This document shows positions 1 to 64,000 of a stretch of DNA of 64,000 nucleotides, in pieces. The translations under genes and the position numbers were made by a program. The DNA lies in assembly GCF_031656915.1 (NCBI RefSeq), contig NZ_CP134227.1, forward strand, positions 2,108,001 to 2,172,000, read 5' to 3'. The notes under the pieces were generated by a model, which did not search any database, was not told the origin of the DNA, and saw nothing but the letters and a program-made list of their open reading frames with translations. Numbering within the stretch: position 1 is the stretch's first letter; every line of letters starts with the position of its first letter. This DNA comes from Nocardioides marmorisolisilvae (GTDB lineage Bacteria > Actinomycetota > Actinomycetes > Propionibacteriales > Nocardioidaceae).

Positions 1-301
1 GGCGCACGGCGCACCCTCGTCGTACGACGTGGTCGTGCTGGTCGGCAACGTGATCGTGCTGGCCGCGGAGGACACCGAGGTGCGGATGCTGCGCACCCTG
101 GGCGCACTGCTGGTCGAGGGCGGCCGAATGCTGGTCGGCTTCCACCACCACGGCGGTCCGGCCCATGCCCGCGAGTACCCCTGGGATGACTTCGCCGCCG
201 ACGTCACCGCGGCGGGCCTCTCGGTCGAGCAGCATTTCGGCAGCTACGACCTGCGGCCGCCGGACGACGACTACGTCGTTGCGGTGCTCACCCGGGGCTG
301 A
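1..301 (+). CDS. SAM-dependent class I methyltransferase, C-terminal part (5' truncated by window edge)
   Basis: The reading frame is open from base 2 and ends at a TGA at 299-301, so only about 99 C-terminal residues are present. The visible part has the C-terminal half of a class I SAM methyltransferase fold: a hydrophobic strand (YDVVVLVGNVIV), a helix ending LGALLVEGGRMLVGF (the typical 'L.pGG.l' strand), and a final YVVAVLTRG strand. The SAM-binding glycine motif would lie upstream of the window, so substrate and exact family cannot be assigned. It converges on the BrkB-like gene with a 9-base gap. Confidence 0.7.
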   Translation, partial: AHGAPSSYDVVVLVGNVIVLAAEDTEVRMLRTLGALLVEGGRMLVGFHHHGGPAHAREYPWDDFAADVTAAGLSVEQHFGSYDLRPPDDDYVVAVLTRG

Positions 302-310
302 CCAGCGGCG

Positions 311-1333
311 TCATCGGCCCTCGTCGGTGTGCCCGCGGCTCTCCCGCAGTGCGCGCCCCAGGGCCACCTCTTCGCGCAGCTTGGCCTCGTCCTTCTCGAT
401 GTTGCGATCGTCGCGGACGGGGAGCTGCACGGAGCGCTCGGCCGCCACGCCCGCCTGCAGCTCACGTCCGCGCTCGAGCTCGCTGTCGAGCTCGGCGCCC
501 AGAAGCAGTGCCAGGTTGGTGATCCACAACCAGAGCAGGAAGACCACGGCTCCGGCGAGGGCACCGTAGGTCTTGTCGTAGCTGCTGAAGTTGCCGATGT
601 AGAAGCCGAATGCCACCGACGCGACGATCCAGAGCACGATGGCCAGGACCGCACCCACGCTCACCCAACGGAACTTCGGCTGCGCGATGTTCGGCGTCGC
701 GTAGTAGAGCACCGCGACGATGACGACGACCGCGAACAGGATGACCGGCCACTTCGCGATGCTCCAGATCGTGACGGCGGTCGACCCGAGCCCGATCGCG
801 TTGCCCACCGACTGTGCCGCGCTGCCGGTCAGCACCAGCGCGAGCGCCACTGCCGCGGCCAGCACGATCGCCACCAGCGTGACCAGCAGCATCATCGGGC
901 GGAGCTTCCAGAACGGTCGGCCCTCGCGGATCTCGTAGATGCGGTTCATCGCCCGTCCGAACGAGCCGACGTACCCCGATGCAGACCAGAGCGCCGACAG
1001 CACGCCCAGCACGAAGCCCAAGCCGGCAGCCCCGGTGGAGCGGCCGAGCTGGAGCAGGGTCGGCTCGATGCTCCGCGCGATCCCACCGACCCCGACGGTG
1101 CTCAGCACACCGACCAGGGTGTGCACGGTCGACGGTCCCTGACCGACCAATCCCACCAGGGAGAGCAGCGCGATCAGTGCAGGGAACAGCGAGAGCACCG
1201 AGTAGTAGGTCAACGACGCGGCGAGGTCTGTGCACTGGTCACGGGAGAACTCACGCAGCGTCTTGCGGGCGACATACCTCCAGGACGACCCGGTGAGGTC
1301 TGTCGGCGACGCCGGCTCCTCGACGTGTGTCAT
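311..1333 (-). CDS. YihY/virulence factor BrkB family membrane protein
   Basis: A protein of about 340 residues with the hallmarks of the YihY/BrkB family. The conserved N-terminal stretch DLAASLTYYSVLSLFPALIALLS is followed by five or six membrane segments and the late block TYGALAGAVVFLLWLWITN. A charged C-terminal tail of about 50 residues follows. The family is integral to the inner membrane; its function is unsettled, and the old RNase BN name is not supported. I chose the ATG at 1333 (MTHVEEP). Upstream in-frame starts at 1357 (ATG) and 1387 (GTG) are possible, and none has a clear Shine-Dalgarno. It is divergent from the MMPL gene. Confidence 0.85.
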   Translation of the reverse strand: MTHVEEPASPTDLTGSSWRYVARKTLREFSRDQCTDLAASLTYYSVLSLFPALIALLSLVGLVGQGPSTVHTLVGVLSTVGVGGIARSIEPTLLQLGRSTGAAGLGFVLGVLSALWSASGYVGSFGRAMNRIYEIREGRPFWKLRPMMLLVTLVAIVLAAAVALALVLTGSAAQSVGNAIGLGSTAVTIWSIAKWPVILFAVVVIVAVLYYATPNIAQPKFRWVSVGAVLAIVLWIVASVAFGFYIGNFSSYDKTYGALAGAVVFLLWLWITNLALLLGAELDSELERGRELQAGVAAERSVQLPVRDDRNIEKDEAKLREEVALGRALRESRGHTDEGR

Positions 1334-1445
1334 CCCGAGCCGGTGCCCGCTGACCATGCGGCCAAACCACCGCCGTGCCGGCCCCACCGACGGGACCGGG
1401 CGGCCCTGCTGGAGAAATGATGCCGGTTCGGCCGCTTCCAGCGGA

Positions 1446-1451
1446 TACCTT
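1446..1451 (+). promoter_or_regulatory. -10 element TACCTT for a leaderless MMPL transcript
   Basis: TACCTT fits the actinobacterial TANNNT -10. It ends 7 bases before the ATG at 1459, so transcription would begin at or beside the start codon. No Shine-Dalgarno is seen there. This supports 1459 over the in-frame ATGs at 1375 and 1417. Confidence 0.45.
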
Positions 1452-1458
1452 TGCGCCC

Positions 1459-3660
1459 ATGTTCGAAGCCCTGGGCCGGCTGGCCTCCCGTCGTCCCTGG
1501 TTCGTCGTCGCAGGCTGGATCATTCTCGCCGTGGTGGTCATCAGCATGGCGCCGAAGCTGACCTCGACCACGGACGAGTCGGCGTTCCTGCCCGACCACT
1601 ACGAGTCGATCAAGGCCGCAGAGATCCAGGCCAAGGAGTTCCCGGCTGCGAGCCAGCCCGGCGCGATCCTCGTCTTCGACCGCACCGACGGCCGGGCGCT
1701 GTCCGCTGCAGACACCGCGAAGGCGAGTGGGATCGTCGATGCGCTGAACACCAGGCTGACCGGCCCGATGAGCCGCACCTTCTCCCATGGTGCCGTCGGA
1801 GCCGTCTCCCAGGACCACCAGGTGCTGATCGGAGTGATCGGCCTGGCCAAGGGCGCCACCGGCTACGACACCAGCGCGATCAACGACGCCAAGACCCTGC
1901 GCGCCGACGCCAAGCCGCTGGTCAAGGGCACCGACCTGCGGCTGCAGATGACGGGACCGGCGCCGCAGAGCCTCGACTCGCAGGACTCCAGCGCGAAGAC
2001 GATGGAGATCGTCGGCGCCGCAACGGTCCTGCTCATCGTCGTGCTCCTGGCGCTGATCTTCCGCAGCGTGATCATCTGCCTGCTGCCGATCGTCGTGGTG
2101 GGCATCGCCTCGCAGGTCGCCACCGGGTTGATCGCGTGGGCGAACCAGGCCTTCGACCTGAAGGCGGACAGCTCGATCCAGGTGATCCTGATCGTGGTCC
2201 TCTACGGCATCGGGACCGACTACATCCTGTTCCTGCTCTTCCGCTATCGGGAGCGTCTTCGCGCTGGGGTCGCCCCCAGGGAGGCGATCGTGCAGGCGAT
2301 GGAGCGGGCCGGTGAGGCGATCGCCTCGGCCGGCGGCGCGGTGATCGTCGCCTTCATGGCCCTGGTGCTCTCCTCGCTGAGCATCTTCCGCTCGATCGGC
2401 CCCGCCCTGGCGATCGCGGTGGCGGTCACCCTGGTGGCGGCGCTCACCCTGGTCCCCGCCGTGATGACGCTGCTCGGCCGGGCGCTGTTCTGGCCGTCGA
2501 AGAGCTGGCGCGACGAGCCGCAGGGCACGCGCTTCGCTGCGATCAGCAAGGCTCTCGGCGCACACCCGGGCAGGTTCGCACTGGCCTCCGGAGCCGTCTT
2601 GGCGGTGCTCGCTATCTTCGCGCTGAGCTTCAACCCGACCTTCGACTTCAACTCCAGCCTGCCGTCCAACCTCGAGTCCACCCAGGCCACCCACACCCTG
2701 CAGAAGAGCTTCCCGGCCGGCCAGAGCGACCCCGCGACCGTGCTGGTCCGCAGCGACGACGGAGGGCCCATCGACAAGTCGGCCCTCGCCGGCTTCGGCA
2801 CGGCCATGTCCGGGGCCACCGGGGTCGCGAAGGTGCTGCCGCCGCAGATCTCGAAGGACGGCACCACCGCCTCGGTCGCGGTCGTGCTCGACCACGATCC
2901 CAGCTCGGACGCGGCGTTGAGCGACATCAAGGGACCGATCCGGGACATCGCCCACCGGTCGGCCCCGCCCGGCACGACGGCGTACGTCGGCGGCACCACG
3001 TCCGTCTTCGCCGATCTCCAGCAGGCGATGGCCCGCGACTACTCGGTGGTGTTCCCGGTCGCGGCCGTGATCATCATGCTGATCCTCGCCCTCCTGCTGC
3101 GCAGCCTGGTCGCACCGGTCTACCTGATGGTCTCGGTGGGCCTCGGGTTCGGCGCGACCCTGGGGGCCAGCGTGATCCTCTTCCAGCACATCAAGGGCGA
3201 CAGCGGGCTGATCTTCATGTTGCCGATCTACATCTACCTGTTCGTGGTGGCGCTCGGCACCGACTACAACATCTTGATGATCGCCCGGCTGCGCGAGGAG
3301 GCACGTGCCGGCAAGGATGCTCGCGCGGCCGCTGCCGAGGCGGTCAAGCACGCCGGGCCGACCATCGCCGCGGCCGGGCTCATCCTGGCCGGCACCTTCG
3401 GCTCGCTGATGCTCGGCGGTCAGTCGCTGATCGTGTCGATGGGCTTCGCGCTGTCGTTCGGCATCTTCGTGGCCGCCTTCGTGATGGCGATGTTCTTCAC
3501 GCCCTCACTGACCGCGCTGATCGGGCACGCCGCCTGGTGGCCCGGGCACGGCGACGAGACCGAGGCCGAGCACGAGGCGCGCGTGGGTCACGGAGCCGTC
3601 GCGCAGCCCCAGCTCGAGCTGCCCCAGACGCTCGACCAGCCGCCTAACGCGCCTCGCTAG
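1459..3660 (+). CDS. MMPL family RND-type transporter
   Basis: A 733-residue polytopic protein with the twofold RND/MMPL layout. There is a TM helix near residue 18-35, a first extracytoplasmic domain, and then five clustered TMs containing [19 protein letters not shown]. The pattern repeats in the second half, with [19 protein letters not shown]. The two 'GTDY' signatures are the proton-relay motifs of actinobacterial MMPL proteins, which export lipids or hydrophobic compounds. The substrate is unknown. Conservation begins at [14 protein letters not shown], matching the leaderless start. Its stop codon overlaps that of glmM by 3 bases in a convergent arrangement. Confidence 0.9.
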
Positions 3661-5003
3661 AGGGCGAGCTGGGCGCGCACCACGTCGGCGAGCCGGGCCG
3701 CGATGCTCGCGGCCTGGGCGTGGCTCGACGCCTCGACCATCACCCGGACCAGCGGCTCGGTGCCGGACTGGCGCAGCAGCACCCGACCACTGTCACCGAG
3801 CTCGGCCTCTGCCTCGGCGACCGCGGCGGCGACGACGAAGTCGTCGTCGGCACGCGACTTGTCGACGCCGGGAACGTTGAGCAGCACCTGCGGAAGGCGG
3901 TTCATCACGCCCGCGAGCTCGTCGATCGACGCGCTCGTCGCGGCCATCCGGTCCAGCACCTGCAGGGCGGTCAGCACGCCGTCTCCCGTGGTGGCGTGTC
4001 GGCTCATGATGACGTGGCCGGACTGCTCGCCGCCCAGCGTGTGGCCGAGGGTCTTCATCGCCTCCAGGACGTAGCGGTCGCCCACCTTGGTCTGCAGCAC
4101 ACCGATCCCGGCGCCGCGCATCGCCTGCACGAAGCCCAGGTTCGACATCACGGTCGCCACGACGGTGTCCGCGTGCAGCTCGCCGCGCTCGCGCAGGGCG
4201 AGCGCGAGGACGGCGAGGATCTGGTCGCCGTCGACGACCTCCCCGCGAGCGTCCACGGCCAGGCAGCGGTCGGCGTCGCCGTCGAGAGCGAAGCCGACGT
4301 CGGCGCCGTGCTCGACCACGGCCCGCTGCAGGCCATCGAGGTGGGTGGATCCGCAGCCGTCGTTGATGTTCAGCCCGTCGGGCTCGGCCGCGATCGCGAT
4401 GACCTCCGCACCGGCGTCGCGGAGCGCCTTGGGCCCGACGACCGAGGCCGCCCCGTTCGCGCAGTCGAGCACGACTCTGAGCCCGCTCAGGTCGTGACTG
4501 ACGGTGCCGACCAGGTGCGCGGCGTACTCCTCGATGGCGGTCGGGTGCCGACGGATCCGTCCGACGTCACCGCCGATCGGCCGCTCCCACGGCTCCTGCA
4601 TCCGCTTCTCGATGGCGTCCTCGATGGCGTCGTCGAGCTTGACCCCCCCACGGGCCAGGAACTTGATGCCGTTGTCGGGCATCGGGTTGTGCGACGCCGA
4701 GAGCATCACACCGAGATCGGCGCCCAGCGCGCCGGTCAGGTACGCCACTCCCGGAGTGGGCAGGTCACCGAGGATCAGTACGTCGACGCCGGCTGAGGTG
4801 AGCCCGGCCACGACGGCTGCGGACAGGAACTCCCCGGACACGCGAGTGTCGGTGCCCACCACGGCCACGGGCCGGTGACCGGCGAAGGTCCCCCGTTCGC
4901 CGAGCACATGGGCTGCCGAGACCGAGAGGTCCAGGGCGAGCTCCGCGGTCAGGCGACCGTTGGCCAGCCCCCGGACTCCGTCGGTGCCGAAGAGGCGTCC
5001 CAT
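3657..5003 (-). CDS. glmM: phosphoglucosamine mutase GlmM
   Basis: This cytoplasmic enzyme converts glucosamine-6-phosphate to glucosamine-1-phosphate for UDP-GlcNAc and peptidoglycan synthesis. The 448-residue length is normal. The N-terminus [12 protein letters not shown] is diagnostic. The phosphorylated serine lies in [11 protein letters not shown] (about Ser104), the Mg-binding loop is DGDADRC, and the C-terminal phosphate loop is [14 protein letters not shown]. The ATG overlaps the rpsI stop (ATGA), so it is translationally coupled as the third gene of rplM-rpsI-glmM, a common actinobacterial arrangement. Confidence 0.97.
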
Positions 5004-5506
5004 CAGCGCTTGCTGAACTGAGGAGCCTTCCGTGCCTTCTTCAGACCAGCCTTCTTGCGCTCGATCACGCGGGCGTCACGGGTCAGCAGTCCGGCCTTCT
5101 TCAGCGACGGACGGTTGGCCTCGATGTCGACGGCGTTCAGCGCGCGGGCCACGCCCAGGCGCAGCGCACCGGCCTGACCGGTGATCCCGCCGCCGTGGAT
5201 GCGGGCGATCACGTCGAAGCGGCCCTCGAGCTGGGTGGTCGCGAACGGCTCGTTGACGACCTGCTGGTGCAGCTTGTTGGGGAAGTAGGAGTCGAGCGTG
5301 CGGCCGTTGACCGACCACTGACCGGTGCCGGGGACGATGCGGACCCGCGCGACGGCCTCCTTGCGACGACCGGTGGCCGCCGCCGGGGCGATGGTGGCGG
5401 GCTTCAGCGGCGCGTCGGCGGACGGGGCGCTCTCGGACGAGTAGGCGATGCCCTGCTCGTCGACCTGGTAGGTCTCCTCGACCTCGGTGGATGCGTTCTC
5501 AGACAC
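5003..5506 (-). CDS. rpsI: 30S ribosomal protein S9
   Basis: S9 of the small subunit, 167 residues. The core starts near [17 protein letters not shown] and ends in the basic tail [12 protein letters not shown], which reaches the P-site tRNA in known structures. The first 45 or so residues are an acidic, low-complexity extension ([11 protein letters not shown]...), a feature often seen in actinobacterial S9. The GTG start at 5506 has GAGGT eight bases upstream. It lies 30 bases after rplM and overlaps the glmM start. Confidence 0.97.
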
Positions 5507-5536
5507 GTGTTTACCTCGGAGCTGGAAGTTGAAGTC

Positions 5537-5980
5537 TTACTGGGAGATCTGCGTGATCTCGAACGGCTTGGCCTTCTGGGCCGCGTGGGGGTGCTCCGGG
5601 CCGGAGTACACCTTGAGCTTCTTGATCATCTGGCGGCCGAGACGGTTCTTCGGCAGCATCCCCCAGACGGCGCGCTCGACAGCCTTGCGGGCGTCCTTCT
5701 CGAGCAGCTGGCCCATCGGGGTCGACGACAGCCCGCCGGGGTATCCGGAGTGCTGGTAGGACAGCTTCTTGGTCGCCTTGTCGCCGGACAGCGACAGCTT
5801 CGACGCGTTCACCACGATGACGAAGTCACCGGTGTCGACGTGGGGCGCGAACATCGGCTTGTGCTTGCCGCGCAGGAGGTTGGCGACCTGGACGGCGAGC
5901 CGGCCGAGCCGGACGTCGGTCGCGTCGATGACGTGCCATTCGCGCTGGATGTCACCAGGCTTGGGGCTGTAAGTGCGCAC
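5537..5980 (-). CDS. rplM: 50S ribosomal protein L13
   Basis: An early-assembling large-subunit protein of about 147 residues. Conserved blocks are [51 protein letters not shown] and [12 protein letters not shown] placed the start at the GTG at 5980, because the family begins at (M)[18 protein letters not shown] lies upstream. The in-frame GTG at 5992 is an alternative that adds four residues. It is the first gene of the rplM-rpsI-glmM operon, with a sigma-A-like promoter and a stem-loop leader upstream. Confidence 0.96.
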
Positions 5981-6060
5981 GTGCGTTGCCACTTTCTCGT
6001 TCGTGATCCGCTCGGGCTGGTCCCGAACGGCGGTGGTGCCGCGGCTTCTGACGAACACTG

Positions 6061-6079
6061 CCCGGCCTCAGTGGCCGGG
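6061..6079 (-). other. stem-loop in the rplM 5' leader
   Basis: CCCGGCC-TCAGT-GGCCGGG forms a perfect 7-bp stem with a 5-base loop. It lies between the predicted rplM promoter (6134-6163) and the rplM start, so it would be in the transcribed leader. L13-S9 operons are autogenously controlled in some bacteria; a regulatory role here is only inferred. Confidence 0.45.
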
Positions 6080-6133
6080 TCTGCCCCAGGTCGTCGTGAA
6101 CGAGCCGTGGAGCGGCAGGAGTCGCTACCAGCA

Positions 6134-6163
6134 AGGCTACCGGTGCCGCGCCGTACCGGTCAA
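6134..6163 (-). promoter_or_regulatory. sigma-A-type promoter for rplM-rpsI-glmM
   Basis: On the minus strand a -35 TTGACC (6158-6163) is followed by an 18-bp spacer and -10 TAGCCT (6134-6139). This is a near-consensus housekeeping promoter. The predicted start near 6127 gives a leader of about 145 bases that includes the 6061-6079 hairpin. Confidence 0.6.
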
Positions 6164-6187
6164 AACGAGCCGACCGCGAGACGGCGG

Positions 6188-6218
6188 TTGGCGGCGGCAA
6201 CAGTGGTGGGCGTAGGTT
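6188..6218 (+). promoter_or_regulatory. candidate promoter for citrate synthase
   Basis: TTGGCG (6188-6193), a 19-bp spacer and TAGGTT (6213-6218). Transcription would start near 6225, about 34 bases before the GTG start. It is divergent from the rplM promoter. Confidence 0.45.
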
Positions 6219-6258
6219 CGGAGGCGGAAATGGCACGATCAAAGTGACAGGAGCCGAC

Positions 6259-7587
<1,329 letters not shown>

Positions 7588-7609
7588 CGTCAGCGGGGCG
7601 CCGTCGCGC

Positions 7610-7615
7610 TAGATT
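7610..7615 (+). promoter_or_regulatory. -10 element TAGATT, leaderless start
   Basis: TAGATT ends 6 bases before the ATG of the small membrane protein, and no Shine-Dalgarno is present. This is consistent with a leaderless mRNA independent of gltA read-through. Confidence 0.4.
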
Positions 7616-7621
7616 TGCCTC

Positions 7622-7867
7622 ATGCTGGCGGACGACGCACCCGACCCCGAGCTGATCCAGCCCGAGGACTTCCTGCCGCCGAGCCCCTTCCCCACCGACG
7701 CCCAGCGGATGGGCTTCGACCGCTTCACCGGCGACAACGCCGCACTCCTCGCGGTCGCGTCTGCGCTGGACCCGGCGAAGTCGTCCCACCGGATCATCGC
7801 GTGGCTGCTGCTCGTGGTGGTCGGCCTGCCCGTGGTGCTGGAGATCTGGCGCCTGCTGGCGCGCTGA
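7622..7867 (+). CDS. small hypothetical protein with one C-terminal membrane helix
   Basis: An 81-residue protein that I do not recognise. The first 58 residues are acidic and proline-rich (EDFLPPSPFPTDAQRMGFDRFTGDN). They are followed by a single hydrophobic segment, IIAWLLLVVVGLPVVLEIW, and a short basic end, suggesting an N-out or N-in single-pass membrane protein without a signal peptide. It lies 34 bases after gltA and has its own leaderless-type -10. Codon use is typical of the neighbours, so I think it is real. Confidence 0.6.
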   Translation: MLADDAPDPELIQPEDFLPPSPFPTDAQRMGFDRFTGDNAALLAVASALDPAKSSHRIIAWLLLVVVGLPVVLEIWRLLAR

Positions 7868-7894
7868 GGCACGTCGTCACCTGCTGCACCGACC

Positions 7895-8686
7895 TCAGGC
7901 AGTGCGGCGGACCAGCTGCAACCGCCAGGCCTCCGGACCGCGCTCGAGATAGCTGACCTCGAACACTGAGGGCTGACGCTGCTCGATCTGGGCCAGCAAG
8001 GGGAGCGGGTCGTGCGGGGCCACCAGCACCAGGCCGCCGCCGGGGTGCACCGCGTCGAGGGCCCCGAAGATGGTGGCGTGCCGGATCGCGTGCGGGACCA
8101 TCCTCGCGTCGAGCTCGGGGTAGCCGGGCCCGTCGTGCTCGCCACAGGAGCAGTTGTGCCCCGCGGGCGCTGCCTCGGCCTCCTGCTCGTGGCCGTGATC
8201 GGCTGCGCCGGCCAGCTCCGCGTGCATCGCCGAGAGCAGGTCGGGCAGGCTCACCCCGGGAGCACCAGCCAGCGCGGGCAGGAGCTGGTCGTTCTCCTTG
8301 GCCAGGTGGCTGTCGAAGAGGACCTGCAGTGCCCGGGCCGCGCCGACGGCACGAACCGCGTCGGTCGCGGTGCGCAGGTCGGCGACCAGGGACGCGAGCA
8401 CGACGTGCTCGGCGAGCATCGCCTCCACAAGGATCCGGGCCGGAGCGATCGCCAGGCCCGCAGGATAGAGGGCCGACTCCTCGGCGGCCGCGTGCGGCAG
8501 CAGGTCGCTCTCGCACCAGCCGACCAGGTCGGCACGCGCGGCGTCGACGCCGTCGCCGCCGCGAGCGGCCAGCTGCAGCGCGGACACCCGCGCGCTCAGC
8601 GCACCGGCCAGCTCTGCGTGGTGCTGCTCGATCGCCTGGACCGCGGCTGCGTCGGCCGCGGTGCTCGAGATCGCCACGTCGTTCAT
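7895..8686 (-). CDS. hemerythrin-like / DUF2249 two-domain protein
   Basis: The protein has 263 residues. The N-terminal half (about 1-160) is a four-helix hemerythrin-like domain with candidate diiron ligands in EQHHAEL, HAAAEESALYP, AEHVVLASLV and FDSHLAKENDQLLPAL. A linker with a CxC pair (HNCSCGEHD) leads to a DUF2249 domain of about 70 residues (ELDARMVPHAIRHATIF...GGGLVLVAPHDPLPLL...). Such proteins are linked in the literature to NO or oxidative stress, Fe-S repair and denitrification clusters. The start at 8686 has a strong AAGGAGG seven bases upstream. It is divergent from the regulator and nirK-type genes, which suggests a role in NO handling. Confidence 0.85.
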   Translation of the reverse strand: MNDVAISSTAADAAAVQAIEQHHAELAGALSARVSALQLAARGGDGVDAARADLVGWCESDLLPHAAAEESALYPAGLAIAPARILVEAMLAEHVVLASLVADLRTATDAVRAVGAARALQVLFDSHLAKENDQLLPALAGAPGVSLPDLLSAMHAELAGAADHGHEQEAEAAPAGHNCSCGEHDGPGYPELDARMVPHAIRHATIFGALDAVHPGGGLVLVAPHDPLPLLAQIEQRQPSVFEVSYLERGPEAWRLQLVRRTA

Positions 8687-8697
8687 TGATCCTCCTT

Positions 8698-8717
8698 CGG
8701 TCCCGGATCCGGGACCG
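8698..8717. promoter_or_regulatory. 20-bp perfect palindrome in the 5' leader of the hemerythrin/DUF2249 gene
   Basis: CGGTCCCGGATCCGGGACCG is an exact palindrome immediately upstream of the AAGGAGG of the minus-strand gene and downstream of its predicted -10. It could act as an operator or as a leader hairpin next to the ribosome-binding site. The sequence alone does not decide between these. Confidence 0.45.
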
Positions 8718-8750
8718 GCTCGGCGACCGCACCGGGATGTGCGATCCGCT

Positions 8751-8774
8751 GGGTAATTTACTACACTATTTCCC
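8751..8774. promoter_or_regulatory. overlapping divergent promoters with an imperfect operator palindrome
   Basis: GGGTAAT-N10-ATTTCCC (half-site GGGwAAT) occupies an unusually AT-rich patch. For the plus strand, TACACT (8762-8767) lies 7 bases before the GTG at 8775, predicting a leaderless regulator mRNA. For the minus strand, TAGTGT (8763-8768) or TAAATT (8755-8760) can serve as -10. A protein bound to the palindrome would cover both promoters, the layout expected for an autoregulated divergent operon. The binding protein is inferred to be the adjacent HTH regulator. Confidence 0.5.
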
Positions 8775-9452
8775 GTGGAAAATCGAACCCCCGATCTGGG
8801 CCCGCTGCCGGCGACGCCCACGGTCACCGGACTGAGCCGGGGGCGGCGCACCGTGCTCGACCTGCTGGGCGCCCGACCGGAGCCCACCACGCTCGCCGAC
8901 CTGGCCGAGCTGGCCGGGCTGCACGAGAACACCGTCCGCGGACACCTCGACGCGCTCGCCGACGACGGCCTCGTGACTCGGGTCCGCGCCGAGCCCGAGG
9001 GTCGGGGCCGACCTGCCTGGCTGTGGAGCGCGAGCGGGGCCGGCACCGACCACCCGGAGTACGCCGGCCTCGCCACCGCCCTGGCCCGCACCCTGCTGCG
9101 CACCAGCGCCCATCCCGAGGACGACGCCGTCGAAGCAGGTCAGGTGTGGGGCCGCGAGCTGGCCAGCGCCTCGACCGCGACGTCCGAGGGAACCCCGCCC
9201 CGGCAACGGGTCCGGCGCCTGCTCGCGGACCTGGGCTTCGCGCCCGAGCCGGGTCGCTCGGCGAGCGGAATGCGGTTGACCCGGTGCCCGCTGCTGGAGC
9301 TGGCGCGCGAGCAGCCGGGCATCGTCTGCAACGTCCACCTCGGTCTGGTCGGCGGCGCGCTGGAGGAGTACGGCGCCACCGACCTCGACGCCGAGCTGCG
9401 GCCGTTCGCCGAGCCGGGAGCCTGCCTGCTCGACCTGCGAGACCAGCCGTGA
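8775..9452 (+). CDS. HTH transcriptional regulator with SufR-like cysteine pattern (putative Fe-S/NO sensor)
   Basis: A 225-residue protein. Residues about 18-85 form a winged HTH (RRTVLDLLGARPEPTTLADLAELAG...ENTVRGHLDALADDGLV). The C-terminal part has Cys171, Cys185, His188 and Cys217, a spacing close to the three conserved cysteines of the SufR family, which bind a [4Fe-4S] cluster. Mycobacterial SufR responds to NO. The GTG start at 8775 has no Shine-Dalgarno and a -10 seven bases upstream, so it is probably leaderless. Its stop overlaps the next start (GTGA). It is likely the local regulator of the nitrite/NO module; cluster binding is inferred. Confidence 0.75.
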   Translation: MENRTPDLGPLPATPTVTGLSRGRRTVLDLLGARPEPTTLADLAELAGLHENTVRGHLDALADDGLVTRVRAEPEGRGRPAWLWSASGAGTDHPEYAGLATALARTLLRTSAHPEDDAVEAGQVWGRELASASTATSEGTPPRQRVRRLLADLGFAPEPGRSASGMRLTRCPLLELAREQPGIVCNVHLGLVGGALEEYGATDLDAELRPFAEPGACLLDLRDQP

Positions 9453-10570
9453 CGCTGCTGCACCCGGCCCCGGCCGAGGCCGGTGGTGCCAAGCGACCCA
9501 CGGGATCCCGCGCCTGGCTGCTCCTGCCGGCAGCCGTCGCGCTGCTCGCCGGGCTCGACGCCGGGCTGATCCTGCTGGGCGTGCCGGCGCCGGTGAGCGC
9601 CCGTCGGCTGCCCGACGTCCACGGCATGGTGATGGCGCTGGGGTTCGTCGGCACCGTCGTGTGCCTCGAGCGCGCGATCGCATTGGGCGAGCGACGTGCC
9701 CTGGCGGCACCGGCCCTCCTCGGCGTCGGCAGCCTGCTGCTGGTCACGCCGCTTCCCCTGGTGGTCGGTCGAACAGCCCTGGTCGCCGGGATGGCGGCGA
9801 TGACGTCCATCTACGTGCCGCTGTGGCGACGACAGCGCGACGATGCGGTGCTCGTGCAGGCGCACGGCGCCGTGCTGGGCACCGGCGCGGCCCTGATGTG
9901 GCTCGGCGGGACGCCGATGGCGACGCTGCTGCCGTGGCTGGCCGCCTTCCTGGTGCTGACCATCGCCGGCGAACGGCTCGAGCTCGCCCGGCTGGCGATG
10001 GGCCCCGGCGCCGGGCCGACCCTGGTGCTGCTCTCCGGGCTGCTGACCTGCGGGGTGGTGGCGGCGCTGCTGTGGCCGTCCGCGGGTCACCCCCTGCTCG
10101 GGCTGACCCTGCTGGTGCTCACCGGCTGGCTGGCGGTGCACGACGTGGCGTGGCGGACGATCAGGTCCACCGGGCTGCCGCGCTACACCGCCGCCGGGAT
10201 GCTCGGCGGGTACCTATGGCTCCTCGTCGCCGGCGCGGTGTGGCTGGTCAGCGGATCGTCGTACGGAGGCCCGGCGTACGACGCGGTGATCCATGCGGTG
10301 TTCCTCGGCTTCACCATCTCGATGATCATGGCCCACGCCCCGGTGATCCTCCCGGCGGTGCTGCGCCGGCCACTCCCCTATCACCCGCTGATGTGGGCGC
10401 CTCTGGCGCTGCTGCACGTGTCGCTGCTGCTCCGGCTCTGGATCGGTGACGCCCTCGGGCAGCAGCAGTGCTGGCAGCTCGGTGGTGTCCTCAACGAGGC
10501 CGCGCTGCTGTCCTTCGCGGGCCTGGTCGTCTGGTCCCTGGCTCGTGCCCGCCGGACGGGGGTCCGATGA
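9449..10570 (+). CDS. polytopic membrane protein of the nitrite/NO module (NnrS-like or heme-copper-oxidase-like, uncertain)
   Basis: A 373-residue protein with about 11-12 hydrophobic segments and several histidines inside or beside helices: LPDVHGMVMALGF, VQAHGAVLG, AVHDVAWR, YDAVIHAVFLGFTISMIMAHAPVILP and LLHVSLLLR. The histidine-bearing helices recall NnrS and heme-copper oxidase folds, so heme or metal binding is plausible but not shown. It starts at a GTG overlapping the regulator stop and ends overlapping the ATG of the nirK-type gene (ATGA), so all three are translationally coupled. Confidence 0.65.
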   Translation: MTLLHPAPAEAGGAKRPTGSRAWLLLPAAVALLAGLDAGLILLGVPAPVSARRLPDVHGMVMALGFVGTVVCLERAIALGERRALAAPALLGVGSLLLVTPLPLVVGRTALVAGMAAMTSIYVPLWRRQRDDAVLVQAHGAVLGTGAALMWLGGTPMATLLPWLAAFLVLTIAGERLELARLAMGPGAGPTLVLLSGLLTCGVVAALLWPSAGHPLLGLTLLVLTGWLAVHDVAWRTIRSTGLPRYTAAGMLGGYLWLLVAGAVWLVSGSSYGGPAYDAVIHAVFLGFTISMIMAHAPVILPAVLRRPLPYHPLMWAPLALLHVSLLLRLWIGDALGQQQCWQLGGVLNEAALLSFAGLVVWSLARARRTGVR

Positions 10571-13251
10571 GGATCGCGAACGGACCGGTCGAGGTCGGTG
10601 CGCGCAGGCGCTTCAACCCGATGCGGGACATCCCCGCGGTGCTGTGGCTGCTCGCCGTCGTGGTGGTCGCGCTCGTGCACCGCGAGCTCGCCGCGCCACG
10701 ATGGCTGATGTTCCACCTGCTGCTGCTCGGTGCGGTGACCCACTCGATCCTGGTCTGGAGCCAGCACTTCGCCGACGCACTGCTGCACACCGCGCCCACC
10801 TCGTCGGCGTACCGCAACCGGACCGTCCGACTGGTGCTGCTGAACCTGGGTGCCCTGGTCGTGGTGCTCGGCGTCACCGGCGTCCACTGGGAGGTCGCCG
10901 CGGCCGGCGGGACCGCGGTCGTGGCCGCGGTCGGATGGCACGGGGTCTCGCTGGTGCTGCAGCTACGCCGCGCTCTGGGCTCCCGGTTCGCAGTGACCGT
11001 GCGGTTCTACGTCGCCTCGGCGGCACTGCTGCCGGTCGGGGTGCTCTTCGGCGTACTGATGGTGCGCGGCGCGGGGATGCCTTGGCATGCCCGGCTGATG
11101 ACCGCGCACGTGGTGGTCAACGTCCTCGGCTGGATGGGCCTGACCGTGATGGGCACCATGGTGACCCTCTGGCCGACGATGCTGCGCACCCGGATCGTCG
11201 TCGGGGCGGAGACGATCGCCGCGCGCGCCCTGTGGGTGCTGCTGGGCGGCATCGTGGTGGCGGTCGGCGGCTGCCTGGTCGGGCAACGCCTGCTGGTGAC
11301 CCTCGGACTGCTGGGGTACGCCGCCGGGCTGGTCGTGCTCGCGCGGCCCTTCGCGCTGGCGATGCGCAGCAAGCCACCGCTGCACTTCCCGACCTGGTCG
11401 GTGCTGGCCGCGGTCAGCTGGCTCACCGGCGTCGTGGTCGCCCTGGCCGTGGGTGTCGGTGTGGCGCCCGGCTGGATGGCCGCCCACGAGCTCCTGGAGG
11501 CTCTCACGCCCGCGCTCGCCGCCGGCTTCGGGGCGCAGGTGCTGCTCGGCGCCCTGTCCTACCTGATCCCGGTCGCGGTCGGCGGAGGCCCGGCCGGCGC
11601 CCGCGCTGCGAACACCGTGCTGGACCGCGGCAGCGCCCTCCGGGTCATGGTCGTCAACGCCGGACTCGTGGTGTGCCTGCTGCCGGTCCCGGCGATGGTG
11701 CGGCTGCTGGTGTCGGTGACGGTCCTCGTCTCACTCGCCTCGTTCCTCCCGCTGATGTTCGCCGCGATGCGGGCTGCCCGCCAGGCTCGTGACGGGGCCG
11801 CGTCCATGGCCGCCCGAGAGGTGCCCGCTGCCCGGCGTACCGGTCCGGCGCCGGTTGCCGGCGAGAGGCCCCGCGGTCAGATCACCGGCCTGGCCGCAGC
11901 AGGGTTCGCGGTCGTGGTGCTCGCCGTGGCCGTCGGAGTTGCTCTGGACCCGGCCGCGCTTGCCGGCACCGAGCACCGCTCCTCCGCCGATGGGGTGGTC
12001 GCGACCGGCCACACCACCCACGTCGTCGTGCGCGCCGCGAACATGCGGTTCACCCCGTCGACGGTGAGTGTCCCGGCCGGCAACCGGCTGGTGATCGACC
12101 TGCGCAACACCGATGCCCACGACGTGCACGACCTGGTGCTCGACTCCGGCGCGCACAGCCCGCGGCTGGGACCCGGGGAGTCCGCCACGGTGAACGCCGG
12201 AGTCGTGGGTCGCGACATCGAGGGCTGGTGCTCGATGCCCGGGCACCGACAGTTGGGGATGGTGTTCCACGTCCGGGTGACCGGGCTGGCGGCCGTGCGG
12301 CACTCCGGCACCGGGCACGACATGCCGGGGATGGACATGGGCGGCACGACGAGCGCCGACCATCGGGCCGCGGCACCCGTCGACCTCTCCAAGAGTCCTC
12401 CGGCCGGGTTCCGGGCGCATGACCCGGTGCTGCCGGCGCTCCCGCACGGCCGCGTGATCCGCCGTACCTTCACCGTCAGCGACGTCGAGTCGGCCGTGGC
12501 GCCGGGCGTCCGGCAGGACCTGTGGACCTACAACGGCACGATGCCCGGCCCGACCCTGCACGGACGGATCGGCGACCGGTTCGTGATCCGGCTGGTCAAC
12601 GACACCCCGATGGGCCATTCGATCGACTTCCACGCCGGCCAGGTCGCACCGGATCGTCCGATGCGCACCCTGGCACCCGGACAGGCGCTGACCTACCGCT
12701 TCACCGCCCACCATTCCGGGATCTGGCTCTACCACTGCTCGACCATGCCGATGGCGGTCCACGTCGCCAACGGCATGTTCGGCGCGGTGGTGATCGACCC
12801 GCCGCACCTCCCGCCGGTGGCGCACAGCTATGTGCTGCTGCAGTCCGAGCTCTACCTCGGCGCGCAGGGTGGCTCGGTCGATGTCGCCAAGGTGCTGGCC
12901 GAGAGGCCCGACGCCGTCGTCTTCAACGGGTACGCCGACCAGTACGACGCCGATCCGCTGACCGCCCGGGTGGGCCAGCGGATCCGGATCTGGGTGCTCG
13001 ACGCCGGCCCCGACCGCCCCACCTCGTTCCACGTGGTCGGCGGGCAGTTCGACACGGTGTTCTCCGAGGGCGCCTACCTGCTGCGACGGGGCAACCCCGA
13101 GCACGGTGCGGCCCAGGTGCTGAGCCTCGGCCCCGCGCAGGGCGGCTTCGTCGAGATCTCGTTCCGCCAACCCGGGCACTACCCGTTCATGTCACACCTG
13201 ATGGTCGACGCCGGCCGAGGCGCCCACGGGATCATCCGGGTCCGCCGCTGA
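10567..13251 (+). CDS. nirK: membrane domain - blue-copper domain - AniA-type copper nitrite reductase fusion
   Basis: An 894-residue fusion. Residues 1 to about 470 form a polytopic membrane domain with histidine-bearing helices (MTAHVVVNVLGWMGLTVMGT). Residues about 480-575 form a cupredoxin with type-1 ligands His521, Cys555, His560 and Met565. A His/Met-rich linker follows (HDMPGMDMGG). Residues about 630-894 form a two-domain copper nitrite reductase. All its catalytic residues are present: type-1 His684, Cys724, His732, Met737; type-2 His689, His723, His877; active-site Asp687 and His822. The eight-residue step from Cys724 to His732 matches AniA (class II). It should reduce nitrite to NO outside the membrane, with the fused cupredoxin as likely electron donor. 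Confidence 0.88.
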   Translation: MRIANGPVEVGARRRFNPMRDIPAVLWLLAVVVVALVHRELAAPRWLMFHLLLLGAVTHSILVWSQHFADALLHTAPTSSAYRNRTVRLVLLNLGALVVVLGVTGVHWEVAAAGGTAVVAAVGWHGVSLVLQLRRALGSRFAVTVRFYVASAALLPVGVLFGVLMVRGAGMPWHARLMTAHVVVNVLGWMGLTVMGTMVTLWPTMLRTRIVVGAETIAARALWVLLGGIVVAVGGCLVGQRLLVTLGLLGYAAGLVVLARPFALAMRSKPPLHFPTWSVLAAVSWLTGVVVALAVGVGVAPGWMAAHELLEALTPALAAGFGAQVLLGALSYLIPVAVGGGPAGARAANTVLDRGSALRVMVVNAGLVVCLLPVPAMVRLLVSVTVLVSLASFLPLMFAAMRAARQARDGAASMAAREVPAARRTGPAPVAGERPRGQITGLAAAGFAVVVLAVAVGVALDPAALAGTEHRSSADGVVATGHTTHVVVRAANMRFTPSTVSVPAGNRLVIDLRNTDAHDVHDLVLDSGAHSPRLGPGESATVNAGVVGRDIEGWCSMPGHRQLGMVFHVRVTGLAAVRHSGTGHDMPGMDMGGTTSADHRAAAPVDLSKSPPAGFRAHDPVLPALPHGRVIRRTFTVSDVESAVAPGVRQDLWTYNGTMPGPTLHGRIGDRFVIRLVNDTPMGHSIDFHAGQVAPDRPMRTLAPGQALTYRFTAHHSGIWLYHCSTMPMAVHVANGMFGAVVIDPPHLPPVAHSYVLLQSELYLGAQGGSVDVAKVLAERPDAVVFNGYADQYDADPLTARVGQRIRIWVLDAGPDRPTSFHVVGGQFDTVFSEGAYLLRRGNPEHGAAQVLSLGPAQGGFVEISFRQPGHYPFMSHLMVDAGRGAHGIIRVRR

Positions 13252-13268
13252 GGACGGCGGTCGCTCGT

Positions 13269-14891
13269 CTAGATGACGCTGCGGTCGTGCCCCTCCCAGT
13301 ACTGCCGGCGCAGGTCGCGCTTGAGGATCTTGCCGGTCGGGTTGCGCGGCATCTCTGTGACGAAGTCGACCGAGCGTGGGCACTTGAAGTGGGCCAGGTG
13401 CTCGCGGGCGTGGGTCACCAGCTCGTCTTCGGTCACCTCAGCGCCCGGCGCCCGGGTCACCACCGCCTTCACCACCTCGCCCCACCGGTCGTCGGGAACG
13501 CCGATGACCGCGACCTCGGCCACGCCCGGGTGCTCGGCGAGCACCCGCTCGACCTCGGGGGAGTAGATGTTCTCCCCACCCGAGATGATCATGTCCTTGA
13601 GCCGATCCTCGACGTACACGTAGCCGTCCGCGTCCACCTTCCCCATGTCGCCGGTGCGCAGCCAACCGTCCTCGGTGATCACCTCGGCGGTCGCCTCCGG
13701 CCGGTTGAGGTAGCCCTTCATCGTCTGCGGGGTCCGGAACCACAGCTCGCCGTGCTCGCCCGTCGGTACGTCGGCCAGCGTGGCCGGGTCGACGACCCGC
13801 AGCTCCGCCTCCGGCAGCAGCCGGCCGGCACTGGTCAGCCGTTCCTCGCGCCCGGTCGCCAGCGCCTCTCGGTGCTCGTCGGGCATCAGGTGGGTGATCA
13901 CCCCGCACACCTCGGTGAGCCCGTAGACCTGGATGAAGTCGGTCTCCGGCCAGGCGTCCATCGCCGCCCGGAGCAGCGGCAGCGGCATCGGCGAGGCGCC
14001 GTAGCAGTAGGTCTTGAGCCGGCCGAAGAGGGCGATCGCGTCCGGGCCGGACTGGAGCACCTGCGCGAGGACCGCCGGAACCAGGAACGTGCGGTTGGCG
14101 CCGGCCATGATCGCGCCGGCCAGCGAGGCGCCGTCGGGCTCCCTGGTCATCACCGTCGGGACGCCGTCGTGGACGCCGAACTGGACGTACGACGAGCCGC
14201 CGACGTGGAACAGCGGCATCGAAACCATGTTCTTGTCGCCGGGCTCGAACGACCAACCGTCGTGGGCGTGCCGGGTGTGCTCGAGGACATTGCGCTGGGT
14301 GAGCATCACTCCCTTGGGATGCCCGGTGGTGCCCGAGCTGTACATCACCAGGCACACGTCGTCAGGAGTGACGTCCCGACCACGAGGGGCCGGAGCGGCA
14401 GCGGCAAGGGCCGACTCGTACTGGTCGTCCTCCCCGCCCTCGGGCGTCACGGTGACAATCCGCTCCACCGCGGTCAGCCGGTCACTCAGGCTCTCCACCA
14501 GGGGCATCAGCTCGGTGCCGACCAGGAGCAGCCGGGCGCCGGAGTCGTTGACGACGTAGTCGACCTCCTCGCCGGCGAGCCGCCAGTTGAAGATGGCCGT
14601 CGCCGCGCCGAGCGACGCGGCGGCGAAGGTGAGCTCGACGGTGGCCGGATGGTTCTTGTCCAGGCTCCCCACGACGTCGCCACGACCGATCCCCCACGAC
14701 CGCAGCGCGCCCGCGAGCCGGCGTACCCGGTCGTCCCACTCGCGCCAGGTCCACGTCCGGCCGAGGTAGCTGAGCGCCTCGCCGTCAGGGTCGACCGCTG
14801 CCCAGTGGGCCAGCCGGTCGTCGAGGTGGGTCGGATCAGGCGGCGTCGGATCGGGCTGGGTGGGATCGGTGCCGGACGCGGTGGGCTCCAT
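13269..14891 (-). CDS. AMP-dependent acyl-CoA synthetase/ligase
   Basis: A protein of about 540 residues of the ANL adenylating superfamily. The A3 phosphate loop is YSSGTTGHPKGVMLT. Later motifs are VYGLTEVCG (A5), GELWFRTPQTMKGY, DGWLRTGDMGKVDADGYVYVEDRLKDMIISGGENIYSPEVE (A7-A8), and the C-terminal catalytic lysine in PTGKILKRDLRRQ. It activates a carboxylic acid as acyl-AMP and then acyl-CoA. Layout suggests a medium- or long-chain fatty acid or related substrate, which cannot be fixed from sequence. The start at 14891 (MEPTASG) is a choice; an in-frame ATG at 14909 overlaps the direct repeat noted upstream. Confidence 0.92.
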   Translation of the reverse strand: MEPTASGTDPTQPDPTPPDPTHLDDRLAHWAAVDPDGEALSYLGRTWTWREWDDRVRRLAGALRSWGIGRGDVVGSLDKNHPATVELTFAAASLGAATAIFNWRLAGEEVDYVVNDSGARLLLVGTELMPLVESLSDRLTAVERIVTVTPEGGEDDQYESALAAAAPAPRGRDVTPDDVCLVMYSSGTTGHPKGVMLTQRNVLEHTRHAHDGWSFEPGDKNMVSMPLFHVGGSSYVQFGVHDGVPTVMTREPDGASLAGAIMAGANRTFLVPAVLAQVLQSGPDAIALFGRLKTYCYGASPMPLPLLRAAMDAWPETDFIQVYGLTEVCGVITHLMPDEHREALATGREERLTSAGRLLPEAELRVVDPATLADVPTGEHGELWFRTPQTMKGYLNRPEATAEVITEDGWLRTGDMGKVDADGYVYVEDRLKDMIISGGENIYSPEVERVLAEHPGVAEVAVIGVPDDRWGEVVKAVVTRAPGAEVTEDELVTHAREHLAHFKCPRSVDFVTEMPRNPTGKILKRDLRRQYWEGHDRSVI

Positions 14892-14899
14892 GGCGGAAC

Positions 14900-14915
14900 T
14901 GTGACACATGACACA
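14900..14915. promoter_or_regulatory. TGTGTCA tandem direct repeat at the ligase start
   Basis: On the minus strand TGTGTCATGTGTCACA contains two adjacent TGTGTCA units just upstream of the chosen ligase start and between divergent genes. It may be an operator for a fatty-acid-type repressor. No cognate regulator is nearby. Confidence 0.2.
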
Positions 14916-14964
14916 AGCGTCGTGCGGCCGGTCCGGGTCGTCTCCACCGGTTCCAGACCGCGGG

Positions 14965-14970
14965 TAGGGT
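14965..14970 (+). promoter_or_regulatory. -10 element TAGGGT, leaderless HAD gene
   Basis: TAGGGT ends 7 bases before the GTG at 14978, and no Shine-Dalgarno is present. This supports a leaderless mRNA and that GTG as the start. Confidence 0.45.
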
Positions 14971-14977
14971 CCGCCGG

Positions 14978-15583
14978 GTGATCACCGCAGCGGCCTTCGA
15001 CCTCGGCAACGTGCTGATCGACTGGCAGCCCGAGCACGCGATCGCCCGAGCCGTCGGGATGGACGAGGCGCGGCGATTCCTGGCGTCGTACGACTTCCGT
15101 GCCTGGAACCACCTCCAGGACCAGGGCATGCCGTTCGAGGAGAGCGAGCGGCAGGCGATCGCCGCACACCCGGAGTGGGCCGAGCACCTGCTGGCCTACC
15201 GTCGCAACTTCGTCGCCTCGCTGGTCGGGCCCATCGACGGTGCGGTCGACCTGGTCCGAGAGCTGCACAGGCGCGGCGTCCCCGTCTTCGCCCTGACGAA
15301 CTGGTCGGCGGAGACGTTCCACCACGCCCGAGAACGGTTCGCCTGGCTCGATCTCTTCGCAGACATCGTGGTGTCCGGGCAGGAACGGGTCGCGAAGCCG
15401 GATCCAGCGATCTTCGAGCTGCTGTCGCGGCGCTCCGGTGTCCCCCTTGATCAACTCTTCTACACCGACGACAGCCCGCGACACGTGACGACGGCGCGGG
15501 CGCTGGGGATGACGGCCGTGGTGTTCGCATCGCCGGAGCAGCTCCGTCGCGACCTGGTGGCTGCAGGGCTGCTGCCCGACTGA
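14978..15583 (+). CDS. HAD family hydrolase
   Basis: A 201-residue HAD-superfamily phosphatase-like protein. Motif I is FDLGNVLIDW (nucleophile Asp8), motif II is ALTNWS, motif III is the lysine in RVAKPDP, and motif IV is FYTDDSPRHV. An alpha-helical cap (about residues 18-80) makes it a subfamily I member similar to 2-haloacid dehalogenase or phosphoglycolate phosphatase relatives. The position two residues after the nucleophile is Gly rather than Asp, as in some haloacid-dehalogenase-type members, so phosphatase activity is uncertain. The GTG start is leaderless. Confidence 0.88.
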   Translation: MITAAAFDLGNVLIDWQPEHAIARAVGMDEARRFLASYDFRAWNHLQDQGMPFEESERQAIAAHPEWAEHLLAYRRNFVASLVGPIDGAVDLVRELHRRGVPVFALTNWSAETFHHARERFAWLDLFADIVVSGQERVAKPDPAIFELLSRRSGVPLDQLFYTDDSPRHVTTARALGMTAVVFASPEQLRRDLVAAGLLPD

Positions 15584-15599
15584 CGGGGGTCGAGCCGGA

Positions 15600-16502
15600 T
15601 CACGTCGCCTCGATCCGGCCGGGCTCCTCGGGGCCCTTGCCCACCCCCATCACGATCACACTGGCGAGCACCACCAAGGCCAATCCGGCCACCTGGGTCC
15701 CGGTCAGCGTCTGCCCGAGCACCAGCAGCCCGGCGAGCGCCGCGACCGCCGGCTCGACGCTGAGCAGGATGCCGAACACCGCAGCCTTGAGCCGGCGCAG
15801 CGCCAGCAGCTCCAGGGAGTACGGCAGCAGGGAGGACAGCACGGCGAGCCCCAGGCCCTTGGCCACGTGGTCCGCGGTCCACACGTCGTGGCCGGCCAGG
15901 CCGGCCGGCAGCACCACGACGGCAGCCACGCACAACGCGAGGGAGAGGCCGTCAAGCTCGGCGAAGGCCGCGCCGGTGCGGGCACTGAGCAGGATGTACG
16001 CCGCCCAGCAGGCGCCGGCCGTCAACGCCAGCAGCAGGCCGACCCAACTGAGGTCGCCCAGGGGGATGCTCAGCGCCCGCGAGATCAGCAGCACGCCCCC
16101 GGCGGCAGCGGCCACCGCGACGAAGTCCAGCGGCCGGCGCGACAGCGCCGTGGTCAGCACCAGCGGGCCGAGGAACTCGACCGTGACCGCCACGCCGAGC
16201 GGCAGGTGGGCGAGCGAGCCGTAGAAGCTCCAGTTCATCAGCCCCAGCGCGAACCCGAAGGCGACCACCGTCGCCCAGTCGGCACGGGTGTGCCCGCGGA
16301 GGGTCGGCCGGCTGACCGCCAGCAGGATCAGCGCCGCGAAGCCGACCCGGAGCAGGACCGACCCGCCTGCTCCGATCTGCGGGACCAGGGTGGCGGCCAG
16401 GGCGCCGCCGAACTGCACCGAGACGATCCCGCCGAACACCAGCACAGGCGCGGGAACCCGGTCGGCAGACACCCGGCGAGGGTAGTCGGGCAGGCGGCTC
16501 AC
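15600..16502 (-). CDS. EamA family transporter (RhtA-like)
   Basis: A 300-residue protein with about 10 TM helices arranged as two EamA repeats (about residues 18-140 and 150-285). Typical motifs are GLMNWSFYGSLAHLPLGVAVTVEFLGPL and LLPYSLELLALRRLKAAVFGILLSVEPAVAALAG, which resemble the threonine/homoserine exporter RhtA. The substrate is probably an amino acid or related metabolite. The GTG start at 16502 overlaps the stop of the ABC-F gene by 4 bases (GTGA), indicating coupled translation. It converges on the HAD gene with a 16-base gap. Confidence 0.88.
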   Translation of the reverse strand: MSRLPDYPRRVSADRVPAPVLVFGGIVSVQFGGALAATLVPQIGAGGSVLLRVGFAALILLAVSRPTLRGHTRADWATVVAFGFALGLMNWSFYGSLAHLPLGVAVTVEFLGPLVLTTALSRRPLDFVAVAAAAGGVLLISRALSIPLGDLSWVGLLLALTAGACWAAYILLSARTGAAFAELDGLSLALCVAAVVVLPAGLAGHDVWTADHVAKGLGLAVLSSLLPYSLELLALRRLKAAVFGILLSVEPAVAALAGLLVLGQTLTGTQVAGLALVVLASVIVMGVGKGPEEPGRIEAT

Positions 16503-18202
16503 CGCGCCCGCTCGACCCTCGTCTCATCCCAGACCGGCTCGGGTGACTCGTAGACCGCCCCGTCGGCCCCGAAGACCACGAAGCGGTCGAAGGACGCTGC
16601 GAACCAACGGTCGTGGGTCACCGCGAGCACGGTGCCGTCGTACGTCGCCAGTCCGGCCTCGAGTGCCTCGGCCGACTCCACGTCGAGGTTGTCGGTCGGC
16701 TCGTCGAGCAGCAGCAGGGTCGCCCCTGAGAGCTCGAGCAGCAGGATCTGGAACCGCGCCTGCTGACCGCCGGACAGCGAGTCGAAGGTCTGCTCGGCGG
16801 CGTGCGCGAGCTCGTAGCGGTCCAGCACCCGGCTCGCCTGCTCGCGCCCCATCCCCGTGCGGCCCCTCCCGTCGACGCCGGCGTCACCGCGATGCAGGAT
16901 CTCCAGCAGGGTGCGGCCCACCAGCTCGGGGTGCGCGTGCGTCTGGACGAACCAGCCGGGGCGCACCCGGGCCCCCAGCTTCGCCGTCCCGGCGTGCGCC
17001 ACGGGAGCGATCTCGATGTCCTCGACGGGCAGGTGCTCGGCCTCCGGACGGGTCCCTCCCGCGGCCAGCAGCCGCAGGAAGTGGGACTTGCCCGAGCCGT
17101 TGGAGCCGAGCACGGCCACCCGTTCGCCGTACCAGACCTCGAGGTCGAAGGGCCTCATCAGACCGTCGAGCTCGAGATCCTCGCAGACCACTGCCCTCTT
17201 GCCCGTGCGCCCACCGCGCAGCCGCATCGTGACCTGCTGCTCGCGGGGCTGCTCGATGGGTGGGCCGGCCTCCTCGAACTTGTGCAGCCTGGTCTGTGCA
17301 GCGCGGTAGCGCGAGGCCATGTCGGAGTTGTACGCCGACTTCTGCTTGTACATCAGCATCTGTGCGCGCAGCTTCGCGTGCTCCTCGTCCCAGCGCTTGG
17401 TCAGCTCCTCGAAGCGGGCGAACCGCTCCCGCCTGGCCTGGTGGTAGGAGCCGAACCCGGCCGGGTGGGTCCAGGTGGAGTTGCCGGCACCCGAGCCACC
17501 GCTCGAGAGCTCGACCGTCACGATCCGGGTGGCGGTGTTGCTCAACAGCTCGCGGTCGTGGCTGATGAACAGGATCGTCTTGCTGGACTCACGGATCCGC
17601 TCCTCGAGCCACATCTTGCCCGGGACGTCGAGGTAGTTGTCCGGCTCGTCGAGCAGCAGTACCTGGTCGGGGCCGGCGAGCAGGTATTCCAGCACCAGGC
17701 GCTTCTGCTCGCCGCCGGAGAGAGTGCCCAGGGAACGGTACTTGGCGCGGTCGAAGGAGAGGCCGAGCGCGGTCGTGCAGCAGCTGTCCCAGGCCACCTC
17801 GAGGTCGTAGCCACCTGCGTCGGCGTACTCGGCGAGTGCGGAGGCGTACTTCAGCTGGGTGGCCTCGTCGTCGGTGTCCATCAGCCTGAGCTCGAGCCGC
17901 TCCACCTCCGCGGCCGCCGCCCGGACCCGGGGTGGTGCCACGGACAGCAGCAGCTCGGCGACCGTGGTCGCGCCCTCACCGACGTGCTGACGCATCACGC
18001 CGAGGCCACCGGACCGCGTGACCGCGCCGGCATGCGGCGTCAGCTCGCCGGTGACGATCCGCAGCAGCGTGGTCTTGCCGGCACCGTTGGCGCCGACCAG
18101 GGCCACCTTCGCGCCCTCGCCGACCCGGAAGGACACATCGTCGAGCAGCACCCGGCCGTCGGGGAGCTGGTAGCGCACTCCGGCGACGTCGACGTGACCC
18201 AT
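16499..18202 (-). CDS. ABC-F family ATP-binding protein
   Basis: A 567-residue soluble protein with two ABC cassettes and no membrane segments. Walker A motifs are GANGAGKTT (about residue 38) and GSNGSGKS (about 370). Signatures are LSGGEQKRL and LSGGQQARF, and Walker B motifs are VLLLDEPDNYLD and LLLLDEPTDNLD. The charged helical linker between cassettes (about 240-320, ARRERFARFEELTKRWDEEHAKLRAQM) is the P-site tRNA interaction motif of ABC-F proteins. These act on the ribosome as translation factors or antibiotic-resistance factors. Which role applies here is unknown. Confidence 0.92.
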   Translation of the reverse strand: MGHVDVAGVRYQLPDGRVLLDDVSFRVGEGAKVALVGANGAGKTTLLRIVTGELTPHAGAVTRSGGLGVMRQHVGEGATTVAELLLSVAPPRVRAAAAEVERLELRLMDTDDEATQLKYASALAEYADAGGYDLEVAWDSCCTTALGLSFDRAKYRSLGTLSGGEQKRLVLEYLLAGPDQVLLLDEPDNYLDVPGKMWLEERIRESSKTILFISHDRELLSNTATRIVTVELSSGGSGAGNSTWTHPAGFGSYHQARRERFARFEELTKRWDEEHAKLRAQMLMYKQKSAYNSDMASRYRAAQTRLHKFEEAGPPIEQPREQQVTMRLRGGRTGKRAVVCEDLELDGLMRPFDLEVWYGERVAVLGSNGSGKSHFLRLLAAGGTRPEAEHLPVEDIEIAPVAHAGTAKLGARVRPGWFVQTHAHPELVGRTLLEILHRGDAGVDGRGRTGMGREQASRVLDRYELAHAAEQTFDSLSGGQQARFQILLLELSGATLLLLDEPTDNLDVESAEALEAGLATYDGTVLAVTHDRWFAASFDRFVVFGADGAVYESPEPVWDETRVERAR

Positions 18203-18266
18203 GGGATGGATTCTCTCGGTCGCGCACGCCGAGCGCGAACGGATATCTGATTCGGGCGTCTCGTCC

Positions 18267-18272
18267 TACGCT
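18267..18272 (+). promoter_or_regulatory. -10 element TACGCT, leaderless start
   Basis: TACGCT ends 6 bases before the ATG at 18279, with no Shine-Dalgarno, again fitting a leaderless transcript. Confidence 0.4.
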
Positions 18273-18278
18273 GGGCCG

Positions 18279-18920
18279 ATGGCGGACGTGATGGCACTGG
18301 CCACGGAAGAGCGCCGGGACCTTGCCGACTACCTCGCGACCCTCACCGACGAGGATTGGTCGCAGCCCTCCCTGTGCCCGCGCTGGTCGGTGCGCGACGT
18401 GGCCGGCCACGTGCCGAGCTACGACGAGCTCGGCTGGCCTGGCCTGCTCGCGCTCCTCGCCCGGTCCAGGCTGTCGCTGGAGCGCAGCAACCAGCGCCTC
18501 GTCGAGCAGACCCGCCGACGGAGCACCGACGATCTGGTCGCACGCCTGCGCCAGCACGCCGTACCCCGGGGCATCACCGCCATGTTCGGGGGCCGGATCG
18601 CGCTCACCGACACCCTGATCCACCACCAGGACATCCGACGGGCCCTCGGTCACCCTCGCAGCGTGCCGGCTGGTCGGCTGGTCGCGGCGCTCGAGTTCGC
18701 GCCCCGTGCGCGTGCGCTGCCGGCACCGGGCAACGTCCGCGGCCTCCGGCTGGTGGCCACCGACCTCGACTGGAGCAGCGGCAGCGGTCCGGAGGTCGCC
18801 GGCCCCGGGGAGGCCCTGCTCGTCGCGGTCGCCGGCCGCTCGGAGGCGCTCTCAGACCTGAGTGGACCGGGGCTCGGCCTGTTGGCAGAGCGTGTGGCCG
18901 GGAGCAGCGAACGGTCGTGA
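18279..18920 (+). CDS. maleylpyruvate isomerase / DinB-like (TIGR03083-type) protein
   Basis: A 213-residue protein. The N-terminal helix bundle has the pattern of actinobacterial mycothiol-dependent enzymes: LATEERRDLADYLATLTDEDWSQPSLCPRWSVRDVAGHVPSYDE, with candidate metal ligands His49 and later residues in LIHHQDIRRALG. The family includes mycothiol-dependent maleylpyruvate isomerase and many uncharacterised metal-binding DinB relatives. The exact reaction cannot be stated. The gene end overlaps the convergent HNH gene by 69 bases, unusual for two functional genes. Confidence 0.8.
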   Translation: MADVMALATEERRDLADYLATLTDEDWSQPSLCPRWSVRDVAGHVPSYDELGWPGLLALLARSRLSLERSNQRLVEQTRRRSTDDLVARLRQHAVPRGITAMFGGRIALTDTLIHHQDIRRALGHPRSVPAGRLVAALEFAPRARALPAPGNVRGLRLVATDLDWSSGSGPEVAGPGEALLVAVAGRSEALSDLSGPGLGLLAERVAGSSERS

Positions 18921-20369
18921 GCCTGTCCGACCACCGGCGCGGCCCGATTCCTGGAAGCAGCTGGTGCGTGCCCCCAGGGGTGGTGGACGGTCCGAAGGGA
19001 GGGTGCCGGTGCGATTGACGACGAACCGGTGACCGTGGGGCGTCGTCCAGGTGACGACGCCTGGTTCGACGACGGCCGCGTGGTAGCCGGCGTGGGTCTT
19101 GAGGCGGTGGTGGTGTCGGCATAGCGGGATGAGATTGCAGGTGCAGGTGGATCCGCCGGTGGCGTAGGGGTGGACGTGGTCGTGGTCGCAGGCGGTCGCG
19201 GGATGGGTGCAGTAGGGGAACAGGCAGTGCCGGTCGCGGCGGTCGACGATCTCGCGGAGCCGACCGACCACCTGATAGGCGTCGCTGGCCCGGTGGGCGT
19301 CGGGATCCAGGACCGGGAGCACGGTCAGATCGGTGGCTGGGCGGCCGCACCAGGCGGCGATGCGCTCGGCCAGAGTGACGAACCCGTTGGTGGTCTCGGG
19401 CCGACAGTGGCCGACGGGGTCCAGGCCGAGCAGGGCCAGGTCACTGATCCGTAGCTCCAGCACGGTGCGCGACCGGCCCGGGATGCGAGCCGGTGCGCTG
19501 GTCTCAACGTCGGTCAGTAGCTGGTGGGCCAGGGCAGGGTCGGCGAGCACGCCCAGGGCGCGGGCTCGGCGGACCGCCAGGGTGTCGTGGGCGGCGTCGG
19601 GGTGCACCCGGTCGAGCACTTCGGCCAGCGCGGTCAGGGTGGTGTCGAGGTCGTCGAGGTCGGCGTAGTCCGCGCGGATGTCCATCCCGCTCACTCCGGT
19701 GTGGCCGACCGCCTCCTTGTCAAAGCGCACGTATCGACGGTCCAAGGCCTCGAGGCTGGCTGCCTCCACCTGCTCTGGATACAGCCTCAGCATCACCTCG
19801 CCGACCAGGCGCCGTACGGTGATCTGCCCGGCTCGGTCGGCGACCGGGGCGAGGGCGGCATCGATGGCGGCGACCACGTCGTCGGGCGCGCCGGCGACCT
19901 CGGTCGCGATCATCCGGGCCCGCCAGGCCGGCACCTGCCCGGCCCGGGTGCGGGCCCAGATCGCCGGCAGTCGGTGGGCCAGCACCAGCACGTCCCGAAG
20001 CAACCCCCGCCCAGCGGCCGTGGACAACCCGCATGCTGCAGCCAGCCCGGCCGGCGCGTCCCAGGCCACCGGTGGCAGGCCGGCCCACGCGGGAGAGTCC
20101 AGCGACTGCTCAGGGTCGATCCCGACGAAATGGGCGGCCAACGCGTCGTCATCGACCCGGGTCGGCGAGACCGGCTGACCGTCATCGCCCAGCTCAGGAT
20201 GCGCATCGGCCCACGCCAACGCCAGCACCACCACTTCGGTCTCCGCTGCCGCGACCCGGGCGCGAGCGTCGCGGATCCGGTGTGCCAGCCCTACCGGCGA
20301 GCAGTCCTCCATCGGCAGCGCCGACTCACCGGGCCACGCCGGGTCGTCACGATGCGGAGCCAGTGTCAT
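18852..20369 (-). CDS. HNH endonuclease / DUF222 protein (13E12-repeat type), SOS-controlled
   Basis: A 505-residue protein. The N-terminal two thirds is a DUF222 domain, and the HNH nuclease motif lies near residues 395-440 (CLFPYC..., then CDHDHVHPYATGGSTCTCNLIPLCRHHHRLK). This is the 13E12 family, abundant and often mobile in actinobacteria; some mycobacterial members are in the LexA regulon. I chose the ATG at 20369 because a -10 TATCAT ends six bases upstream. The ATG at 20390 falls inside the LexA box. The C-terminal 50 residues are low-complexity and overlap the convergent gene by 69 bases. Confidence 0.85.
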   Translation of the reverse strand: MTLAPHRDDPAWPGESALPMEDCSPVGLAHRIRDARARVAAAETEVVVLALAWADAHPELGDDGQPVSPTRVDDDALAAHFVGIDPEQSLDSPAWAGLPPVAWDAPAGLAAACGLSTAAGRGLLRDVLVLAHRLPAIWARTRAGQVPAWRARMIATEVAGAPDDVVAAIDAALAPVADRAGQITVRRLVGEVMLRLYPEQVEAASLEALDRRYVRFDKEAVGHTGVSGMDIRADYADLDDLDTTLTALAEVLDRVHPDAAHDTLAVRRARALGVLADPALAHQLLTDVETSAPARIPGRSRTVLELRISDLALLGLDPVGHCRPETTNGFVTLAERIAAWCGRPATDLTVLPVLDPDAHRASDAYQVVGRLREIVDRRDRHCLFPYCTHPATACDHDHVHPYATGGSTCTCNLIPLCRHHHRLKTHAGYHAAVVEPGVVTWTTPHGHRFVVNRTGTLPSDRPPPLGARTSCFQESGRAGGRTGSRPFAAPGHTLCQQAEPRSTQV

Positions 20370-20375
20370 GAACTC

Positions 20376-20398
20376 ATGATACTCGAACATCTGTTCGA
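20376..20398 (-). promoter_or_regulatory. LexA (SOS) box with adjoining -10 of the HNH gene
   Basis: TCGAACATCTGTTCGA (20383-20398, plus-strand reading) is a perfect match to the Gram-positive/actinobacterial SOS box core CGAAC-N4-GTTCG. On the minus strand it is followed one base later by TATCAT (20376-20381), a -10 element six bases before the ATG at 20369. LexA bound here would block RNA polymerase directly. Confidence 0.8.
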
Positions 20399-20520
20399 TT
20401 TCAAGAGAGATATAGGGGTCGGATTGCAGGGCGGCCTCAAGGCAGGCGTCCCAGAGCCATCGGGGTCATCCGGATGTCAGATCGCACATGCGCACAGCCC
20501 TGGAGCCGGCTCGACTCCCC

Positions 20521-21450
20521 TCAGCGGTGCTGGTCCCGATAGTGCTGCGCGAGCAGGTCGGCTCCCCAGTCACGGCGCAGGTCACGGACCACCGTGTGCA
20601 CGTGGTTGGCTCCGGTCTGGGTGTTGTCCAACTCGATCAGCAGGCTGTCGGCGCGGACGGCGTAGTAGTGCCCCTCCCCCGGCTCGACCGAGCCCAGCCA
20701 GGCGAAGGTCGACCGATCAAGTGTGGACGTGACGGTCTGCGCCGGCCGCCCCGTGTAGACCCCGACCAACCTCGACAGCAGGTCGCGCTGGGAGGGGTCG
20801 AGGTCGGCGTACCCGATGCCGCGCGGCACCGCGGTCACCTCGGCCCGTACGGCGTTGCCGGTGATGATGTCGGCGGGAGCGTGGTCCGCGACGACCGCCA
20901 CCGCCCGCTGGTCGGCGTCCAGGCTCTCCAGCAGTGCCCGGCCGGCGTCCTCCTCGGCGGCCAGCGGCCGAGTGCCATCCGGGGCGGTCGCCGGGTTGGC
21001 GCCGAGGAACAACGGCAGCGCGGCCACCGAGTCCCCCACGACGCTCACGTGCACGCAGACGTGGTGGCCGCCCAGCCGCCAGCCCCAGACCTCGTCGGCC
21101 GGATCGGCGAACACCGAGAGCCAGTAGTGGCCCGGGTCGCGCCGCTCCCAGCCAGGTCGGCCGGCCTGCTGCTCGACCGCACGCAGGACGGTCTCGAGGT
21201 CCATCACCGCCCGGGCCCGGGCCCACCCCGAGTCGCTCAGCCCGGTCGCCACCAGGTCGAGCGCCGCGGCGCGCTGCGGGTCGGTCATTCCGCCGAGGAT
21301 CAGCCCGCCACGAGGCCCGGGGGTGTACTGCCAGCGCATCCGCTCGACGTCGTCGAACGAGTACGTCGCGCTCGCCCGCTGGTCGTCGTCGAGCAGGCCC
21401 AGCCACCTCGCGGCAGCCGCCCGCGTCCGCTCCGAGGTCGCCGCGGTCAT
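20521..21450 (-). CDS. DUF3500 domain-containing protein
   Basis: A 309-residue protein with the DUF3500 pattern: a helical N-terminus (AAARWLGLLDDDQRASATYSFDD.ER..W.YTPGPRGGL), DPGHYWLSVFADP, WGWRLGGHHVCVHVSVVGD, LFLGANPA, and a C-terminal YYAVRADSLLIELDNTQTGANHVHTVVRDLRRDWG. The function of this family is unknown. The clustered histidines suggest metal binding, which is inference only. Its ATG overlaps the ppdK stop (ATGA), so it is translated as part of the ppdK transcript. Confidence 0.88.
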   Translation of the reverse strand: MTAATSERTRAAAARWLGLLDDDQRASATYSFDDVERMRWQYTPGPRGGLILGGMTDPQRAAALDLVATGLSDSGWARARAVMDLETVLRAVEQQAGRPGWERRDPGHYWLSVFADPADEVWGWRLGGHHVCVHVSVVGDSVAALPLFLGANPATAPDGTRPLAAEEDAGRALLESLDADQRAVAVVADHAPADIITGNAVRAEVTAVPRGIGYADLDPSQRDLLSRLVGVYTGRPAQTVTSTLDRSTFAWLGSVEPGEGHYYAVRADSLLIELDNTQTGANHVHTVVRDLRRDWGADLLAQHYRDQHR

Positions 21451-24137
21451 CGCTGCTCGGAGACCACCGCTCGTCCCGCCTCCAGGCGCGCCACCGGCAC
21501 CCGGAACGGCGAGCAGGAGACGTAGTCCAGTCCGACGCCGTGGAAGAAGTGGATCGATCGCGGGTCGCCGCCGTGCTCGCCGCACACCCCGACGTGCAGG
21601 CCGGGACGTGCGGACCGTCCCTTCTCGGTCCCGATCCGCACCAGCTCGCCGACGCCCTGGGTGTCCAGGGACTCGAACGGCGAGATGTCGAAGATGCCGT
21701 TGTCGAGGTAGGTGGAGAAGAACGACGACTCCACGTCGTCACGAGAGAAGCCCCAGGTCATCTGGGTGAGGTCGTTGGTGCCGAAGGAGAAGAAGTCGGC
21801 CGACTCGGCGATGTGGTCGGCGAGGATCGCCGCCCTGGGCAGCTCGATCATGGTGCCGACGAGGTGGTCGACCGCTCCGCGCTCCTCCGCCACCTCGGCG
21901 GCGACCTGGGCGATCTTGAGGCGGATGACGTCGAACTCGCGCACGCTAGCCACCAGCGGGATCATGATCTCCGGCCGTGGGTCACCACCCACGGCCTTGC
22001 GGTCCGCCGCGGCCTCGAGGATCGCCCGTGCCTGCATCACGAAGAGCCCCGGGATCAGGATGCCCAGGCGGACGCCGCGGAGCCCGAGCATCGGGTTCTG
22101 CTCGTGCAGCCGGCGGACGTGCTCGAGCAGCACCCGGTCGCGGTCGTCGACGGGGTCACCCCCCTGCTGCTGACGTTGCTCCTGCAGCGCGACCGCGACC
22201 GACAGCTCGGTGAGGTCGGGGAGGAACTCGTGCAGGGGCGGGTCGATCAGCCTGATCGTCACCGGCAGGCCGTCCATCGCCTCGAAGATCTCGGTGAAGT
22301 CCTGTCGCTGCAGCGGCAGCAGGGCATCCAGTGCCGCCTGCTGCTCGGTCTCGTTGTCGGCGACGATGAGGTCCTCGACGAGCTGGCGTCGCTCACCGAG
22401 GAACATGTGCTCGGTGCGACACAGTCCGATCCCCTCGGCACCGAACCTCCGGGCCCGGGCCGCGTCCTCCGGGGTGTCCGCGTTCGCCCGCACCCGCAAT
22501 CGGCGTCCGGAGTCGGCGCGCTCCATCACTCGGGCGACGGCGGAGACCAGGTCGTTCGAAGCGGCCGGCACCTCGCCCTCGAAATGCTGCACGATCAACG
22601 AGTCGCTCACCGGCACCTCGCCCGCGAAGACCTCGCCGGTGGTGCCGTCGATGGAGATCACGTCGCCCTCGTTGACGACCCCGCCGTCACGGACCTGGAC
22701 CGACCGGGCGGACACGTCGACGTCGAGCGCCTCGGCGCCGCACACGCAGGTGCGGCCCATCCCGCGTGCCACCACGGCTGCGTGGGACGTCTTGCCACCC
22801 CGGCTGGTGAGGATGCCGCGTGCGACCACCATCCCCTGCAGGTCGTCGGGGTTGGTCTCCTTACGCACCAAGATGACGTCCTCGCCCCGCGCGGCCCACT
22901 CGACCGCGGTCGCCGAGTCGAAGACCACCTTGCCGACCGCGGCGCCGGGAGACGCCCCCATGCCGGTGGCGAGCAGCGTGCGCTCGGCGGCCTCGTCGAA
23001 GCGGGGGAACATCAGCTGGGCGAGCTGGGCGCCGGTCACCCGGCGCAGACCCTCGTCCTCATCGATCAGCCCCTCGCTGATCATGTGCCGGGCGATCCGG
23101 AACGCCGCCTCCGGTGTCCGTTTGCCGACCCGGGTCTGCAGCATCCAGAGCTTGCCGCGCTCGATGGTGAACTCGATGTCGCACATGTCGCGGTAGTGCT
23201 TCTCGAGGATCGCCATGATCCGGAGCAGCTCGTCGTACGACGTCTTGTCGATGCGCTCGAGGTCGGCGATCGTCAGGGTGTTGCGGATGCCGGCGACCAC
23301 GTCCTCACCCTGCGCGTTCTCGAGGTAGTCGCCGTAGACGCCTTGGTTGCCACTCGCGGGGTCCCGGGTGAAGGCCACGCCGGTGCCCGAGCCGGCACCA
23401 CGGTTGCCGAAGACCATCGCGACGACGTTCACGGCAGTGCCCAGATCGTCGGAGATCCGCTCCTGGCGACGGTAGAGCCGGGCCCGGTCGGTGTTCCAGG
23501 ACTGGAAGACGGCGTCGACGGCGAGGTCGAGCTGCTCGCGGGGCTCCTGCGGGAAAGGCCTGCCGGCGTGCTGCTCGACGAGTGCCTTGTACGTCGCGAC
23601 CAGCGCACGCAGGTCGTCCGCGGACAGCTCGGGGTCCTCGGTGACGCCGCGCTCCTGCTTCAGCGCGTCGAACGCCCCGGAGAACACGTCACCCTCGATG
23701 CCCAGCACCGTGACGCCGAACATCTGCACCAGCCGGCGGTAGGAGTCCCAGGCGAACCTCTCGTCGTCGGCTGTACGGGCCAGCCCGACCACGGACTCGT
23801 CGTTGAGACCGACGTTGAGGACGGTCTCCATCATCCCCGGCATCGACACCGCCGCACCCGAGCGCACGGCGACCAGGAGCGGGTCGTCGGACTGCCCGAG
23901 CCGCTTGCCCATGGTCTGCTCGAGCCTGGCCAGGTGCTCGTCGACCTCGGCGCGCAGGCCGTCAGGGAGGGTGCCGTCGACGAGGAACGCGCGACAGGCA
24001 TCGGTGCTGATGATGAACCCGGGAGGCACCGGCAGCCCGATGTTGGTCATCTCGGCGAGGTTCGCGCCCTTGCCGCCGAGCAGCTCCTTGTGGTCCTTGT
24101 CGCCCTCGGCGAAGTCGTAGACGAACTTGGTTCCCAT
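21447..24137 (-). CDS. ppdK: pyruvate, phosphate dikinase
   Basis: Reversibly converts pyruvate, ATP and Pi to phosphoenolpyruvate, AMP and PPi, for gluconeogenesis or PPi-linked glycolysis. The 896-residue length is normal. The N-terminal ATP-grasp domain begins KFVYDFAEGDK...LLGGKGANLAEM. The phosphohistidine domain has GGKTSHAAVVARGMGRTCVCG. The C-terminal PEP/pyruvate TIM barrel has GIGLCRTEHMF, MIELPRAA, FFSFGTNDLTQM and the catalytic cysteine in GVCGEHGGDP. The DUF3500 gene is translationally coupled downstream. Confidence 0.97.
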   Translation of the reverse strand: MGTKFVYDFAEGDKDHKELLGGKGANLAEMTNIGLPVPPGFIISTDACRAFLVDGTLPDGLRAEVDEHLARLEQTMGKRLGQSDDPLLVAVRSGAAVSMPGMMETVLNVGLNDESVVGLARTADDERFAWDSYRRLVQMFGVTVLGIEGDVFSGAFDALKQERGVTEDPELSADDLRALVATYKALVEQHAGRPFPQEPREQLDLAVDAVFQSWNTDRARLYRRQERISDDLGTAVNVVAMVFGNRGAGSGTGVAFTRDPASGNQGVYGDYLENAQGEDVVAGIRNTLTIADLERIDKTSYDELLRIMAILEKHYRDMCDIEFTIERGKLWMLQTRVGKRTPEAAFRIARHMISEGLIDEDEGLRRVTGAQLAQLMFPRFDEAAERTLLATGMGASPGAAVGKVVFDSATAVEWAARGEDVILVRKETNPDDLQGMVVARGILTSRGGKTSHAAVVARGMGRTCVCGAEALDVDVSARSVQVRDGGVVNEGDVISIDGTTGEVFAGEVPVSDSLIVQHFEGEVPAASNDLVSAVARVMERADSGRRLRVRANADTPEDAARARRFGAEGIGLCRTEHMFLGERRQLVEDLIVADNETEQQAALDALLPLQRQDFTEIFEAMDGLPVTIRLIDPPLHEFLPDLTELSVAVALQEQRQQQGGDPVDDRDRVLLEHVRRLHEQNPMLGLRGVRLGILIPGLFVMQARAILEAAADRKAVGGDPRPEIMIPLVASVREFDVIRLKIAQVAAEVAEERGAVDHLVGTMIELPRAAILADHIAESADFFSFGTNDLTQMTWGFSRDDVESSFFSTYLDNGIFDISPFESLDTQGVGELVRIGTEKGRSARPGLHVGVCGEHGGDPRSIHFFHGVGLDYVSCSPFRVPVARLEAGRAVVSEQR

Positions 24138-24179
24138 GACCTGACTATGCCCGATCGGCAGATCTTCATGGGCGACGGG

Positions 24180-24788
24180 TCAGGGGCGGCGGGCCTGCAG
24201 CACTCGGAACCCCTTGGCGCTGGCGATCCGGTCGGTCGGGTAGCCCTGCTCGGTGAGCCACCGGGTCAGCGAGTCCGCGCCGAGGTTCTTGCCAACGACC
24301 ATCGTCGCCGAGCCTCCGGGCACCAGGTGCGGGAGCCAATGCAGCAGCAGCTCGTGCAGGGCGGACTTGCCGACCCGGATCGGTGGGTTGGACCAGATCT
24401 CGTCGTACGACGTGTCCGCGTCGACCGCGTCCGGGAGCACTGCCTGGAACCGGTCGGCGACGCCGAGCGCCGCGGCGTTCTCGTTGGCCAGCAGCAGCGC
24501 CCGCTCGTTGACGTCCACCGCCGTCACCACGGCGTCCGGGCAGGCCACGGCGACAGCCAGCCCGATCACGCCGTAGCCGCACCCGAGGTCGAGCACCGAG
24601 CCGGCGGTGACCGGCGGGCCCACCTCGCGCAGCAGCACACCGGTGCCGATGTCGAGCCGGCCGCGCGCGAAGACTCCCGACCCGGTGGTCAGCTCCAGCC
24701 AGTGCCCCCAGACGTCGGCGCGCATCGGCACCCGCTGGAAGGGGCTGGCCGGGTCGGCGCTGAAGTAGTGGTCCTGCTCGTCGTCCAT
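24180..24788 (-). CDS. RsmC/RlmG-like class I SAM methyltransferase
   Basis: A 202-residue protein matching the C-terminal catalytic half of RsmC/RlmG rRNA guanine-N2 methyltransferases. The SAM-binding motif is SVLDLGCGYGVIGLAVA (about residue 65), the acidic strand-2 end is VTAVDVNERAL, and motif IV is IWSNPPIRVGK. The N-terminus HYFSADPASPF also fits the family. Target RNA position is not deducible. A GAGGA lies eight bases before the ATG, and the gene follows the aldo-keto reductase after 3 bases, so the two are probably co-transcribed. Confidence 0.85.
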   Translation of the reverse strand: MDDEQDHYFSADPASPFQRVPMRADVWGHWLELTTGSGVFARGRLDIGTGVLLREVGPPVTAGSVLDLGCGYGVIGLAVAVACPDAVVTAVDVNERALLLANENAAALGVADRFQAVLPDAVDADTSYDEIWSNPPIRVGKSALHELLLHWLPHLVPGGSATMVVGKNLGADSLTRWLTEQGYPTDRIASAKGFRVLQARRP

Positions 24789-24791
24789 GGC

Positions 24792-25817
24792 TCAGTCCTC
24801 GGTCTGGCGGGCCCAGAGGTTCACGCCCGACTCCACCGCGTGCCCGTCGATGGCGGCCAGCTCCTCCTCGGTCAGCGGCGCCGCGTCGAGGGCGTCGAGG
24901 TTGGTGTCCAGCTGCTCGACCGATGACGCCCCGATCACCGCGCTGGTCACCCGGCGATCGCGCAGCGCCCACTGGAGCGCGAGCTGCGCCAGCTTCTGGC
25001 CACGTCCCTGTGCGATCTCGTCGAGCGCCCGGATCCGACGCAGCACGCTCTCGTCCAGCCCGGAGATCGTGCTGTCCGCACGTGCCGCTCGCGAGTCGGC
25101 CGGGACACCGTGGAGGTAGCGGTCGGTGAGCAGTCCCTGGGCTAGCGCGGTGAACACGATGCAGCCCATCCCCTGCCGCTCCAGCTCGTCGAGGAGCCCA
25201 TCCTCGATCCAGCGGTTCAGCAGGGAGTACGACGGCTGGTGGATCAGCAGCGGCGTGCCCAGCTCGCGGGCGATCCTGGCCGCCTCGGCCGTCCGACCCG
25301 GTGAGTACGACGAGATGCCGGCGTACAGGGCCCGGCCGGAGCGCACCGCGGTGTCCAGCGCCATCATCGTCTCCTCGACCGGCGTCTCGGGGTCGAAGCG
25401 GTGGCTGTAGAAGATGTCGACGTAGTCCAGCCCCATCCGTGCCAGGGACTGGTCGAGCGAGGCGAGGACGTACTTCCGCGAGCCGCCGCCCTGGCCGTAG
25501 GGGCCGGGCCACATGTCCCAGCCGGCCTTGGTGGAGATGACCAGCTCGTCGCGGTGGGTCCCGAAGTCCTCGCGCAGGTAGCGACCGAAGTTCTCCTCAG
25601 CGCGACCGTAGGGCGGCCCGTAGTTGTTGGCCAGGTCGAAGTGCGTCACGCCGCGGTCGAACGCGCGGCGCAGGATCGCCCGCTGTGTGTCCTCCGGACG
25701 GTCATCGCCGAAGTTCTGCCACAGCCCCAGGGAGAGCGGGGGCAGCTTGAGCCCGCTCCGTCCGCAGAAGCGGTAGTCGCGGCCGTCGTACCGGTCGTGC
25801 GCTGCTTGATAGCCCAT
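24792..25817 (-). CDS. aldo-keto reductase, L-glyceraldehyde 3-phosphate reductase type (YghZ/Gpr)
   Basis: An NADPH-dependent aldo-keto reductase of 341 residues. It closely follows the YghZ/GPR pattern: YRFCGRSGLKLPPLSLGLWQNFGD, FDLANNYGPPYGRAEENFGRYLREDF, STKAGWDMWPGPYG.GGSRKY, LGLDYVDIFYSHR-type text, and a C-terminal NADP-binding SAVIGASSVEQL. The catalytic tetrad is Asp/Tyr in FDLANNY, Lys in STKAG and His in YSHR. YghZ reduces L-glyceraldehyde 3-phosphate and methylglyoxal. ATG 25817 has GGCAGG nine bases upstream; 25826 (ATG) is an alternative. It is divergent from the P450. Confidence 0.9.
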   Translation of the reverse strand: MGYQAAHDRYDGRDYRFCGRSGLKLPPLSLGLWQNFGDDRPEDTQRAILRRAFDRGVTHFDLANNYGPPYGRAEENFGRYLREDFGTHRDELVISTKAGWDMWPGPYGQGGGSRKYVLASLDQSLARMGLDYVDIFYSHRFDPETPVEETMMALDTAVRSGRALYAGISSYSPGRTAEAARIARELGTPLLIHQPSYSLLNRWIEDGLLDELERQGMGCIVFTALAQGLLTDRYLHGVPADSRAARADSTISGLDESVLRRIRALDEIAQGRGQKLAQLALQWALRDRRVTSAVIGASSVEQLDTNLDALDAAPLTEEELAAIDGHAVESGVNLWARQTED

Positions 25818-25863
25818 GCGACTCATCCTGCCGCACCGGTGGAGACCCGCCGCGTCCCCATAA

Positions 25864-25897
25864 ACCCCGAGCGCCGACCGGGGTGTTCCCCTATGGT
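25864..25897 (+). promoter_or_regulatory. P450 promoter region with inverted repeat
   Basis: ACCCCG (25864-25869) and CGGGGT (25879-25884) form an inverted repeat with a 9-base gap in the divergent AKR/P450 intergenic region. TATGGT (25892-25897) is a good -10 for the P450, giving a leader of about 25 bases. The repeat lies near the expected -35 and could be an operator. Confidence 0.35.
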
Positions 25898-25928
25898 GCG
25901 AGGGATCGAGCCGCGATGGGATGTGCGC

Positions 25929-27242
25929 ATGACCGTTTCCCGGATCGCCGCGCCGTTGCGGCGCCAGGTGCTGCGCTGGACGATGGGCCGCCGCGGTGGC
26001 CTGGACATCAGCATGGTGCGGAAGATCCCCGCGTCCACGACCTACCCGCTGCGCCGGGTGGGCGTCGACCCGGTGCCCGAGCTCTCCCGCGCTCGCGACA
26101 GCGCGCCGGTGACCCGGCTCGGACGGGTCTTCGGGATGAACATCTGGCTGGTGAGCGGGTACGACGCGGCGCAGGCCGTGCTCGCCGACTCGACCCGGTT
26201 CAGCAACGACCTGCGCCACCTGCTCGGCACCAGGGAGCGCACCGACGCGCAGGGGGTCGGCGGACTGGGCATGACCGACCCACCGGACCACACCCGGCTG
26301 CGCCGGCTGCTGACGCCCGAGTTCACCCGCCGGCGCCTCGCCCGACTCGACGGACGGATCGACGCGATCGTGGCCGAGACGCTCGACGCACTGGCGCGGA
26401 CCGGCCCGCGCGCCGACCTGGTCGCGGACTTCGGGTTCGCGATCCCGTTCCGGGTGATCTGCGACCTCCTCGGCCTCTCGGTCGCGGACCGACAGGCCTT
26501 CCATCGGCTCGGCGCTGCCCGGTTCGATCTCAGCGAGGGCGGGTTCGGGGTGTTCAACGCCGCCACGGAGTCGCGTGAGTTCCTCATCAACGCCGTGCGC
26601 CGGCAGCGCAGCGATCCGGGTGACGGACTGATCGGCGCGCTGCTGACCGAGCACGGCTCGGAGTTCGATGACGTCGAGCTCGGTGGCCTTGCCGACGGCG
26701 TCTTCCTCGGTGGCTACGAGACCAGCGCCAGCATGCTGTCGATGGGGGCCTACGTGCTCAGCCAGAACCCCGACGCCTACGAGGCGCTGCGCCGCGGGGA
26801 GGCTGCCGAGGTCGACGCGGTGGTCGAGGAGCTGCTCCGGTTCCTCTGCCCCGTGCAGGTCGCGTTCCCGCGCTTCGCCCGCGACGGCATGGACCTGTTC
26901 GGTGCCCGGGTCAACCGGGGCGATCTGGTGGCGGTGTCGCTGTCCGGCGCGAACCGCGACCCCCGCAGGTTCGACACGCCTGAGGAGTTCGACCCGGCCA
27001 CCGCGACGGCCGCCCATCTCGCCTTCGGGCACGGCCTGCACCGCTGCGTCGGCGCCGAGCTCGCGCGGATGGAGCTGCGGGTGGCGCTGCGGGGCCTGGC
27101 CCGCCGCTTTCCCGACCTGGCCCTGGCTGTGCCGGTCGAGGAGCTGGCCTTCCGGGAGCTGTCCGCCGTGCACGGGATCGATGCGCTGCCGGTGCACCTG
27201 TGGGCGCCGACCGGGACGCACCTCGAGGCCGTGCCCGGATGA
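25929..27242 (+). CDS. cytochrome P450
   Basis: A 437-residue soluble bacterial class I-type P450. The heme-ligand motif is AFGHGLHRCVG, with Cys373 as axial ligand. The I-helix oxygen-activation motif is GGYETS, the K-helix ExxR is in EELLR, and the substrate-recognition helix B/C region includes DPPDHTRLRRLLTPEFTRRRL. It would mono-oxygenate a small hydrophobic substrate using electrons from a ferredoxin/reductase pair that is not in the window. Its stop overlaps the start of the flavoprotein (ATGA), so the two are made together. The substrate is unknown. Confidence 0.93.
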   Translation: MTVSRIAAPLRRQVLRWTMGRRGGLDISMVRKIPASTTYPLRRVGVDPVPELSRARDSAPVTRLGRVFGMNIWLVSGYDAAQAVLADSTRFSNDLRHLLGTRERTDAQGVGGLGMTDPPDHTRLRRLLTPEFTRRRLARLDGRIDAIVAETLDALARTGPRADLVADFGFAIPFRVICDLLGLSVADRQAFHRLGAARFDLSEGGFGVFNAATESREFLINAVRRQRSDPGDGLIGALLTEHGSEFDDVELGGLADGVFLGGYETSASMLSMGAYVLSQNPDAYEALRRGEAAEVDAVVEELLRFLCPVQVAFPRFARDGMDLFGARVNRGDLVAVSLSGANRDPRRFDTPEEFDPATATAAHLAFGHGLHRCVGAELARMELRVALRGLARRFPDLALAVPVEELAFRELSAVHGIDALPVHLWAPTGTHLEAVPG

Positions 27243-28915
27243 GCGACCCGGCCGCCGGCCGGCCGGTGATCGTGGTGTGTGCGCCGGCGCACGCGGAGGT
27301 CCTCGTGGACGAGTTCGGCCGCTACGCCCGTGACTACGACCTGCGCACGACCCGCTCCGCGGCGGAGACGACGGCGTTGATGAGTCGGTTGCGGGCGGCC
27401 GGCGTACCCGTTCCGCTGGTGGTCACCGAGTCTCGGCTGCCCGACAGCGGGGTCTACGAGGCCTTCGCCGCCTGGCGCGAGGCGATCCCGACCGCCCGCC
27501 GGCTGGTCGCGGCGCACTGGGAGCACTTCGGCGCCGACGCTGCCGGGCTGCGCCCCGGTCTCGCCAAGGGGAAGTACGACGCCTACCTCCTGATGCCCCG
27601 GGGAAGGCGCGACGAGGAGTTCCACACAGCGGTGACCGAGCTGCTCTCCGACTGGGGCTCGACCGTGCCCCGGCCCGAGGTCGCGTCCGTCCAGGTCGTC
27701 GCCCCGTCACTCGACCCGGTGACCGTGGCCGTCCGCGACTTCCTCGACCGGATGGGCATGCCGCACGAGCTGCTGCACCCCGACAGCGAGGCCGCGCGCG
27801 CGATCCTGGCCGACCTCTCGGGCAACGTGGCCTACCCGGTGGTGGCCGCCTACGGGCGGGAGACCGTCGTCGCCCGCAGCGTGCGCGACGTGGCCGCGTC
27901 CTTCTACGGCCGGCCCGCCGACATCGTGGTCGACGAAGTGGTCGACCTGGCGATCGTCGGTGCGGGTCCCGCGGGGCTGGCGGCGGCCGTCTACGGAGCC
28001 TCCGAGGGACTCGACACCGTGGCCGTGGAGGCCGAGGCGGTGGGCGGGCAGGCCGGGACCAGCTCGATGATCCGCAACTACCTCGGCTTCCCGCGAGGCA
28101 TCTCCGGGATGCGGCTGGCCCAGCGGGCCCGCAACCAGGCGATCCGGTTCGGCACCCGCTTCTTCACCGGCTGGCCGGTCGAGTCGCTCGCTCCCGGCGG
28201 CGACGGCGAGCCACACGAGGTGGTGACCGAGGGCGGCACCATCCGCGCACGCGCGGTGGTGGTGGCCTCCGGCGTCGCCTACCGCCGCCTCGGTGTCGCT
28301 CCGCTCGAGGAGCTGGTCGGCTCTGGCGTGTCCTACGGTGCTGCGGCCGGGAGCGCGCGCGAGTTCGAGGGCGCCGACGTGGTGGTCGTCGGCGGCGGCA
28401 ACTCGGCAGGTCAGGCCGCGATCCACCTGGCCCGGTTCGCCCGCTCCGTGCGGCTGGTGGCGCGACGCCCCGACCTGGCCGCCACCATGTCGGCGTACCT
28501 CATCCGCGAGATCGCCTTCAACAGCCGGATCAGCGTGCTGACCGGTCGCGAGGTCATCGACGGCGGCGGCGACCAGCGCCTCGAGTGGTTGGTTCTCCGC
28601 GACGTCGCCAGTGGCGAGGCCGAACGACTGACCGCCTCCGGCCTGTTCCTGCTCATCGGCGCCGAGCCGCAGTGCGAGTGGCTGCCCGAGGAGATCTGCC
28701 GCGACGATCGCGGGTTCGTGCTCACCGGCCGCGACGTGCCCAAGGCACTGTGGTCGGGCGGCGTCCCGCCTGCCGACCTGGAGACCTCGGTGCCGGGTGT
28801 CTTCGCCGCCGGTGACATCCGGGCCGGCTCGATGAAGCGGGTGGCCGCAGCGACCGGAGAGGGCGCCTCGGTGGTCGCGCTGGTGCACGCGCACCTCGGC
28901 ACGCGTCAGTCCTGA
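27239..28915 (+). CDS. three-domain thioredoxin-reductase-like flavoprotein without the CxxC motif
   Basis: A 558-residue protein. Residues 1 to about 125 resemble a receiver-like alpha/beta domain ([27 protein letters not shown]). Residues about 155-235 form a glutaredoxin/thioredoxin-like domain with no CxxC. Residues about 235-558 are a thioredoxin-reductase fold with an FAD motif ([19 protein letters not shown]), an NAD(P) motif ([18 protein letters not shown]) and a late [23 protein letters not shown]. The redox CxxC of true thioredoxin reductase is replaced ([11 protein letters not shown]), so it is not a standard TrxR. Translational coupling to the P450 suggests a partner role, possibly electron supply; that is inference. 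Confidence 0.85.
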
Positions 28916-29766
28916 CCGGGCGACGACGAGGGCAGCACCCGCAGGGTGCGGGACGCCTCCGCCCGGGCGGCGAGCTCCGCGTCGGGCGGATAGCCGACCT
29001 CCTCGAGAGTCAGGCCGTGCGCCGCAACGACGTTGACCGCCGGATCGCGGACACCCGCGCGCAGCACCTCGCCGATCCACCCGGGTTCGCGCCTGCCCTC
29101 GCCGACCGCCACCAGGCCGCCGACCAGCGACCGCACCATGTGGTGGCAGAACGCATCCGCGCGGACGGTGCCGACGAGCAGCCCGGCCTCGTCCCGGGTC
29201 CAGGACAGCACGTGGAGGGTGCGGATCGTGGTGGCGCCCTCGCGACGCTTGCAGAAGGCGGCGAAGTCGTGCTCGCCGAGCAGCGCGACGGCGGCGTCGT
29301 TCATCGCCAGATCGTCGAGCGGTCGCGGCCACCCCAGCACGTGACCGCGGGTGAGCGGGTCGACGGTCTCCGCCCGGTCCGCGATCCGGTAGGCGTAGCG
29401 GCGCCACACGGCGGAGAAGCGTGCATCGAACCCCGCCGGCGCCGCCACCACCCGGCGCACCCGCACGTCCGCGGGCAGGACCCCATTCAACCGCCGTTCA
29501 AGCCCGTTGAGTTGGGACCCCGTGCCCGTTGAGTTGGGTGTTCGTGCCTGTTGAGTAGGGAGTTCGGGTACGTCGACATGGGCGACCTGGCCGCGGGCGT
29601 GGACACCAGCGTCGGTGCGACCGGCACAGGTCATCGCGACCGACGGCACGCGCAGCACGGTGGCGAGAGCAAGCTCCACGGTCTCCTGCACGGTGCGAAG
29701 ACCGGGCTGGGTGGCCCACCCGTGGAAGCCGGCGCCGTCGTACGCCAGGTCGATCCGCAACCGCAC
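28906..29766 (-). CDS. truA: tRNA pseudouridine synthase A with repeat-encoded insertion
   Basis: TruA isomerises uridines 38-40 of the tRNA anticodon arm. The start GTG at 29766 ([17 protein letters not shown]) lies seven bases after a TAGGTT -10, so it is leaderless. The protein is 286 residues. The catalytic aspartate lies in [10 protein letters not shown]. Other motifs are [28 protein letters not shown] and [15 protein letters not shown]. After GQVAHVDV, about 20 residues (residues 69-88, including [12 protein letters not shown]) are encoded by three 22-bp repeats that are not part of the normal TruA fold. The reading frame stays open, so the enzyme is probably functional. It converges on the flavoprotein with a 10-base overlap. 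Confidence 0.92.
29503..29565. repeat. three 22-bp direct repeats inside truA
   Basis: Core CCCGTTGAGTTGGG occurs at 29503-29516 and 29525-29538, and the variant CCTGTTGAGTAGGG at 29547-29560, with an exact 22-base period. The second and third units agree over nearly the whole 22 bases. Because 22 is not a multiple of three, each copy is read in a different frame, so the repetition is at DNA rather than protein level. Confidence 0.85.
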
Positions 29767-29773
29767 GCAGGTG

Positions 29774-29779
29774 AACCTA
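29774..29779 (-). promoter_or_regulatory. -10 element TAGGTT, leaderless truA
   Basis: On the minus strand TAGGTT ends 7 bases before the GTG at 29766. It decides that start over the ATGs at 29787 and 29784. Confidence 0.5.
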
Positions 29780-29853
29780 CCCATCACGCCGTGGGGCGGT
29801 TCGTTCGGGACGCCGGAACACGCCGAGATGCACCCCTGATCGGCCCAGGCGAC

Positions 29854-30612
29854 TCAGTGGGCGAGCCAGCCGGCATCAAGAGTGAGCACGGAGCCGGACA
29901 TGGACCACGCTCCCGGCCGACAGACGAAGGCCACCGCTTCGGCGACCTCCTCGGGTTCGATCAGCCGCTTCACGCTGTTGGAGGCGAGGAGCACGTCGGT
30001 GAGCACATCGTCCTCGGCCAGGCCGTGGGCACGTGCCTGGTCTGCGATCTGCGCCTCCACCAGCGGAGTGCGCACGTAGCTGGGACAGATGGCGTGGGCC
30101 GTCACGTCCGCGCACCGCGCCCCGGCCTCGAGCGCCACCACCTTGGTCAGCCCGACGATCGCATGCTTGGCAGCCACGTAGCACGCCTTGTACGGCGAGG
30201 CGACCAGACCGTGCACCGAGGCGATGTTGACCACCCGGCCCCAACCGCGGTCGTACATCCCGGGCAACACGGCCTTCGTCAGCAGGAACGGAGCAGTGAG
30301 CATCACCGCGAGCATGGTGTTCCACTCCTCCTCGGGGAATCGCTCGATCGGGTGGACGCGTTGCAGTCCGGCATTGTTGACCAACACATCGACGGCGCCG
30401 ACCTCGGCCGCGAGACGGTGCACGTCCTCGGCCCGGGCCAGGTCGGCCACGACGGTCACACAACCGGGCAGCGTCTGCTCGAGGCGGTGGAGCGCAGCTC
30501 CGTCGACATCGGCCACCACCACCCGGTCGCCGTCGTCCGCCAGGCGTCGGGCCACGGCCAGGCCGATGCCCGAGGCACCTCCGGTGACCAGGACCCGGCG
30601 ACGCTCAGGCAT
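29854..30612 (-). CDS. 3-hydroxybutyrate dehydrogenase-like short-chain dehydrogenase
   Basis: A 252-residue classical SDR. The NAD-binding motif is VTGGASGIGLAVA, the structural motif is NNAGLQ, and the catalytic set is Ser in IASVHGLVASPYK with Tyr and Lys in YVAAKHA. Motifs such as GLQRVHPIERFPEEEW, HAICPSYVRTPLVEAQI and the C-terminal LTLDAGWLAH closely resemble D-3-hydroxybutyrate dehydrogenases, which oxidise 3-hydroxybutyrate to acetoacetate with NAD. Its ATG overlaps the livF stop by 8 bases, so it is the last gene of the transporter operon. The imported solute may therefore feed this enzyme, which is inference. Confidence 0.85.
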   Translation of the reverse strand: MPERRRVLVTGGASGIGLAVARRLADDGDRVVVADVDGAALHRLEQTLPGCVTVVADLARAEDVHRLAAEVGAVDVLVNNAGLQRVHPIERFPEEEWNTMLAVMLTAPFLLTKAVLPGMYDRGWGRVVNIASVHGLVASPYKACYVAAKHAIVGLTKVVALEAGARCADVTAHAICPSYVRTPLVEAQIADQARAHGLAEDDVLTDVLLASNSVKRLIEPEEVAEAVAFVCRPGAWSMSGSVLTLDAGWLAH

Positions 30613-31315
30613 CGGCACCGACGCCGAGGTAGGTCCGGATCTCCGCGCTGTCGCGAAGCTCGTCGGCTGGTGCATGGTGGCGCACCGCCCCCTTCTCGAT
30701 GATGTAGCCGCGGTCGGCGTACTGCAGCGCGAACAAGGCGTTCTGCTCGGTGATGAGGACCGTCACCTTCTCCTCCCTCAGGATCGCCAGCCAGCGCCCC
30801 AGGTCCCCGACGATCGCGGGCGACAGGCCCTCGGTCGGCTCGTCCAGCAGCAGGATCCGGGGACCCGACAGCAGGGCGCGGGCGAGCTTGAGCATCTGCT
30901 GCTCGCCGCCGGACAGGAAGCCCGCCCGTCGATCGGCGATCTCGGCGAGCTTCGGGAACATCCCCAGCACCCGTTCCATCGGCCAGGCACCGCTTCCGCG
31001 TCCCTTGCGGACCGAGAGCGCGAGGTTCTGCCGCACGGTCAACGAGCCGTAGGCCCGACGACCGCTGGGAACGAACGCGACGCCGCGACGCGCGATCCGG
31101 TACGTCGGTCGGCCGGTGATCCGGTCGCCGTCCAGGGTGACCGACCCTCGCCGCGGGGGCGTGAGTCCGACGATGCTGCGCATCGTCGTGGTCTTCCCCG
31201 CGCCGTTGCGTCCCAGCAGCGCCACGGTCTCACCGTCGTCCACCGTCAGGGTGATCCCCTGCAGGACGTGGCTGCGCCCGTAGTAGGCGTGCACGTCCTC
31301 GACTTCCAGCGTCAT
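30605..31315 (-). CDS. livF: ABC transporter ATP-binding protein, LivF type
   Basis: A 236-residue ATPase of a branched-chain-amino-acid-type (HAAT) importer. Walker A is GRNGAGKTT, the signature is LSGGEQQML, Walker B is ILLLDEPTEGL, and the switch region is VLITEQNALFALQYADRGYIIEKG. It starts MTLEVEDVHAYYGRSHVLQGI, typical of LivF. Its start overlaps the livG stop (ATGA). The symbol denotes family position only; the real substrate may be another amide, amino acid or small acid. Confidence 0.92.
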   Translation of the reverse strand: MTLEVEDVHAYYGRSHVLQGITLTVDDGETVALLGRNGAGKTTTMRSIVGLTPPRRGSVTLDGDRITGRPTYRIARRGVAFVPSGRRAYGSLTVRQNLALSVRKGRGSGAWPMERVLGMFPKLAEIADRRAGFLSGGEQQMLKLARALLSGPRILLLDEPTEGLSPAIVGDLGRWLAILREEKVTVLITEQNALFALQYADRGYIIEKGAVRHHAPADELRDSAEIRTYLGVGADA

Positions 31316-32070
31316 GCCTGGCTCCCCAGATAGATGGCCATCACGTCGTCGTCGGCCCGGACCTCGGGCGCCGGGCCGTCAGCAAGGACCTGGCCCTGGT
31401 GCATCACGGTCACCCGATCGGAGATCCCGAAGACGGTGTCCATGTCGTGCTCGGACAGGATGACCGTCAGCCCGTTGTCGCGCGCGAGGCCCTGCACCAG
31501 CTGCACCATCCGTTCGGACTCGAATGGCGACATCCCGGCAGTCGGCTCATCCAGCAGCAGCAGCCTCGGCCTCATCGCCAGGGCCAGCGCCACCTCCAGC
31601 GCTCGTTGGTCGCCGTGCGACAGCGTCTGCGACTCCACGTCCGCTGAGTCGCTCAGGCCCACTGTCTCCAGTACGTCGCGAGCCTCGTCCTCGACCCGGA
31701 GATGGAACCAGCTGGCCACGTCAGCGGTACGGCGGTGCCGGCTGACCAACGCAGCGCGGACCGACTCCAGCACGCTCAGCCGGGGAAAGATGTTCGTGGT
31801 CTGGAAGGCCTGGGCCAGGCCCAGACGCGCGATCACGTGTGGTGGCCGGCCCCCGATCTGCCGCCCGTCGAGCTCCAGTGACCCCGAGGTCGGACGCAGG
31901 ATCCCCGTGAGCAGTCGGAACAAGGTGGTCTTGCCGGCACCGTTCGGGCCGATCACCGAGTGGATGCTGCCCGCGTGAACCACCAGATCGACATCGTCGA
32001 CGGCACGGAACGCCCCGAAGTCGCGGGTCAGCCCCTGGGCGCGCAGCAGCACCTCATCGTGCTCAGCCAT
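31312..32070 (-). CDS. livG: ABC transporter ATP-binding protein, LivG type
   Basis: A 252-residue second ATPase of the same importer. Walker A is GPNGAGKTT, the LivG-specific region is GLAQAFQTTNIFPRLSVLESVRAAL, the signature area is TLSHGDQRALEVALAL (with SHGDQ in place of the usual SGGxQ), and Walker B is LLLLDEPTAGMSPFE. It overlaps livM by 8 bases at its start and livF by 4 at its end. The SHGDQ variant is common in urea/amide-type Liv paralogues. Confidence 0.92.
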   Translation of the reverse strand: MAEHDEVLLRAQGLTRDFGAFRAVDDVDLVVHAGSIHSVIGPNGAGKTTLFRLLTGILRPTSGSLELDGRQIGGRPPHVIARLGLAQAFQTTNIFPRLSVLESVRAALVSRHRRTADVASWFHLRVEDEARDVLETVGLSDSADVESQTLSHGDQRALEVALALAMRPRLLLLDEPTAGMSPFESERMVQLVQGLARDNGLTVILSEHDMDTVFGISDRVTVMHQGQVLADGPAPEVRADDDVMAIYLGSQA

Positions 32071-33112
32071 CGCTGTCCTCCTCCCCTCCGGAGCTCCGTC
32101 GGCGTCGGATGGCCCCCCAGCGGACCCGGGCGTAGGTGCCCAGAAGCCCGTCCGGCCAGAACATCACGATCAGCAGCAGCACCCCGCCGAGGACCAGCTG
32201 CCAGTCGTCGACGTAACGCACCAGCTCGTCGTGCCCGAACTGGTAGATGAACGCGCCCGCCGCCGGGCCGAGGAAGACCCCCATCCCGCCGATCACCGCC
32301 ATGAAGACCGGCGCTCCCGACGTCGTCCAGTCGAGCAGCTCCGGATAGGCCGATTGGCTGTACACCACGAACATCGCTCCTGCCAGGGAGCAGAAGAAGC
32401 CGGAGATCACGAAGGCAGCCAGTTGATGGCGGTAGACGTTGACGCCGAGCGCCTGCATCCGCTCCCGGTTCTCCCTGATCGCCCGCAGCACCAGGCCGAA
32501 GGGCGAGTGGTTCACCTTCCAGAGCAGCAGCAGACTCACCACGGTCACCGCGAGCAGGAAGAAGTACCCGGTCACGGGGTTGGTCAGGCTGGCGGGCACG
32601 AACGGGCCGAACACGCCGTTCGCGCCCTTGGTGAAGCTGTACCGGGACTCGGCCAGCTGGTAGGCCAGCTCGGAGAATGCCAGGGTCGACAGCGCGAAGT
32701 ACAACCTGCGGGCACGCAGTGCGACCAGCCCGATCGGAACGGCGAGGGCCGCACCGACGAAAGGCGCGAGGAAGAAGGTCAGCCAGAACGAGAGCTGCCA
32801 GTGCAGCCACCCGAGAGCCACCGTGTAGGCGCCGACACCGTAGAAGACGCCCTGACCGAAGCTGACCACGCCTCCTCCGCCGAGCAGGAGGTTGGTCGCC
32901 GTCGCGAGGACCACGAGCGCGAGCACCTCCTGCAGGGTCAGCAGTGGGCTGGCCTGCAGAACCAGCCCGAGCACGGCCATGATCGCGACGAGCACCACCG
33001 GCAGCAGGGCCTGCAGCCACGGTCGCCGGCGCATCGCCGGCCGAGTGCTGGCCAGGTCGGGGGCCCGGTCCACGGTCGAGGTGCCGCCGGGCAGGTCATT
33101 GCTCACTGTCAT
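32063..33112 (-). CDS. livM: branched-chain-amino-acid-type ABC transporter permease, LivM type
   Basis: A 349-residue permease with about 8-10 TM segments. The characteristic LivM stretch is LLLGGGGVVSFGQGVFYGVGAYTVAL, followed by LRARRLYFALSTLAFSELAYQ and the EAA-like cytoplasmic loop ALRAIRENRERMQALGVNVYRHQL. It forms the membrane channel with LivH. The gene lies 13 bases downstream of livH and overlaps livG by 8 bases, so it is in the middle of the operon. Confidence 0.92.
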   Translation of the reverse strand: MTVSNDLPGGTSTVDRAPDLASTRPAMRRRPWLQALLPVVLVAIMAVLGLVLQASPLLTLQEVLALVVLATATNLLLGGGGVVSFGQGVFYGVGAYTVALGWLHWQLSFWLTFFLAPFVGAALAVPIGLVALRARRLYFALSTLAFSELAYQLAESRYSFTKGANGVFGPFVPASLTNPVTGYFFLLAVTVVSLLLLWKVNHSPFGLVLRAIRENRERMQALGVNVYRHQLAAFVISGFFCSLAGAMFVVYSQSAYPELLDWTTSGAPVFMAVIGGMGVFLGPAAGAFIYQFGHDELVRYVDDWQLVLGGVLLLIVMFWPDGLLGTYARVRWGAIRRRRSSGGEEDSDG

Positions 33113-33125
33113 CTCCCTCTCCGGC

Positions 33126-33995
33126 CTATCTCTCCGGGGTCCCGAACAGTCCCCACGGCCGGACCGCGAGCACGATGATCATCAGCGCGTACATGAAGGT
33201 GGAGGCCCACGAAGGGGCCCACACCGCGCCGAGCGTCTGCACGATCCCGATCACCAATGACCCCACCGCGGCGCCCACGATCGAGCCCAGGCCACCGATG
33301 ACGGCGACGATGAACGCGGCGACGATGATCTGCGCGTCCATACCCGGCTGCACCGCCTGCTGAGGCGCGATCACCACACCGCTGAGCCCGGCCAACAGCG
33401 CGCCGAGGGCGAACACTCCCGTGAGGAGCAGCGGGACGTTCGTGCCCGACGCGGACAGCACCTCGGGGTCGTCGACCACGGCCCGGATCCGCCAACCCAG
33501 GCGGGTCCGCGCCAGCAGGACCCACAACCCGAGCCCGACGACCCCCGCGACCCCCACGATCACCATGTCGTACGTCGGCACCACGGCACCGGCCACGCGG
33601 AAGTTGCTGCTGACCACTGCGGGCGGGTCGATCCCGCGGACGTCCTTCCCCCACAGCCGCAGGGCGAGGTCGGCGAAGATCAGCAGCAGCGCGAAGGTGG
33701 CCAGCAGCTGGGTCAGGTGCTCGCGCCGATAGAGCCGACGAAGAACCGCGACCTCGACCACCACGCCCATGACCGCCACGACCAGCGGGCTGACCACGAG
33801 AGCCACCCAGAAGCCGACGTGGGGGACGTGCGCGACCAGGGTGGTGGCCAGGAAGGCCCCGTACATGTAGAAGCTGCCGTGCGCGATGTTGATCAGCCGC
33901 AGTGCGCCGAAGACCAGGGTCAGCCCCGTGGCCACGATGAACAGCGACGAGGCAGTGGTCAGCACACCGACGGTGTCCGTGACGACCGTGTCCAT
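33126..33995 (-). CDS. livH: branched-chain-amino-acid-type ABC transporter permease, LivH type
   Basis: A 289-residue permease with about 8 TM segments. LivH motifs are GLTLVFGALRLINIAHGSFYMYGAFLA and the loop RIRAVVDDPEVLSASGTNV, with the late GGLGSIVGAAVGSLVIG. It follows the binding-protein gene after an 81-base gap that contains a strong hairpin (34025-34056). It pairs with LivM in the membrane. Confidence 0.92.
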   Translation of the reverse strand: MDTVVTDTVGVLTTASSLFIVATGLTLVFGALRLINIAHGSFYMYGAFLATTLVAHVPHVGFWVALVVSPLVVAVMGVVVEVAVLRRLYRREHLTQLLATFALLLIFADLALRLWGKDVRGIDPPAVVSSNFRVAGAVVPTYDMVIVGVAGVVGLGLWVLLARTRLGWRIRAVVDDPEVLSASGTNVPLLLTGVFALGALLAGLSGVVIAPQQAVQPGMDAQIIVAAFIVAVIGGLGSIVGAAVGSLVIGIVQTLGAVWAPSWASTFMYALMIIVLAVRPWGLFGTPER

Positions 33996-34024
33996 TCAGT
34001 CCTCCTCGACCGAGTCCGCGTCGA

Positions 34025-34056
34025 CCGGGCGGCCGCCGCGTCGGGCGGCCACCCGG
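34025..34056 (-). terminator. intercistronic stem-loop after the binding-protein gene
   Basis: CCGGG-C-GGCCGCC, loop GCGTCG, GGCGGCC-A-CCCGG: a 7-bp perfect stem extended by 5 bp past one mismatch. No U-tract follows. Hairpins here commonly stabilise or attenuate transcripts so that the binding protein is made in excess over the permeases. Full termination is unlikely. Confidence 0.45.
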
Positions 34057-34076
34057 ACCTGTCGATCTGCCCGCGA

Positions 34077-35330
34077 TCAGGGCTGCTGGGCGGTGGCCTC
34101 GCTGCAGGTGAGCGCGATCTTGTCGAACGGCGCCACGAAGACCGGCTTGTCATACAGGTGCATACCGCCGTACGACGAGTCCCCGCTCGAGCTGATCGTG
34201 CCTACGTACTCCGGGACCTCCGCCTGGTGGTCGCACGCCCGGATCGTCATGGGCCCGATGATGCTCGGCACTGTCGCGCCCGGCAGCGCCTTGCTGACCT
34301 TGGCAGCGTCGAAGCTGCCGGACTTGGTCACCCCGTAGGCCCACTCCTGCGCGGAGGCGTAGGCGAGGATCGCCCACTCGGTGGGGTACTTGCCGTACTT
34401 GGCCTGGTAGTCCTTGACGAACGTCTTCATCGCAGGGGTGTCGATCGCCCAGAAGGGCGCGCGGTCGAAGCCGATCGCTCCGACGGGCGCAGTGTCGCCG
34501 AGCGCAGCCAGCGGCGCGTAGGCGTACATCGCAATCACCTTGGTGTCCTTGAAGAACCCGTAGGACGAGGCCTGCTTGGTGAACGCGACCAGGTCCCCGC
34601 CGTACTGAGCGTTGAACACGTACTGCGGGTGCGCGGAGACCAGCGCCGACAGGTACGAGCTGATGTTGCTCGCGCCGAGCGGTGGGAACTCCTGCTTCAC
34701 CAGCTTGAAGTGCACATGGAGGTCCTTGAGCGCCTGCAGGAACCCGTCGACCGTGTCGTGGCCGAAGCTGTAGTCGGGCGCGAAGGTGGCGATGGTGATC
34801 TGCTTGCTGCCCACCTTCTGGGCGAGATAGTCGGCAACGGCCCGCGGTTCCATCATCGTGTTCGGCACGTTCTGGAACGCGTACGGCGTGAACGTCTTGG
34901 TCATCAGGCTGACGTCGTTGGAGGTGTGGAAGAAGATCGGGATCTTGTACTGCGCCGCCACCTGCTCCTCGGCCGACGCGATCGAGCTCGCGACCGGGCC
35001 GAAGAGTGCCACGGCGTGATCCTTGGTGATCATCGAGCGGGCGTTCGAGGCTCCCGTGGCGGGGGTGATGTTGTCATCGGCACTGACGACCTTCACCTTC
35101 TTCCCGAGCAGGCCACCCTTGGCGTTGATGTCGCTGATCGCCATCTGCAGGCCCTGCAGTCCGGTCTGGCCGAGGTTCGCGATCGATCCGCTCAGCGAGG
35201 TCGACTCGCCGACCGTGACCGTGCCGCCGCCGCCACCACTCGTGGAGCCGCCCGCGGCTCCGCAGGCACTCAGCGTCGTGGCCAGGACGGCCGCGGAGGC
35301 GATCGTGAGGACTGGTCGTTTCTTCATCAT
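34077..35330 (-). CDS. ABC transporter substrate-binding lipoprotein (Liv/amide type)
   Basis: A 417-residue extracellular binding protein. The lipoprotein signal is MMKKRPVLTIASAAVLATTLSACG, with the lipobox cysteine at about residue 23, followed by a Gly/Ser-rich linker. The mature part has the type I periplasmic fold of Leu/Ile/Val and amide-binding proteins: VGESTSLSGSIANLGQTGLQGLQMAISDINAKGGLLGKKVKVVSADDN and ALFGPVASSIASAEEQVAAQYKIPIFFHTSND. Ligand identity is not deducible. GGAG lies eight bases before the ATG, and the start overlaps the PucR stop (ATGA). Confidence 0.92.
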   Translation of the reverse strand: MMKKRPVLTIASAAVLATTLSACGAAGGSTSGGGGGTVTVGESTSLSGSIANLGQTGLQGLQMAISDINAKGGLLGKKVKVVSADDNITPATGASNARSMITKDHAVALFGPVASSIASAEEQVAAQYKIPIFFHTSNDVSLMTKTFTPYAFQNVPNTMMEPRAVADYLAQKVGSKQITIATFAPDYSFGHDTVDGFLQALKDLHVHFKLVKQEFPPLGASNISSYLSALVSAHPQYVFNAQYGGDLVAFTKQASSYGFFKDTKVIAMYAYAPLAALGDTAPVGAIGFDRAPFWAIDTPAMKTFVKDYQAKYGKYPTEWAILAYASAQEWAYGVTKSGSFDAAKVSKALPGATVPSIIGPMTIRACDHQAEVPEYVGTISSSGDSSYGGMHLYDKPVFVAPFDKIALTCSEATAQQP

Positions 35331-36697
35331 GTGGTGCGCTCCTTCGTGGATTGCTTCTGCCGACCTGGAATGACCTGGGCCCGTGGGGGTTCGGCAACGG
35401 CTCGCCGGCGGGGGGCGTCGGTCGTCCCGAGTGCGTGCCGCAGACGCAGCGCCAGCAGCACGTTCTCCGCGGCTGCGCCGCTGTCGAGGTACTCCTGCCC
35501 GCAGCTGCGCAGCTCGTTGAGCCGGTACTTCAAGGTGTTGACGTGGATGTCGAGGTGTGCCGCGACGTCGCGCTGGCTGCCGCGGTGCTCCAGGTAGGCC
35601 TCGAGCGTGGGCAGCGCCCAGGTGCGCGCAGCCACCCGCGAGAACGGCTCCAGGGTGGCGGTGACGAACCGCTGCGCGCGTTCGGGGCGGCGGAGCATCT
35701 CGACGAGGGGAGCCAGGTCGAGGTAGTCGTAGACGTCGCCGCGCGGCCCGACCAGGGGACCGACCCGCAGAGCGTCGGTCGCCTCGAGGTAGCTCTCGCG
35801 CGAGTCGTGCGCGTGGTACGCCGCACCGCCGAGCCCGATCCGCAGCTCCTCGCTCCGGGACGCCAGCACCTCGAGCTGGCCGCGCACCAGGGCCCGTTGG
35901 TCGCTCGATCCCGCAGGAACGGCGGCGACCAGGCTCGAGTGGCGGACCGTCCATAACAGTGCGGAGATGGACTTCTCGAGCGCGTGGCCGAGCTCCTCGA
36001 GCTGCGTCATGGTGCGATCGGTGGCCGTGTCGACCACGACGATCAGGTGTGGGCGACCAAGCTCGACGAGCCGGTTCGCCGACTCCGCGCTCGATGACGC
36101 GAGGATCACGTTGAGCAGAGCGGATCGGCGGTACTCCTTCTGCTGCGCCGTACGAGTGGCCTCCTCCAGGAAGCACGACTCGACCTGGGTGCACAGCAGG
36201 TCGGAGTAGTCCAGGACCCAGCCGGTGATCAGAGCACTCGACTTCCGCAGGCTCGCCGACGTACGCCAGTCGGGAGCCTGGGTGAGCTGGGTCCACATCG
36301 AACGGACGCCGAGCCGGTAGGCGCGCAGCAGTGCGCTCAGGTCCATCCCCTGAGCGGCGCGCCGCCGCGCTCCCTCCTGGATCTGCTGCATCAGCTCGGG
36401 GTCAGCAGGGTCACCGGTGCGCAGCATCCGCAGCCAGCATCGGACCAGCGCCGCTGAGACTGCCTGAACGTCGGCCAGCAGTCCCTGGTCGGTGATCGCG
36501 GCGTACTCGGGGATCTCCTCGACATAGCCCGCGACCATCACCCGGGCGATCTCGTTGCTCGACGACTCCAGGGTGCCGGCGATGACCGTCAGCGCCTTCT
36601 GCGCTGCCGTGGGCATCGCGGCGTAGGTCGCCAGCATCCGTTCGATGACCGGCTCGGGAGCGGGTCCCGTGGCAGGCGGGTGCGACGACGGATCCAT
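35327..36697 (-). CDS. PucR-family transcriptional regulator
   Basis: A 456-residue regulator. The C-terminal HTH_30 domain is clear (LEAYLEHRGSQRDVAAHLDIHVNTLKYRLNEL). A GGDEF-like middle domain and an N-terminal helical sensor (about residues 15-180) precede it, as in CdaR/PucR-type activators that respond to metabolites. I chose the ATG at 36697 because GAAGGGG lies seven bases upstream; longer in-frame starts lack one. It is the first gene of the transporter operon and overlaps the binding-protein start, so it probably autoregulates the whole unit. Confidence 0.88.
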   Translation of the reverse strand: MDPSSHPPATGPAPEPVIERMLATYAAMPTAAQKALTVIAGTLESSSNEIARVMVAGYVEEIPEYAAITDQGLLADVQAVSAALVRCWLRMLRTGDPADPELMQQIQEGARRRAAQGMDLSALLRAYRLGVRSMWTQLTQAPDWRTSASLRKSSALITGWVLDYSDLLCTQVESCFLEEATRTAQQKEYRRSALLNVILASSSAESANRLVELGRPHLIVVVDTATDRTMTQLEELGHALEKSISALLWTVRHSSLVAAVPAGSSDQRALVRGQLEVLASRSEELRIGLGGAAYHAHDSRESYLEATDALRVGPLVGPRGDVYDYLDLAPLVEMLRRPERAQRFVTATLEPFSRVAARTWALPTLEAYLEHRGSQRDVAAHLDIHVNTLKYRLNELRSCGQEYLDSGAAAENVLLALRLRHALGTTDAPRRRAVAEPPRAQVIPGRQKQSTKERTT

Positions 36698-36752
36698 CCG
36701 GACCCCTTCTGGCGGTGTGGGCTGCAAGGACGCCGCTGTGATGCGGCTCACC

Positions 36753-36783
36753 ATTATCTGAACGGCCCATTTGGACGAAGCAA
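36753..36783 (-). promoter_or_regulatory. candidate promoter of the pucR-liv operon
   Basis: On the minus strand TTGCTT (36778-36783), a 19-bp spacer and GATAAT (36753-36758). The surrounding 36760-36850 region is AT-richer than its neighbours and contains related, oppositely oriented motifs (CCATTTGGACGAA and CCAATAGACGAA) that could be regulator sites. Confidence 0.35.
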
Positions 36784-36911
36784 GGCCCACAGAGGGCGAA
36801 TTTGTGGCCAGTTTTCGTCTATTGGAGACAAGTCACGTCTCGACGGGACAAGGAAACCGGCCTCTTGGGTGGGCCGTTGCCGCCTGGTGGGGTGTCGGAG
36901 GGCATGCGAAA

Positions 36912-36938
36912 GGGCCCGCCACCATCGGTGACGGGCCC
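36912..36938 (-). terminator. rho-independent-type terminator after rplQ
   Basis: On the minus strand GGGCCCGTCACC-GAT-GGTGGCGGGCCC gives a 12-bp stem with one G-U pair and a 3-base loop, followed by TTTCG. It lies 21 bases after the rplQ stop and ends the ribosomal supercluster. Confidence 0.75.
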
Positions 36939-36959
36939 CTCGCAGGGATCAGAGCGGTC

Positions 36960-37637
36960 TTACTCGCCGGCCTTGGTGAACCCAGCGGCCTCGGCAGACT
37001 CGGCGGTGTCGAACCACACCTCGGCCACCGTCTGGGCGAACCACTGGCCGTCGGGCTCGTGGTACTTCATCGAGTCCCTGTTGCCCTTGATCGGGAAGCC
37101 CTCGGGTGCCTCCTCGGCGTCCTCCAGGGGCGCGTGCGCCCCTGCGGGAAGCTCCTCGGACGCTGCCTCGGTAGGAGTCTCCTCGACCGGAGCAGCCTCG
37201 ACCGGAGCAGCCTCGACCGGACCAGCCTTGACCGGCTTGGCCTTCGGCGCCGACGGGGTGTAGGACTCGGTCACCAGCTCGATGACCGCCATCGGGGCGT
37301 TGTCGCCCTTGCGCGGACCGATCTTGGTGATCCGGGTGTAGCCGCCGGGACGCTCCGCAAAGGTCGGGGCGATCTCGGTGAACAGGGTGTGCACGACCGA
37401 CTTGTCGCGGATCGTCTTGAGGACCTCGCGACGGTTGTGCAGGCTCTGCACGGTGCCGAGCTCGGCCTTCTTGGCCCTGGTGATCAGCTTCTCCGCCACC
37501 GGACGCAGCACGCGTGCCTTGGCCTCGGTGGTGGTGATCCGGCCGTGCTCGAACAGCGCCGTGGCGAGGTTCGAGAGGATCAGCCGCTGGTGCGCCGGGC
37601 TGCCGCCGAGGCGGGCGCCCTTCTTGGGAGTGGGCAT
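36960..37637 (-). CDS. rplQ: 50S ribosomal protein L17 with C-terminal extension domain
   Basis: The 225-residue length is nearly double the core length (about 120). The core is [41 protein letters not shown] through [15 protein letters not shown]. After a repetitive Pro/Val/Glu/Ala linker (about residues 135-165) comes a module of about 50 residues: [18 protein letters not shown]...[22 protein letters not shown]. The same module ends L4 in this window. I recall NCBI naming such forms 'sunset domain variants' but could not check. It is the last gene of the alpha operon and precedes a strong terminator. Confidence 0.96.
37181..37225. repeat. three 15-bp tandem repeats in the rplQ linker
   Basis: CCTCGACCGGAGCAG occurs twice in tandem, followed by CCTCGACCGGACCAG. 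In L17 they encode repeated VEAAP units of the flexible linker. A fourth degenerate unit follows. Confidence 0.8.
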
Positions 37638-37717
37638 TGCTTCTCTCGTTTCTCCCCGGCCGTGTCAGGTACCGGGATAGATGGTTCTTCGATGGTCCCG
37701 CAGAGGGCCCGAGCAGC

Positions 37718-38737
37718 TCAGAGCTGCTCGTCCTCCTGGTAGCTCTGGTCGTCGTAGTCCTCGTCGTACGCCGCAAGCGCCGCAGCCGGGTCGAAGCCAG
37801 GAGCGCTGTCCTTCAGCGACAGGCCCATCTCGACGAGCTTCGCCTTGACCTCGTCGATCGACTTGGCCCCGAAGTTGCGGATGTCGAGAAGGTCCTGCTC
37901 CGAGCGGGCGATGAGCTCACCCACGGTGTGGATGCCCTCGCGCTTGAGGCAGTTGTACGACCGGACGGTCAGCGCCAGGTCCTCGACCGGGAGGGCGAGG
38001 TCCTGGGCAAGCTGCTCGTCGACCGGGGACGGACCGATGTCGATGCCCTCGGCCTCGACGTTCAGCTCGCGCGCCAGGCCGAACAGCTCGACCAGGGTCT
38101 TGCCGGCCGACGCGATCGCGTCGCGGGGACGGATCGACTGCTTGGTCTCGACGTCGATGACCAGCCTGTCGAAGTCGGTGCGCTGCTCGACACGGGTGGC
38201 CTCGACCTTGTAGGTCACCTTCAGCACGGGCGAGTAGATCGAGTCGACCGGAATCCGCCCGATCTCGTTGTCGGCACCCTTGTTCTGCGCAGAGCTGACG
38301 TAGCCACGGCCGCGCTCGACGACGAGCTCCATCTCGAGCTTGCCCTTGTCGTTCAGGGTGGCGATCTTCAGGTCGGGGTTGTGCACCTCGACCCCCGCCG
38401 GCGGCGCGATGTCCGCTGCGGTGACGTCACCAGAGCCCTGCTTGCGCAGGTACATCGTGACCGGCTCGTCGTGCTCGGAGGAGACGACGAGACCCTTGAG
38501 GTTGAGGATGATCTCGGTGACGTCTTCCTTGACGCCCTCGATGGTGGAGAACTCGTGCAGAGCCGTGTCCACCTTGATGCTGGTCACCGAGGCCCCCGGG
38601 ATCGAGGACAGCAGGGTGCGACGCAGCGAGTTGCCGAGCGTGTAGCCGAAGCCGGGCTCCAGCGGTTCGATCACGAACCGCGAGCGGAACTCGTCGACGA
38701 CATCTTCCGACAGGGTCGGGCGCTGAGCGATGAGCAC
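37718..38737 (-). CDS. rpoA: DNA-directed RNA polymerase subunit alpha
   Basis: The 339-residue alpha subunit nucleates core polymerase assembly. The N-terminal domain has [35 protein letters not shown]. The C-terminal domain has [46 protein letters not shown], the helix-hairpin-helix that contacts UP elements and activators. I chose the GTG at 38737 (LIAQRPTL) because AAGGAAG lies upstream. The acidic tail [15 protein letters not shown] is usual in actinobacteria. It sits between rpsD and rplQ. Confidence 0.97.
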
Positions 38738-38797
38738 TGGTGTCTTCCTTTCCGAGCCCACCCGCTATTTGACGGGCTCGAACGGTGTTTGGGGTGG

Positions 38798-39406
38798 TTA
38801 CTTCTTGGAGTAGTACTCGACGATGAGCTGTTCCTGGATCGGCATGTCGATCTGGGCGCGGACGGGCAGCGAGTGCACCAGGATCCTCATCCGGTTCGGA
38901 AGCGCCTCGAGCCAGGCCGGCACGATCCGCTCGCCGTGCGTCTCGCGCGCGACGATGAACGGGGTCATCTCCAGGCTCTTCTCGCGCACGTCGATGATGT
39001 CGTGCGCCGCTACCTGGTACGACGGGATGTCGACCTTGTGGCCGTTCACCCGGAAGTGGCCGTGCACCACCAGCTGGCGAGCGTGGCGACGGGTCCGGGC
39101 GAAGCCGGCGCGGTAGACGACGTTGTCCAGGCGGCACTCCAGCAGCTGGAGCAGGTTGTCACCGGTCTTGCCGGCACGACGCGATGCCTCGTCGTAGTAG
39201 CGGTGGAACTGCTTCTCCATCACGCCGTAGGTGAAGCGGGCCTTCTGCTTCTCCTGCAGCTGGTTGCGGTACTCGCTCTCCTTGATACGCGCGCGACCGT
39301 GCTGGCCGGGAGCGTAGGGACGCTTCTCGAACGCGGCGTCGCCGCCGACGAGGTCGACACCGAGACGGCGCGACTTCTTGGTCATGGGGCCGGTGTAGCG
39401 GGCCAT
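38798..39406 (-). CDS. rpsD: 30S ribosomal protein S4
   Basis: A 202-residue primary 16S rRNA-binding protein. It starts MARYTGPMTKKSRRLGVDL. The S4 RNA-binding domain has LECRLDNVVYRAGFARTRRHARQLVVHGHFRVNGHKVDIPSY, and it ends IQEQLIVEYYSKK. This is the zinc-free type, with no N-terminal cysteine cluster. It is in the alpha operon between rpsK and rpoA; in other bacteria S4 is the autogenous repressor of this operon. Confidence 0.98.
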   Translation of the reverse strand: MARYTGPMTKKSRRLGVDLVGGDAAFEKRPYAPGQHGRARIKESEYRNQLQEKQKARFTYGVMEKQFHRYYDEASRRAGKTGDNLLQLLECRLDNVVYRAGFARTRRHARQLVVHGHFRVNGHKVDIPSYQVAAHDIIDVREKSLEMTPFIVARETHGERIVPAWLEALPNRMRILVHSLPVRAQIDMPIQEQLIVEYYSKK

Positions 39407-39440
39407 GGAACTTCTCCTTAGACTCTCTCGTCGTCGCCGG

Positions 39441-39836
39441 TCAGACGCGCCGGCGCTTGGGCGGGCGGCAACCGTTGTGCGGGGTGGGCGTGACGTCCTG
39501 GATGGTGCCGACCTCGAGGCCGATCGCTCCCAAGGACCTGATCGCGGTCTCACGGCCCGAGCCCGGGCCCTTGACGAAGACATCGATCTTCTTCATGCCG
39601 TGGTCCATCGCCCGGCGCCCGGCGGCCTCGGCGGCCATCTGCGCGGCGAACGGGGTGGACTTGCGCGAGCCCTTGAAGCCGACGGTTCCGGCCGAGGCCC
39701 AGGAGATCACCGCACCGGTCGGGTCGGTGATCGTGACGATCGTGTTGTTGAACGTGCTCTTGATGTGGGCTTCGCCCTGCGCGACGTTCTTCTTCTCCTT
39801 GCGGCGCACCTTCGCGGTGCGGCTCTTGGGAGGCAT
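39441..39836 (-). CDS. rpsK: 30S ribosomal protein S11
   Basis: A 131-residue platform protein of the small subunit. Conserved parts are [48 protein letters not shown] and the C-terminal [40 protein letters not shown]. Normal length and position in the alpha operon, after rpsM. Confidence 0.98.
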
Positions 39837-39901
39837 TCAGATACTCCTTGAGGTTCTCGAAAGTTCGGTGACGTGATCGTGGCGGCGCACGGGAGCGCCG
39901 A

Positions 39902-40276
39902 TCACTTGGCCTTCTTCTTGCCGGCGACGGTCCGCTTGGGACCCTTCCGGGTGCGGGCGTTGGTCTTGGTGCGCTGACCGCGGACCGGGAGGCCCTGACG
40001 GTGGCGGCGACCCTGGTAGCTGCCGATCTCGACCTTGCGTCGGATGTCGGCCTGGACCTCACGACGGAGGTCGCCCTCGATCTTGAAGTTGCCCTCGATC
40101 TCGTCACGGAGCTTCACGAGCTCCTCGTCACCCAGGGTGTGCACTCGGGCGTTCGGGTCGACCCCGGTCGCGGCGAGCACCTGCTGGGCGCGGGTACGGC
40201 CAATGCCGTAGATGTAGGTGAGTGCGACCTCGATGCGCTTGTCGCGCGGGAGGTCCACACCAACGAGGCGTGCCAT
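39902..40276 (-). CDS. rpsM: 30S ribosomal protein S13
   Basis: A 124-residue head protein that contacts P-site tRNA and the B1b bridge. It starts [31 protein letters not shown] and ends with the basic tail [26 protein letters not shown]. Second ribosomal gene after rpmJ; the 193-base gap between them contains no ORF that I can support. Confidence 0.98.
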
Positions 40277-40469
40277 GTATGGCCCTTTCCTGAAGGGTCT
40301 CCCCTTCGACTTTCACGGTGGTCTGGTCGTGATGCGCCCCACGGCACTCGCTGCTGTGGGCTCCGGCCATCCGCTCCGGAGGTATTTCGGTCCTGGCCCG
40401 GCGACTGGTCACCGGTGGGCAGGACGTAGCGATCACGTCGATGGCTTGTTCAGTTGTGTGGTCGGGCTC

Positions 40470-40583
40470 TCAGCCCTGGCGCTGCTTGTGGCGCGGGTTC
40501 TCGCAGATCACCATGACGCGGCCATGGCGACGGATCACCTTGCACTTGTCACAGATCGGCTTCACGCTCGGGTTGACCTTCAT
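40470..40583 (-). CDS. rpmJ: 50S ribosomal protein L36
   Basis: The 37-codon gene reads [20 protein letters not shown]... and ends ...[12 protein letters not shown]. Zinc ligands Cys11, Cys14, Cys27 and His32 are all present, so this is the zinc-binding (C+) form. It lies between infA and rpsM in the standard order, with AAAGGGCTGAC just upstream of the ATG. Confidence 0.96.
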
Positions 40584-40610
40584 GTCAGCCCTTTCTTGCT
40601 AGTTCGGCTG

Positions 40611-40832
40611 TTACTTGTAGCGGTAGACGATGCGACCCCGCGTGAGGTCGTACGGCGAGAGCTCCACCACGACCCGGTCCTCGGGGAGGATCCGGATGTA
40701 GTGCTGGCGCATCTTGCCGCTGATGTGGGCGAGAACCTTGTGTCCGTTGGTCAGCTCGACCCGGAACATGGCATTGGGAAGGGCCTCCACGACGGAGCCC
40801 TCCATCTCGATCACGCCTTCTTTCTTCGGCAT
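40611..40832 (-). CDS. infA: translation initiation factor IF-1
   Basis: A 73-residue OB-fold protein that binds the ribosomal A site during initiation: [65 protein letters not shown]. The conserved family start is the ATG at 40832, although GGAGG lies only two bases before it; an in-frame GTG at 40841 is the alternative. It is the first gene of the alpha operon, about 210 bases downstream of a candidate promoter. Confidence 0.97.
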
Positions 40833-40893
40833 GTCCTCCACAATCTGTTGTCTCGTCGTCTACCGTTGGCCCGCGAACCGCCCGGGACCGGGC

Positions 40894-40916
40894 CCTTCGA
40901 CACGCTCAGGGACCGG
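40894..40916. repeat. possible dispersed intergenic repeat in the infA leader
   Basis: CTTCGACACGCTCAGGGACC within a non-coding leader resembles a short intergenic repeat that I recall as abundant in Nocardioides-type genomes (TTCGACA.GCTCA...). Only one copy is in this window, so repetition cannot be shown here. The rest of 40833-41114 holds the promoter and no ORF that I support. Confidence 0.3.
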
Positions 40917-41051
40917 CAGTTCCGGTGGACCTCGTCGGGCCGTCCGAAGCACCTCTTCCCTCGCCCGCGGGCGTGACGGAGCACGTCACGCACACGGATT
41001 TCGGGCAGCCGCGAGGCACCACAAAACGGACCCACGTTGGGCCGACGCACC

Positions 41052-41082
41052 AGTCTAGGCGAAGACTGCTCCAAACCGTTAA
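41052..41082 (-). promoter_or_regulatory. candidate promoter for infA-rpmJ-rpsM-rpsK-rpsD-rpoA-rplQ
   Basis: On the minus strand TTAACG (41077-41082), a 19-bp spacer and a good -10 TAGACT (41052-41057). It lies after the map stop and would give a leader of about 210 bases before infA. Confidence 0.45.
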
Positions 41083-41114
41083 TCGGGGTGGCGCCGCTGC
41101 CGGCCGTCGCCCGC

Positions 41115-41954
41115 TCAGTCGCCGCCGTACGGCACCCCGAGCTCCTCCAGCTTCGCCCGGCCGCCGTCGATCGCGGTCAGGACCCACACCCCGTTGGGGG
41201 TGAGCGTGAAGGTGTGCTCGAAGTGCGCTGCCCAGCTGCCGTCCTCGCTGGTGATCGTCCAGTCGTCGTCCTCGACCAGGGTCCGCTTGCTGCCCAAGGT
41301 GATCATAGGCTCGACGGCCAGGGCGAGCCCCCGCTCGAGCCTCGGTCCCCGGCCGGGACGGCCGAAGTTGGGCACGTTGGGCGGCTGGTGCATCGCGGTG
41401 CCGATGCCGTGGCCGGTGTAGTCCTCGACGATCCCGAAGCTGCCGCCGTCGGGGTGGGGCTGCGAGCGGACGTAGCTCTCGACCGCGTGCGAGATGTCGG
41501 TGACTCGACCACCGAGCCGGGCGGCGGCGAAGCCACGCCACATCGCCTCCTCGGTGACGCGCATCAGCGACCGGGCGGCCGCACTCACCTCACCGACCGG
41601 CACGGTGAGGGCGGCGTCGCCGTGCCAGCCCGCGACGATCGCCCCGCAGTCGATGGACACGATGTCGCCGTCCTCGAGCCGGCGAGCACCGGGGATCCCG
41701 TGCACGACCTCGTCATTGACAGACGCGCAGATCGTCGCCGGGAACGGCGGCTCGCCGTAGCCCAGGAACGACGGCACGCCCCCGCCGTCACGGATGTTCT
41801 GTTCGGCCAGCGCGTCGAGCTCACCAGTGGTGACCCCAGGTGCCACCGCGCCGCGCAGCAGCTCCAGGGTCTGTCCGACCAGGAGGCCGGCCACACGCAT
41901 CTTCGCGATCTGGTCCGGCGTCTTGATCTCGACGCCACGGTCCCGGAAGGACAT
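41115..41954 (-). CDS. map: methionine aminopeptidase type I
   Basis: Removes the initiator methionine from nascent proteins. The 279 residues include all five metal ligands: Asp in VSIDCGA, Asp in WHGDAAL, His in TGHGIG, Glu in LAVEPMI and Glu in AHFEHTF. Also present are SVNDEVVHGIP and the catalytic-site His of the latter. It is the last gene of the secY-adk-map set, 43 bases downstream of adk. Confidence 0.97.
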   Translation of the reverse strand: MSFRDRGVEIKTPDQIAKMRVAGLLVGQTLELLRGAVAPGVTTGELDALAEQNIRDGGGVPSFLGYGEPPFPATICASVNDEVVHGIPGARRLEDGDIVSIDCGAIVAGWHGDAALTVPVGEVSAAARSLMRVTEEAMWRGFAAARLGGRVTDISHAVESYVRSQPHPDGGSFGIVEDYTGHGIGTAMHQPPNVPNFGRPGRGPRLERGLALAVEPMITLGSKRTLVEDDDWTITSEDGSWAAHFEHTFTLTPNGVWVLTAIDGGRAKLEELGVPYGGD

Positions 41955-41997
41955 CGACTACCCGTTCATCGGAGCGGCTGCGCTGCGCGGAGCCCGC

Positions 41998-42573
41998 TCA
42001 GCTCTGCCTGACCGCGTCGAGCGCGGCGAAGATGCGGCCGGTCACGTCATCGACGTCGCCCATGCCGTCGATCTCGACGAGAAGGCCCCGGTCCCGGTAG
42101 ACCTCGATCAGCGGCTCGGTCTGCTCGGCGTACACCTCCTGGCGGCGCCGGATGACGTCCTCGGTGTCATCGGCACGCCCTTCGACCTGCGCGCGCTGCA
42201 GCAGCCGGGCCACCAGCTCGTCGGCGTCCGCGGTGAGCACCACGACCGCGTCGAGCTCGTGGCCGGTGAACTTGACCATCCCGTCGAGCTCCTCGACCTG
42301 GGCCAGGGTCCGCGGGTAGCCGTCGAGCAGGAAGCCGGGCTTGGCGTCGTCCTCGTCGATCCGGTTGCGCACCATCAGGTTGGTGACCTCGTCCGGCACG
42401 TACTCACCGGCGTCCATGTACTTCTTCGCCTCGACACCCAGCGGGGTGCCTTCGGAGACGTTGAACCGGAAGATGTCACCGGTCGAGATGGCCGGAATGC
42501 CGAAGTGATCGGCGACGAACTTGGCCTGGGTGCCCTTGCCGGCCCCCGGAGGGCCCATCAGGATCATGCGCAT
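41998..42573 (-). CDS. adk: adenylate kinase
   Basis: Interconverts ATP, AMP and ADP. At 191 residues it is the short form without a zinc LID domain, normal for actinobacteria. The P-loop is [13 protein letters not shown], the AMP-binding region includes ISTGDIFR, and [12 protein letters not shown] is the NMP-binding signature. Its ATG directly abuts the secY stop (TAA then ATG), so the two are co-translated. Confidence 0.97.
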
Positions 42574-43869
42574 TTATCTCAGGAACCCTTCGTAGTTGCG
42601 CTGCTGCAACTGGCTCTCGATCTGCTTGATCGTATCGAGTGCCACACCGACCATGATGAGGATCGAGGTGCCACCGAAGGGGAAGTTCTGGTTCGCGTTG
42701 ACCAGAACCAGTGCGATCAGCGGGATCAACGAGATGATTCCGAGATAGAGCGAGCCGGGCAGCGTGATGCGGGACAGGACGTAGCTGAGGTATTCCTGCG
42801 TCGGCTTGCCCGCCCGGATCCCGGGGATGAAGCCTCCGTACTTCTTCATGTTGTCCGCGACTTCCTCTGGGTCGAAGGTGATCGCGACGTAGAAGTAGGT
42901 GAAGAAGACGATCATGATGAAGTACAACGCCATGTAGATCGGATGATCGCCCTTGACGAGGTAGGTCGAGATCCAGGTGATGATCGGCGAGGTGGAGTTC
43001 TGGTTGAAGCTCACCGCCATCGCCGGGAGGTAGAGGAGGCTGGAGGCGAAGATCACCGGGATGACGCCGGCTTGGTTGACCTTCAGCGGGATGTACGTCG
43101 AGCTGCCGCCGAACATCTTCCGCCCGACCATTCGCCGGGCGTACTGCACCGGTATTCGGCGCTGCGCCTGCTCGATGAACACCACCGCGGCGATGATCGC
43201 GAAGCCCATGATCAGCACGCCGCCGAAGACGTACCAGCCGTTCGACTTCTTGACCTCCCAGAGGCTCAGCGGGAACCGCGAGATGATCTGGGTGAAGATC
43301 AGGATTGACATGCCGTTGCCGATGCCACGGTCGGTGATCAGCTCACCGAGCCACATGATGATGCCGGTGCCGGCGGTCATGGTGACCACCATGATCAGCG
43401 CCGTCTTGGTGTCGTTGTGGTACAGCAGGTCCTTGTTGCAGCCCTGGATCAGGTTGCCGGTCCGGGCCAGCGCCACGATGCCGGTCGCTTGGAGCACGGC
43501 GAGGGCCAGCGTGAGGTAGCGCGTGTACTGGGTGATCTTGCTCTGCCCGGCCTGCCCCTCCTTCTTGAGGGTCTCCAGCCTCGGGATCACCACGGTGAGC
43601 AGCTGCAGGATGATGCTCGCGGTGATGTAGGGCATGATCCCCAGCGCGAACACGGTCAACTGGAGCAGCGCGCCACCGGAGAACAGGTTGATCAGGCCGT
43701 AGATGCCGTTGTTGCCGTTGGCCTTGAAGCACTCCTGGACGTTGGCCATGTGCACGCCCGGCGTCGGGACCTGCGAGCCCAGGCGGAAGACGGCCACGAT
43801 GAACAGCACGAACAGCAACTTGCGTCGCAGGTCCGGTGTCCGGAAAGCGTTGGCGAATGCACGAAGCAA
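42574..43869 (-). CDS. secY: preprotein translocase subunit SecY
   Basis: A 431-residue core channel of the Sec translocon with 10 TM helices. Recognisable blocks are FRTPDLRRKLLFVLFIVAVFRLGSQVPTPGV, FALGIMPYITASIILQLL, and the cytoplasmic loop RRIPVQYARRMVGRKMFGGSSTYIPLKVNQAGVIPVIFASSLL. It is in the spc operon after rplO, with a 92-base gap, and is followed directly by adk. Confidence 0.97.
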   Translation of the reverse strand: MLRAFANAFRTPDLRRKLLFVLFIVAVFRLGSQVPTPGVHMANVQECFKANGNNGIYGLINLFSGGALLQLTVFALGIMPYITASIILQLLTVVIPRLETLKKEGQAGQSKITQYTRYLTLALAVLQATGIVALARTGNLIQGCNKDLLYHNDTKTALIMVVTMTAGTGIIMWLGELITDRGIGNGMSILIFTQIISRFPLSLWEVKKSNGWYVFGGVLIMGFAIIAAVVFIEQAQRRIPVQYARRMVGRKMFGGSSTYIPLKVNQAGVIPVIFASSLLYLPAMAVSFNQNSTSPIITWISTYLVKGDHPIYMALYFIMIVFFTYFYVAITFDPEEVADNMKKYGGFIPGIRAGKPTQEYLSYVLSRITLPGSLYLGIISLIPLIALVLVNANQNFPFGGTSILIMVGVALDTIKQIESQLQQRNYEGFLR

Positions 43870-43961
43870 TTCGTGGCCTCTTTCTTATGCGTCCCTCGTC
43901 GTGTGCCCCGCGGCGCGGTCGACCGACGTGCGGTGCCGCGCCGTGGCAGCCTAACGAAAGC

Positions 43962-44402
43962 TCAAAGCTCGGTGGTGGTGCCACCCGCCGCGGAGATCTT
44001 CTCCTTGGCGCTGGACGAGAACTTGTGAGCGCTCACCTGGACGGCGACGGAGAGATCACCCTGGCCGAGGACCTTGACGGGCTGGCCCTTGCGGACCGCG
44101 CCCTTGGCCACCAGATCGTCGACCGACACCGAGCCGCCCTCGGGGAAGAGCGTTGCGATGCGGTCGAGGTTCACGACCTGGAACTCGACCTTGAACGGGT
44201 TCTTGAAGCCCTTGAGCTTGGGGAGCCGCATGTGGATCGGCATCTGGCCACCCTCGAAGGCGGCCGGAACCTGGTAGCGCGCCTTGGTGCCCTTGGTGCC
44301 GCGACCCGCGGTCTTGCCCTTCGAGCCCTCACCACGACCGACGCGCGTCTTCGCAGTCTTCGCGCCCGGAGCCGGGCGCAGGTGATGGAGTTTGAGAGTC
44401 AT
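43962..44402 (-). CDS. rplO: 50S ribosomal protein L15
   Basis: A 146-residue large-subunit assembly protein. It starts [38 protein letters not shown], the typical Gly/Lys-rich N-terminus, followed by [23 protein letters not shown]. Its ATG overlaps the rpmD stop by 4 bases. Normal length. Confidence 0.97.
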
Positions 44403-44593
44403 CGCTGTGCTTCTCCACTAACTTCCTCGACCGTCACCAGGTGGCGGACGGTGTCGACCATGCCCCGGATCTCCGGGCGGTCCTCCTTGACGACGACGTC
44501 GCCGATGCGCTTGAGACCCAGCGAGCGCAGGGTGTCGCGCTGGTTCTTCTTGCAGCCGATCGTCGACTTCTTCTGCTCGACCCGGATCGCCAT
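44399..44593 (-). CDS. rpmD: 50S ribosomal protein L30
   Basis: The 64-residue reading frame runs [57 protein letters not shown]. It overlaps rpsE at its start (ATGA) and rplO at its end (ATGA), so translation of the three is coupled. Normal length for L30. Confidence 0.96.
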
Positions 44594-45207
44594 CACTCGC
44601 TCACCCCAGCCGGAACCGTGGCGGCGGGCTCCTGACGTGCCCTGAGCAGCGCCGCCGGGGCGACCTCCTCCACGGAGAGGCCGCGACGAGCAGCCACTGC
44701 CTCGGGCTCCTCGAGCATCTTCAGCGCCTCGACGGTCGCGTGCACGATGTTGATCTGGTTCGACGACCCCAGCGACTTGCTGAGCACGTCGTGGATGCCT
44801 GCGCACTCGAGCACCGCACGCACCGGCCCACCGGCGATCACACCGGTACCGGGGGACGCCGGACGCAGCAGTACGACGCCCGCAGCCTTCTCACCCTGGA
44901 CCGGGTGCGGGATGGTGCCCTGGATGCGGGGGACGCGGAAGAAGTGCTTCTTCGCCTCCTCCACGCCCTTGGCGATCGCGGCCGGCACCTCGCGGGCCTT
45001 GCCGTAGCCGACGCCGACCATGCCGTCACCGTCGCCGACGATCACCAAGGCGGTGAAGCTGAAGCGACGACCACCCTTGACGACCTTGGCGACGCGGTTG
45101 ATCGCGACGACGCGCTCGATGTACTGGTTCTTGTCGGCGCCCTGGCCGCGACGGTCGTCACGACCTCCGCGTCGATCGCCGCGCTGTCCGCGCTGCGGTC
45201 CGCTCAT
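44593..45207 (-). CDS. rpsE: 30S ribosomal protein S5
   Basis: A 204-residue fidelity protein at the mRNA entry site. The double-stranded RNA-binding part has [48 protein letters not shown], followed by [31 protein letters not shown]. Both termini are extended relative to E. coli, usual in actinobacteria. Confidence 0.97.
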
Positions 45208-45233
45208 GAGATCTACCTCTTTCCTCAGAGACC

Positions 45234-45617
45234 TTAGAAGGTCAGGCCGCCCTCGCGGGCGCCCTCAGCAAGGGCCGCAACGCGACCGTGGTACTTGTTG
45301 CCGGCTCGGTCGAACACGGCCGCGGTCACACCCTGGGCCTTCGCCCGCTCGGCCACCAGCTCGCCGACCCGACGGGCCTTGGCGGTCTTGTCCCCGCCCA
45401 GCATGCGCAGGTCCGCCTCCATGGTGGACGCCGACGCGAGCGTCCTGCCCACCAGGTCGTCGACGACCTGCACGGTGATGTGCCGCGACGAACGGGTCAC
45501 GACGAGGCGCGGGCGCTCCGACGTGCCACTGACCTTCTTGCGGCCGCGGACCTGGCGCCGCAGCCGCGATGCGGTGCGGGACGAGGTGTGCTTGCCTGAC
45601 TTCAGCGCGATGGCCAT
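45234..45617 (-). CDS. rplR: 50S ribosomal protein L18
   Basis: A 127-residue 5S rRNA-binding protein. Visible parts are [38 protein letters not shown] and the end [20 protein letters not shown] chose the ATG at 45617 ([10 protein letters not shown]); its upstream GGAAAGGCTGGTAAGTGACG belongs to the duplicated rplF tail described separately, which places GGTAAG near the ribosome-binding position. Confidence 0.96.
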
Positions 45618-45619
45618 CG

Positions 45620-45697
45620 TCACTTACCAGCCTTTCCGACCTTGCAGTTGAGCGCTGCTTCGCCCGGCGTCATGCCGGCTCTCTGCGCGTTCGCCAT
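45620..45697 (-). CDS. 25-codon ORF in the rplF-rplR junction, ending in a duplicate of the L6 tail
   Basis: An ATG overlaps the rplF stop (TGATG) and opens [19 protein letters not shown], ending VGKAGK and TGA two bases before the rplR start. The last seven residues, KVGKAGK, are identical to the L6 C-terminus because the DNA is duplicated. It would be translated by coupling, but nothing shows a functional peptide. It may only pass ribosomes on to rplR. Confidence 0.3.
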
Positions 45698-45722
45698 CAC
45701 TTGCCGGCCTTTCCGACCTTGC
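45621..45722. repeat. duplicated 25-bp end of rplF flanking the rplF-rplR gap
   Basis: CACTTACCAGCCTTTCCGAC (start of the copy at 45621-45645) and CACTTGCCGGCCTTTCCGAC (start of the copy at 45698-45722) match at 23 of 25 positions over the full copies and have a 77-base period. The right copy is the true 3' end of rplF; the left copy sits directly before rplR. Confidence 0.85.
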
Positions 45723-46239
45723 GGCGAATGTGTTCTCCCGCGTAGCGCACGCCCTTGCCCTTGTAGGGCTCTGGCTTGCGCAGCTTGCGGATGTTGGCGG
45801 CCACCTCGCCGACGAGCTGCTTGTCGATCCCCTGGACCCCCAGCTTGGTCGGGCCCTCCACCGTGAAGGTGATGCCTTCGGGGGCGTTGAAGGTGATCGA
45901 GTGGGAGTAGCCGAGCTGGAACTCGAGCTGGGTCGGGCCCTTGGAGAGCACGCGGTAACCCACGCCGACGATCTCGAGCTTCTTCTCGTAGCCCTCGGTG
46001 ACCCCGAGGACCATGTTGTTGATCAGCGTGCGGGTCAGCCCGTGCAGCGAGCGGCTCTGCCGCTCGTCGTCGGGGCGCTTGACCTGCAGGGTTCCGTCCT
46101 CGGCGCGGTCCACGGTGATGGGCGCGGCCACGGAGTGGCTCAGGGTGCCCTTGGGCCCCTTCACGGTGACCAGCTGGTCATCGACGGTCACGTCCACGCC
46201 GGCAGGAACCGGGACGGGGAGCTTGCCAATACGCGACAT
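45697..46239 (-). CDS. rplF: 50S ribosomal protein L6
   Basis: A 180-residue two-domain protein near the sarcin-ricin loop and GTPase centre. It starts [35 protein letters not shown], and the signature is [28 protein letters not shown]. The start has AGGAGGAA upstream. The stop overlaps a short downstream ORF. Confidence 0.98.
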
Positions 46240-46265
46240 CGTGCGTTCCTCCTCCTGGTCTCGGG

Positions 46266-46685
46266 CTACCAGACGTAGGCGAGGACTTCCCCACCTACGC
46301 CCTTGCTGTTGGCCTGGCGGTCCGTGAGCAGACCCTGGCTGGTCGAGATGATCGCGACGCCGAGGCCACCGAGGACCTTGGGCAGCGCGGTGTGCTTGGC
46401 GTAGACGCGCAGGCCGGGCTTGCTGATCCGGCGCACGCCTGCGATCGAGCGCTCTCGGTTGCGGCCGTACTTCAAGGTGACGTCGAGCGTGCGACCCACC
46501 GCGGGTCCGCCGTTCGCGTCGACGTTGTCGCGCACCGAGTAGGAGGTGATGTACCCCTCCTGCTTCAGGATGGCGGCGACGCCCTCCTTCAGCTTGCTGT
46601 AGGGCATCGACACCGAGTCGTGGTACGCCTGGTTGGCGTTGCGCAGACGCGTCAGCATGTCTGCGATCGGGTCAGTCATCGTCAT
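46266..46685 (-). CDS. rpsH: 30S ribosomal protein S8
   Basis: A 139-residue primary 16S-binding protein: [44 protein letters not shown], and the C-terminal [26 protein letters not shown]. In E. coli S8 represses the spc operon. The start may be 46685 (MTMTDP) or 46679. A 151-base gap upstream separates it from rpsZ. Confidence 0.97.
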
Positions 46686-46789
46686 GGTGTGTGTACTTTC
46701 TCGAAGTGGTTTCCCCGGCGGCGCCGTGGACCTGCTACGTCTTCTGTTGTGTGGTCTCGGCCTTCTGCACCGCGACCACGAATGGGGGT

Positions 46790-46804
46790 CGGGGCGGGGC
46801 CCCG
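46790..46804 (-). other. GC hairpin in the rpsZ-rpsH gap
   Basis: CGGGGC-GGG-GCCCCG is a 6-bp perfect stem with a 3-base loop in an otherwise ORF-free 151-base gap. It may shape processing or translation between rpsZ and rpsH. The role is not known. Confidence 0.35.
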
Positions 46805-46836
46805 GTCTGGCTGGCGGCCGACGCGGTCAGTCGCCG

Positions 46837-47022
46837 TCACCAAGAGCTCTTGGTCACGCCCGGGAGCTCACCGCGGTGGGCCATCTCCCGCAGGCAGATC
46901 CGGCACAGGCCGAACTTGCGGTAGACCGCCTTGGGACGACCGCAGCGCTGGCAGCGGGTGTAGCCGCGCACCTTGAACTTCGGCTGCTTCGCCGCCTTGA
47001 CCTTCAGTCCGGTCTTCGCCAT
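46837..47022 (-). CDS. rpsZ: 30S ribosomal protein S14 type Z
   Basis: The 61-residue zinc-binding S14: [61 protein letters not shown], summarised here only by its key residues: two CxxC pairs (Cys24, Cys27 and Cys40, Cys43) bind Zn. It lies in the spc operon one base after rplE. A zinc-free paralogue, if present, is elsewhere. Confidence 0.97.
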
Positions 47023-47023
47023 G

Positions 47024-47614
47024 TCAGTTGGCCTCCTTGAAGGGGAACCCGAGCTGCTTGAGCAGCGCGCGGCCCTCGTCGTCGTTCGTCGCGGTGGTCA
47101 CCACCGTGATGTCCATCCCGCGCGAGCGGTCGATGCGGTCCTGGTTGATCTCGTGGAACATCACCTGCTCGGTCAGGCCGAAGGTGTAGTTGCCGCGACC
47201 GTCGAACTGGCGGTCGGAGAGACCGCGGAAGTCACGGATCCGGGGCAGTGCGAGCGCCAGCAGGCGGTCGAGGAACTCCCACATCCGGTCGCCGCGCAGC
47301 GTGACGTGCGCACCGATCGGCATGCCCTCACGCAGCTTGAACTGCGCGATGGACTTGCGGGCCCGGGTCACCTGCGGCTTCTGACCGGTGATCTGGGTGA
47401 GGTCGTTGACCGCGCCCTCGATCAGCTTCGAGTCACGCGCCGCCTCGCCGACACCCATGTTGACCACGATCTTGGTCAGCGCGGGCACCTGCATCACGTT
47501 GGCGTGGCCGAACTGCTCGCGGAGCGCCGGGACGATCTCCTCGCGGTACTTCGTCTTGAGCCGAGGGGTGACCCGCTCGGCTGCTGTCGTTGTCTCAGTC
47601 ATCAGATTGCTCAC
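47024..47614 (-). CDS. rplE: 50S ribosomal protein L5
   Basis: A 196-residue 5S rRNA-binding protein of the central protuberance: [66 protein letters not shown] and [29 protein letters not shown]. The GTG at 47614 overlaps the rplX stop by one base and has GAAGAG upstream. The ATG at 47602 (MTETTTAAE) is an equally possible start. Confidence 0.97.
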
Positions 47615-47979
47615 TAGATCTCTTCACCGGTCTTGCGGGAGACACGGACGCTGCGCTCCACCTGGTAGGTCGATCCGTCGGGGCGCCGCTTGGTCGCCTC
47701 GACGCGCTTGTAGCCGACCCGGGTCGTGCCCTTGCCGTCGACCAGCATCACGTTGGAGACGTGGATCGGCGCCTCGGTGGTGATGATGCCGCCCGTGGTG
47801 CCGGCGTTGCCGCCCTGGTTGACCTGCTTGGTGTGCTTCTTGACGCGGTTCACGCCTTCGACGATCACCCTCTGCTCCTCACGGAGCACCGCGATGACCT
47901 TGCCTTCAGCGCCCTTGTCCTTGCCGGCGATGACCTTGACGGTGTCGCCCTTCTTGATGGCGGGGCCGTGAACGCTCAT
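47614..47979 (-). CDS. rplX: 50S ribosomal protein L24
   Basis: A 121-residue assembly initiator with a KOW motif at the N-terminus: [44 protein letters not shown], then [22 protein letters not shown] text. It overlaps rplN at its start (ATGA) and rplE at its stop. Confidence 0.97.
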
Positions 47980-48347
47980 CAGAGCACCTCCGGTGCGAGC
48001 GAAATGATCTTCATGAACTTCTTGTCGCGCAGCTCTCGACCCACGGGGCCGAAGATGCGCGTGCCACGGGGCTCGCCGTCGGACTTGAGGATCACTGCCG
48101 CGTTCTCGTCGAAGCGGATGTAGGACCCGTCGGGACGCCGACGCTCCTTGACGGTGCGGACGACGACGGCCTTGACCACGTCACCCTTCTTCACACCGCC
48201 TCCGGGGATGGCGTCCTTGACGGTGGCGACGATGACGTCACCGATGCCGGCGTAGCGACGGCCCGACCCACCCAACACGCGGATGCACAAGATCTCCTTG
48301 GCACCGGTGTTGTCGGCGACCTTCAGTCGCGATTCCTGCTGGATCAC
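47979..48347 (-). CDS. rplN: 50S ribosomal protein L14
   Basis: A 122-residue protein contacting bridge B8: [70 protein letters not shown] and [24 protein letters not shown]. The GTG at 48347 is the conserved start, with AAGGAAAAGACA upstream. It is the first gene of the spc set, only 34 bases after rpsQ, so S10 and spc are probably one transcript. Confidence 0.97.
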
Positions 48348-48381
48348 TGTCTTTTCCTTGTCTCCTCGGCTCTCGCCGGGC

Positions 48382-48675
48382 CTACTTCGCCTTCTCGAGG
48401 ATCTCCACGACACGCCAGCGCTTGGTCGCGCTCAGCGGGCGGGTCTCCATGATCAGCACCCGGTCACCGGCACCGCAGGCGTTCTGCTCGTCGTGCGCCT
48501 TCAGGCGCGACGTACGCCGCATCACCTTGCCGTACAGGGCGTGCTTGACGTGGTCCTCGACGGACACGACCACGGTCTTGTCCATCTTGTCGCTGACCAC
48601 CAGGCCCTCGCGGACCTTGCGGGCCGAGCGCGCCTCGGTGTCGCTCACCGCGCTGTCGACTGCGTTCTCGCTCAT
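48382..48675 (-). CDS. rpsQ: 30S ribosomal protein S17
   Basis: The 97-residue OB-fold protein has an N-terminal acidic extension of about 18 residues, then [74 protein letters not shown] in family order. It overlaps rpmC by 4 bases. Last gene of the S10 set. Confidence 0.97.
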
Positions 48676-48920
48676 GCGCCAATCTCCTCAGACTCGGCCT
48701 TGCTGCCCGGGGCCGTGCGGATGCCGAGCTCGCGCTCGCGCACCACGGTGTAGATCCGGGCGATGTCCTTCTTGACCGACCGAAGCCGGCCATGGCTCTC
48801 AAGCTGACCGGTGGCGGCCTGGAACCGGAGGTTGAACAGCTCCTCCTTGGCCTCGCGCAGCTTCGTCTCGAGATCGACGTTGTTCAGCTCGTCCATCTCG
48901 GTGGTGTTGGACCCTGCCAT
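48672..48920 (-). CDS. rpmC: 50S ribosomal protein L29
   Basis: An 82-residue helical hairpin at the exit tunnel: [59 protein letters not shown]. The first seven residues (MAGSNTTE) may be extra if MDELNN is the true start. It shares one base with the rplP stop and overlaps rpsQ. Confidence 0.96.
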
Positions 48921-49339
48921 CAGAATTCACCTGCCTCACGAGTGACGAACCGGCACTTCATCGGGAGCTTGTGGATCGCACGACGCATCGCCTCGCGGGC
49001 AACGTCCTCGGGCACACCCGAGAGCTCGAACATGATCCGTCCGGGCTTGACGTTGGCGACCCACCACTCCGGCGAGCCCTTGCCCGAGCCCATCCGGGTC
49101 TCGGCGGGCTTCTTGGTCAGCGGGCGGTCGGGGTAGATGTTGATCCACACCTTGCCGCCACGCTTGATGTGGCGCGTCATGGCGATACGAGCGGACTCGA
49201 TCTGCCGGTTGGTGACGTAGGCGCTCTCAGTCGCCTGGATCCCGTAGTCACCGAAGGCGAGCTTCGTGCCGCCCTTGGCCGCACCGGTCCGCTTCGGGTG
49301 GTGCTGCTTGCGGTGCTTGACCCTGCGGGGCATCAACAT
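48920..49339 (-). CDS. rplP: 50S ribosomal protein L16
   Basis: A 139-residue protein that organises the A-site tRNA region: [38 protein letters not shown], and the motifs [31 protein letters not shown] and [22 protein letters not shown]. Normal length. It lies 5 bases after rpsC. Confidence 0.98.
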
Positions 49340-49344
49340 GGTGC

Positions 49345-50193
49345 TCAGCCCTCCCCGTTGGTTGCGGTGGCCTCGGCGGCAGCGGGGGCCGCGGCCTCGG
49401 TGGTCGGAGCCTCGGCGGTCGCCGGGGCCTGTGCGCCGCGGTCCGCGCGGGTCGGACGGTCGCCCGCCGCGCCGCGGGTGCCGCGGTTGGGACGGTCGGT
49501 GCGCGCGCCCCGGCCACGGCCGGGAGCAGCGGCGCGAGCAGCTGCCTGCGCCTCGCGCTCGGCACGCGTGCCGGCGACCTCGCCCTTGTAGATCCAGACC
49601 TTCACGCCGATCCGGCCGAAGGTGGTGCGGGCCTCGTAGAAGCCGTAGTCGATGTCCGCGCGCAGCGTGTGCAGCGGCACCCGGCCCTCGCGGTAGAACT
49701 CCGAGCGCGACATCTCAGCGCCGTTGAGCCGACCCGAGCACTGGATCCGGATGCCCTTGGCACCGGAGCGCATCGAGGTCTGCATGGCCTTCTTCATCGC
49801 GCGACGGAACTGCACGCGACCGGAGAGCTGCTCGGCGACGCCCTGGGCGACCAGCTGTGCGTCGATCTCGGGGCTCTTGACCTCGAGGATGTTCAGCTGC
49901 ACCTGCTTGCCGGTGAGCTTCTCGAGCTCGCCACGGATGCGGTCGGCCTCGGCGCCACGGCGACCGATGACGATGCCCGGCCGTGCGGTGTGGATGTCGA
50001 CGCGGACCCGGTCACGGGTGCGCTCGATCTCCACCTTCGAGATGCCGGCCCGCTCCATGCCCTTGGAGAGCAGCTTGCGGATCGCGACGTCCTCGCCGAC
50101 GTACGACTTGTAGAGCTTGTCGGCGTACCACCGGCTCTTGTGGTCGATGGAAACGCCGAGGCGGAACCCGTTCGGGTTGATCTTCTGACCCAT
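49345..50193 (-). CDS. rpsC: 30S ribosomal protein S3 with low-complexity C-terminal extension
   Basis: A 282-residue mRNA-entry protein. The core is [14 protein letters not shown], the KH domain [36 protein letters not shown], and [36 protein letters not shown]. About 70 residues after that are basic then Ala/Thr/Glu-rich ([18 protein letters not shown]...), which is longer than E. coli but common in actinobacteria. The stop is TGA 5 bases before rplP, and the start overlaps the rplV stop by one base. Confidence 0.97.
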
Positions 50194-50606
50194 TACTTGC
50201 CGGCCTCCTTGGCCTCCGCGGGCTGTACGACGAGCGTGATGTGGCTGGTGCGCTTGTTGATCCGGGTGGCCCGGCCCTGTGCGCGCGGCCGCCACCGCTT
50301 CATCGTCGGCCCCTCGTCGACCATCGCCTTGGTCACCACGAGGGTGCCCCGGTCGAGGTCTTCGGTGGTCTCTGCGTTCGCGATCGCGGACTCCAGGACC
50401 TTGTAGACGGTCTCGCTGGCCGCCTGCGGCGCGAACTGGAGCAGCGCCAGCGCGTCGTCGACGGGCAGGCCGCGGACCATGTCGACCACGCGGCGGGCCT
50501 TCATCGGGGCGATCCGGGTGAAGCGGGCGCTCGCGAACGCGCCGGGCTGGTCGCCCAGCAGCGTGTCGCGGCGGGCGCTGGTGCGCCTACGCTCAACTGT
50601 GCTCAT
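50193..50606 (-). CDS. rplV: 50S ribosomal protein L22
   Basis: A 137-residue protein whose beta-hairpin lines the exit tunnel: [81 protein letters not shown]. The N-terminus is slightly extended. Its TAA overlaps the rpsC ATG by one base. Confidence 0.97.
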
Positions 50607-50634
50607 TGGCTCAATCTCTCCTTGACGCCGCGAA

Positions 50635-50916
50635 TCAGCGGCGGCGGCTCTTCCGGTCGTCCTTGACGTGCCCGCGGTAGGTGCGGGTCGGCGCGAACTC
50701 GCCGAGCTTGTGGCCGACCATCGAGTCGGTCACGAACACGGGCACGTGCTTGTGTCCGTCGTGTACGGCGAGCGTGTGGCCGATCATGGCCGGCACGATC
50801 ATCGAGCGACGCGACCACGTCTTGATCACGGTGTGGGTGCCGGCCTCGTTCTGCGTGTCCACCTTCTTCATCAGGTGGTCGTCGACGAACGGGCCCTTCT
50901 TCAGGCTGCGAGGCAT
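50635..50916 (-). CDS. rpsS: 30S ribosomal protein S19
   Basis: A 93-residue head protein: [73 protein letters not shown]. Normal length. It lies between rplB and rplV in the S10 order. Confidence 0.98.
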
Positions 50917-50932
50917 GTCTCTACTTCCCTAC

Positions 50933-51766
50933 TCAGCGCTTCTTGCCGGACTTGCGGCGGCGGACGATCATGGCGTCGCTGGCCTTGCGCTTGCGCGTAC
51001 GGCCCTCGGGCTTGCCCCAGGGCGAGACCGGGTGGCGACCACCGGAGGTCTTGCCCTCGCCACCGCCATGCGGGTGGTCGACCGGGTTCATCACGACACC
51101 GCGGACGGTCGGGCGCTTGCCCTTCCAGCGCATCCGGCCGGCCTTGCCCCAGTTGATGTTGGACTGCTCGGCGTTGCCGACCTCACCGATGGTGGCGCGG
51201 CAGCGGACGTCGACGTAGCGCATCTCGCCGGACGGCATCCGCAGCTGTGCGCGGGAGCCCTCCTTGGCGACCAGCTGTGCGGAGATGCCGGCGGAGCGGG
51301 CGATCTTGGCGCCGCCACCGGGTCGCAGCTCGATGCAGTGGATCGTCGTACCGACCGGGATGTTGCGCAGCGGCAGGTTGTTGCCCGGCTTGATGTCGGC
51401 ACCCACACCGGCCTCGATCGCGGTGCCCTGGCTGACCCCGACCGGCGCGATGATGTAGCGCTTCTCGCCGTCGGCGTAGTGCAGCAGCGCGATCCGCGCG
51501 GTGCGGTTGGGGTCGTACTCGATGTGCGCGACCGTGGCGGGCACGCCGTCCTTGTCGTAGCGGCGGAAGTCGATGACCCGGTAGGCACGCTTGTGGCCGC
51601 CACCCTGGTGGCGGGTGGTGATCCGACCCTGGTTGTTGCGGCCGCCCTTCTTGGGCAGCGGCTTGACCAGCGACTTCTCCGGCGTCGTGCGGGTGATCTC
51701 CACGAAGTCGGCCACCGACGAGCCACGGCGGCCCGGCGTGGTCGGCTTGTACTTGCGGATAGCCAT
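50933..51766 (-). CDS. rplB: 50S ribosomal protein L2
   Basis: A 277-residue protein near the peptidyl-transferase centre: [40 protein letters not shown], and the signature with the conserved histidine, [29 protein letters not shown]. The C-terminus is basic. Normal length, 2 bases after rplW. Confidence 0.98.
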
Positions 51767-51768
51767 GA

Positions 51769-52068
51769 TCAGTTGCCTCCGAAGATGTCGATGCGGTGGC
51801 CCTCGGCGAGGCTGACCACGGCGCGCTTGGAGTTCGCGCGCCGGCCGATCCCGGTGCGGGTACGGCGGGTCTTGCCCTTGCGGTTCAGCGTGTTCACGGA
51901 GGTGACCTTGACGTTGAACACCTTCTCGACCGCGATCTTGATCTCGGTCTTGTTGGCGTCCGGCCGGACCACGAAGGTGTACTTGTTCGCGTCGAGCAGG
52001 CCGTAGCTCTTCTCGCTCACGACCGGCGCGATCAGCACGTCGCGGTGGTCCTTGTGCAGGGTGCTCAT
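51769..52068 (-). CDS. rplW: 50S ribosomal protein L23
   Basis: A 99-residue exit-tunnel protein, docking site for trigger factor and [63 protein letters not shown]. Normal length. It follows rplD after 64 bases with no supported feature. Confidence 0.97.
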
Positions 52069-52132
52069 CGTGCCTCCTTCGTCGGCTCGAAGAGCCGGGC
52101 TGCTGTGCTTGTCTGTTCGCTCGCGCGCTCGC

Positions 52133-53035
52133 TCACTGGCTCTTCTCCTCAGCAGCGCCGCCGGCGCGGGTGAACCCGGCTGCCTCGGCGTCCTCGGCGG
52201 TCTTGAACCAGAGCTCGGCGACGGTGGCGTCGTACCACTGACCGCCGGGCTCGTGGAACTTCATCGAGTCGCGGTTGCCCTTGATCTCGTAGCCCTTGGG
52301 TGCGTTCCCGCTCTTCAGCGGCGCCTTGGCGCCCGCCGGCAGGTCGACGGCCTCGGCGTCGGCTTCCGCCTCGACGGCCTCGACCACGGGGGCCGCGGCA
52401 GGGGCGGGGGTCTCGGATGCCTGCGCACCGGAGCCGCCCGACACGAACGCGTCGTAGGCGCCCTTGGTGAAGACCACGTCGTCGCAGAGCAGCACGTCGT
52501 AGGTGTTGAGCTGGTCGACGGCCAGCAGGTGCACCGAGGCGACGTTGCGCAGCGACAACCAGGTCACCGCGTCGTCACGCTCGAGCACGACGAGCTGGCG
52601 GCGGTTCTGGGTGAGCGCGTTGAGGGTCTCCACGGCGGCCTTGGTCGAGGGCTTGCCGCCCGGGACCAGCGCCTCCAGCACGTGGATACGACCCGCACCG
52701 GCGCGGTCGGAGAGCGCACCGCGCAGGGCGGCAGCCTTCATCTTCTTCGGGGTCCGCTGGTCGTAGCTGCGCGGCCTGGGGCCGTGCACGACGCCACCAC
52801 CGGCGAACTGAGGCGCGCGGGTCGAGCCCTGACGAGCGCGGCCGGTGCCCTTCTGCTTGTAGGGCTTGCGACCACCGCCGCGGACTTCGCCGCGGGTCTT
52901 GGTCGCGTGCGTGCCCTGACGGGCAGCGGCCTGCTGGGCCACCACGACCTGGTGCATCAGCGGGATGTTGGGCTCCACGCCGAAGATCTCGGCGGGAAGC
53001 TGGACCTCGACGGTCTTCACAGCGCTGTCAGCCAT
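52133..53035 (-). CDS. rplD: 50S ribosomal protein L4 with C-terminal extension domain
   Basis: The L4 core (about residues 1-210) has [63 protein letters not shown] in family order. It is followed by an Ala/Glu-rich linker and a module near residues 245-295: [43 protein letters not shown]. This is near-identical in pattern to the tail of L17. The total of 300 residues is much more than the usual 205-220. I chose the ATG at 53035, nine bases after GGAGG; the GTG at 53041 overlaps the rplC stop. Confidence 0.96.
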
Positions 53036-53037
53036 GC

Positions 53038-53706
53038 TCACGCGCCTCCGTTCTCGATCTTCTTCGCGGCGGTCCGGATGACCAGCAGGCCACCCTTCGG
53101 CCCGGGGACGGCACCCTTGAGCAGGATCAGGCCCTTGTCGGCGTCGACCGCGTGCACGGTGATGTTCTGGGTGGTGACGGTGTCGGTGCCCATCCGGCCG
53201 GACATCCGGGTGCCCTTGAAGACACGGCCGGGCGTCGCACAGGCCCCGATGGAGCCGGGCTTGCGGTGGTTGCGGTGAGCACCGTGGGAGGCGCCGACGC
53301 CGGAGAAGCCGTGACGCTTCATCGTTCCGGCGAAGCCCTTGCCCTTGCTGGTGCCGGTCACGTCGACGTCGTCCCCGGCGGCGAAGGTGTCCAGACCGAG
53401 CTCCTGGCCGACCTCGTAGGAGGCAGCGTCGGCGGTCCGGATCTCCACCAGGTGGCGACGCGGGGTGACCCCGGCCTTGCCGAAGTGGCCGGCGGCGGGC
53501 TTGGTGACCGCCTTGCCGTCGATCTCACCGAAGCCGACCTGGATGGCGTTGTAGCCGTCGCTCTCCGGGGTGCGGACCTGGGTGACCACGTTGGTGTTCG
53601 CGGCGACGACGGTCACCGGGACGACGCGGTTGTTCTCGTCCCAGGTCTGGGTCATGCCGAGCTTCGTGCCCAGCAGGCCCTTCACGTTGCGTTCTGTAGT
53701 GCTCAT
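53038..53706 (-). CDS. rplC: 50S ribosomal protein L3
   Basis: A 222-residue protein that contacts the peptidyl-transferase centre: [81 protein letters not shown]. Normal length; the start follows rpsJ by 22 bases. Confidence 0.98.
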
Positions 53707-53728
53707 GGCGCAGTCGTCTCCTGGGGCC

Positions 53729-54037
53729 TCAGAGCTTGATCTCGATGTCGACGCCAGCGGGAAGATCGAGCCGCATCAGCGAGTCGACGGTCTTCGGCGT
53801 GGGGTCAATGATGTCGATGAGACGCTTGTGGGTGCGCATCTCGAAGTGCTCGCGAGAGTCCTTGTACTTGTGGGGCGAGCGGATCACGCAGTAGACGTTC
53901 TTCTCCGTGGGCAACGGCACCGGGCCGGCAACCTTGGCGCCCGTCCGGGTCACGGTGTCCACAATCTTCCGCGCCGAGGTGTCGATCACCTCGTGGTCAT
54001 AGGCCTTGAGCCTGATGCGGATCTTCTGTCCTGCCAT
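53729..54037 (-). CDS. rpsJ: 30S ribosomal protein S10
   Basis: A 102-residue protein of the S10 operon and of antitermination complexes (NusE): [78 protein letters not shown] lies nine bases before the ATG. It is the first gene of the S10-spc block and is preceded by a structured leader of about 260 bases. Confidence 0.98.
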
Positions 54038-54060
54038 CCAGCTTCGTCCTTCATATCTCG

Positions 54061-54244
54061 CCGACCCCCGCGGTCGGGCGTGTCGTGGGCATTTCGCACA
54101 CGAGTCCGCTCGACTGCAACGGGTCGTTGTCTGGGATTGGTGCCCAGTCCCTCACTTTCAGGACCGGACGGAACGGGATCTCCAGGTGCGGCGCGGACCT
54201 GCAACTGATCGGGCGTCGGCACGCGCGACTTGAACCAGTCGCGC
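54061..54244 (-). other. structured 5' leader of the S10 operon (three hairpins)
   Basis: The 316-base gap between rpsJ and trmB has no ORF that I support. It contains CCGACC-CCCGC-GGTCGG (54061-54077), just above the rpsJ ribosome-binding site; CTGGG-N7-CCCAG (54131-54147); and GCGCGACT-TGAACC-AGTCGCGC (54223-54244), a perfect 8-bp stem. In E. coli L4 regulates this leader; whether an analogous control exists here is inference. Confidence 0.45.
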
Positions 54245-54306
54245 CAGGAGAGCCTGTTCAGTAGTCAATGTCCGCGCCCCGGCAATCCCGCCGGAGCAAC
54301 CGAACT

Positions 54307-54336
54307 ATCTTGTCAGACGCACCCGCGGTCCGCCAA
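54307..54336 (-). promoter_or_regulatory. candidate S10 operon promoter
   Basis: On the minus strand TTGGCG (54331-54336), an 18-bp spacer and CAAGAT (54307-54312). The -35 lies in CGATTTGG, the same octamer that holds the -35 of the str promoter (61048-61076). The -10 is one base off TANNNT, so the call is tentative. Confidence 0.35.
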
Positions 54337-54353
54337 ATCGAGCCGGGTCTGGC

Positions 54354-55091
54354 TCACCGCCGCCGGTAGGTCAGGTCGGTGATGGGCCGCCCCGCCTCCA
54401 GGCCACGACGCTCGAAGCGGGTCGAGGGACGCTCCGCCCATCGCGGCGTCACCCCTCCTTCGAGGCCCGGCTCGGCGTCGAGGACCGCACGCATCCGATC
54501 GGCGTACGCCGGCCAGTCGGTCGCCAGCCGCCACACTCCGCCGCGGGCGAGCCGGTCCGCCACCAGGCGTGCGAAGTCCGGCGTGACCAGCCGGCGCTTG
54601 TGATGCCTCGTCTTGGGCCATGGGTCGGGGAAGAAGGTCCACAGCTCCGCGAGCCCCTCCGGACCGACCAGGTGCTCAAGGGACCACACCGCGTCGACAC
54701 CGAGGAACCGTACGTTCTGCGCCCCGGCCGCGGCGACGTTGCCCAGCGAGTCGGCCACCCCGGGGCGCCAGACCTCCAACGCGAGGACGTCGTGGTCGGG
54801 CCGCGCCGCTGCGAGCGGTCCGGTGGCCTCCCCCACTCCGCAGCCGATCTCCACGATCAGCGGGGCGCTCACGTCGGCCGGTCGCCGGCCGAACCAGTCC
54901 GCGAGCCGGAAGGCCGGGTCGTCGACGGCATCGTCGGGGATCACCCAGGCGTCCGCGTGCGCGTCCCAGGCCTGTTGTTGCCGCGGAGTGAACCGGCTGC
55001 CCCGGCGGGAGTAGGTGAGCACCTCGCGGATCCGGCGGCCGTCGTCAGTGAACCTCTGGTGCGGCCGGGCGGGCGGCAGGTGCGGTTCCAT
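54354..55091 (-). CDS. trmB: tRNA (guanine-N7-)-methyltransferase
   Basis: The 245-residue TrmB makes m7G46 in tRNA. Motifs are RFTPRQQQAWDA, the SAM site VEIGCGVGEATGPLAAARPDHDVLALEVWRPGV (usually IGxGxG), and the diagnostic FFPDPWPKTRHHKRRLVTPDFA. The C-terminal STRFERRGLEAGRPITDLTYRRR is also typical. It lies between ilvA and the S10 operon, with its own -10 (TAGACT) nine bases upstream of the ATG. Confidence 0.95.
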   Translation of the reverse strand: MEPHLPPARPHQRFTDDGRRIREVLTYSRRGSRFTPRQQQAWDAHADAWVIPDDAVDDPAFRLADWFGRRPADVSAPLIVEIGCGVGEATGPLAAARPDHDVLALEVWRPGVADSLGNVAAAGAQNVRFLGVDAVWSLEHLVGPEGLAELWTFFPDPWPKTRHHKRRLVTPDFARLVADRLARGGVWRLATDWPAYADRMRAVLDAEPGLEGGVTPRWAERPSTRFERRGLEAGRPITDLTYRRR

Positions 55092-55100
55092 GGCCGTACG

Positions 55101-55106
55101 AGTCTA
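55101..55106 (-). promoter_or_regulatory. -10 element TAGACT of trmB
   Basis: On the minus strand TAGACT ends 9 bases before the trmB ATG, within the 18-base gap after ilvA. It predicts a leaderless or near-leaderless trmB mRNA. Confidence 0.4.
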
Positions 55107-55109
55107 GGG

Positions 55110-56366
55110 TCACGTCAAGAAGCTGAAGATCGGCGACCCGGGCGGGACCCGCTCGATCTGCAGCCGGCTGTCGTCCATCCGGGCGAGTAGTCCGGTCAGG
55201 TCCTCGGCCCGGTCCAACTCGATGCCCACCAGGGCTGGGCCGGTTTCGCGGTTGTTCTTCTTGACGTACTCGAAGACCACGATGTCGTCGCTCGGGCTCA
55301 GCACGTCGTCGAGGAAGTGACGCAGCGCGCCCGGCTCCTGGGGGAAGGTGACCAGGAAGTAGTGGCGCAGGCCCTCGTGGATCAGCGACCGCTCGAGGAT
55401 CTCCGAGTAGCGGCTGACGTCGTTGTTGCCGCCGGAGACCACACACACCAGCGACTGGTCGGCCGGCACGGTGCCGGCGAGGATGTGCGCCGCAGTGCCG
55501 GCGAGGGCGCCGGCCGGCTCGGCGATGATCCCGTCCACCTGGTAGAGCTCGAGCATCTCGGTGCAGATCGCGCCCTCCGGCACCGTGACGACCTCGTCGA
55601 CCAGGTCGCGCACCAACGGGAACGTGAGCCGGCCGACCCGCGCCACCGCGGCGCCGTCGACGAACCCGTCGACGCCTGCGATGTCCACCGGCTCCCCTGC
55701 GGCCAGCGCGGCCGTCATCGACGGGGCACCCGCCGGCTCGACCCCGACGATCCGGACGCCCGGCGACCGCTCGCGCAGCCACAGCGCCATCCCGGAGACC
55801 AGCCCGCCGCCGCCGACCGGCACCAGCACGGTGTGGAGCGGCCCTGGGGCCTGGGACGCGATCTCCACGGCGACGGTGCCCTGACCGAGGATGGTTCGAG
55901 GGTCGTCGAAGGGGTGGACGTGCACCGCACCGGTCGTCTCGGCGTCGGCCAGGGCGGCAGCGCCCGCCTCGTCGTACGAGCTGCCGGTGACGATCAGCTC
56001 GGCGCGGCCGCGGCCCAGCGCCATGATCCGCTGCCGCTTCTGCCGTGGCGTGTTGCCGGGCACGTAGACCCGGGCGTCGATCCCGAGCGCGGCGCAGCTC
56101 GCGGCCACGCCCTGGCCGTGGTTGCCGGCGCTCGCGCAGACCACGCCGCGGCCGCGCTCGTCCTCGGTCAGCGACGAGATCAGGTGGTAGGCGCCGCGGA
56201 TCTTGTAGGACCGGACCTGCTGGAGGTCCTCCCGCTTGAGCAGGACCCCGGCGCCCGCGGCGGCACTGAGGCGCTCGCTGCGCTCGAGAGGAGTACGCCG
56301 GACGACGCGGGCGATCCGCTCTGCCGCCCGCTCGACGCCGTTGGCGGACAGGTCGGCTCCGGTCAC
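55110..56366 (-). CDS. ilvA: threonine ammonia-lyase (threonine dehydratase)
   Basis: A PLP enzyme that deaminates threonine to 2-oxobutyrate, the first step to isoleucine or a catabolic route. Of 418 residues, the PLP domain has the Schiff-base lysine in RSYKIRGAYH, the GNHGQGVA loop and the phosphate loop VGGGGLVSG. The C-terminal 85 residues form one ACT-like domain (HYFLVTFPQEPGALRHFLDDVL). I chose the GTG at 56366, eight bases after a TAGCAT -10. A single ACT-like domain suggests different allostery from the two-domain E. coli IlvA. It sits between tuf and trmB. Confidence 0.93.
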   Translation of the reverse strand: MTGADLSANGVERAAERIARVVRRTPLERSERLSAAAGAGVLLKREDLQQVRSYKIRGAYHLISSLTEDERGRGVVCASAGNHGQGVAASCAALGIDARVYVPGNTPRQKRQRIMALGRGRAELIVTGSSYDEAGAAALADAETTGAVHVHPFDDPRTILGQGTVAVEIASQAPGPLHTVLVPVGGGGLVSGMALWLRERSPGVRIVGVEPAGAPSMTAALAAGEPVDIAGVDGFVDGAAVARVGRLTFPLVRDLVDEVVTVPEGAICTEMLELYQVDGIIAEPAGALAGTAAHILAGTVPADQSLVCVVSGGNNDVSRYSEILERSLIHEGLRHYFLVTFPQEPGALRHFLDDVLSPSDDIVVFEYVKKNNRETGPALVGIELDRAEDLTGLLARMDDSRLQIERVPPGSPIFSFLT

Positions 56367-56374
56367 GTCGACCG

Positions 56375-56380
56375 ATGCTA
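56375..56380 (-). promoter_or_regulatory. -10 element TAGCAT of ilvA
   Basis: On the minus strand TAGCAT ends 8 bases before the GTG at 56366. It supports a short or absent leader and that start over longer in-frame candidates. Confidence 0.4.
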
Positions 56381-56432
56381 GTAGTCGACCGTGGCCGGCT
56401 GCCGGCCGGCCCCACGATGCCGCTGAGAGCAG

Positions 56433-56462
56433 TTGGGCCCGGTCCGTACGGACCGGGCCCAA
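56433..56462 (-). terminator. terminator after tuf: 30-bp perfect palindrome
   Basis: TTGGGCCCGGTCCGT is followed without a gap by its exact reverse complement. It lies 17 bases after the tuf stop and gives a stem of about 13 bp with a 4-base loop, ending in AA/TT. It should terminate the str operon, and its symmetry would allow the reverse direction too. Confidence 0.75.
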
Positions 56463-56479
56463 CCAGATGAAGCGTTAGA

Positions 56480-57673
<1,194 letters not shown>

Positions 57674-57755
57674 TTCTGGCTCCTCCTGTTGTTGTTACTG
57701 CTGACTCGTTTTTTGTGGGAACTGCTGAACGCCGCTGGACGAGAGGGACGCTGCC

Positions 57756-59867
<2,112 letters not shown>

Positions 59868-59923
59868 TTTGAGTCAGCGTTCCTTAGTTAGTACGTCTTG
59901 ATGAAACCGATGATTGAGATCCT

Positions 59924-60023
59924 GGTTCGGCCGCAGGCCCGTCATTGGAGCGAGGTAACGGCGACCAACCGGTGACCGACGAGGTGATCGGAGCGAGGTA
60001 CCTGTACCCCTGCGGCCGCAACC
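59924..60023 (-). other. rpsG-fusA intergenic region with a long-range inverted repeat and a short direct repeat
   Basis: GGTTCGGCCGCAGG (59924-59937) is matched, with one bulged base, by CCTGCGGCCGCAACC (60009-60023). It could pair into a large hairpin over the 71 bases between. GGAGCGAGGTA is repeated directly at 59947-59957 and 59990-60000. No ORF is supported in this 187-base gap. A role in processing or differential expression of rpsL-rpsG versus fusA-tuf is possible. Confidence 0.5.
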
Positions 60024-60054
60024 ACGAATGATGATGGAAGCAACCGCGACCCCG

Positions 60055-60525
60055 TCACCAGCGGTAGTGCGCGAAGGCCTTGTTGGACTCGGCCATCTTG
60101 TGGGTGTCCTCGCGCTTCTTCACCGCGGCGCCCAGGCCGTTCGAGGCGTCGAGGATCTCGTTCATCAGCCGGTCGGCCATGGTCTTCTCGCGGCGCTCCT
60201 GGGCGTAGCCGACGAGCCAGCGCAGCGCGAGCGTGGTGCCGCGGGTGCCCTTGACCTCGATCGGGACCTGGTACGTCGCGCCGCCGACTCGACGGGACTT
60301 GACCTCGATCGCGGGCTTGACGTTGTCGAGCGCACGCTTCAGCGTGACGACCGGGTCGGTGCCGGTCTTCTCGCGAGCGCCCTCGAGCGCCGAATAGACG
60401 ATCCGCTGGGCGACCTGCTTCTTGCCGTCCTGGAGGACCTTGCTGACCAGCTGCGAGACGAGCTGCGACCCGTAGACCGGGTCGACGTCGATCGGCCGCT
60501 TGGGGGCCGGACCCTTGCGCGGCAT
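60055..60525 (-). CDS. rpsG: 30S ribosomal protein S7
   Basis: A 156-residue head-organising protein: [65 protein letters not shown], and the end [13 protein letters not shown]. In E. coli S7 is the repressor of the str operon. The start lies 2 bases after the rpsL stop. Confidence 0.98.
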
Positions 60526-60527
60526 CC

Positions 60528-60899
60528 TTACTTCTCCTTCTTCGCGCCGTAACGGCTGCGGGCCTGCTTGCGGTTCTTCACGCCCTGGGTGTCGAGCGTG
60601 CCGCGGATGATCTTGTAGCGCACACCGGGCAGGTCCTTCACACGACCACCGCGGACGAGCACGATCGAGTGCTCCTGCAGGTTGTGGCCGACACCGGGGA
60701 TGTACGCCGTGACCTCGACACCGCTGGACAGGCGCACGCGGGCGACCTTGCGCAGGGCGGAGTTCGGCTTCTTGGGGGTCGTGGTGTACACACGCGTGCA
60801 CACGCCGCGACGCTGGGGCGAACCCTTCAGGGCAGGCGTCTTGTTCTTCGACACCTTGTCCTGGCGACCCTTGCGGACCAACTGCTGAATGGTGGGCAC
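60528..60899 (-). CDS. rpsL: 30S ribosomal protein S12
   Basis: A 123-residue decoding-centre protein: [79 protein letters not shown]. The lysines in TTPKKPNS and RVKDLPG, sites of known streptomycin-resistance changes, are the usual wild-type residues. GTG start at 60899. First gene of the str operon. Confidence 0.98.
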
Positions 60900-61047
60900 C
60901 GGGTGGTTCCCTTTCTTTGCTGCTCTCTCGCGACGACGACCTGTCGAGGCGGTGGATGATCGGGAACTGCCGCTCGCGCGGTGGTGCCCGGCGCGCCCGC
61001 GGAATCCGGGCACGCATCAGTGCCTGGCACGCCAGACACGAACGCCA

Positions 61048-61076
61048 AGGTTACCCGTCGCCGGGGTGCGGACCAA
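61048..61076 (-). promoter_or_regulatory. sigma-A-type promoter of the str operon
   Basis: On the minus strand TTGGTC (61071-61076), a 17-bp spacer and TAACCT (61048-61053). The -35 lies in CGATTTGG. The predicted start near 61041 gives a leader of about 140 bases before rpsL. Confidence 0.6.
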
Positions 61077-61107
61077 ATCGACGACGGCCCCGGGTCCGAG
61101 GGCGTGC

Positions 61108-61752
61108 TCACCCGACCCGGATACCCCATTCGTCGGCCAGCAGCGGGGCCAGGTCGTGCAGCTGGGCGGGGCTGACCGTGGCTCCCCGGAGGCCGGCGAG
61201 CCCGGTGACGGTGGTGAGCCGGGCGTCGCGGAGATCGACGTCGGTGAGGGTCGCTCCGCGCACCGCCAGGTCGGTCACCTCGCAGTCCTCGAAGGCGACC
61301 CGCGCCACGGCCGCGTCGGTGAGGTCGAGCGCGCCCAGGTGGCACCGCTCCAGGCGCAGGTCGGCGACGTCGGCCCCCCGCAGGTTCAGGTAGTCGATGC
61401 GGACCCCGACGAGCTCGACCACGCGCAGGTCGCCGTCGTAGAGCTCCAGCGCGCCGTACCGGCCACCCTCGAGCAGCACCTCCCGCCACCGGGCCGAGGC
61501 GGCACGCAACGAGGTCGCGGCACAGTCGACCAGCCGGCACTCGCGCCAGCGGGCGCCGTCGAGGACAGCCCCGTCGAAGCGGACCCGTTCCAGGTGGCAC
61601 TCGGTGAGGGAGCGGTCGGGCAGCCGCTCGCCGCCCACGTCGGCATCGGTCACGCTGACGCCGTCGAGCGCGCGCTCGAGCACCAGGTCCTGCTCGGAGC
61701 CGCTCTCGAGCTCGTCGAGCACCAGGTCGGGGCGCCGGGGCGGCTCAACCAC
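61108..61752 (-). CDS. pentapeptide repeat protein
   Basis: A 214-residue protein with tandem A(D/N)Lxx-type pentapeptides over about residues 35-195 (SLTECHLERVRFDGAVLDGARWRECRLVDCAA..., LNLRGADVADLRLERCHLGALDL), forming a right-handed quadrilateral helix. Members include fluoroquinolone-protecting DNA mimics (MfpA/Qnr), but most have no known role; the N- and C-terminal flanks here do not identify one. The GTG start overlaps the downstream end of the FAD/Fe-S gene by 8 bases, suggesting co-expression. Confidence 0.85.
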   Translation of the reverse strand: MVEPPRRPDLVLDELESGSEQDLVLERALDGVSVTDADVGGERLPDRSLTECHLERVRFDGAVLDGARWRECRLVDCAATSLRAASARWREVLLEGGRYGALELYDGDLRVVELVGVRIDYLNLRGADVADLRLERCHLGALDLTDAAVARVAFEDCEVTDLAVRGATLTDVDLRDARLTTVTGLAGLRGATVSPAQLHDLAPLLADEWGIRVG

Positions 61753-64000
61753 GAGTCCCCGCGTCGCCGAGCAGCACCTCGGCGAGGTGTACGGCGTGCA
61801 CGCCGGCCAGGTCTGTCAGCTGGGTCCGGCAGGAGAAGCCGTCGGCCAGGATGATCGTGCCCGGCATCGCCCGGCGTACGGCGGGCAGCAACTGGTGCTC
61901 AGCCACCGCGACGCTGGTCTCGTAGTGACCCTGCTCGACACCGAAGTTGCCGGCCAGCCCGCAGCAGCCGCCGAGTCGGGTGATGGTGGCGCCGGTGCGC
62001 GCCAGCAGCGCGGCGTCCACCTCCCAGCCCAACACGCTGGAGTGGTGGCAGTGCGGTTGCACGAGGATCTCGGTGCCGCTCAGGTCCGGCGGGTTCCACC
62101 CTCGGGCCGTCAACAGCTCGGCGAGCGTGTGTACCCCGGTGGCGACGTCCTCGACTCGCGGGTCCTCGACCAGCTGCCGGGCATCCTCGCGCAACGCGGC
62201 CAGACAGCTCGGCTCGAGCCCGACGACCGGGACCCCGGAGGCGACGTAGGGGTGCAGTGTCGCGACGGTCCGCGCGACGATCCGTCGGGCCGCGGTGAGC
62301 TGGCCGGTGGTGATCCAGGTGAGCCCGCAGCACGCCGGCTCCGGGATGACGCCGACCCGCAGGCCCAGCGACTCCAGCAGCCGTACGGCGGCGCTGCCGG
62401 TTTCGGCCGCGAACGCGTCGGTGAAGGAGTCCGCCCAGATCCAGACGTCCGGGGTCTCGGCGTGCTGGTCGCGCTCCCGGGACGTTTTGCGGCGGAAGGG
62501 CACCTCCGAGAACGTCGGCAGGCTGCGCCGCTGGTCCACCCCGGCCGCCCACCGCGCCACTCGGGAGAGCCCGCGGCTGCGGAGCATCCGGTTGGCGAGC
62601 CTCGGGGGTGTCATCCGGGCCCACAGCGGCAGCCGACCGAGCGCGTAGTGGCTGCGCGGCCGCGGCCGGTGGCGGTATTGCTGGTGCAGCACCTCGGACT
62701 TGTAGGTCGCCATGTCGATCCCGGTCGGGCAGTCGTGTGCGCAGCCCTTGCAGGACAGACACAGGTCGAGCGCCTCGGTGACCGCGGGATCGTCGAACTC
62801 CAGCGCGCCGGTGACCACGTCCTGCAGCACCCGGGCCCGACCGCGGGTCGAGTCCTTCTCGTTGCGGGTGGCGACGTACGACGGGCACATCACGCCGCCG
62901 GAGGCGGTGTTGTCGGCCAGGCACTTGCCGACGCCCGTGCATCGGTGCACGGCTGCGGCCAGCGACCCGCCGTCGTGGGTCAGGCGTAGGAACGGCCGCT
63001 CGGCCCGACGAGGAGCGGCGAGCCGCAGGTCGGCGTCGAACGGCGCCGGCTCGACCAGCACGCCGGGGTTGAGCAGGTTGTCCGGGTCGAGTATCCGCTT
63101 GGCGCGGCTCATCAGCGCGAGGGCGTCGGCTGAGTACATCCGTCCGAGCAGCTCCGAGCGGGCCCGGCCGTCCCCGTGCTCGCCCGACATCGATCCGCCA
63201 TAGCCGGCGACCAGGTCGGCGGCGTCCTCGACGAATCGGCGGAACCGCTTGCGTCCATCGGCGTCGTCGAGCTCGAAGTCGATGCGCACGTGCACGCATC
63301 CGTCGCCGAAGTGTCCATAGGGGACGCCATCGAGGCGCGAGTCGTGCAGCAGGGCCTCGAAGTCGCGGAGATAGGCGCCGAGCCGCTCGGGCGGCACCGC
63401 GGCGTCCTCCCAGCCGGCGTGCGCCGGGCGGCTGAGCGTGCGAGCGGCGAGCCCGGCGCCGTCCTCCCGGATCCGCCAGAGCGCCGCCTGCTCGGCCGGA
63501 TCGGTGACCACGCGAGACGGTACGCCGGCTGCGGCGGCGACCGCCTCCGCCCGGGACCGCGCCTCCTCGGCCGTGCCGCCGGTGACCTCGGCGAACAGCC
63601 ACCCCGCCCCGGTCGGCAGCTCCGGGTGGCCGGGGACCAGCGACGCGATCCGGTCGTCGAGGCCCTCGCAGGCCACCAGGTCGAGCGCCAGCAGCGGCGG
63701 TACGGCGTCGCCGGCCTCGGCCATCGAGCCGTAGCCGAGCACCGCCAGCGCGCGGAACGCAGCGTCCTCGACAAGCCGGACGGTCGCGTCGAGCACGATG
63801 CCCAGCGTCCCCTCGGTGCCGACCAGGAACCGGTCGAAGCGGCGGCCGTTCTCGGGGAGCAGCTGATCGAACGAGTAGCCGCTGACCTGGCGGCCGAACC
63901 GGCCGAACTCTGTGCGGACCAGGCCCAGGTTCGCGTCCACCAAGGCGTCGAGGCGGTCGCTGGCGGTGACCGTCGTACCGTCGGCGAGCAGCACCGTCAG
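61745..64000 (-). CDS. FAD-binding and Fe-S-binding oxidoreductase, D-lactate dehydrogenase type (5' truncated by window edge)
   Basis: At least 751 residues; the N-terminus lies beyond the window. The visible FAD-linked oxidase part has GRFGRQVSGYSFDQLLPENGR, GTEGTLGIVLDATVRLV and GSMSGEHGDGRARSELL, and the C-terminal cap ends LLNPGVLVEP. A ferredoxin-like pair of 4Fe-4S clusters follows (GVGKCLADNTASGGVMCPSYVATR and CLSCKGCAHDCPTGIDM). A CCG domain completes it (EPACCGLTW and GGCCGLAGNFGVEQGHYETS). The layout matches quinone-linked D-lactate or 2-hydroxyacid dehydrogenases. The substrate is not proven. Confidence 0.9.
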   Translation of the reverse strand: MTVLLADGTTVTASDRLDALVDANLGLVRTEFGRFGRQVSGYSFDQLLPENGRRFDRFLVGTEGTLGIVLDATVRLVEDAAFRALAVLGYGSMAEAGDAVPPLLALDLVACEGLDDRIASLVPGHPELPTGAGWLFAEVTGGTAEEARSRAEAVAAAAGVPSRVVTDPAEQAALWRIREDGAGLAARTLSRPAHAGWEDAAVPPERLGAYLRDFEALLHDSRLDGVPYGHFGDGCVHVRIDFELDDADGRKRFRRFVEDAADLVAGYGGSMSGEHGDGRARSELLGRMYSADALALMSRAKRILDPDNLLNPGVLVEPAPFDADLRLAAPRRAERPFLRLTHDGGSLAAAVHRCTGVGKCLADNTASGGVMCPSYVATRNEKDSTRGRARVLQDVVTGALEFDDPAVTEALDLCLSCKGCAHDCPTGIDMATYKSEVLHQQYRHRPRPRSHYALGRLPLWARMTPPRLANRMLRSRGLSRVARWAAGVDQRRSLPTFSEVPFRRKTSRERDQHAETPDVWIWADSFTDAFAAETGSAAVRLLESLGLRVGVIPEPACCGLTWITTGQLTAARRIVARTVATLHPYVASGVPVVGLEPSCLAALREDARQLVEDPRVEDVATGVHTLAELLTARGWNPPDLSGTEILVQPHCHHSSVLGWEVDAALLARTGATITRLGGCCGLAGNFGVEQGHYETSVAVAEHQLLPAVRRAMPGTIILADGFSCRTQLTDLAGVHAVHLAEVLLGDAGTRG

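Follow-up and report, generated by a model that had tools for sequence, protein, structure and literature searches.

A single open reading frame in the window, by which we mean the whole 64,000-nucleotide stretch of the genome of the soil-type bacterium Nocardioides marmorisolisilvae that was analysed, joins a copper nitrite reductase (NirK) to a cupredoxin and to a membrane domain that is predicted to be shaped like respiratory oxygen and nitric oxide reductases, minus most of their metal-binding residues. This predicted shape suggests how electrons could reach nitrite, and we regard the chances as about even that the protein is a membrane-built nitrite reductase which is fed by the respiratory chain through its membrane domain and cupredoxin. 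Electron delivery to fused NirK is an unsettled question, and the membrane domain of such proteins is described in print as "of unknown function" (PMC4770552, in its account of these enzymes); a fold prediction of the heme-copper oxidase type, a pair of universal histidines and a partner gene that is conserved make the question directly testable. The gene, its parts and its neighbours are arranged as follows.

7895..8686, minus strand: hemerythrin-DUF2249 gene (263 residues), in divergent orientation to the other block genes (PF10006, 1.7e-23; PF01814, 1.4e-12)
8775..9452, plus strand: winged-helix regulator of 225 residues, three of whose cysteines are conserved (HTH_20, 8.7e-9)
9449..10570, plus strand: companion membrane protein, 373 residues from an inferred GTG start at 9449, read from the sequence and belonging to no family
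10567..13251, plus strand: fusion gene for membrane domain, cupredoxin and NirK, an uninterrupted frame that starts with an ATG and encodes 894 residues
10618..11814, plus strand: membrane domain (residues 18-416), for which the fold of heme-copper oxidase subunit I is predicted (structure model and structure comparison)
10714..10716, plus strand: codon of His50 in helix 2, a residue present in all 66 rows of the membrane-domain family
11107..11109, plus strand: codon of His181 in helix 6, likewise present in all 66 rows of the membrane-domain family
11878..11946, plus strand: helix 438-460, which leads out to the copper domains (structure model; charge count)
12004..12282, plus strand: type-1 copper cupredoxin, residues 480-572, with H521, C555, H560 and M565 (PF13473, 1.8e-7; conservation)
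12439..13248, plus strand: NirK domain, residues 625-894 (TIGR02376, 1.6e-41, below cut-off; PDB 6the, 2e-42; ligands)

A preliminary description of this DNA had read the three parts as one frame and had named a stop or frameshift between the membrane and cupredoxin parts as the finding that would undo this. Of 80 loci on genome contigs, 73 keep the three parts within a single frame (a contig end cuts three of the remaining seven), and a search for the same architecture in the family returned the full-length fusion in 19 of 149 genomes, the source genome counted. Since the parts recur in this way, a sequencing error is excluded; for a frameshift, misassembly or chance reading frame we found no supporting point, and these counts already refute it, leaving it a negligible probability. 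The longest mechanical reading frame starts further upstream, at a GTG at 10468, but the alignments of full-length relatives from the family genomes begin at query residue 2-13, so that the ATG at 10567 fits as the start. Locus L017 was omitted from alignment A1, and the partial loci L020-L024 were not used. Fused NirK is widespread in Actinomycetota, relatives of the membrane domain accounting for 348 of 398 pattern matches; in a plasmid collection, no record had one place covering 80% of the fusion protein.

The novelty that the preliminary description implied for this architecture was mistaken, because the same fusion has been in print since 2016 (PMC4770552). The Propionibacterium (Cutibacterium) acnes NirK is described there as a protein of about 900 residues in which a transmembrane domain of about 400 residues, a cupredoxin with a CX4HX4M motif and NirK follow each other in the same order as in the window protein, whose 894 residues, C555-x4-H560-x4-M565 and bundle to about residue 416 agree with it. 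Compared by this published description, the two show no architectural difference, but in the part of PMC4770552 that deals with the protein the membrane domain is given no fold and a companion gene is not mentioned, whereas the window block has both, the fold as a prediction. Hyphomicrobium denitrificans NirK (PDB 2dv6, 6tfd), which Foldseek ranks first for the full model, is also an N-terminal cupredoxin-NirK fusion, but its solved chain (422-424 residues) contains no membrane domain; nor is an N-terminal membrane domain part of the solved chains (about 300-314 residues) of Neisseria AniA and other clade II NirK proteins (PDB 5ue6, 6the), whose NirK core is about 30-33% identical to that of the window protein.

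The copper half agrees closely with what had been described. Pfam places Cupredoxin_1 at residues 480-543 and Cu-oxidase_3 at 639-746 of the fusion protein, and the cupredoxin ligands H521, C555, H560 and M565 stand where they had been placed and are invariant in all rows having letters there (96-97 rows). The NirK domain had been called AniA-like, with every type-1, type-2 and active-site residue, and all nine are present: what we take, from the protein sequence and the usual NirK motifs, to be the type-1 copper ligands H684, C724, H732 and M737, the type-2 ligands H689, H723 and H877 and the active-site residues D687 and H822. Of 93 rows, 92-93 conserve each of these residues, the exception being the axial methionine M737, whose column holds 62 Met, 30 Leu and one Thr; replacement of the axial Met by Leu should change the redox potential of NirK. 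The window protein thus carries the nine residues that PMC4770552 gives as diagnostic of NirK, namely seven copper ligands and the active-site Asp and His; that the fused enzyme is active is part of the route proposed below. It scores 142.7 bits against the NCBI equivalog TIGR02376, under a cut-off of 296.3 that is a naming threshold and not a biochemical feature, and we do not assign it to this model. The linker, reported as rich in His and Met, is so in the window protein (17%) but not as a general trait (median 9% over 94 rows).

The structure model shows a 12-helix bundle and then helix 438-460 ahead of the cupredoxin. Among the membrane histidines noted previously, H50 and H181 are the only ones that are universal in the wider family. 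Columns of His, Trp, Arg, Tyr and Gly are invariant in the bundle, and a look through its universal positions turned up neither a Cys nor a Met column that is conserved. By the positive-inside rule, a charge count puts the copper domains on the outer side; in it, residues 392-437, with the helical stretch 393-416 among them, stood for the loop that precedes the last helix. Pfam listed nothing on residues 1-470 of the fusion, and searches of Pfam, NCBIfam and PDB sequences with the membrane domain gave nothing consistent, the best being DUF2530 (2.6e-4 in two of 13 members).

In the predicted structure the membrane domain has the 12-helix fold of heme-copper oxidase subunit I, as in cbb3 (8smr_E) and cNOR (4xyd_A), at 7-13% identity among the 50 matches listed. 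The full His ligand set of subunit I includes the adjacent pair of helix VII, but the membrane domain has two universal His columns and no conserved adjacent pair; with most heme-copper ligands missing, it may bind no cofactor, and we do not count it as a member of the superfamily. PF00115 gave no match up to E 1 in the fusion and none up to E 10 in 13 members. Profile comparison gave weak matches to a mixed set of six heme-copper proteins (E 6.2e-4 and 1.5e-4, probability 28 and 52%) and to cbb3/NOR alone (E 0.023 and 0.013); a reversed control scored 18.2 versus 26.5, and NnrS reached E 0.0048 against the same mixed set of six. An order-preserving structure alignment pairs helix 6 with oxidase helix VI, and sequence likeness pairs it with helix X (AHLHVNVLGW in several deep relatives, GHVHSGALGW in FixN); a permuted oxidase alignment scored essentially the same (26.5 and 28.4) and so favours neither pairing. 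H-x-H stands at the helix-6 site in eight of the last 18 rows of alignment A5, or in 6 of 16 without L119 and L122, which are not stand-alone proteins.

NnrS resembles the membrane part of the fusion in being a membrane protein beside denitrification genes (a plasmid carries nirK and nnrS on one locus) and, by eye, in its H..G..G..P spacing. On sequence grounds we rejected an NnrS identity for the membrane domain, which has no PF05940 match, and for the companion protein, profile comparisons with ten NnrS proteins being non-significant in both cases. No NnrS entry stood among the structure matches listed for the membrane domain, and a PF05940 search of the source genome gave no match, as did its controls, and so carries little weight.

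The fusion is the last gene of a conserved block, absent from the preliminary description, that contains a second membrane protein. The gene for this companion overlaps that of the regulator at GTGA and the fusion at ATGA, and in 72 of the 76 loci that could be tested it immediately precedes the fusion. Searches of Pfam, NCBIfam and PDB sequences returned no match for it; compared with the membrane-domain profile it gave E 8e-4 over 300 columns, but at a probability of 24.6%, and hmmsearch with each of the two profiles against the other's set listed nothing. Stand-alone membrane-domain genes were collected from 18 of the 31 genomes matching better than 1e-18, eight fused ones being excluded, and the companion profile found nothing in these 18 regions. 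Their neighbours include NirK, multicopper oxidase and cupredoxin, the last within 1 kb in three of 18 regions versus 0.18 expected (P 9e-4, among the matches listed; region G288 enters both the cupredoxin and the PF07732 tallies). At two of the loci, L083 and L095, membrane domain and cupredoxin are retained and NirK is absent, and no close NirK was found elsewhere in these genomes; the membrane module may thus have a further use.

In the route that we propose, nitrite would be made by NarG, which the source genome encodes, and would be reduced to NO by NirK on the outside of the cell. Electrons would come from the membrane respiratory chain, either the menaquinol pool or the bcc complex, and cross the heme-copper-oxidase-fold domain in the membrane, probably together with the upstream companion; past the further helix that leads out, they would enter the cupredoxin of the outer half and then the type-1 and type-2 copper of NirK. 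This would make the membrane domain redox-active, with H50 and H181 as possible ligands, close to the outer face, of heme b or of a metal, the companion presumably in complex with it and the cupredoxin a likely electron donor to NirK. The preliminary description had suggested such transfer within one chain, and the support is indirect, from the predicted fold, the outward copper domains and the split-gene neighbours. Several observations count against the route: the membrane domain is short of most heme-copper ligands; in 12 of the 18 stand-alone regions BLAST with the window domains, ten scans with Pfam and two family searches over whole genomes returned no adjacent copper gene; L083 and L095 have no NirK; 30 of 93 relatives have Leu in place of the axial NirK Met, and TIGR02376 stays under its cut-off. 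Transfer from an N-terminal cupredoxin was argued against in an earlier-studied enzyme, as stated in PMC4770552, and electrons are routed through bc1 in the scheme given for an actinobacterial denitrifier in PMC6349771. More tentatively, the membrane domain could be a HCO/NOR-type subunit without the O2/NO centre and turned round, which with its companion passes menaquinol electrons outward, via one or two His-ligated cofactors, to the cupredoxin and fused NirK; this subunit I-subunit II-like module in reverse, which we think possible rather than probable, would be one chain in some Actinomycetota and separate genes in others. If the domain is such an outward conduit, the heme-copper fold serves for more than the reduction of oxygen and NO, and these bacteria own a nitrite branch independent of soluble cytochrome c, which would matter to models of soil NO and N2O release.

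These bacteria are not known to have a soluble cytochrome c, and the cupredoxin could therefore be fed by the bcc-aa3 supercomplex's own cytochrome, the membrane domain carrying no electrons and serving to anchor NirK and dock it on that complex. The outward-facing cupredoxin, the mere two universal histidines and the bc1 route drawn in PMC6349771 fit this reading, but a conserved 12-helix bundle with invariant columns far exceeds the needs of an anchor and persists in L083 and L095 without NirK, and we consider this reading rather unlikely. That stand-alone genes adjoin several kinds of copper enzyme, and that the cupredoxin is retained where NirK is lost, would also suit a membrane domain and companion that move copper or load it into cupredoxin and NirK; that no Cys or Met column turned up at the universal positions of the membrane domain, that the predicted fold is that of electron-transfer enzymes and that the linker, a possible holder of copper, is not conserved make this unlikely. 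In a further reading, the oxidase/NOR-like domain handles NO from the attached NirK, by uptake or by reduction, and a single chain would then convert nitrite to N2O or shield the cell. This is improbable, given that the fusion has neither the conserved adjacent His pair of a binuclear centre nor a PF00115 match, and that Intrasporangium calvum has a separate qNor according to PMC6349771.

Relatives of the other two block genes accompany the fusion at most loci, the regulator in 69 and the hemerythrin-DUF2249 protein in 61 of the 80. The three Cys columns of the regulator are kept in 43, 42 and 42 of 43 rows, and among its matches is a weak one to SufR (TIGR02702, 0.0012, far under cut-off). 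At locus L098, one short reading frame matches the membrane-domain profile at 1.1e-4.

The frame at 10567-13251 (+) encodes a protein of 894 residues in which Pfam places a cupredoxin (480-543) and a multicopper-oxidase domain (639-746), with no Pfam domain listed for the first 470 residues. The C-terminal part matched TIGR02376 at E 1.6e-41, which lies under that model's naming cut-off, and the closest solved relatives in a PDB sequence search were copper nitrite reductases, with 6the on top; judged by sequence, this part is NirK. The preliminary description had claimed a complete set of type-1, type-2 and active-site residues for the NirK, and all are indeed present, presuming that the ligands are those assigned from sequence and familiar NirK motifs. 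Axial Met737 excepted, the ligand and active-site columns were conserved in 92-93 of 93 aligned rows. Met737 (window 12775-12777), the axial type-1 ligand, is Leu in 30 of the 93 relatives, and this naturally occurring Met-to-Leu exchange should give the type-1 copper a higher potential.

The fusion of membrane domain, cupredoxin and NirK, our main finding, is already known from PMC4770552, the accessible text of which describes a ~900-residue Propionibacterium acnes NirK. No later account of the membrane domain turned up in searches of open-licence papers; PMC8756737, in its accessible part, deals with Chloroflexi and a cytochrome fusion. The source genome, 100% complete, is a single contig of 4.23 Mb that yielded one match. 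A family search for the same architecture, proposed in the preliminary description, returned near-full-length matches in 19 of 149 genomes, the window's own included, and five more partial loci (L020-L024). Of 398 pattern matches in the genome_contigs collection, 348 encoded a protein related to the membrane domain; the analysis covered the best 80 of these 348. Membrane domain, cupredoxin and NirK shared a single frame in 73 of the 80; a contig end truncates L034, L035 and L036, and the sequence of L106 stops after the membrane domain. Genera among these best 80 loci include Nocardioides, Nakamurella, Jonesia, Pseudonocardia, Geodermatophilus, Blastococcus, Arthrobacter, Brevibacterium, Microbacterium and Rhodococcus.

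The fusion belongs to a block of four genes:

7895-8686 (-), hemerythrin-DUF2249 gene, divergent from the other three
8775-9452 (+), winged-helix regulator, upstream of the companion
9449-10570 (+), companion membrane protein with no Pfam or NCBIfam family
10567-13251 (+), fusion gene, last of the block's (+) genes

Regulator and companion overlap by GTGA, and companion and fusion by ATGA, which suggests translational coupling. The companion lies on the same strand within 300 bp of the fusion in 72 of 76 loci with sufficient upstream DNA, and all four genes keep order and orientation in 51 of 73 loci with 3 kb upstream. Regulator Cys residues occupy three columns in 43, 42 and 42 of 43 rows, a pattern that might be that of a metal or Fe-S sensor; within the block, this protein is a candidate for sensing NO or Fe-S. 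The companion may be distantly related to the fused membrane domain and has conserved H56, H280 and H294 (numbering of the companion as translated here). NarG-like and flavohemoglobin-like genes, labelled by eye, occur in 11 and 6 of the best 80 of 348 loci, respectively, and the source genome itself carries NarG. In Haloferax mediterranei, DUF2249 genes are up under denitrification, according to the accessible text of PMC11218638. Genes for an AMP-binding enzyme, an EamA-type transporter and an ABC ATPase follow 3' of the fusion.

Across 66 aligned rows including deep relatives, His is invariant at just two positions of the membrane domain, H50 on helix 2 and H181 on helix 6, which are 6 and 8 residues, respectively, away from the outer end of their helix; H38, H59 and H125 are largely limited to the fused family. 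The same alignment contains no conserved adjacent His pair, so the usual binuclear centre cannot be present and we do not class the domain among the heme-copper oxidases. By sequence, in profile comparison, helix 6 pairs weakly with FixN helix X; an order-preserving structure alignment pairs it with helix VI, and the pseudo-three-fold symmetry of the heme-copper oxidase fold would allow either pairing. Since inner loops hold 18 Lys/Arg versus 2 in outer loops, with helix limits from the predicted model, loop charge counts predict that the N-terminus is inside and that cupredoxin and NirK face outward.

The best-supported reading is that of a nitrite reductase built into the membrane, in which the membrane domain together with the companion would supply the copper domains with electrons; the route between quinol and cupredoxin is our inference. 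Its main rival holds that the membrane domain carries no electrons and is an anchor docking NirK to the bcc complex. A role in NO handling is weaker, because the binuclear-centre ligands are missing. The source genome has two COX1-family genes, both strong matches. For Intrasporangium calvum C5, the accessible text of PMC6349771 reports nirK transcripts rising as nitrite formed, N2O as terminal product, an electron route via bc1 and a separate qNor.

Membrane-domain matches at E <=0.01 occurred in 43 of 296 genomes of the phylum, many being proteins of ~400-440 residues, and 18 regions formed our stand-alone set. A copper gene adjoins the membrane gene in at least 6 of the 18: a NirK with cupredoxin domain in L148 (N-terminal cupredoxin by eye), L150 and L155, a cupredoxin-multicopper oxidase in L145, and, among the matches listed, a small cupredoxin protein in L154 and L158. 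The other 12 had no adjacent copper gene among the matches listed; in L149 a cupredoxin-multicopper oxidase lies 2.3 kb off on the opposite strand. The 18 genomes hold 61 PF07732 matches, and a PF07732 gene lay within 2 kb in 4 of 18 regions versus 0.089 expected (Poisson P 2.4e-6). One chain in one lineage and neighbours in others is a usual sign of partnership. In L147 (1128-3212 and 5886-7184 (-)), a gene that is NosZ-like by eye lies 2.7 kb from the stand-alone membrane gene.

Two loci from MAGs, L083 (3427-5682) and L095 (2476-5136), encode membrane domain and cupredoxin only. Both retain companion, regulator and hemerythrin-DUF2249 genes, and in searches of their genomes the NirK domain had no more than distant matches. 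The membrane module may have a use beyond NirK, or such NirK-less copies may be decaying genes. In L098 (7788-10121) of Speluncibacter jeojiensis, NirK lacks the equivalents of D687, H689, H723, H732 and M737, and no cupredoxin was found; a second copy elsewhere in that genome, 61% identical, has an open frame of 896 residues.
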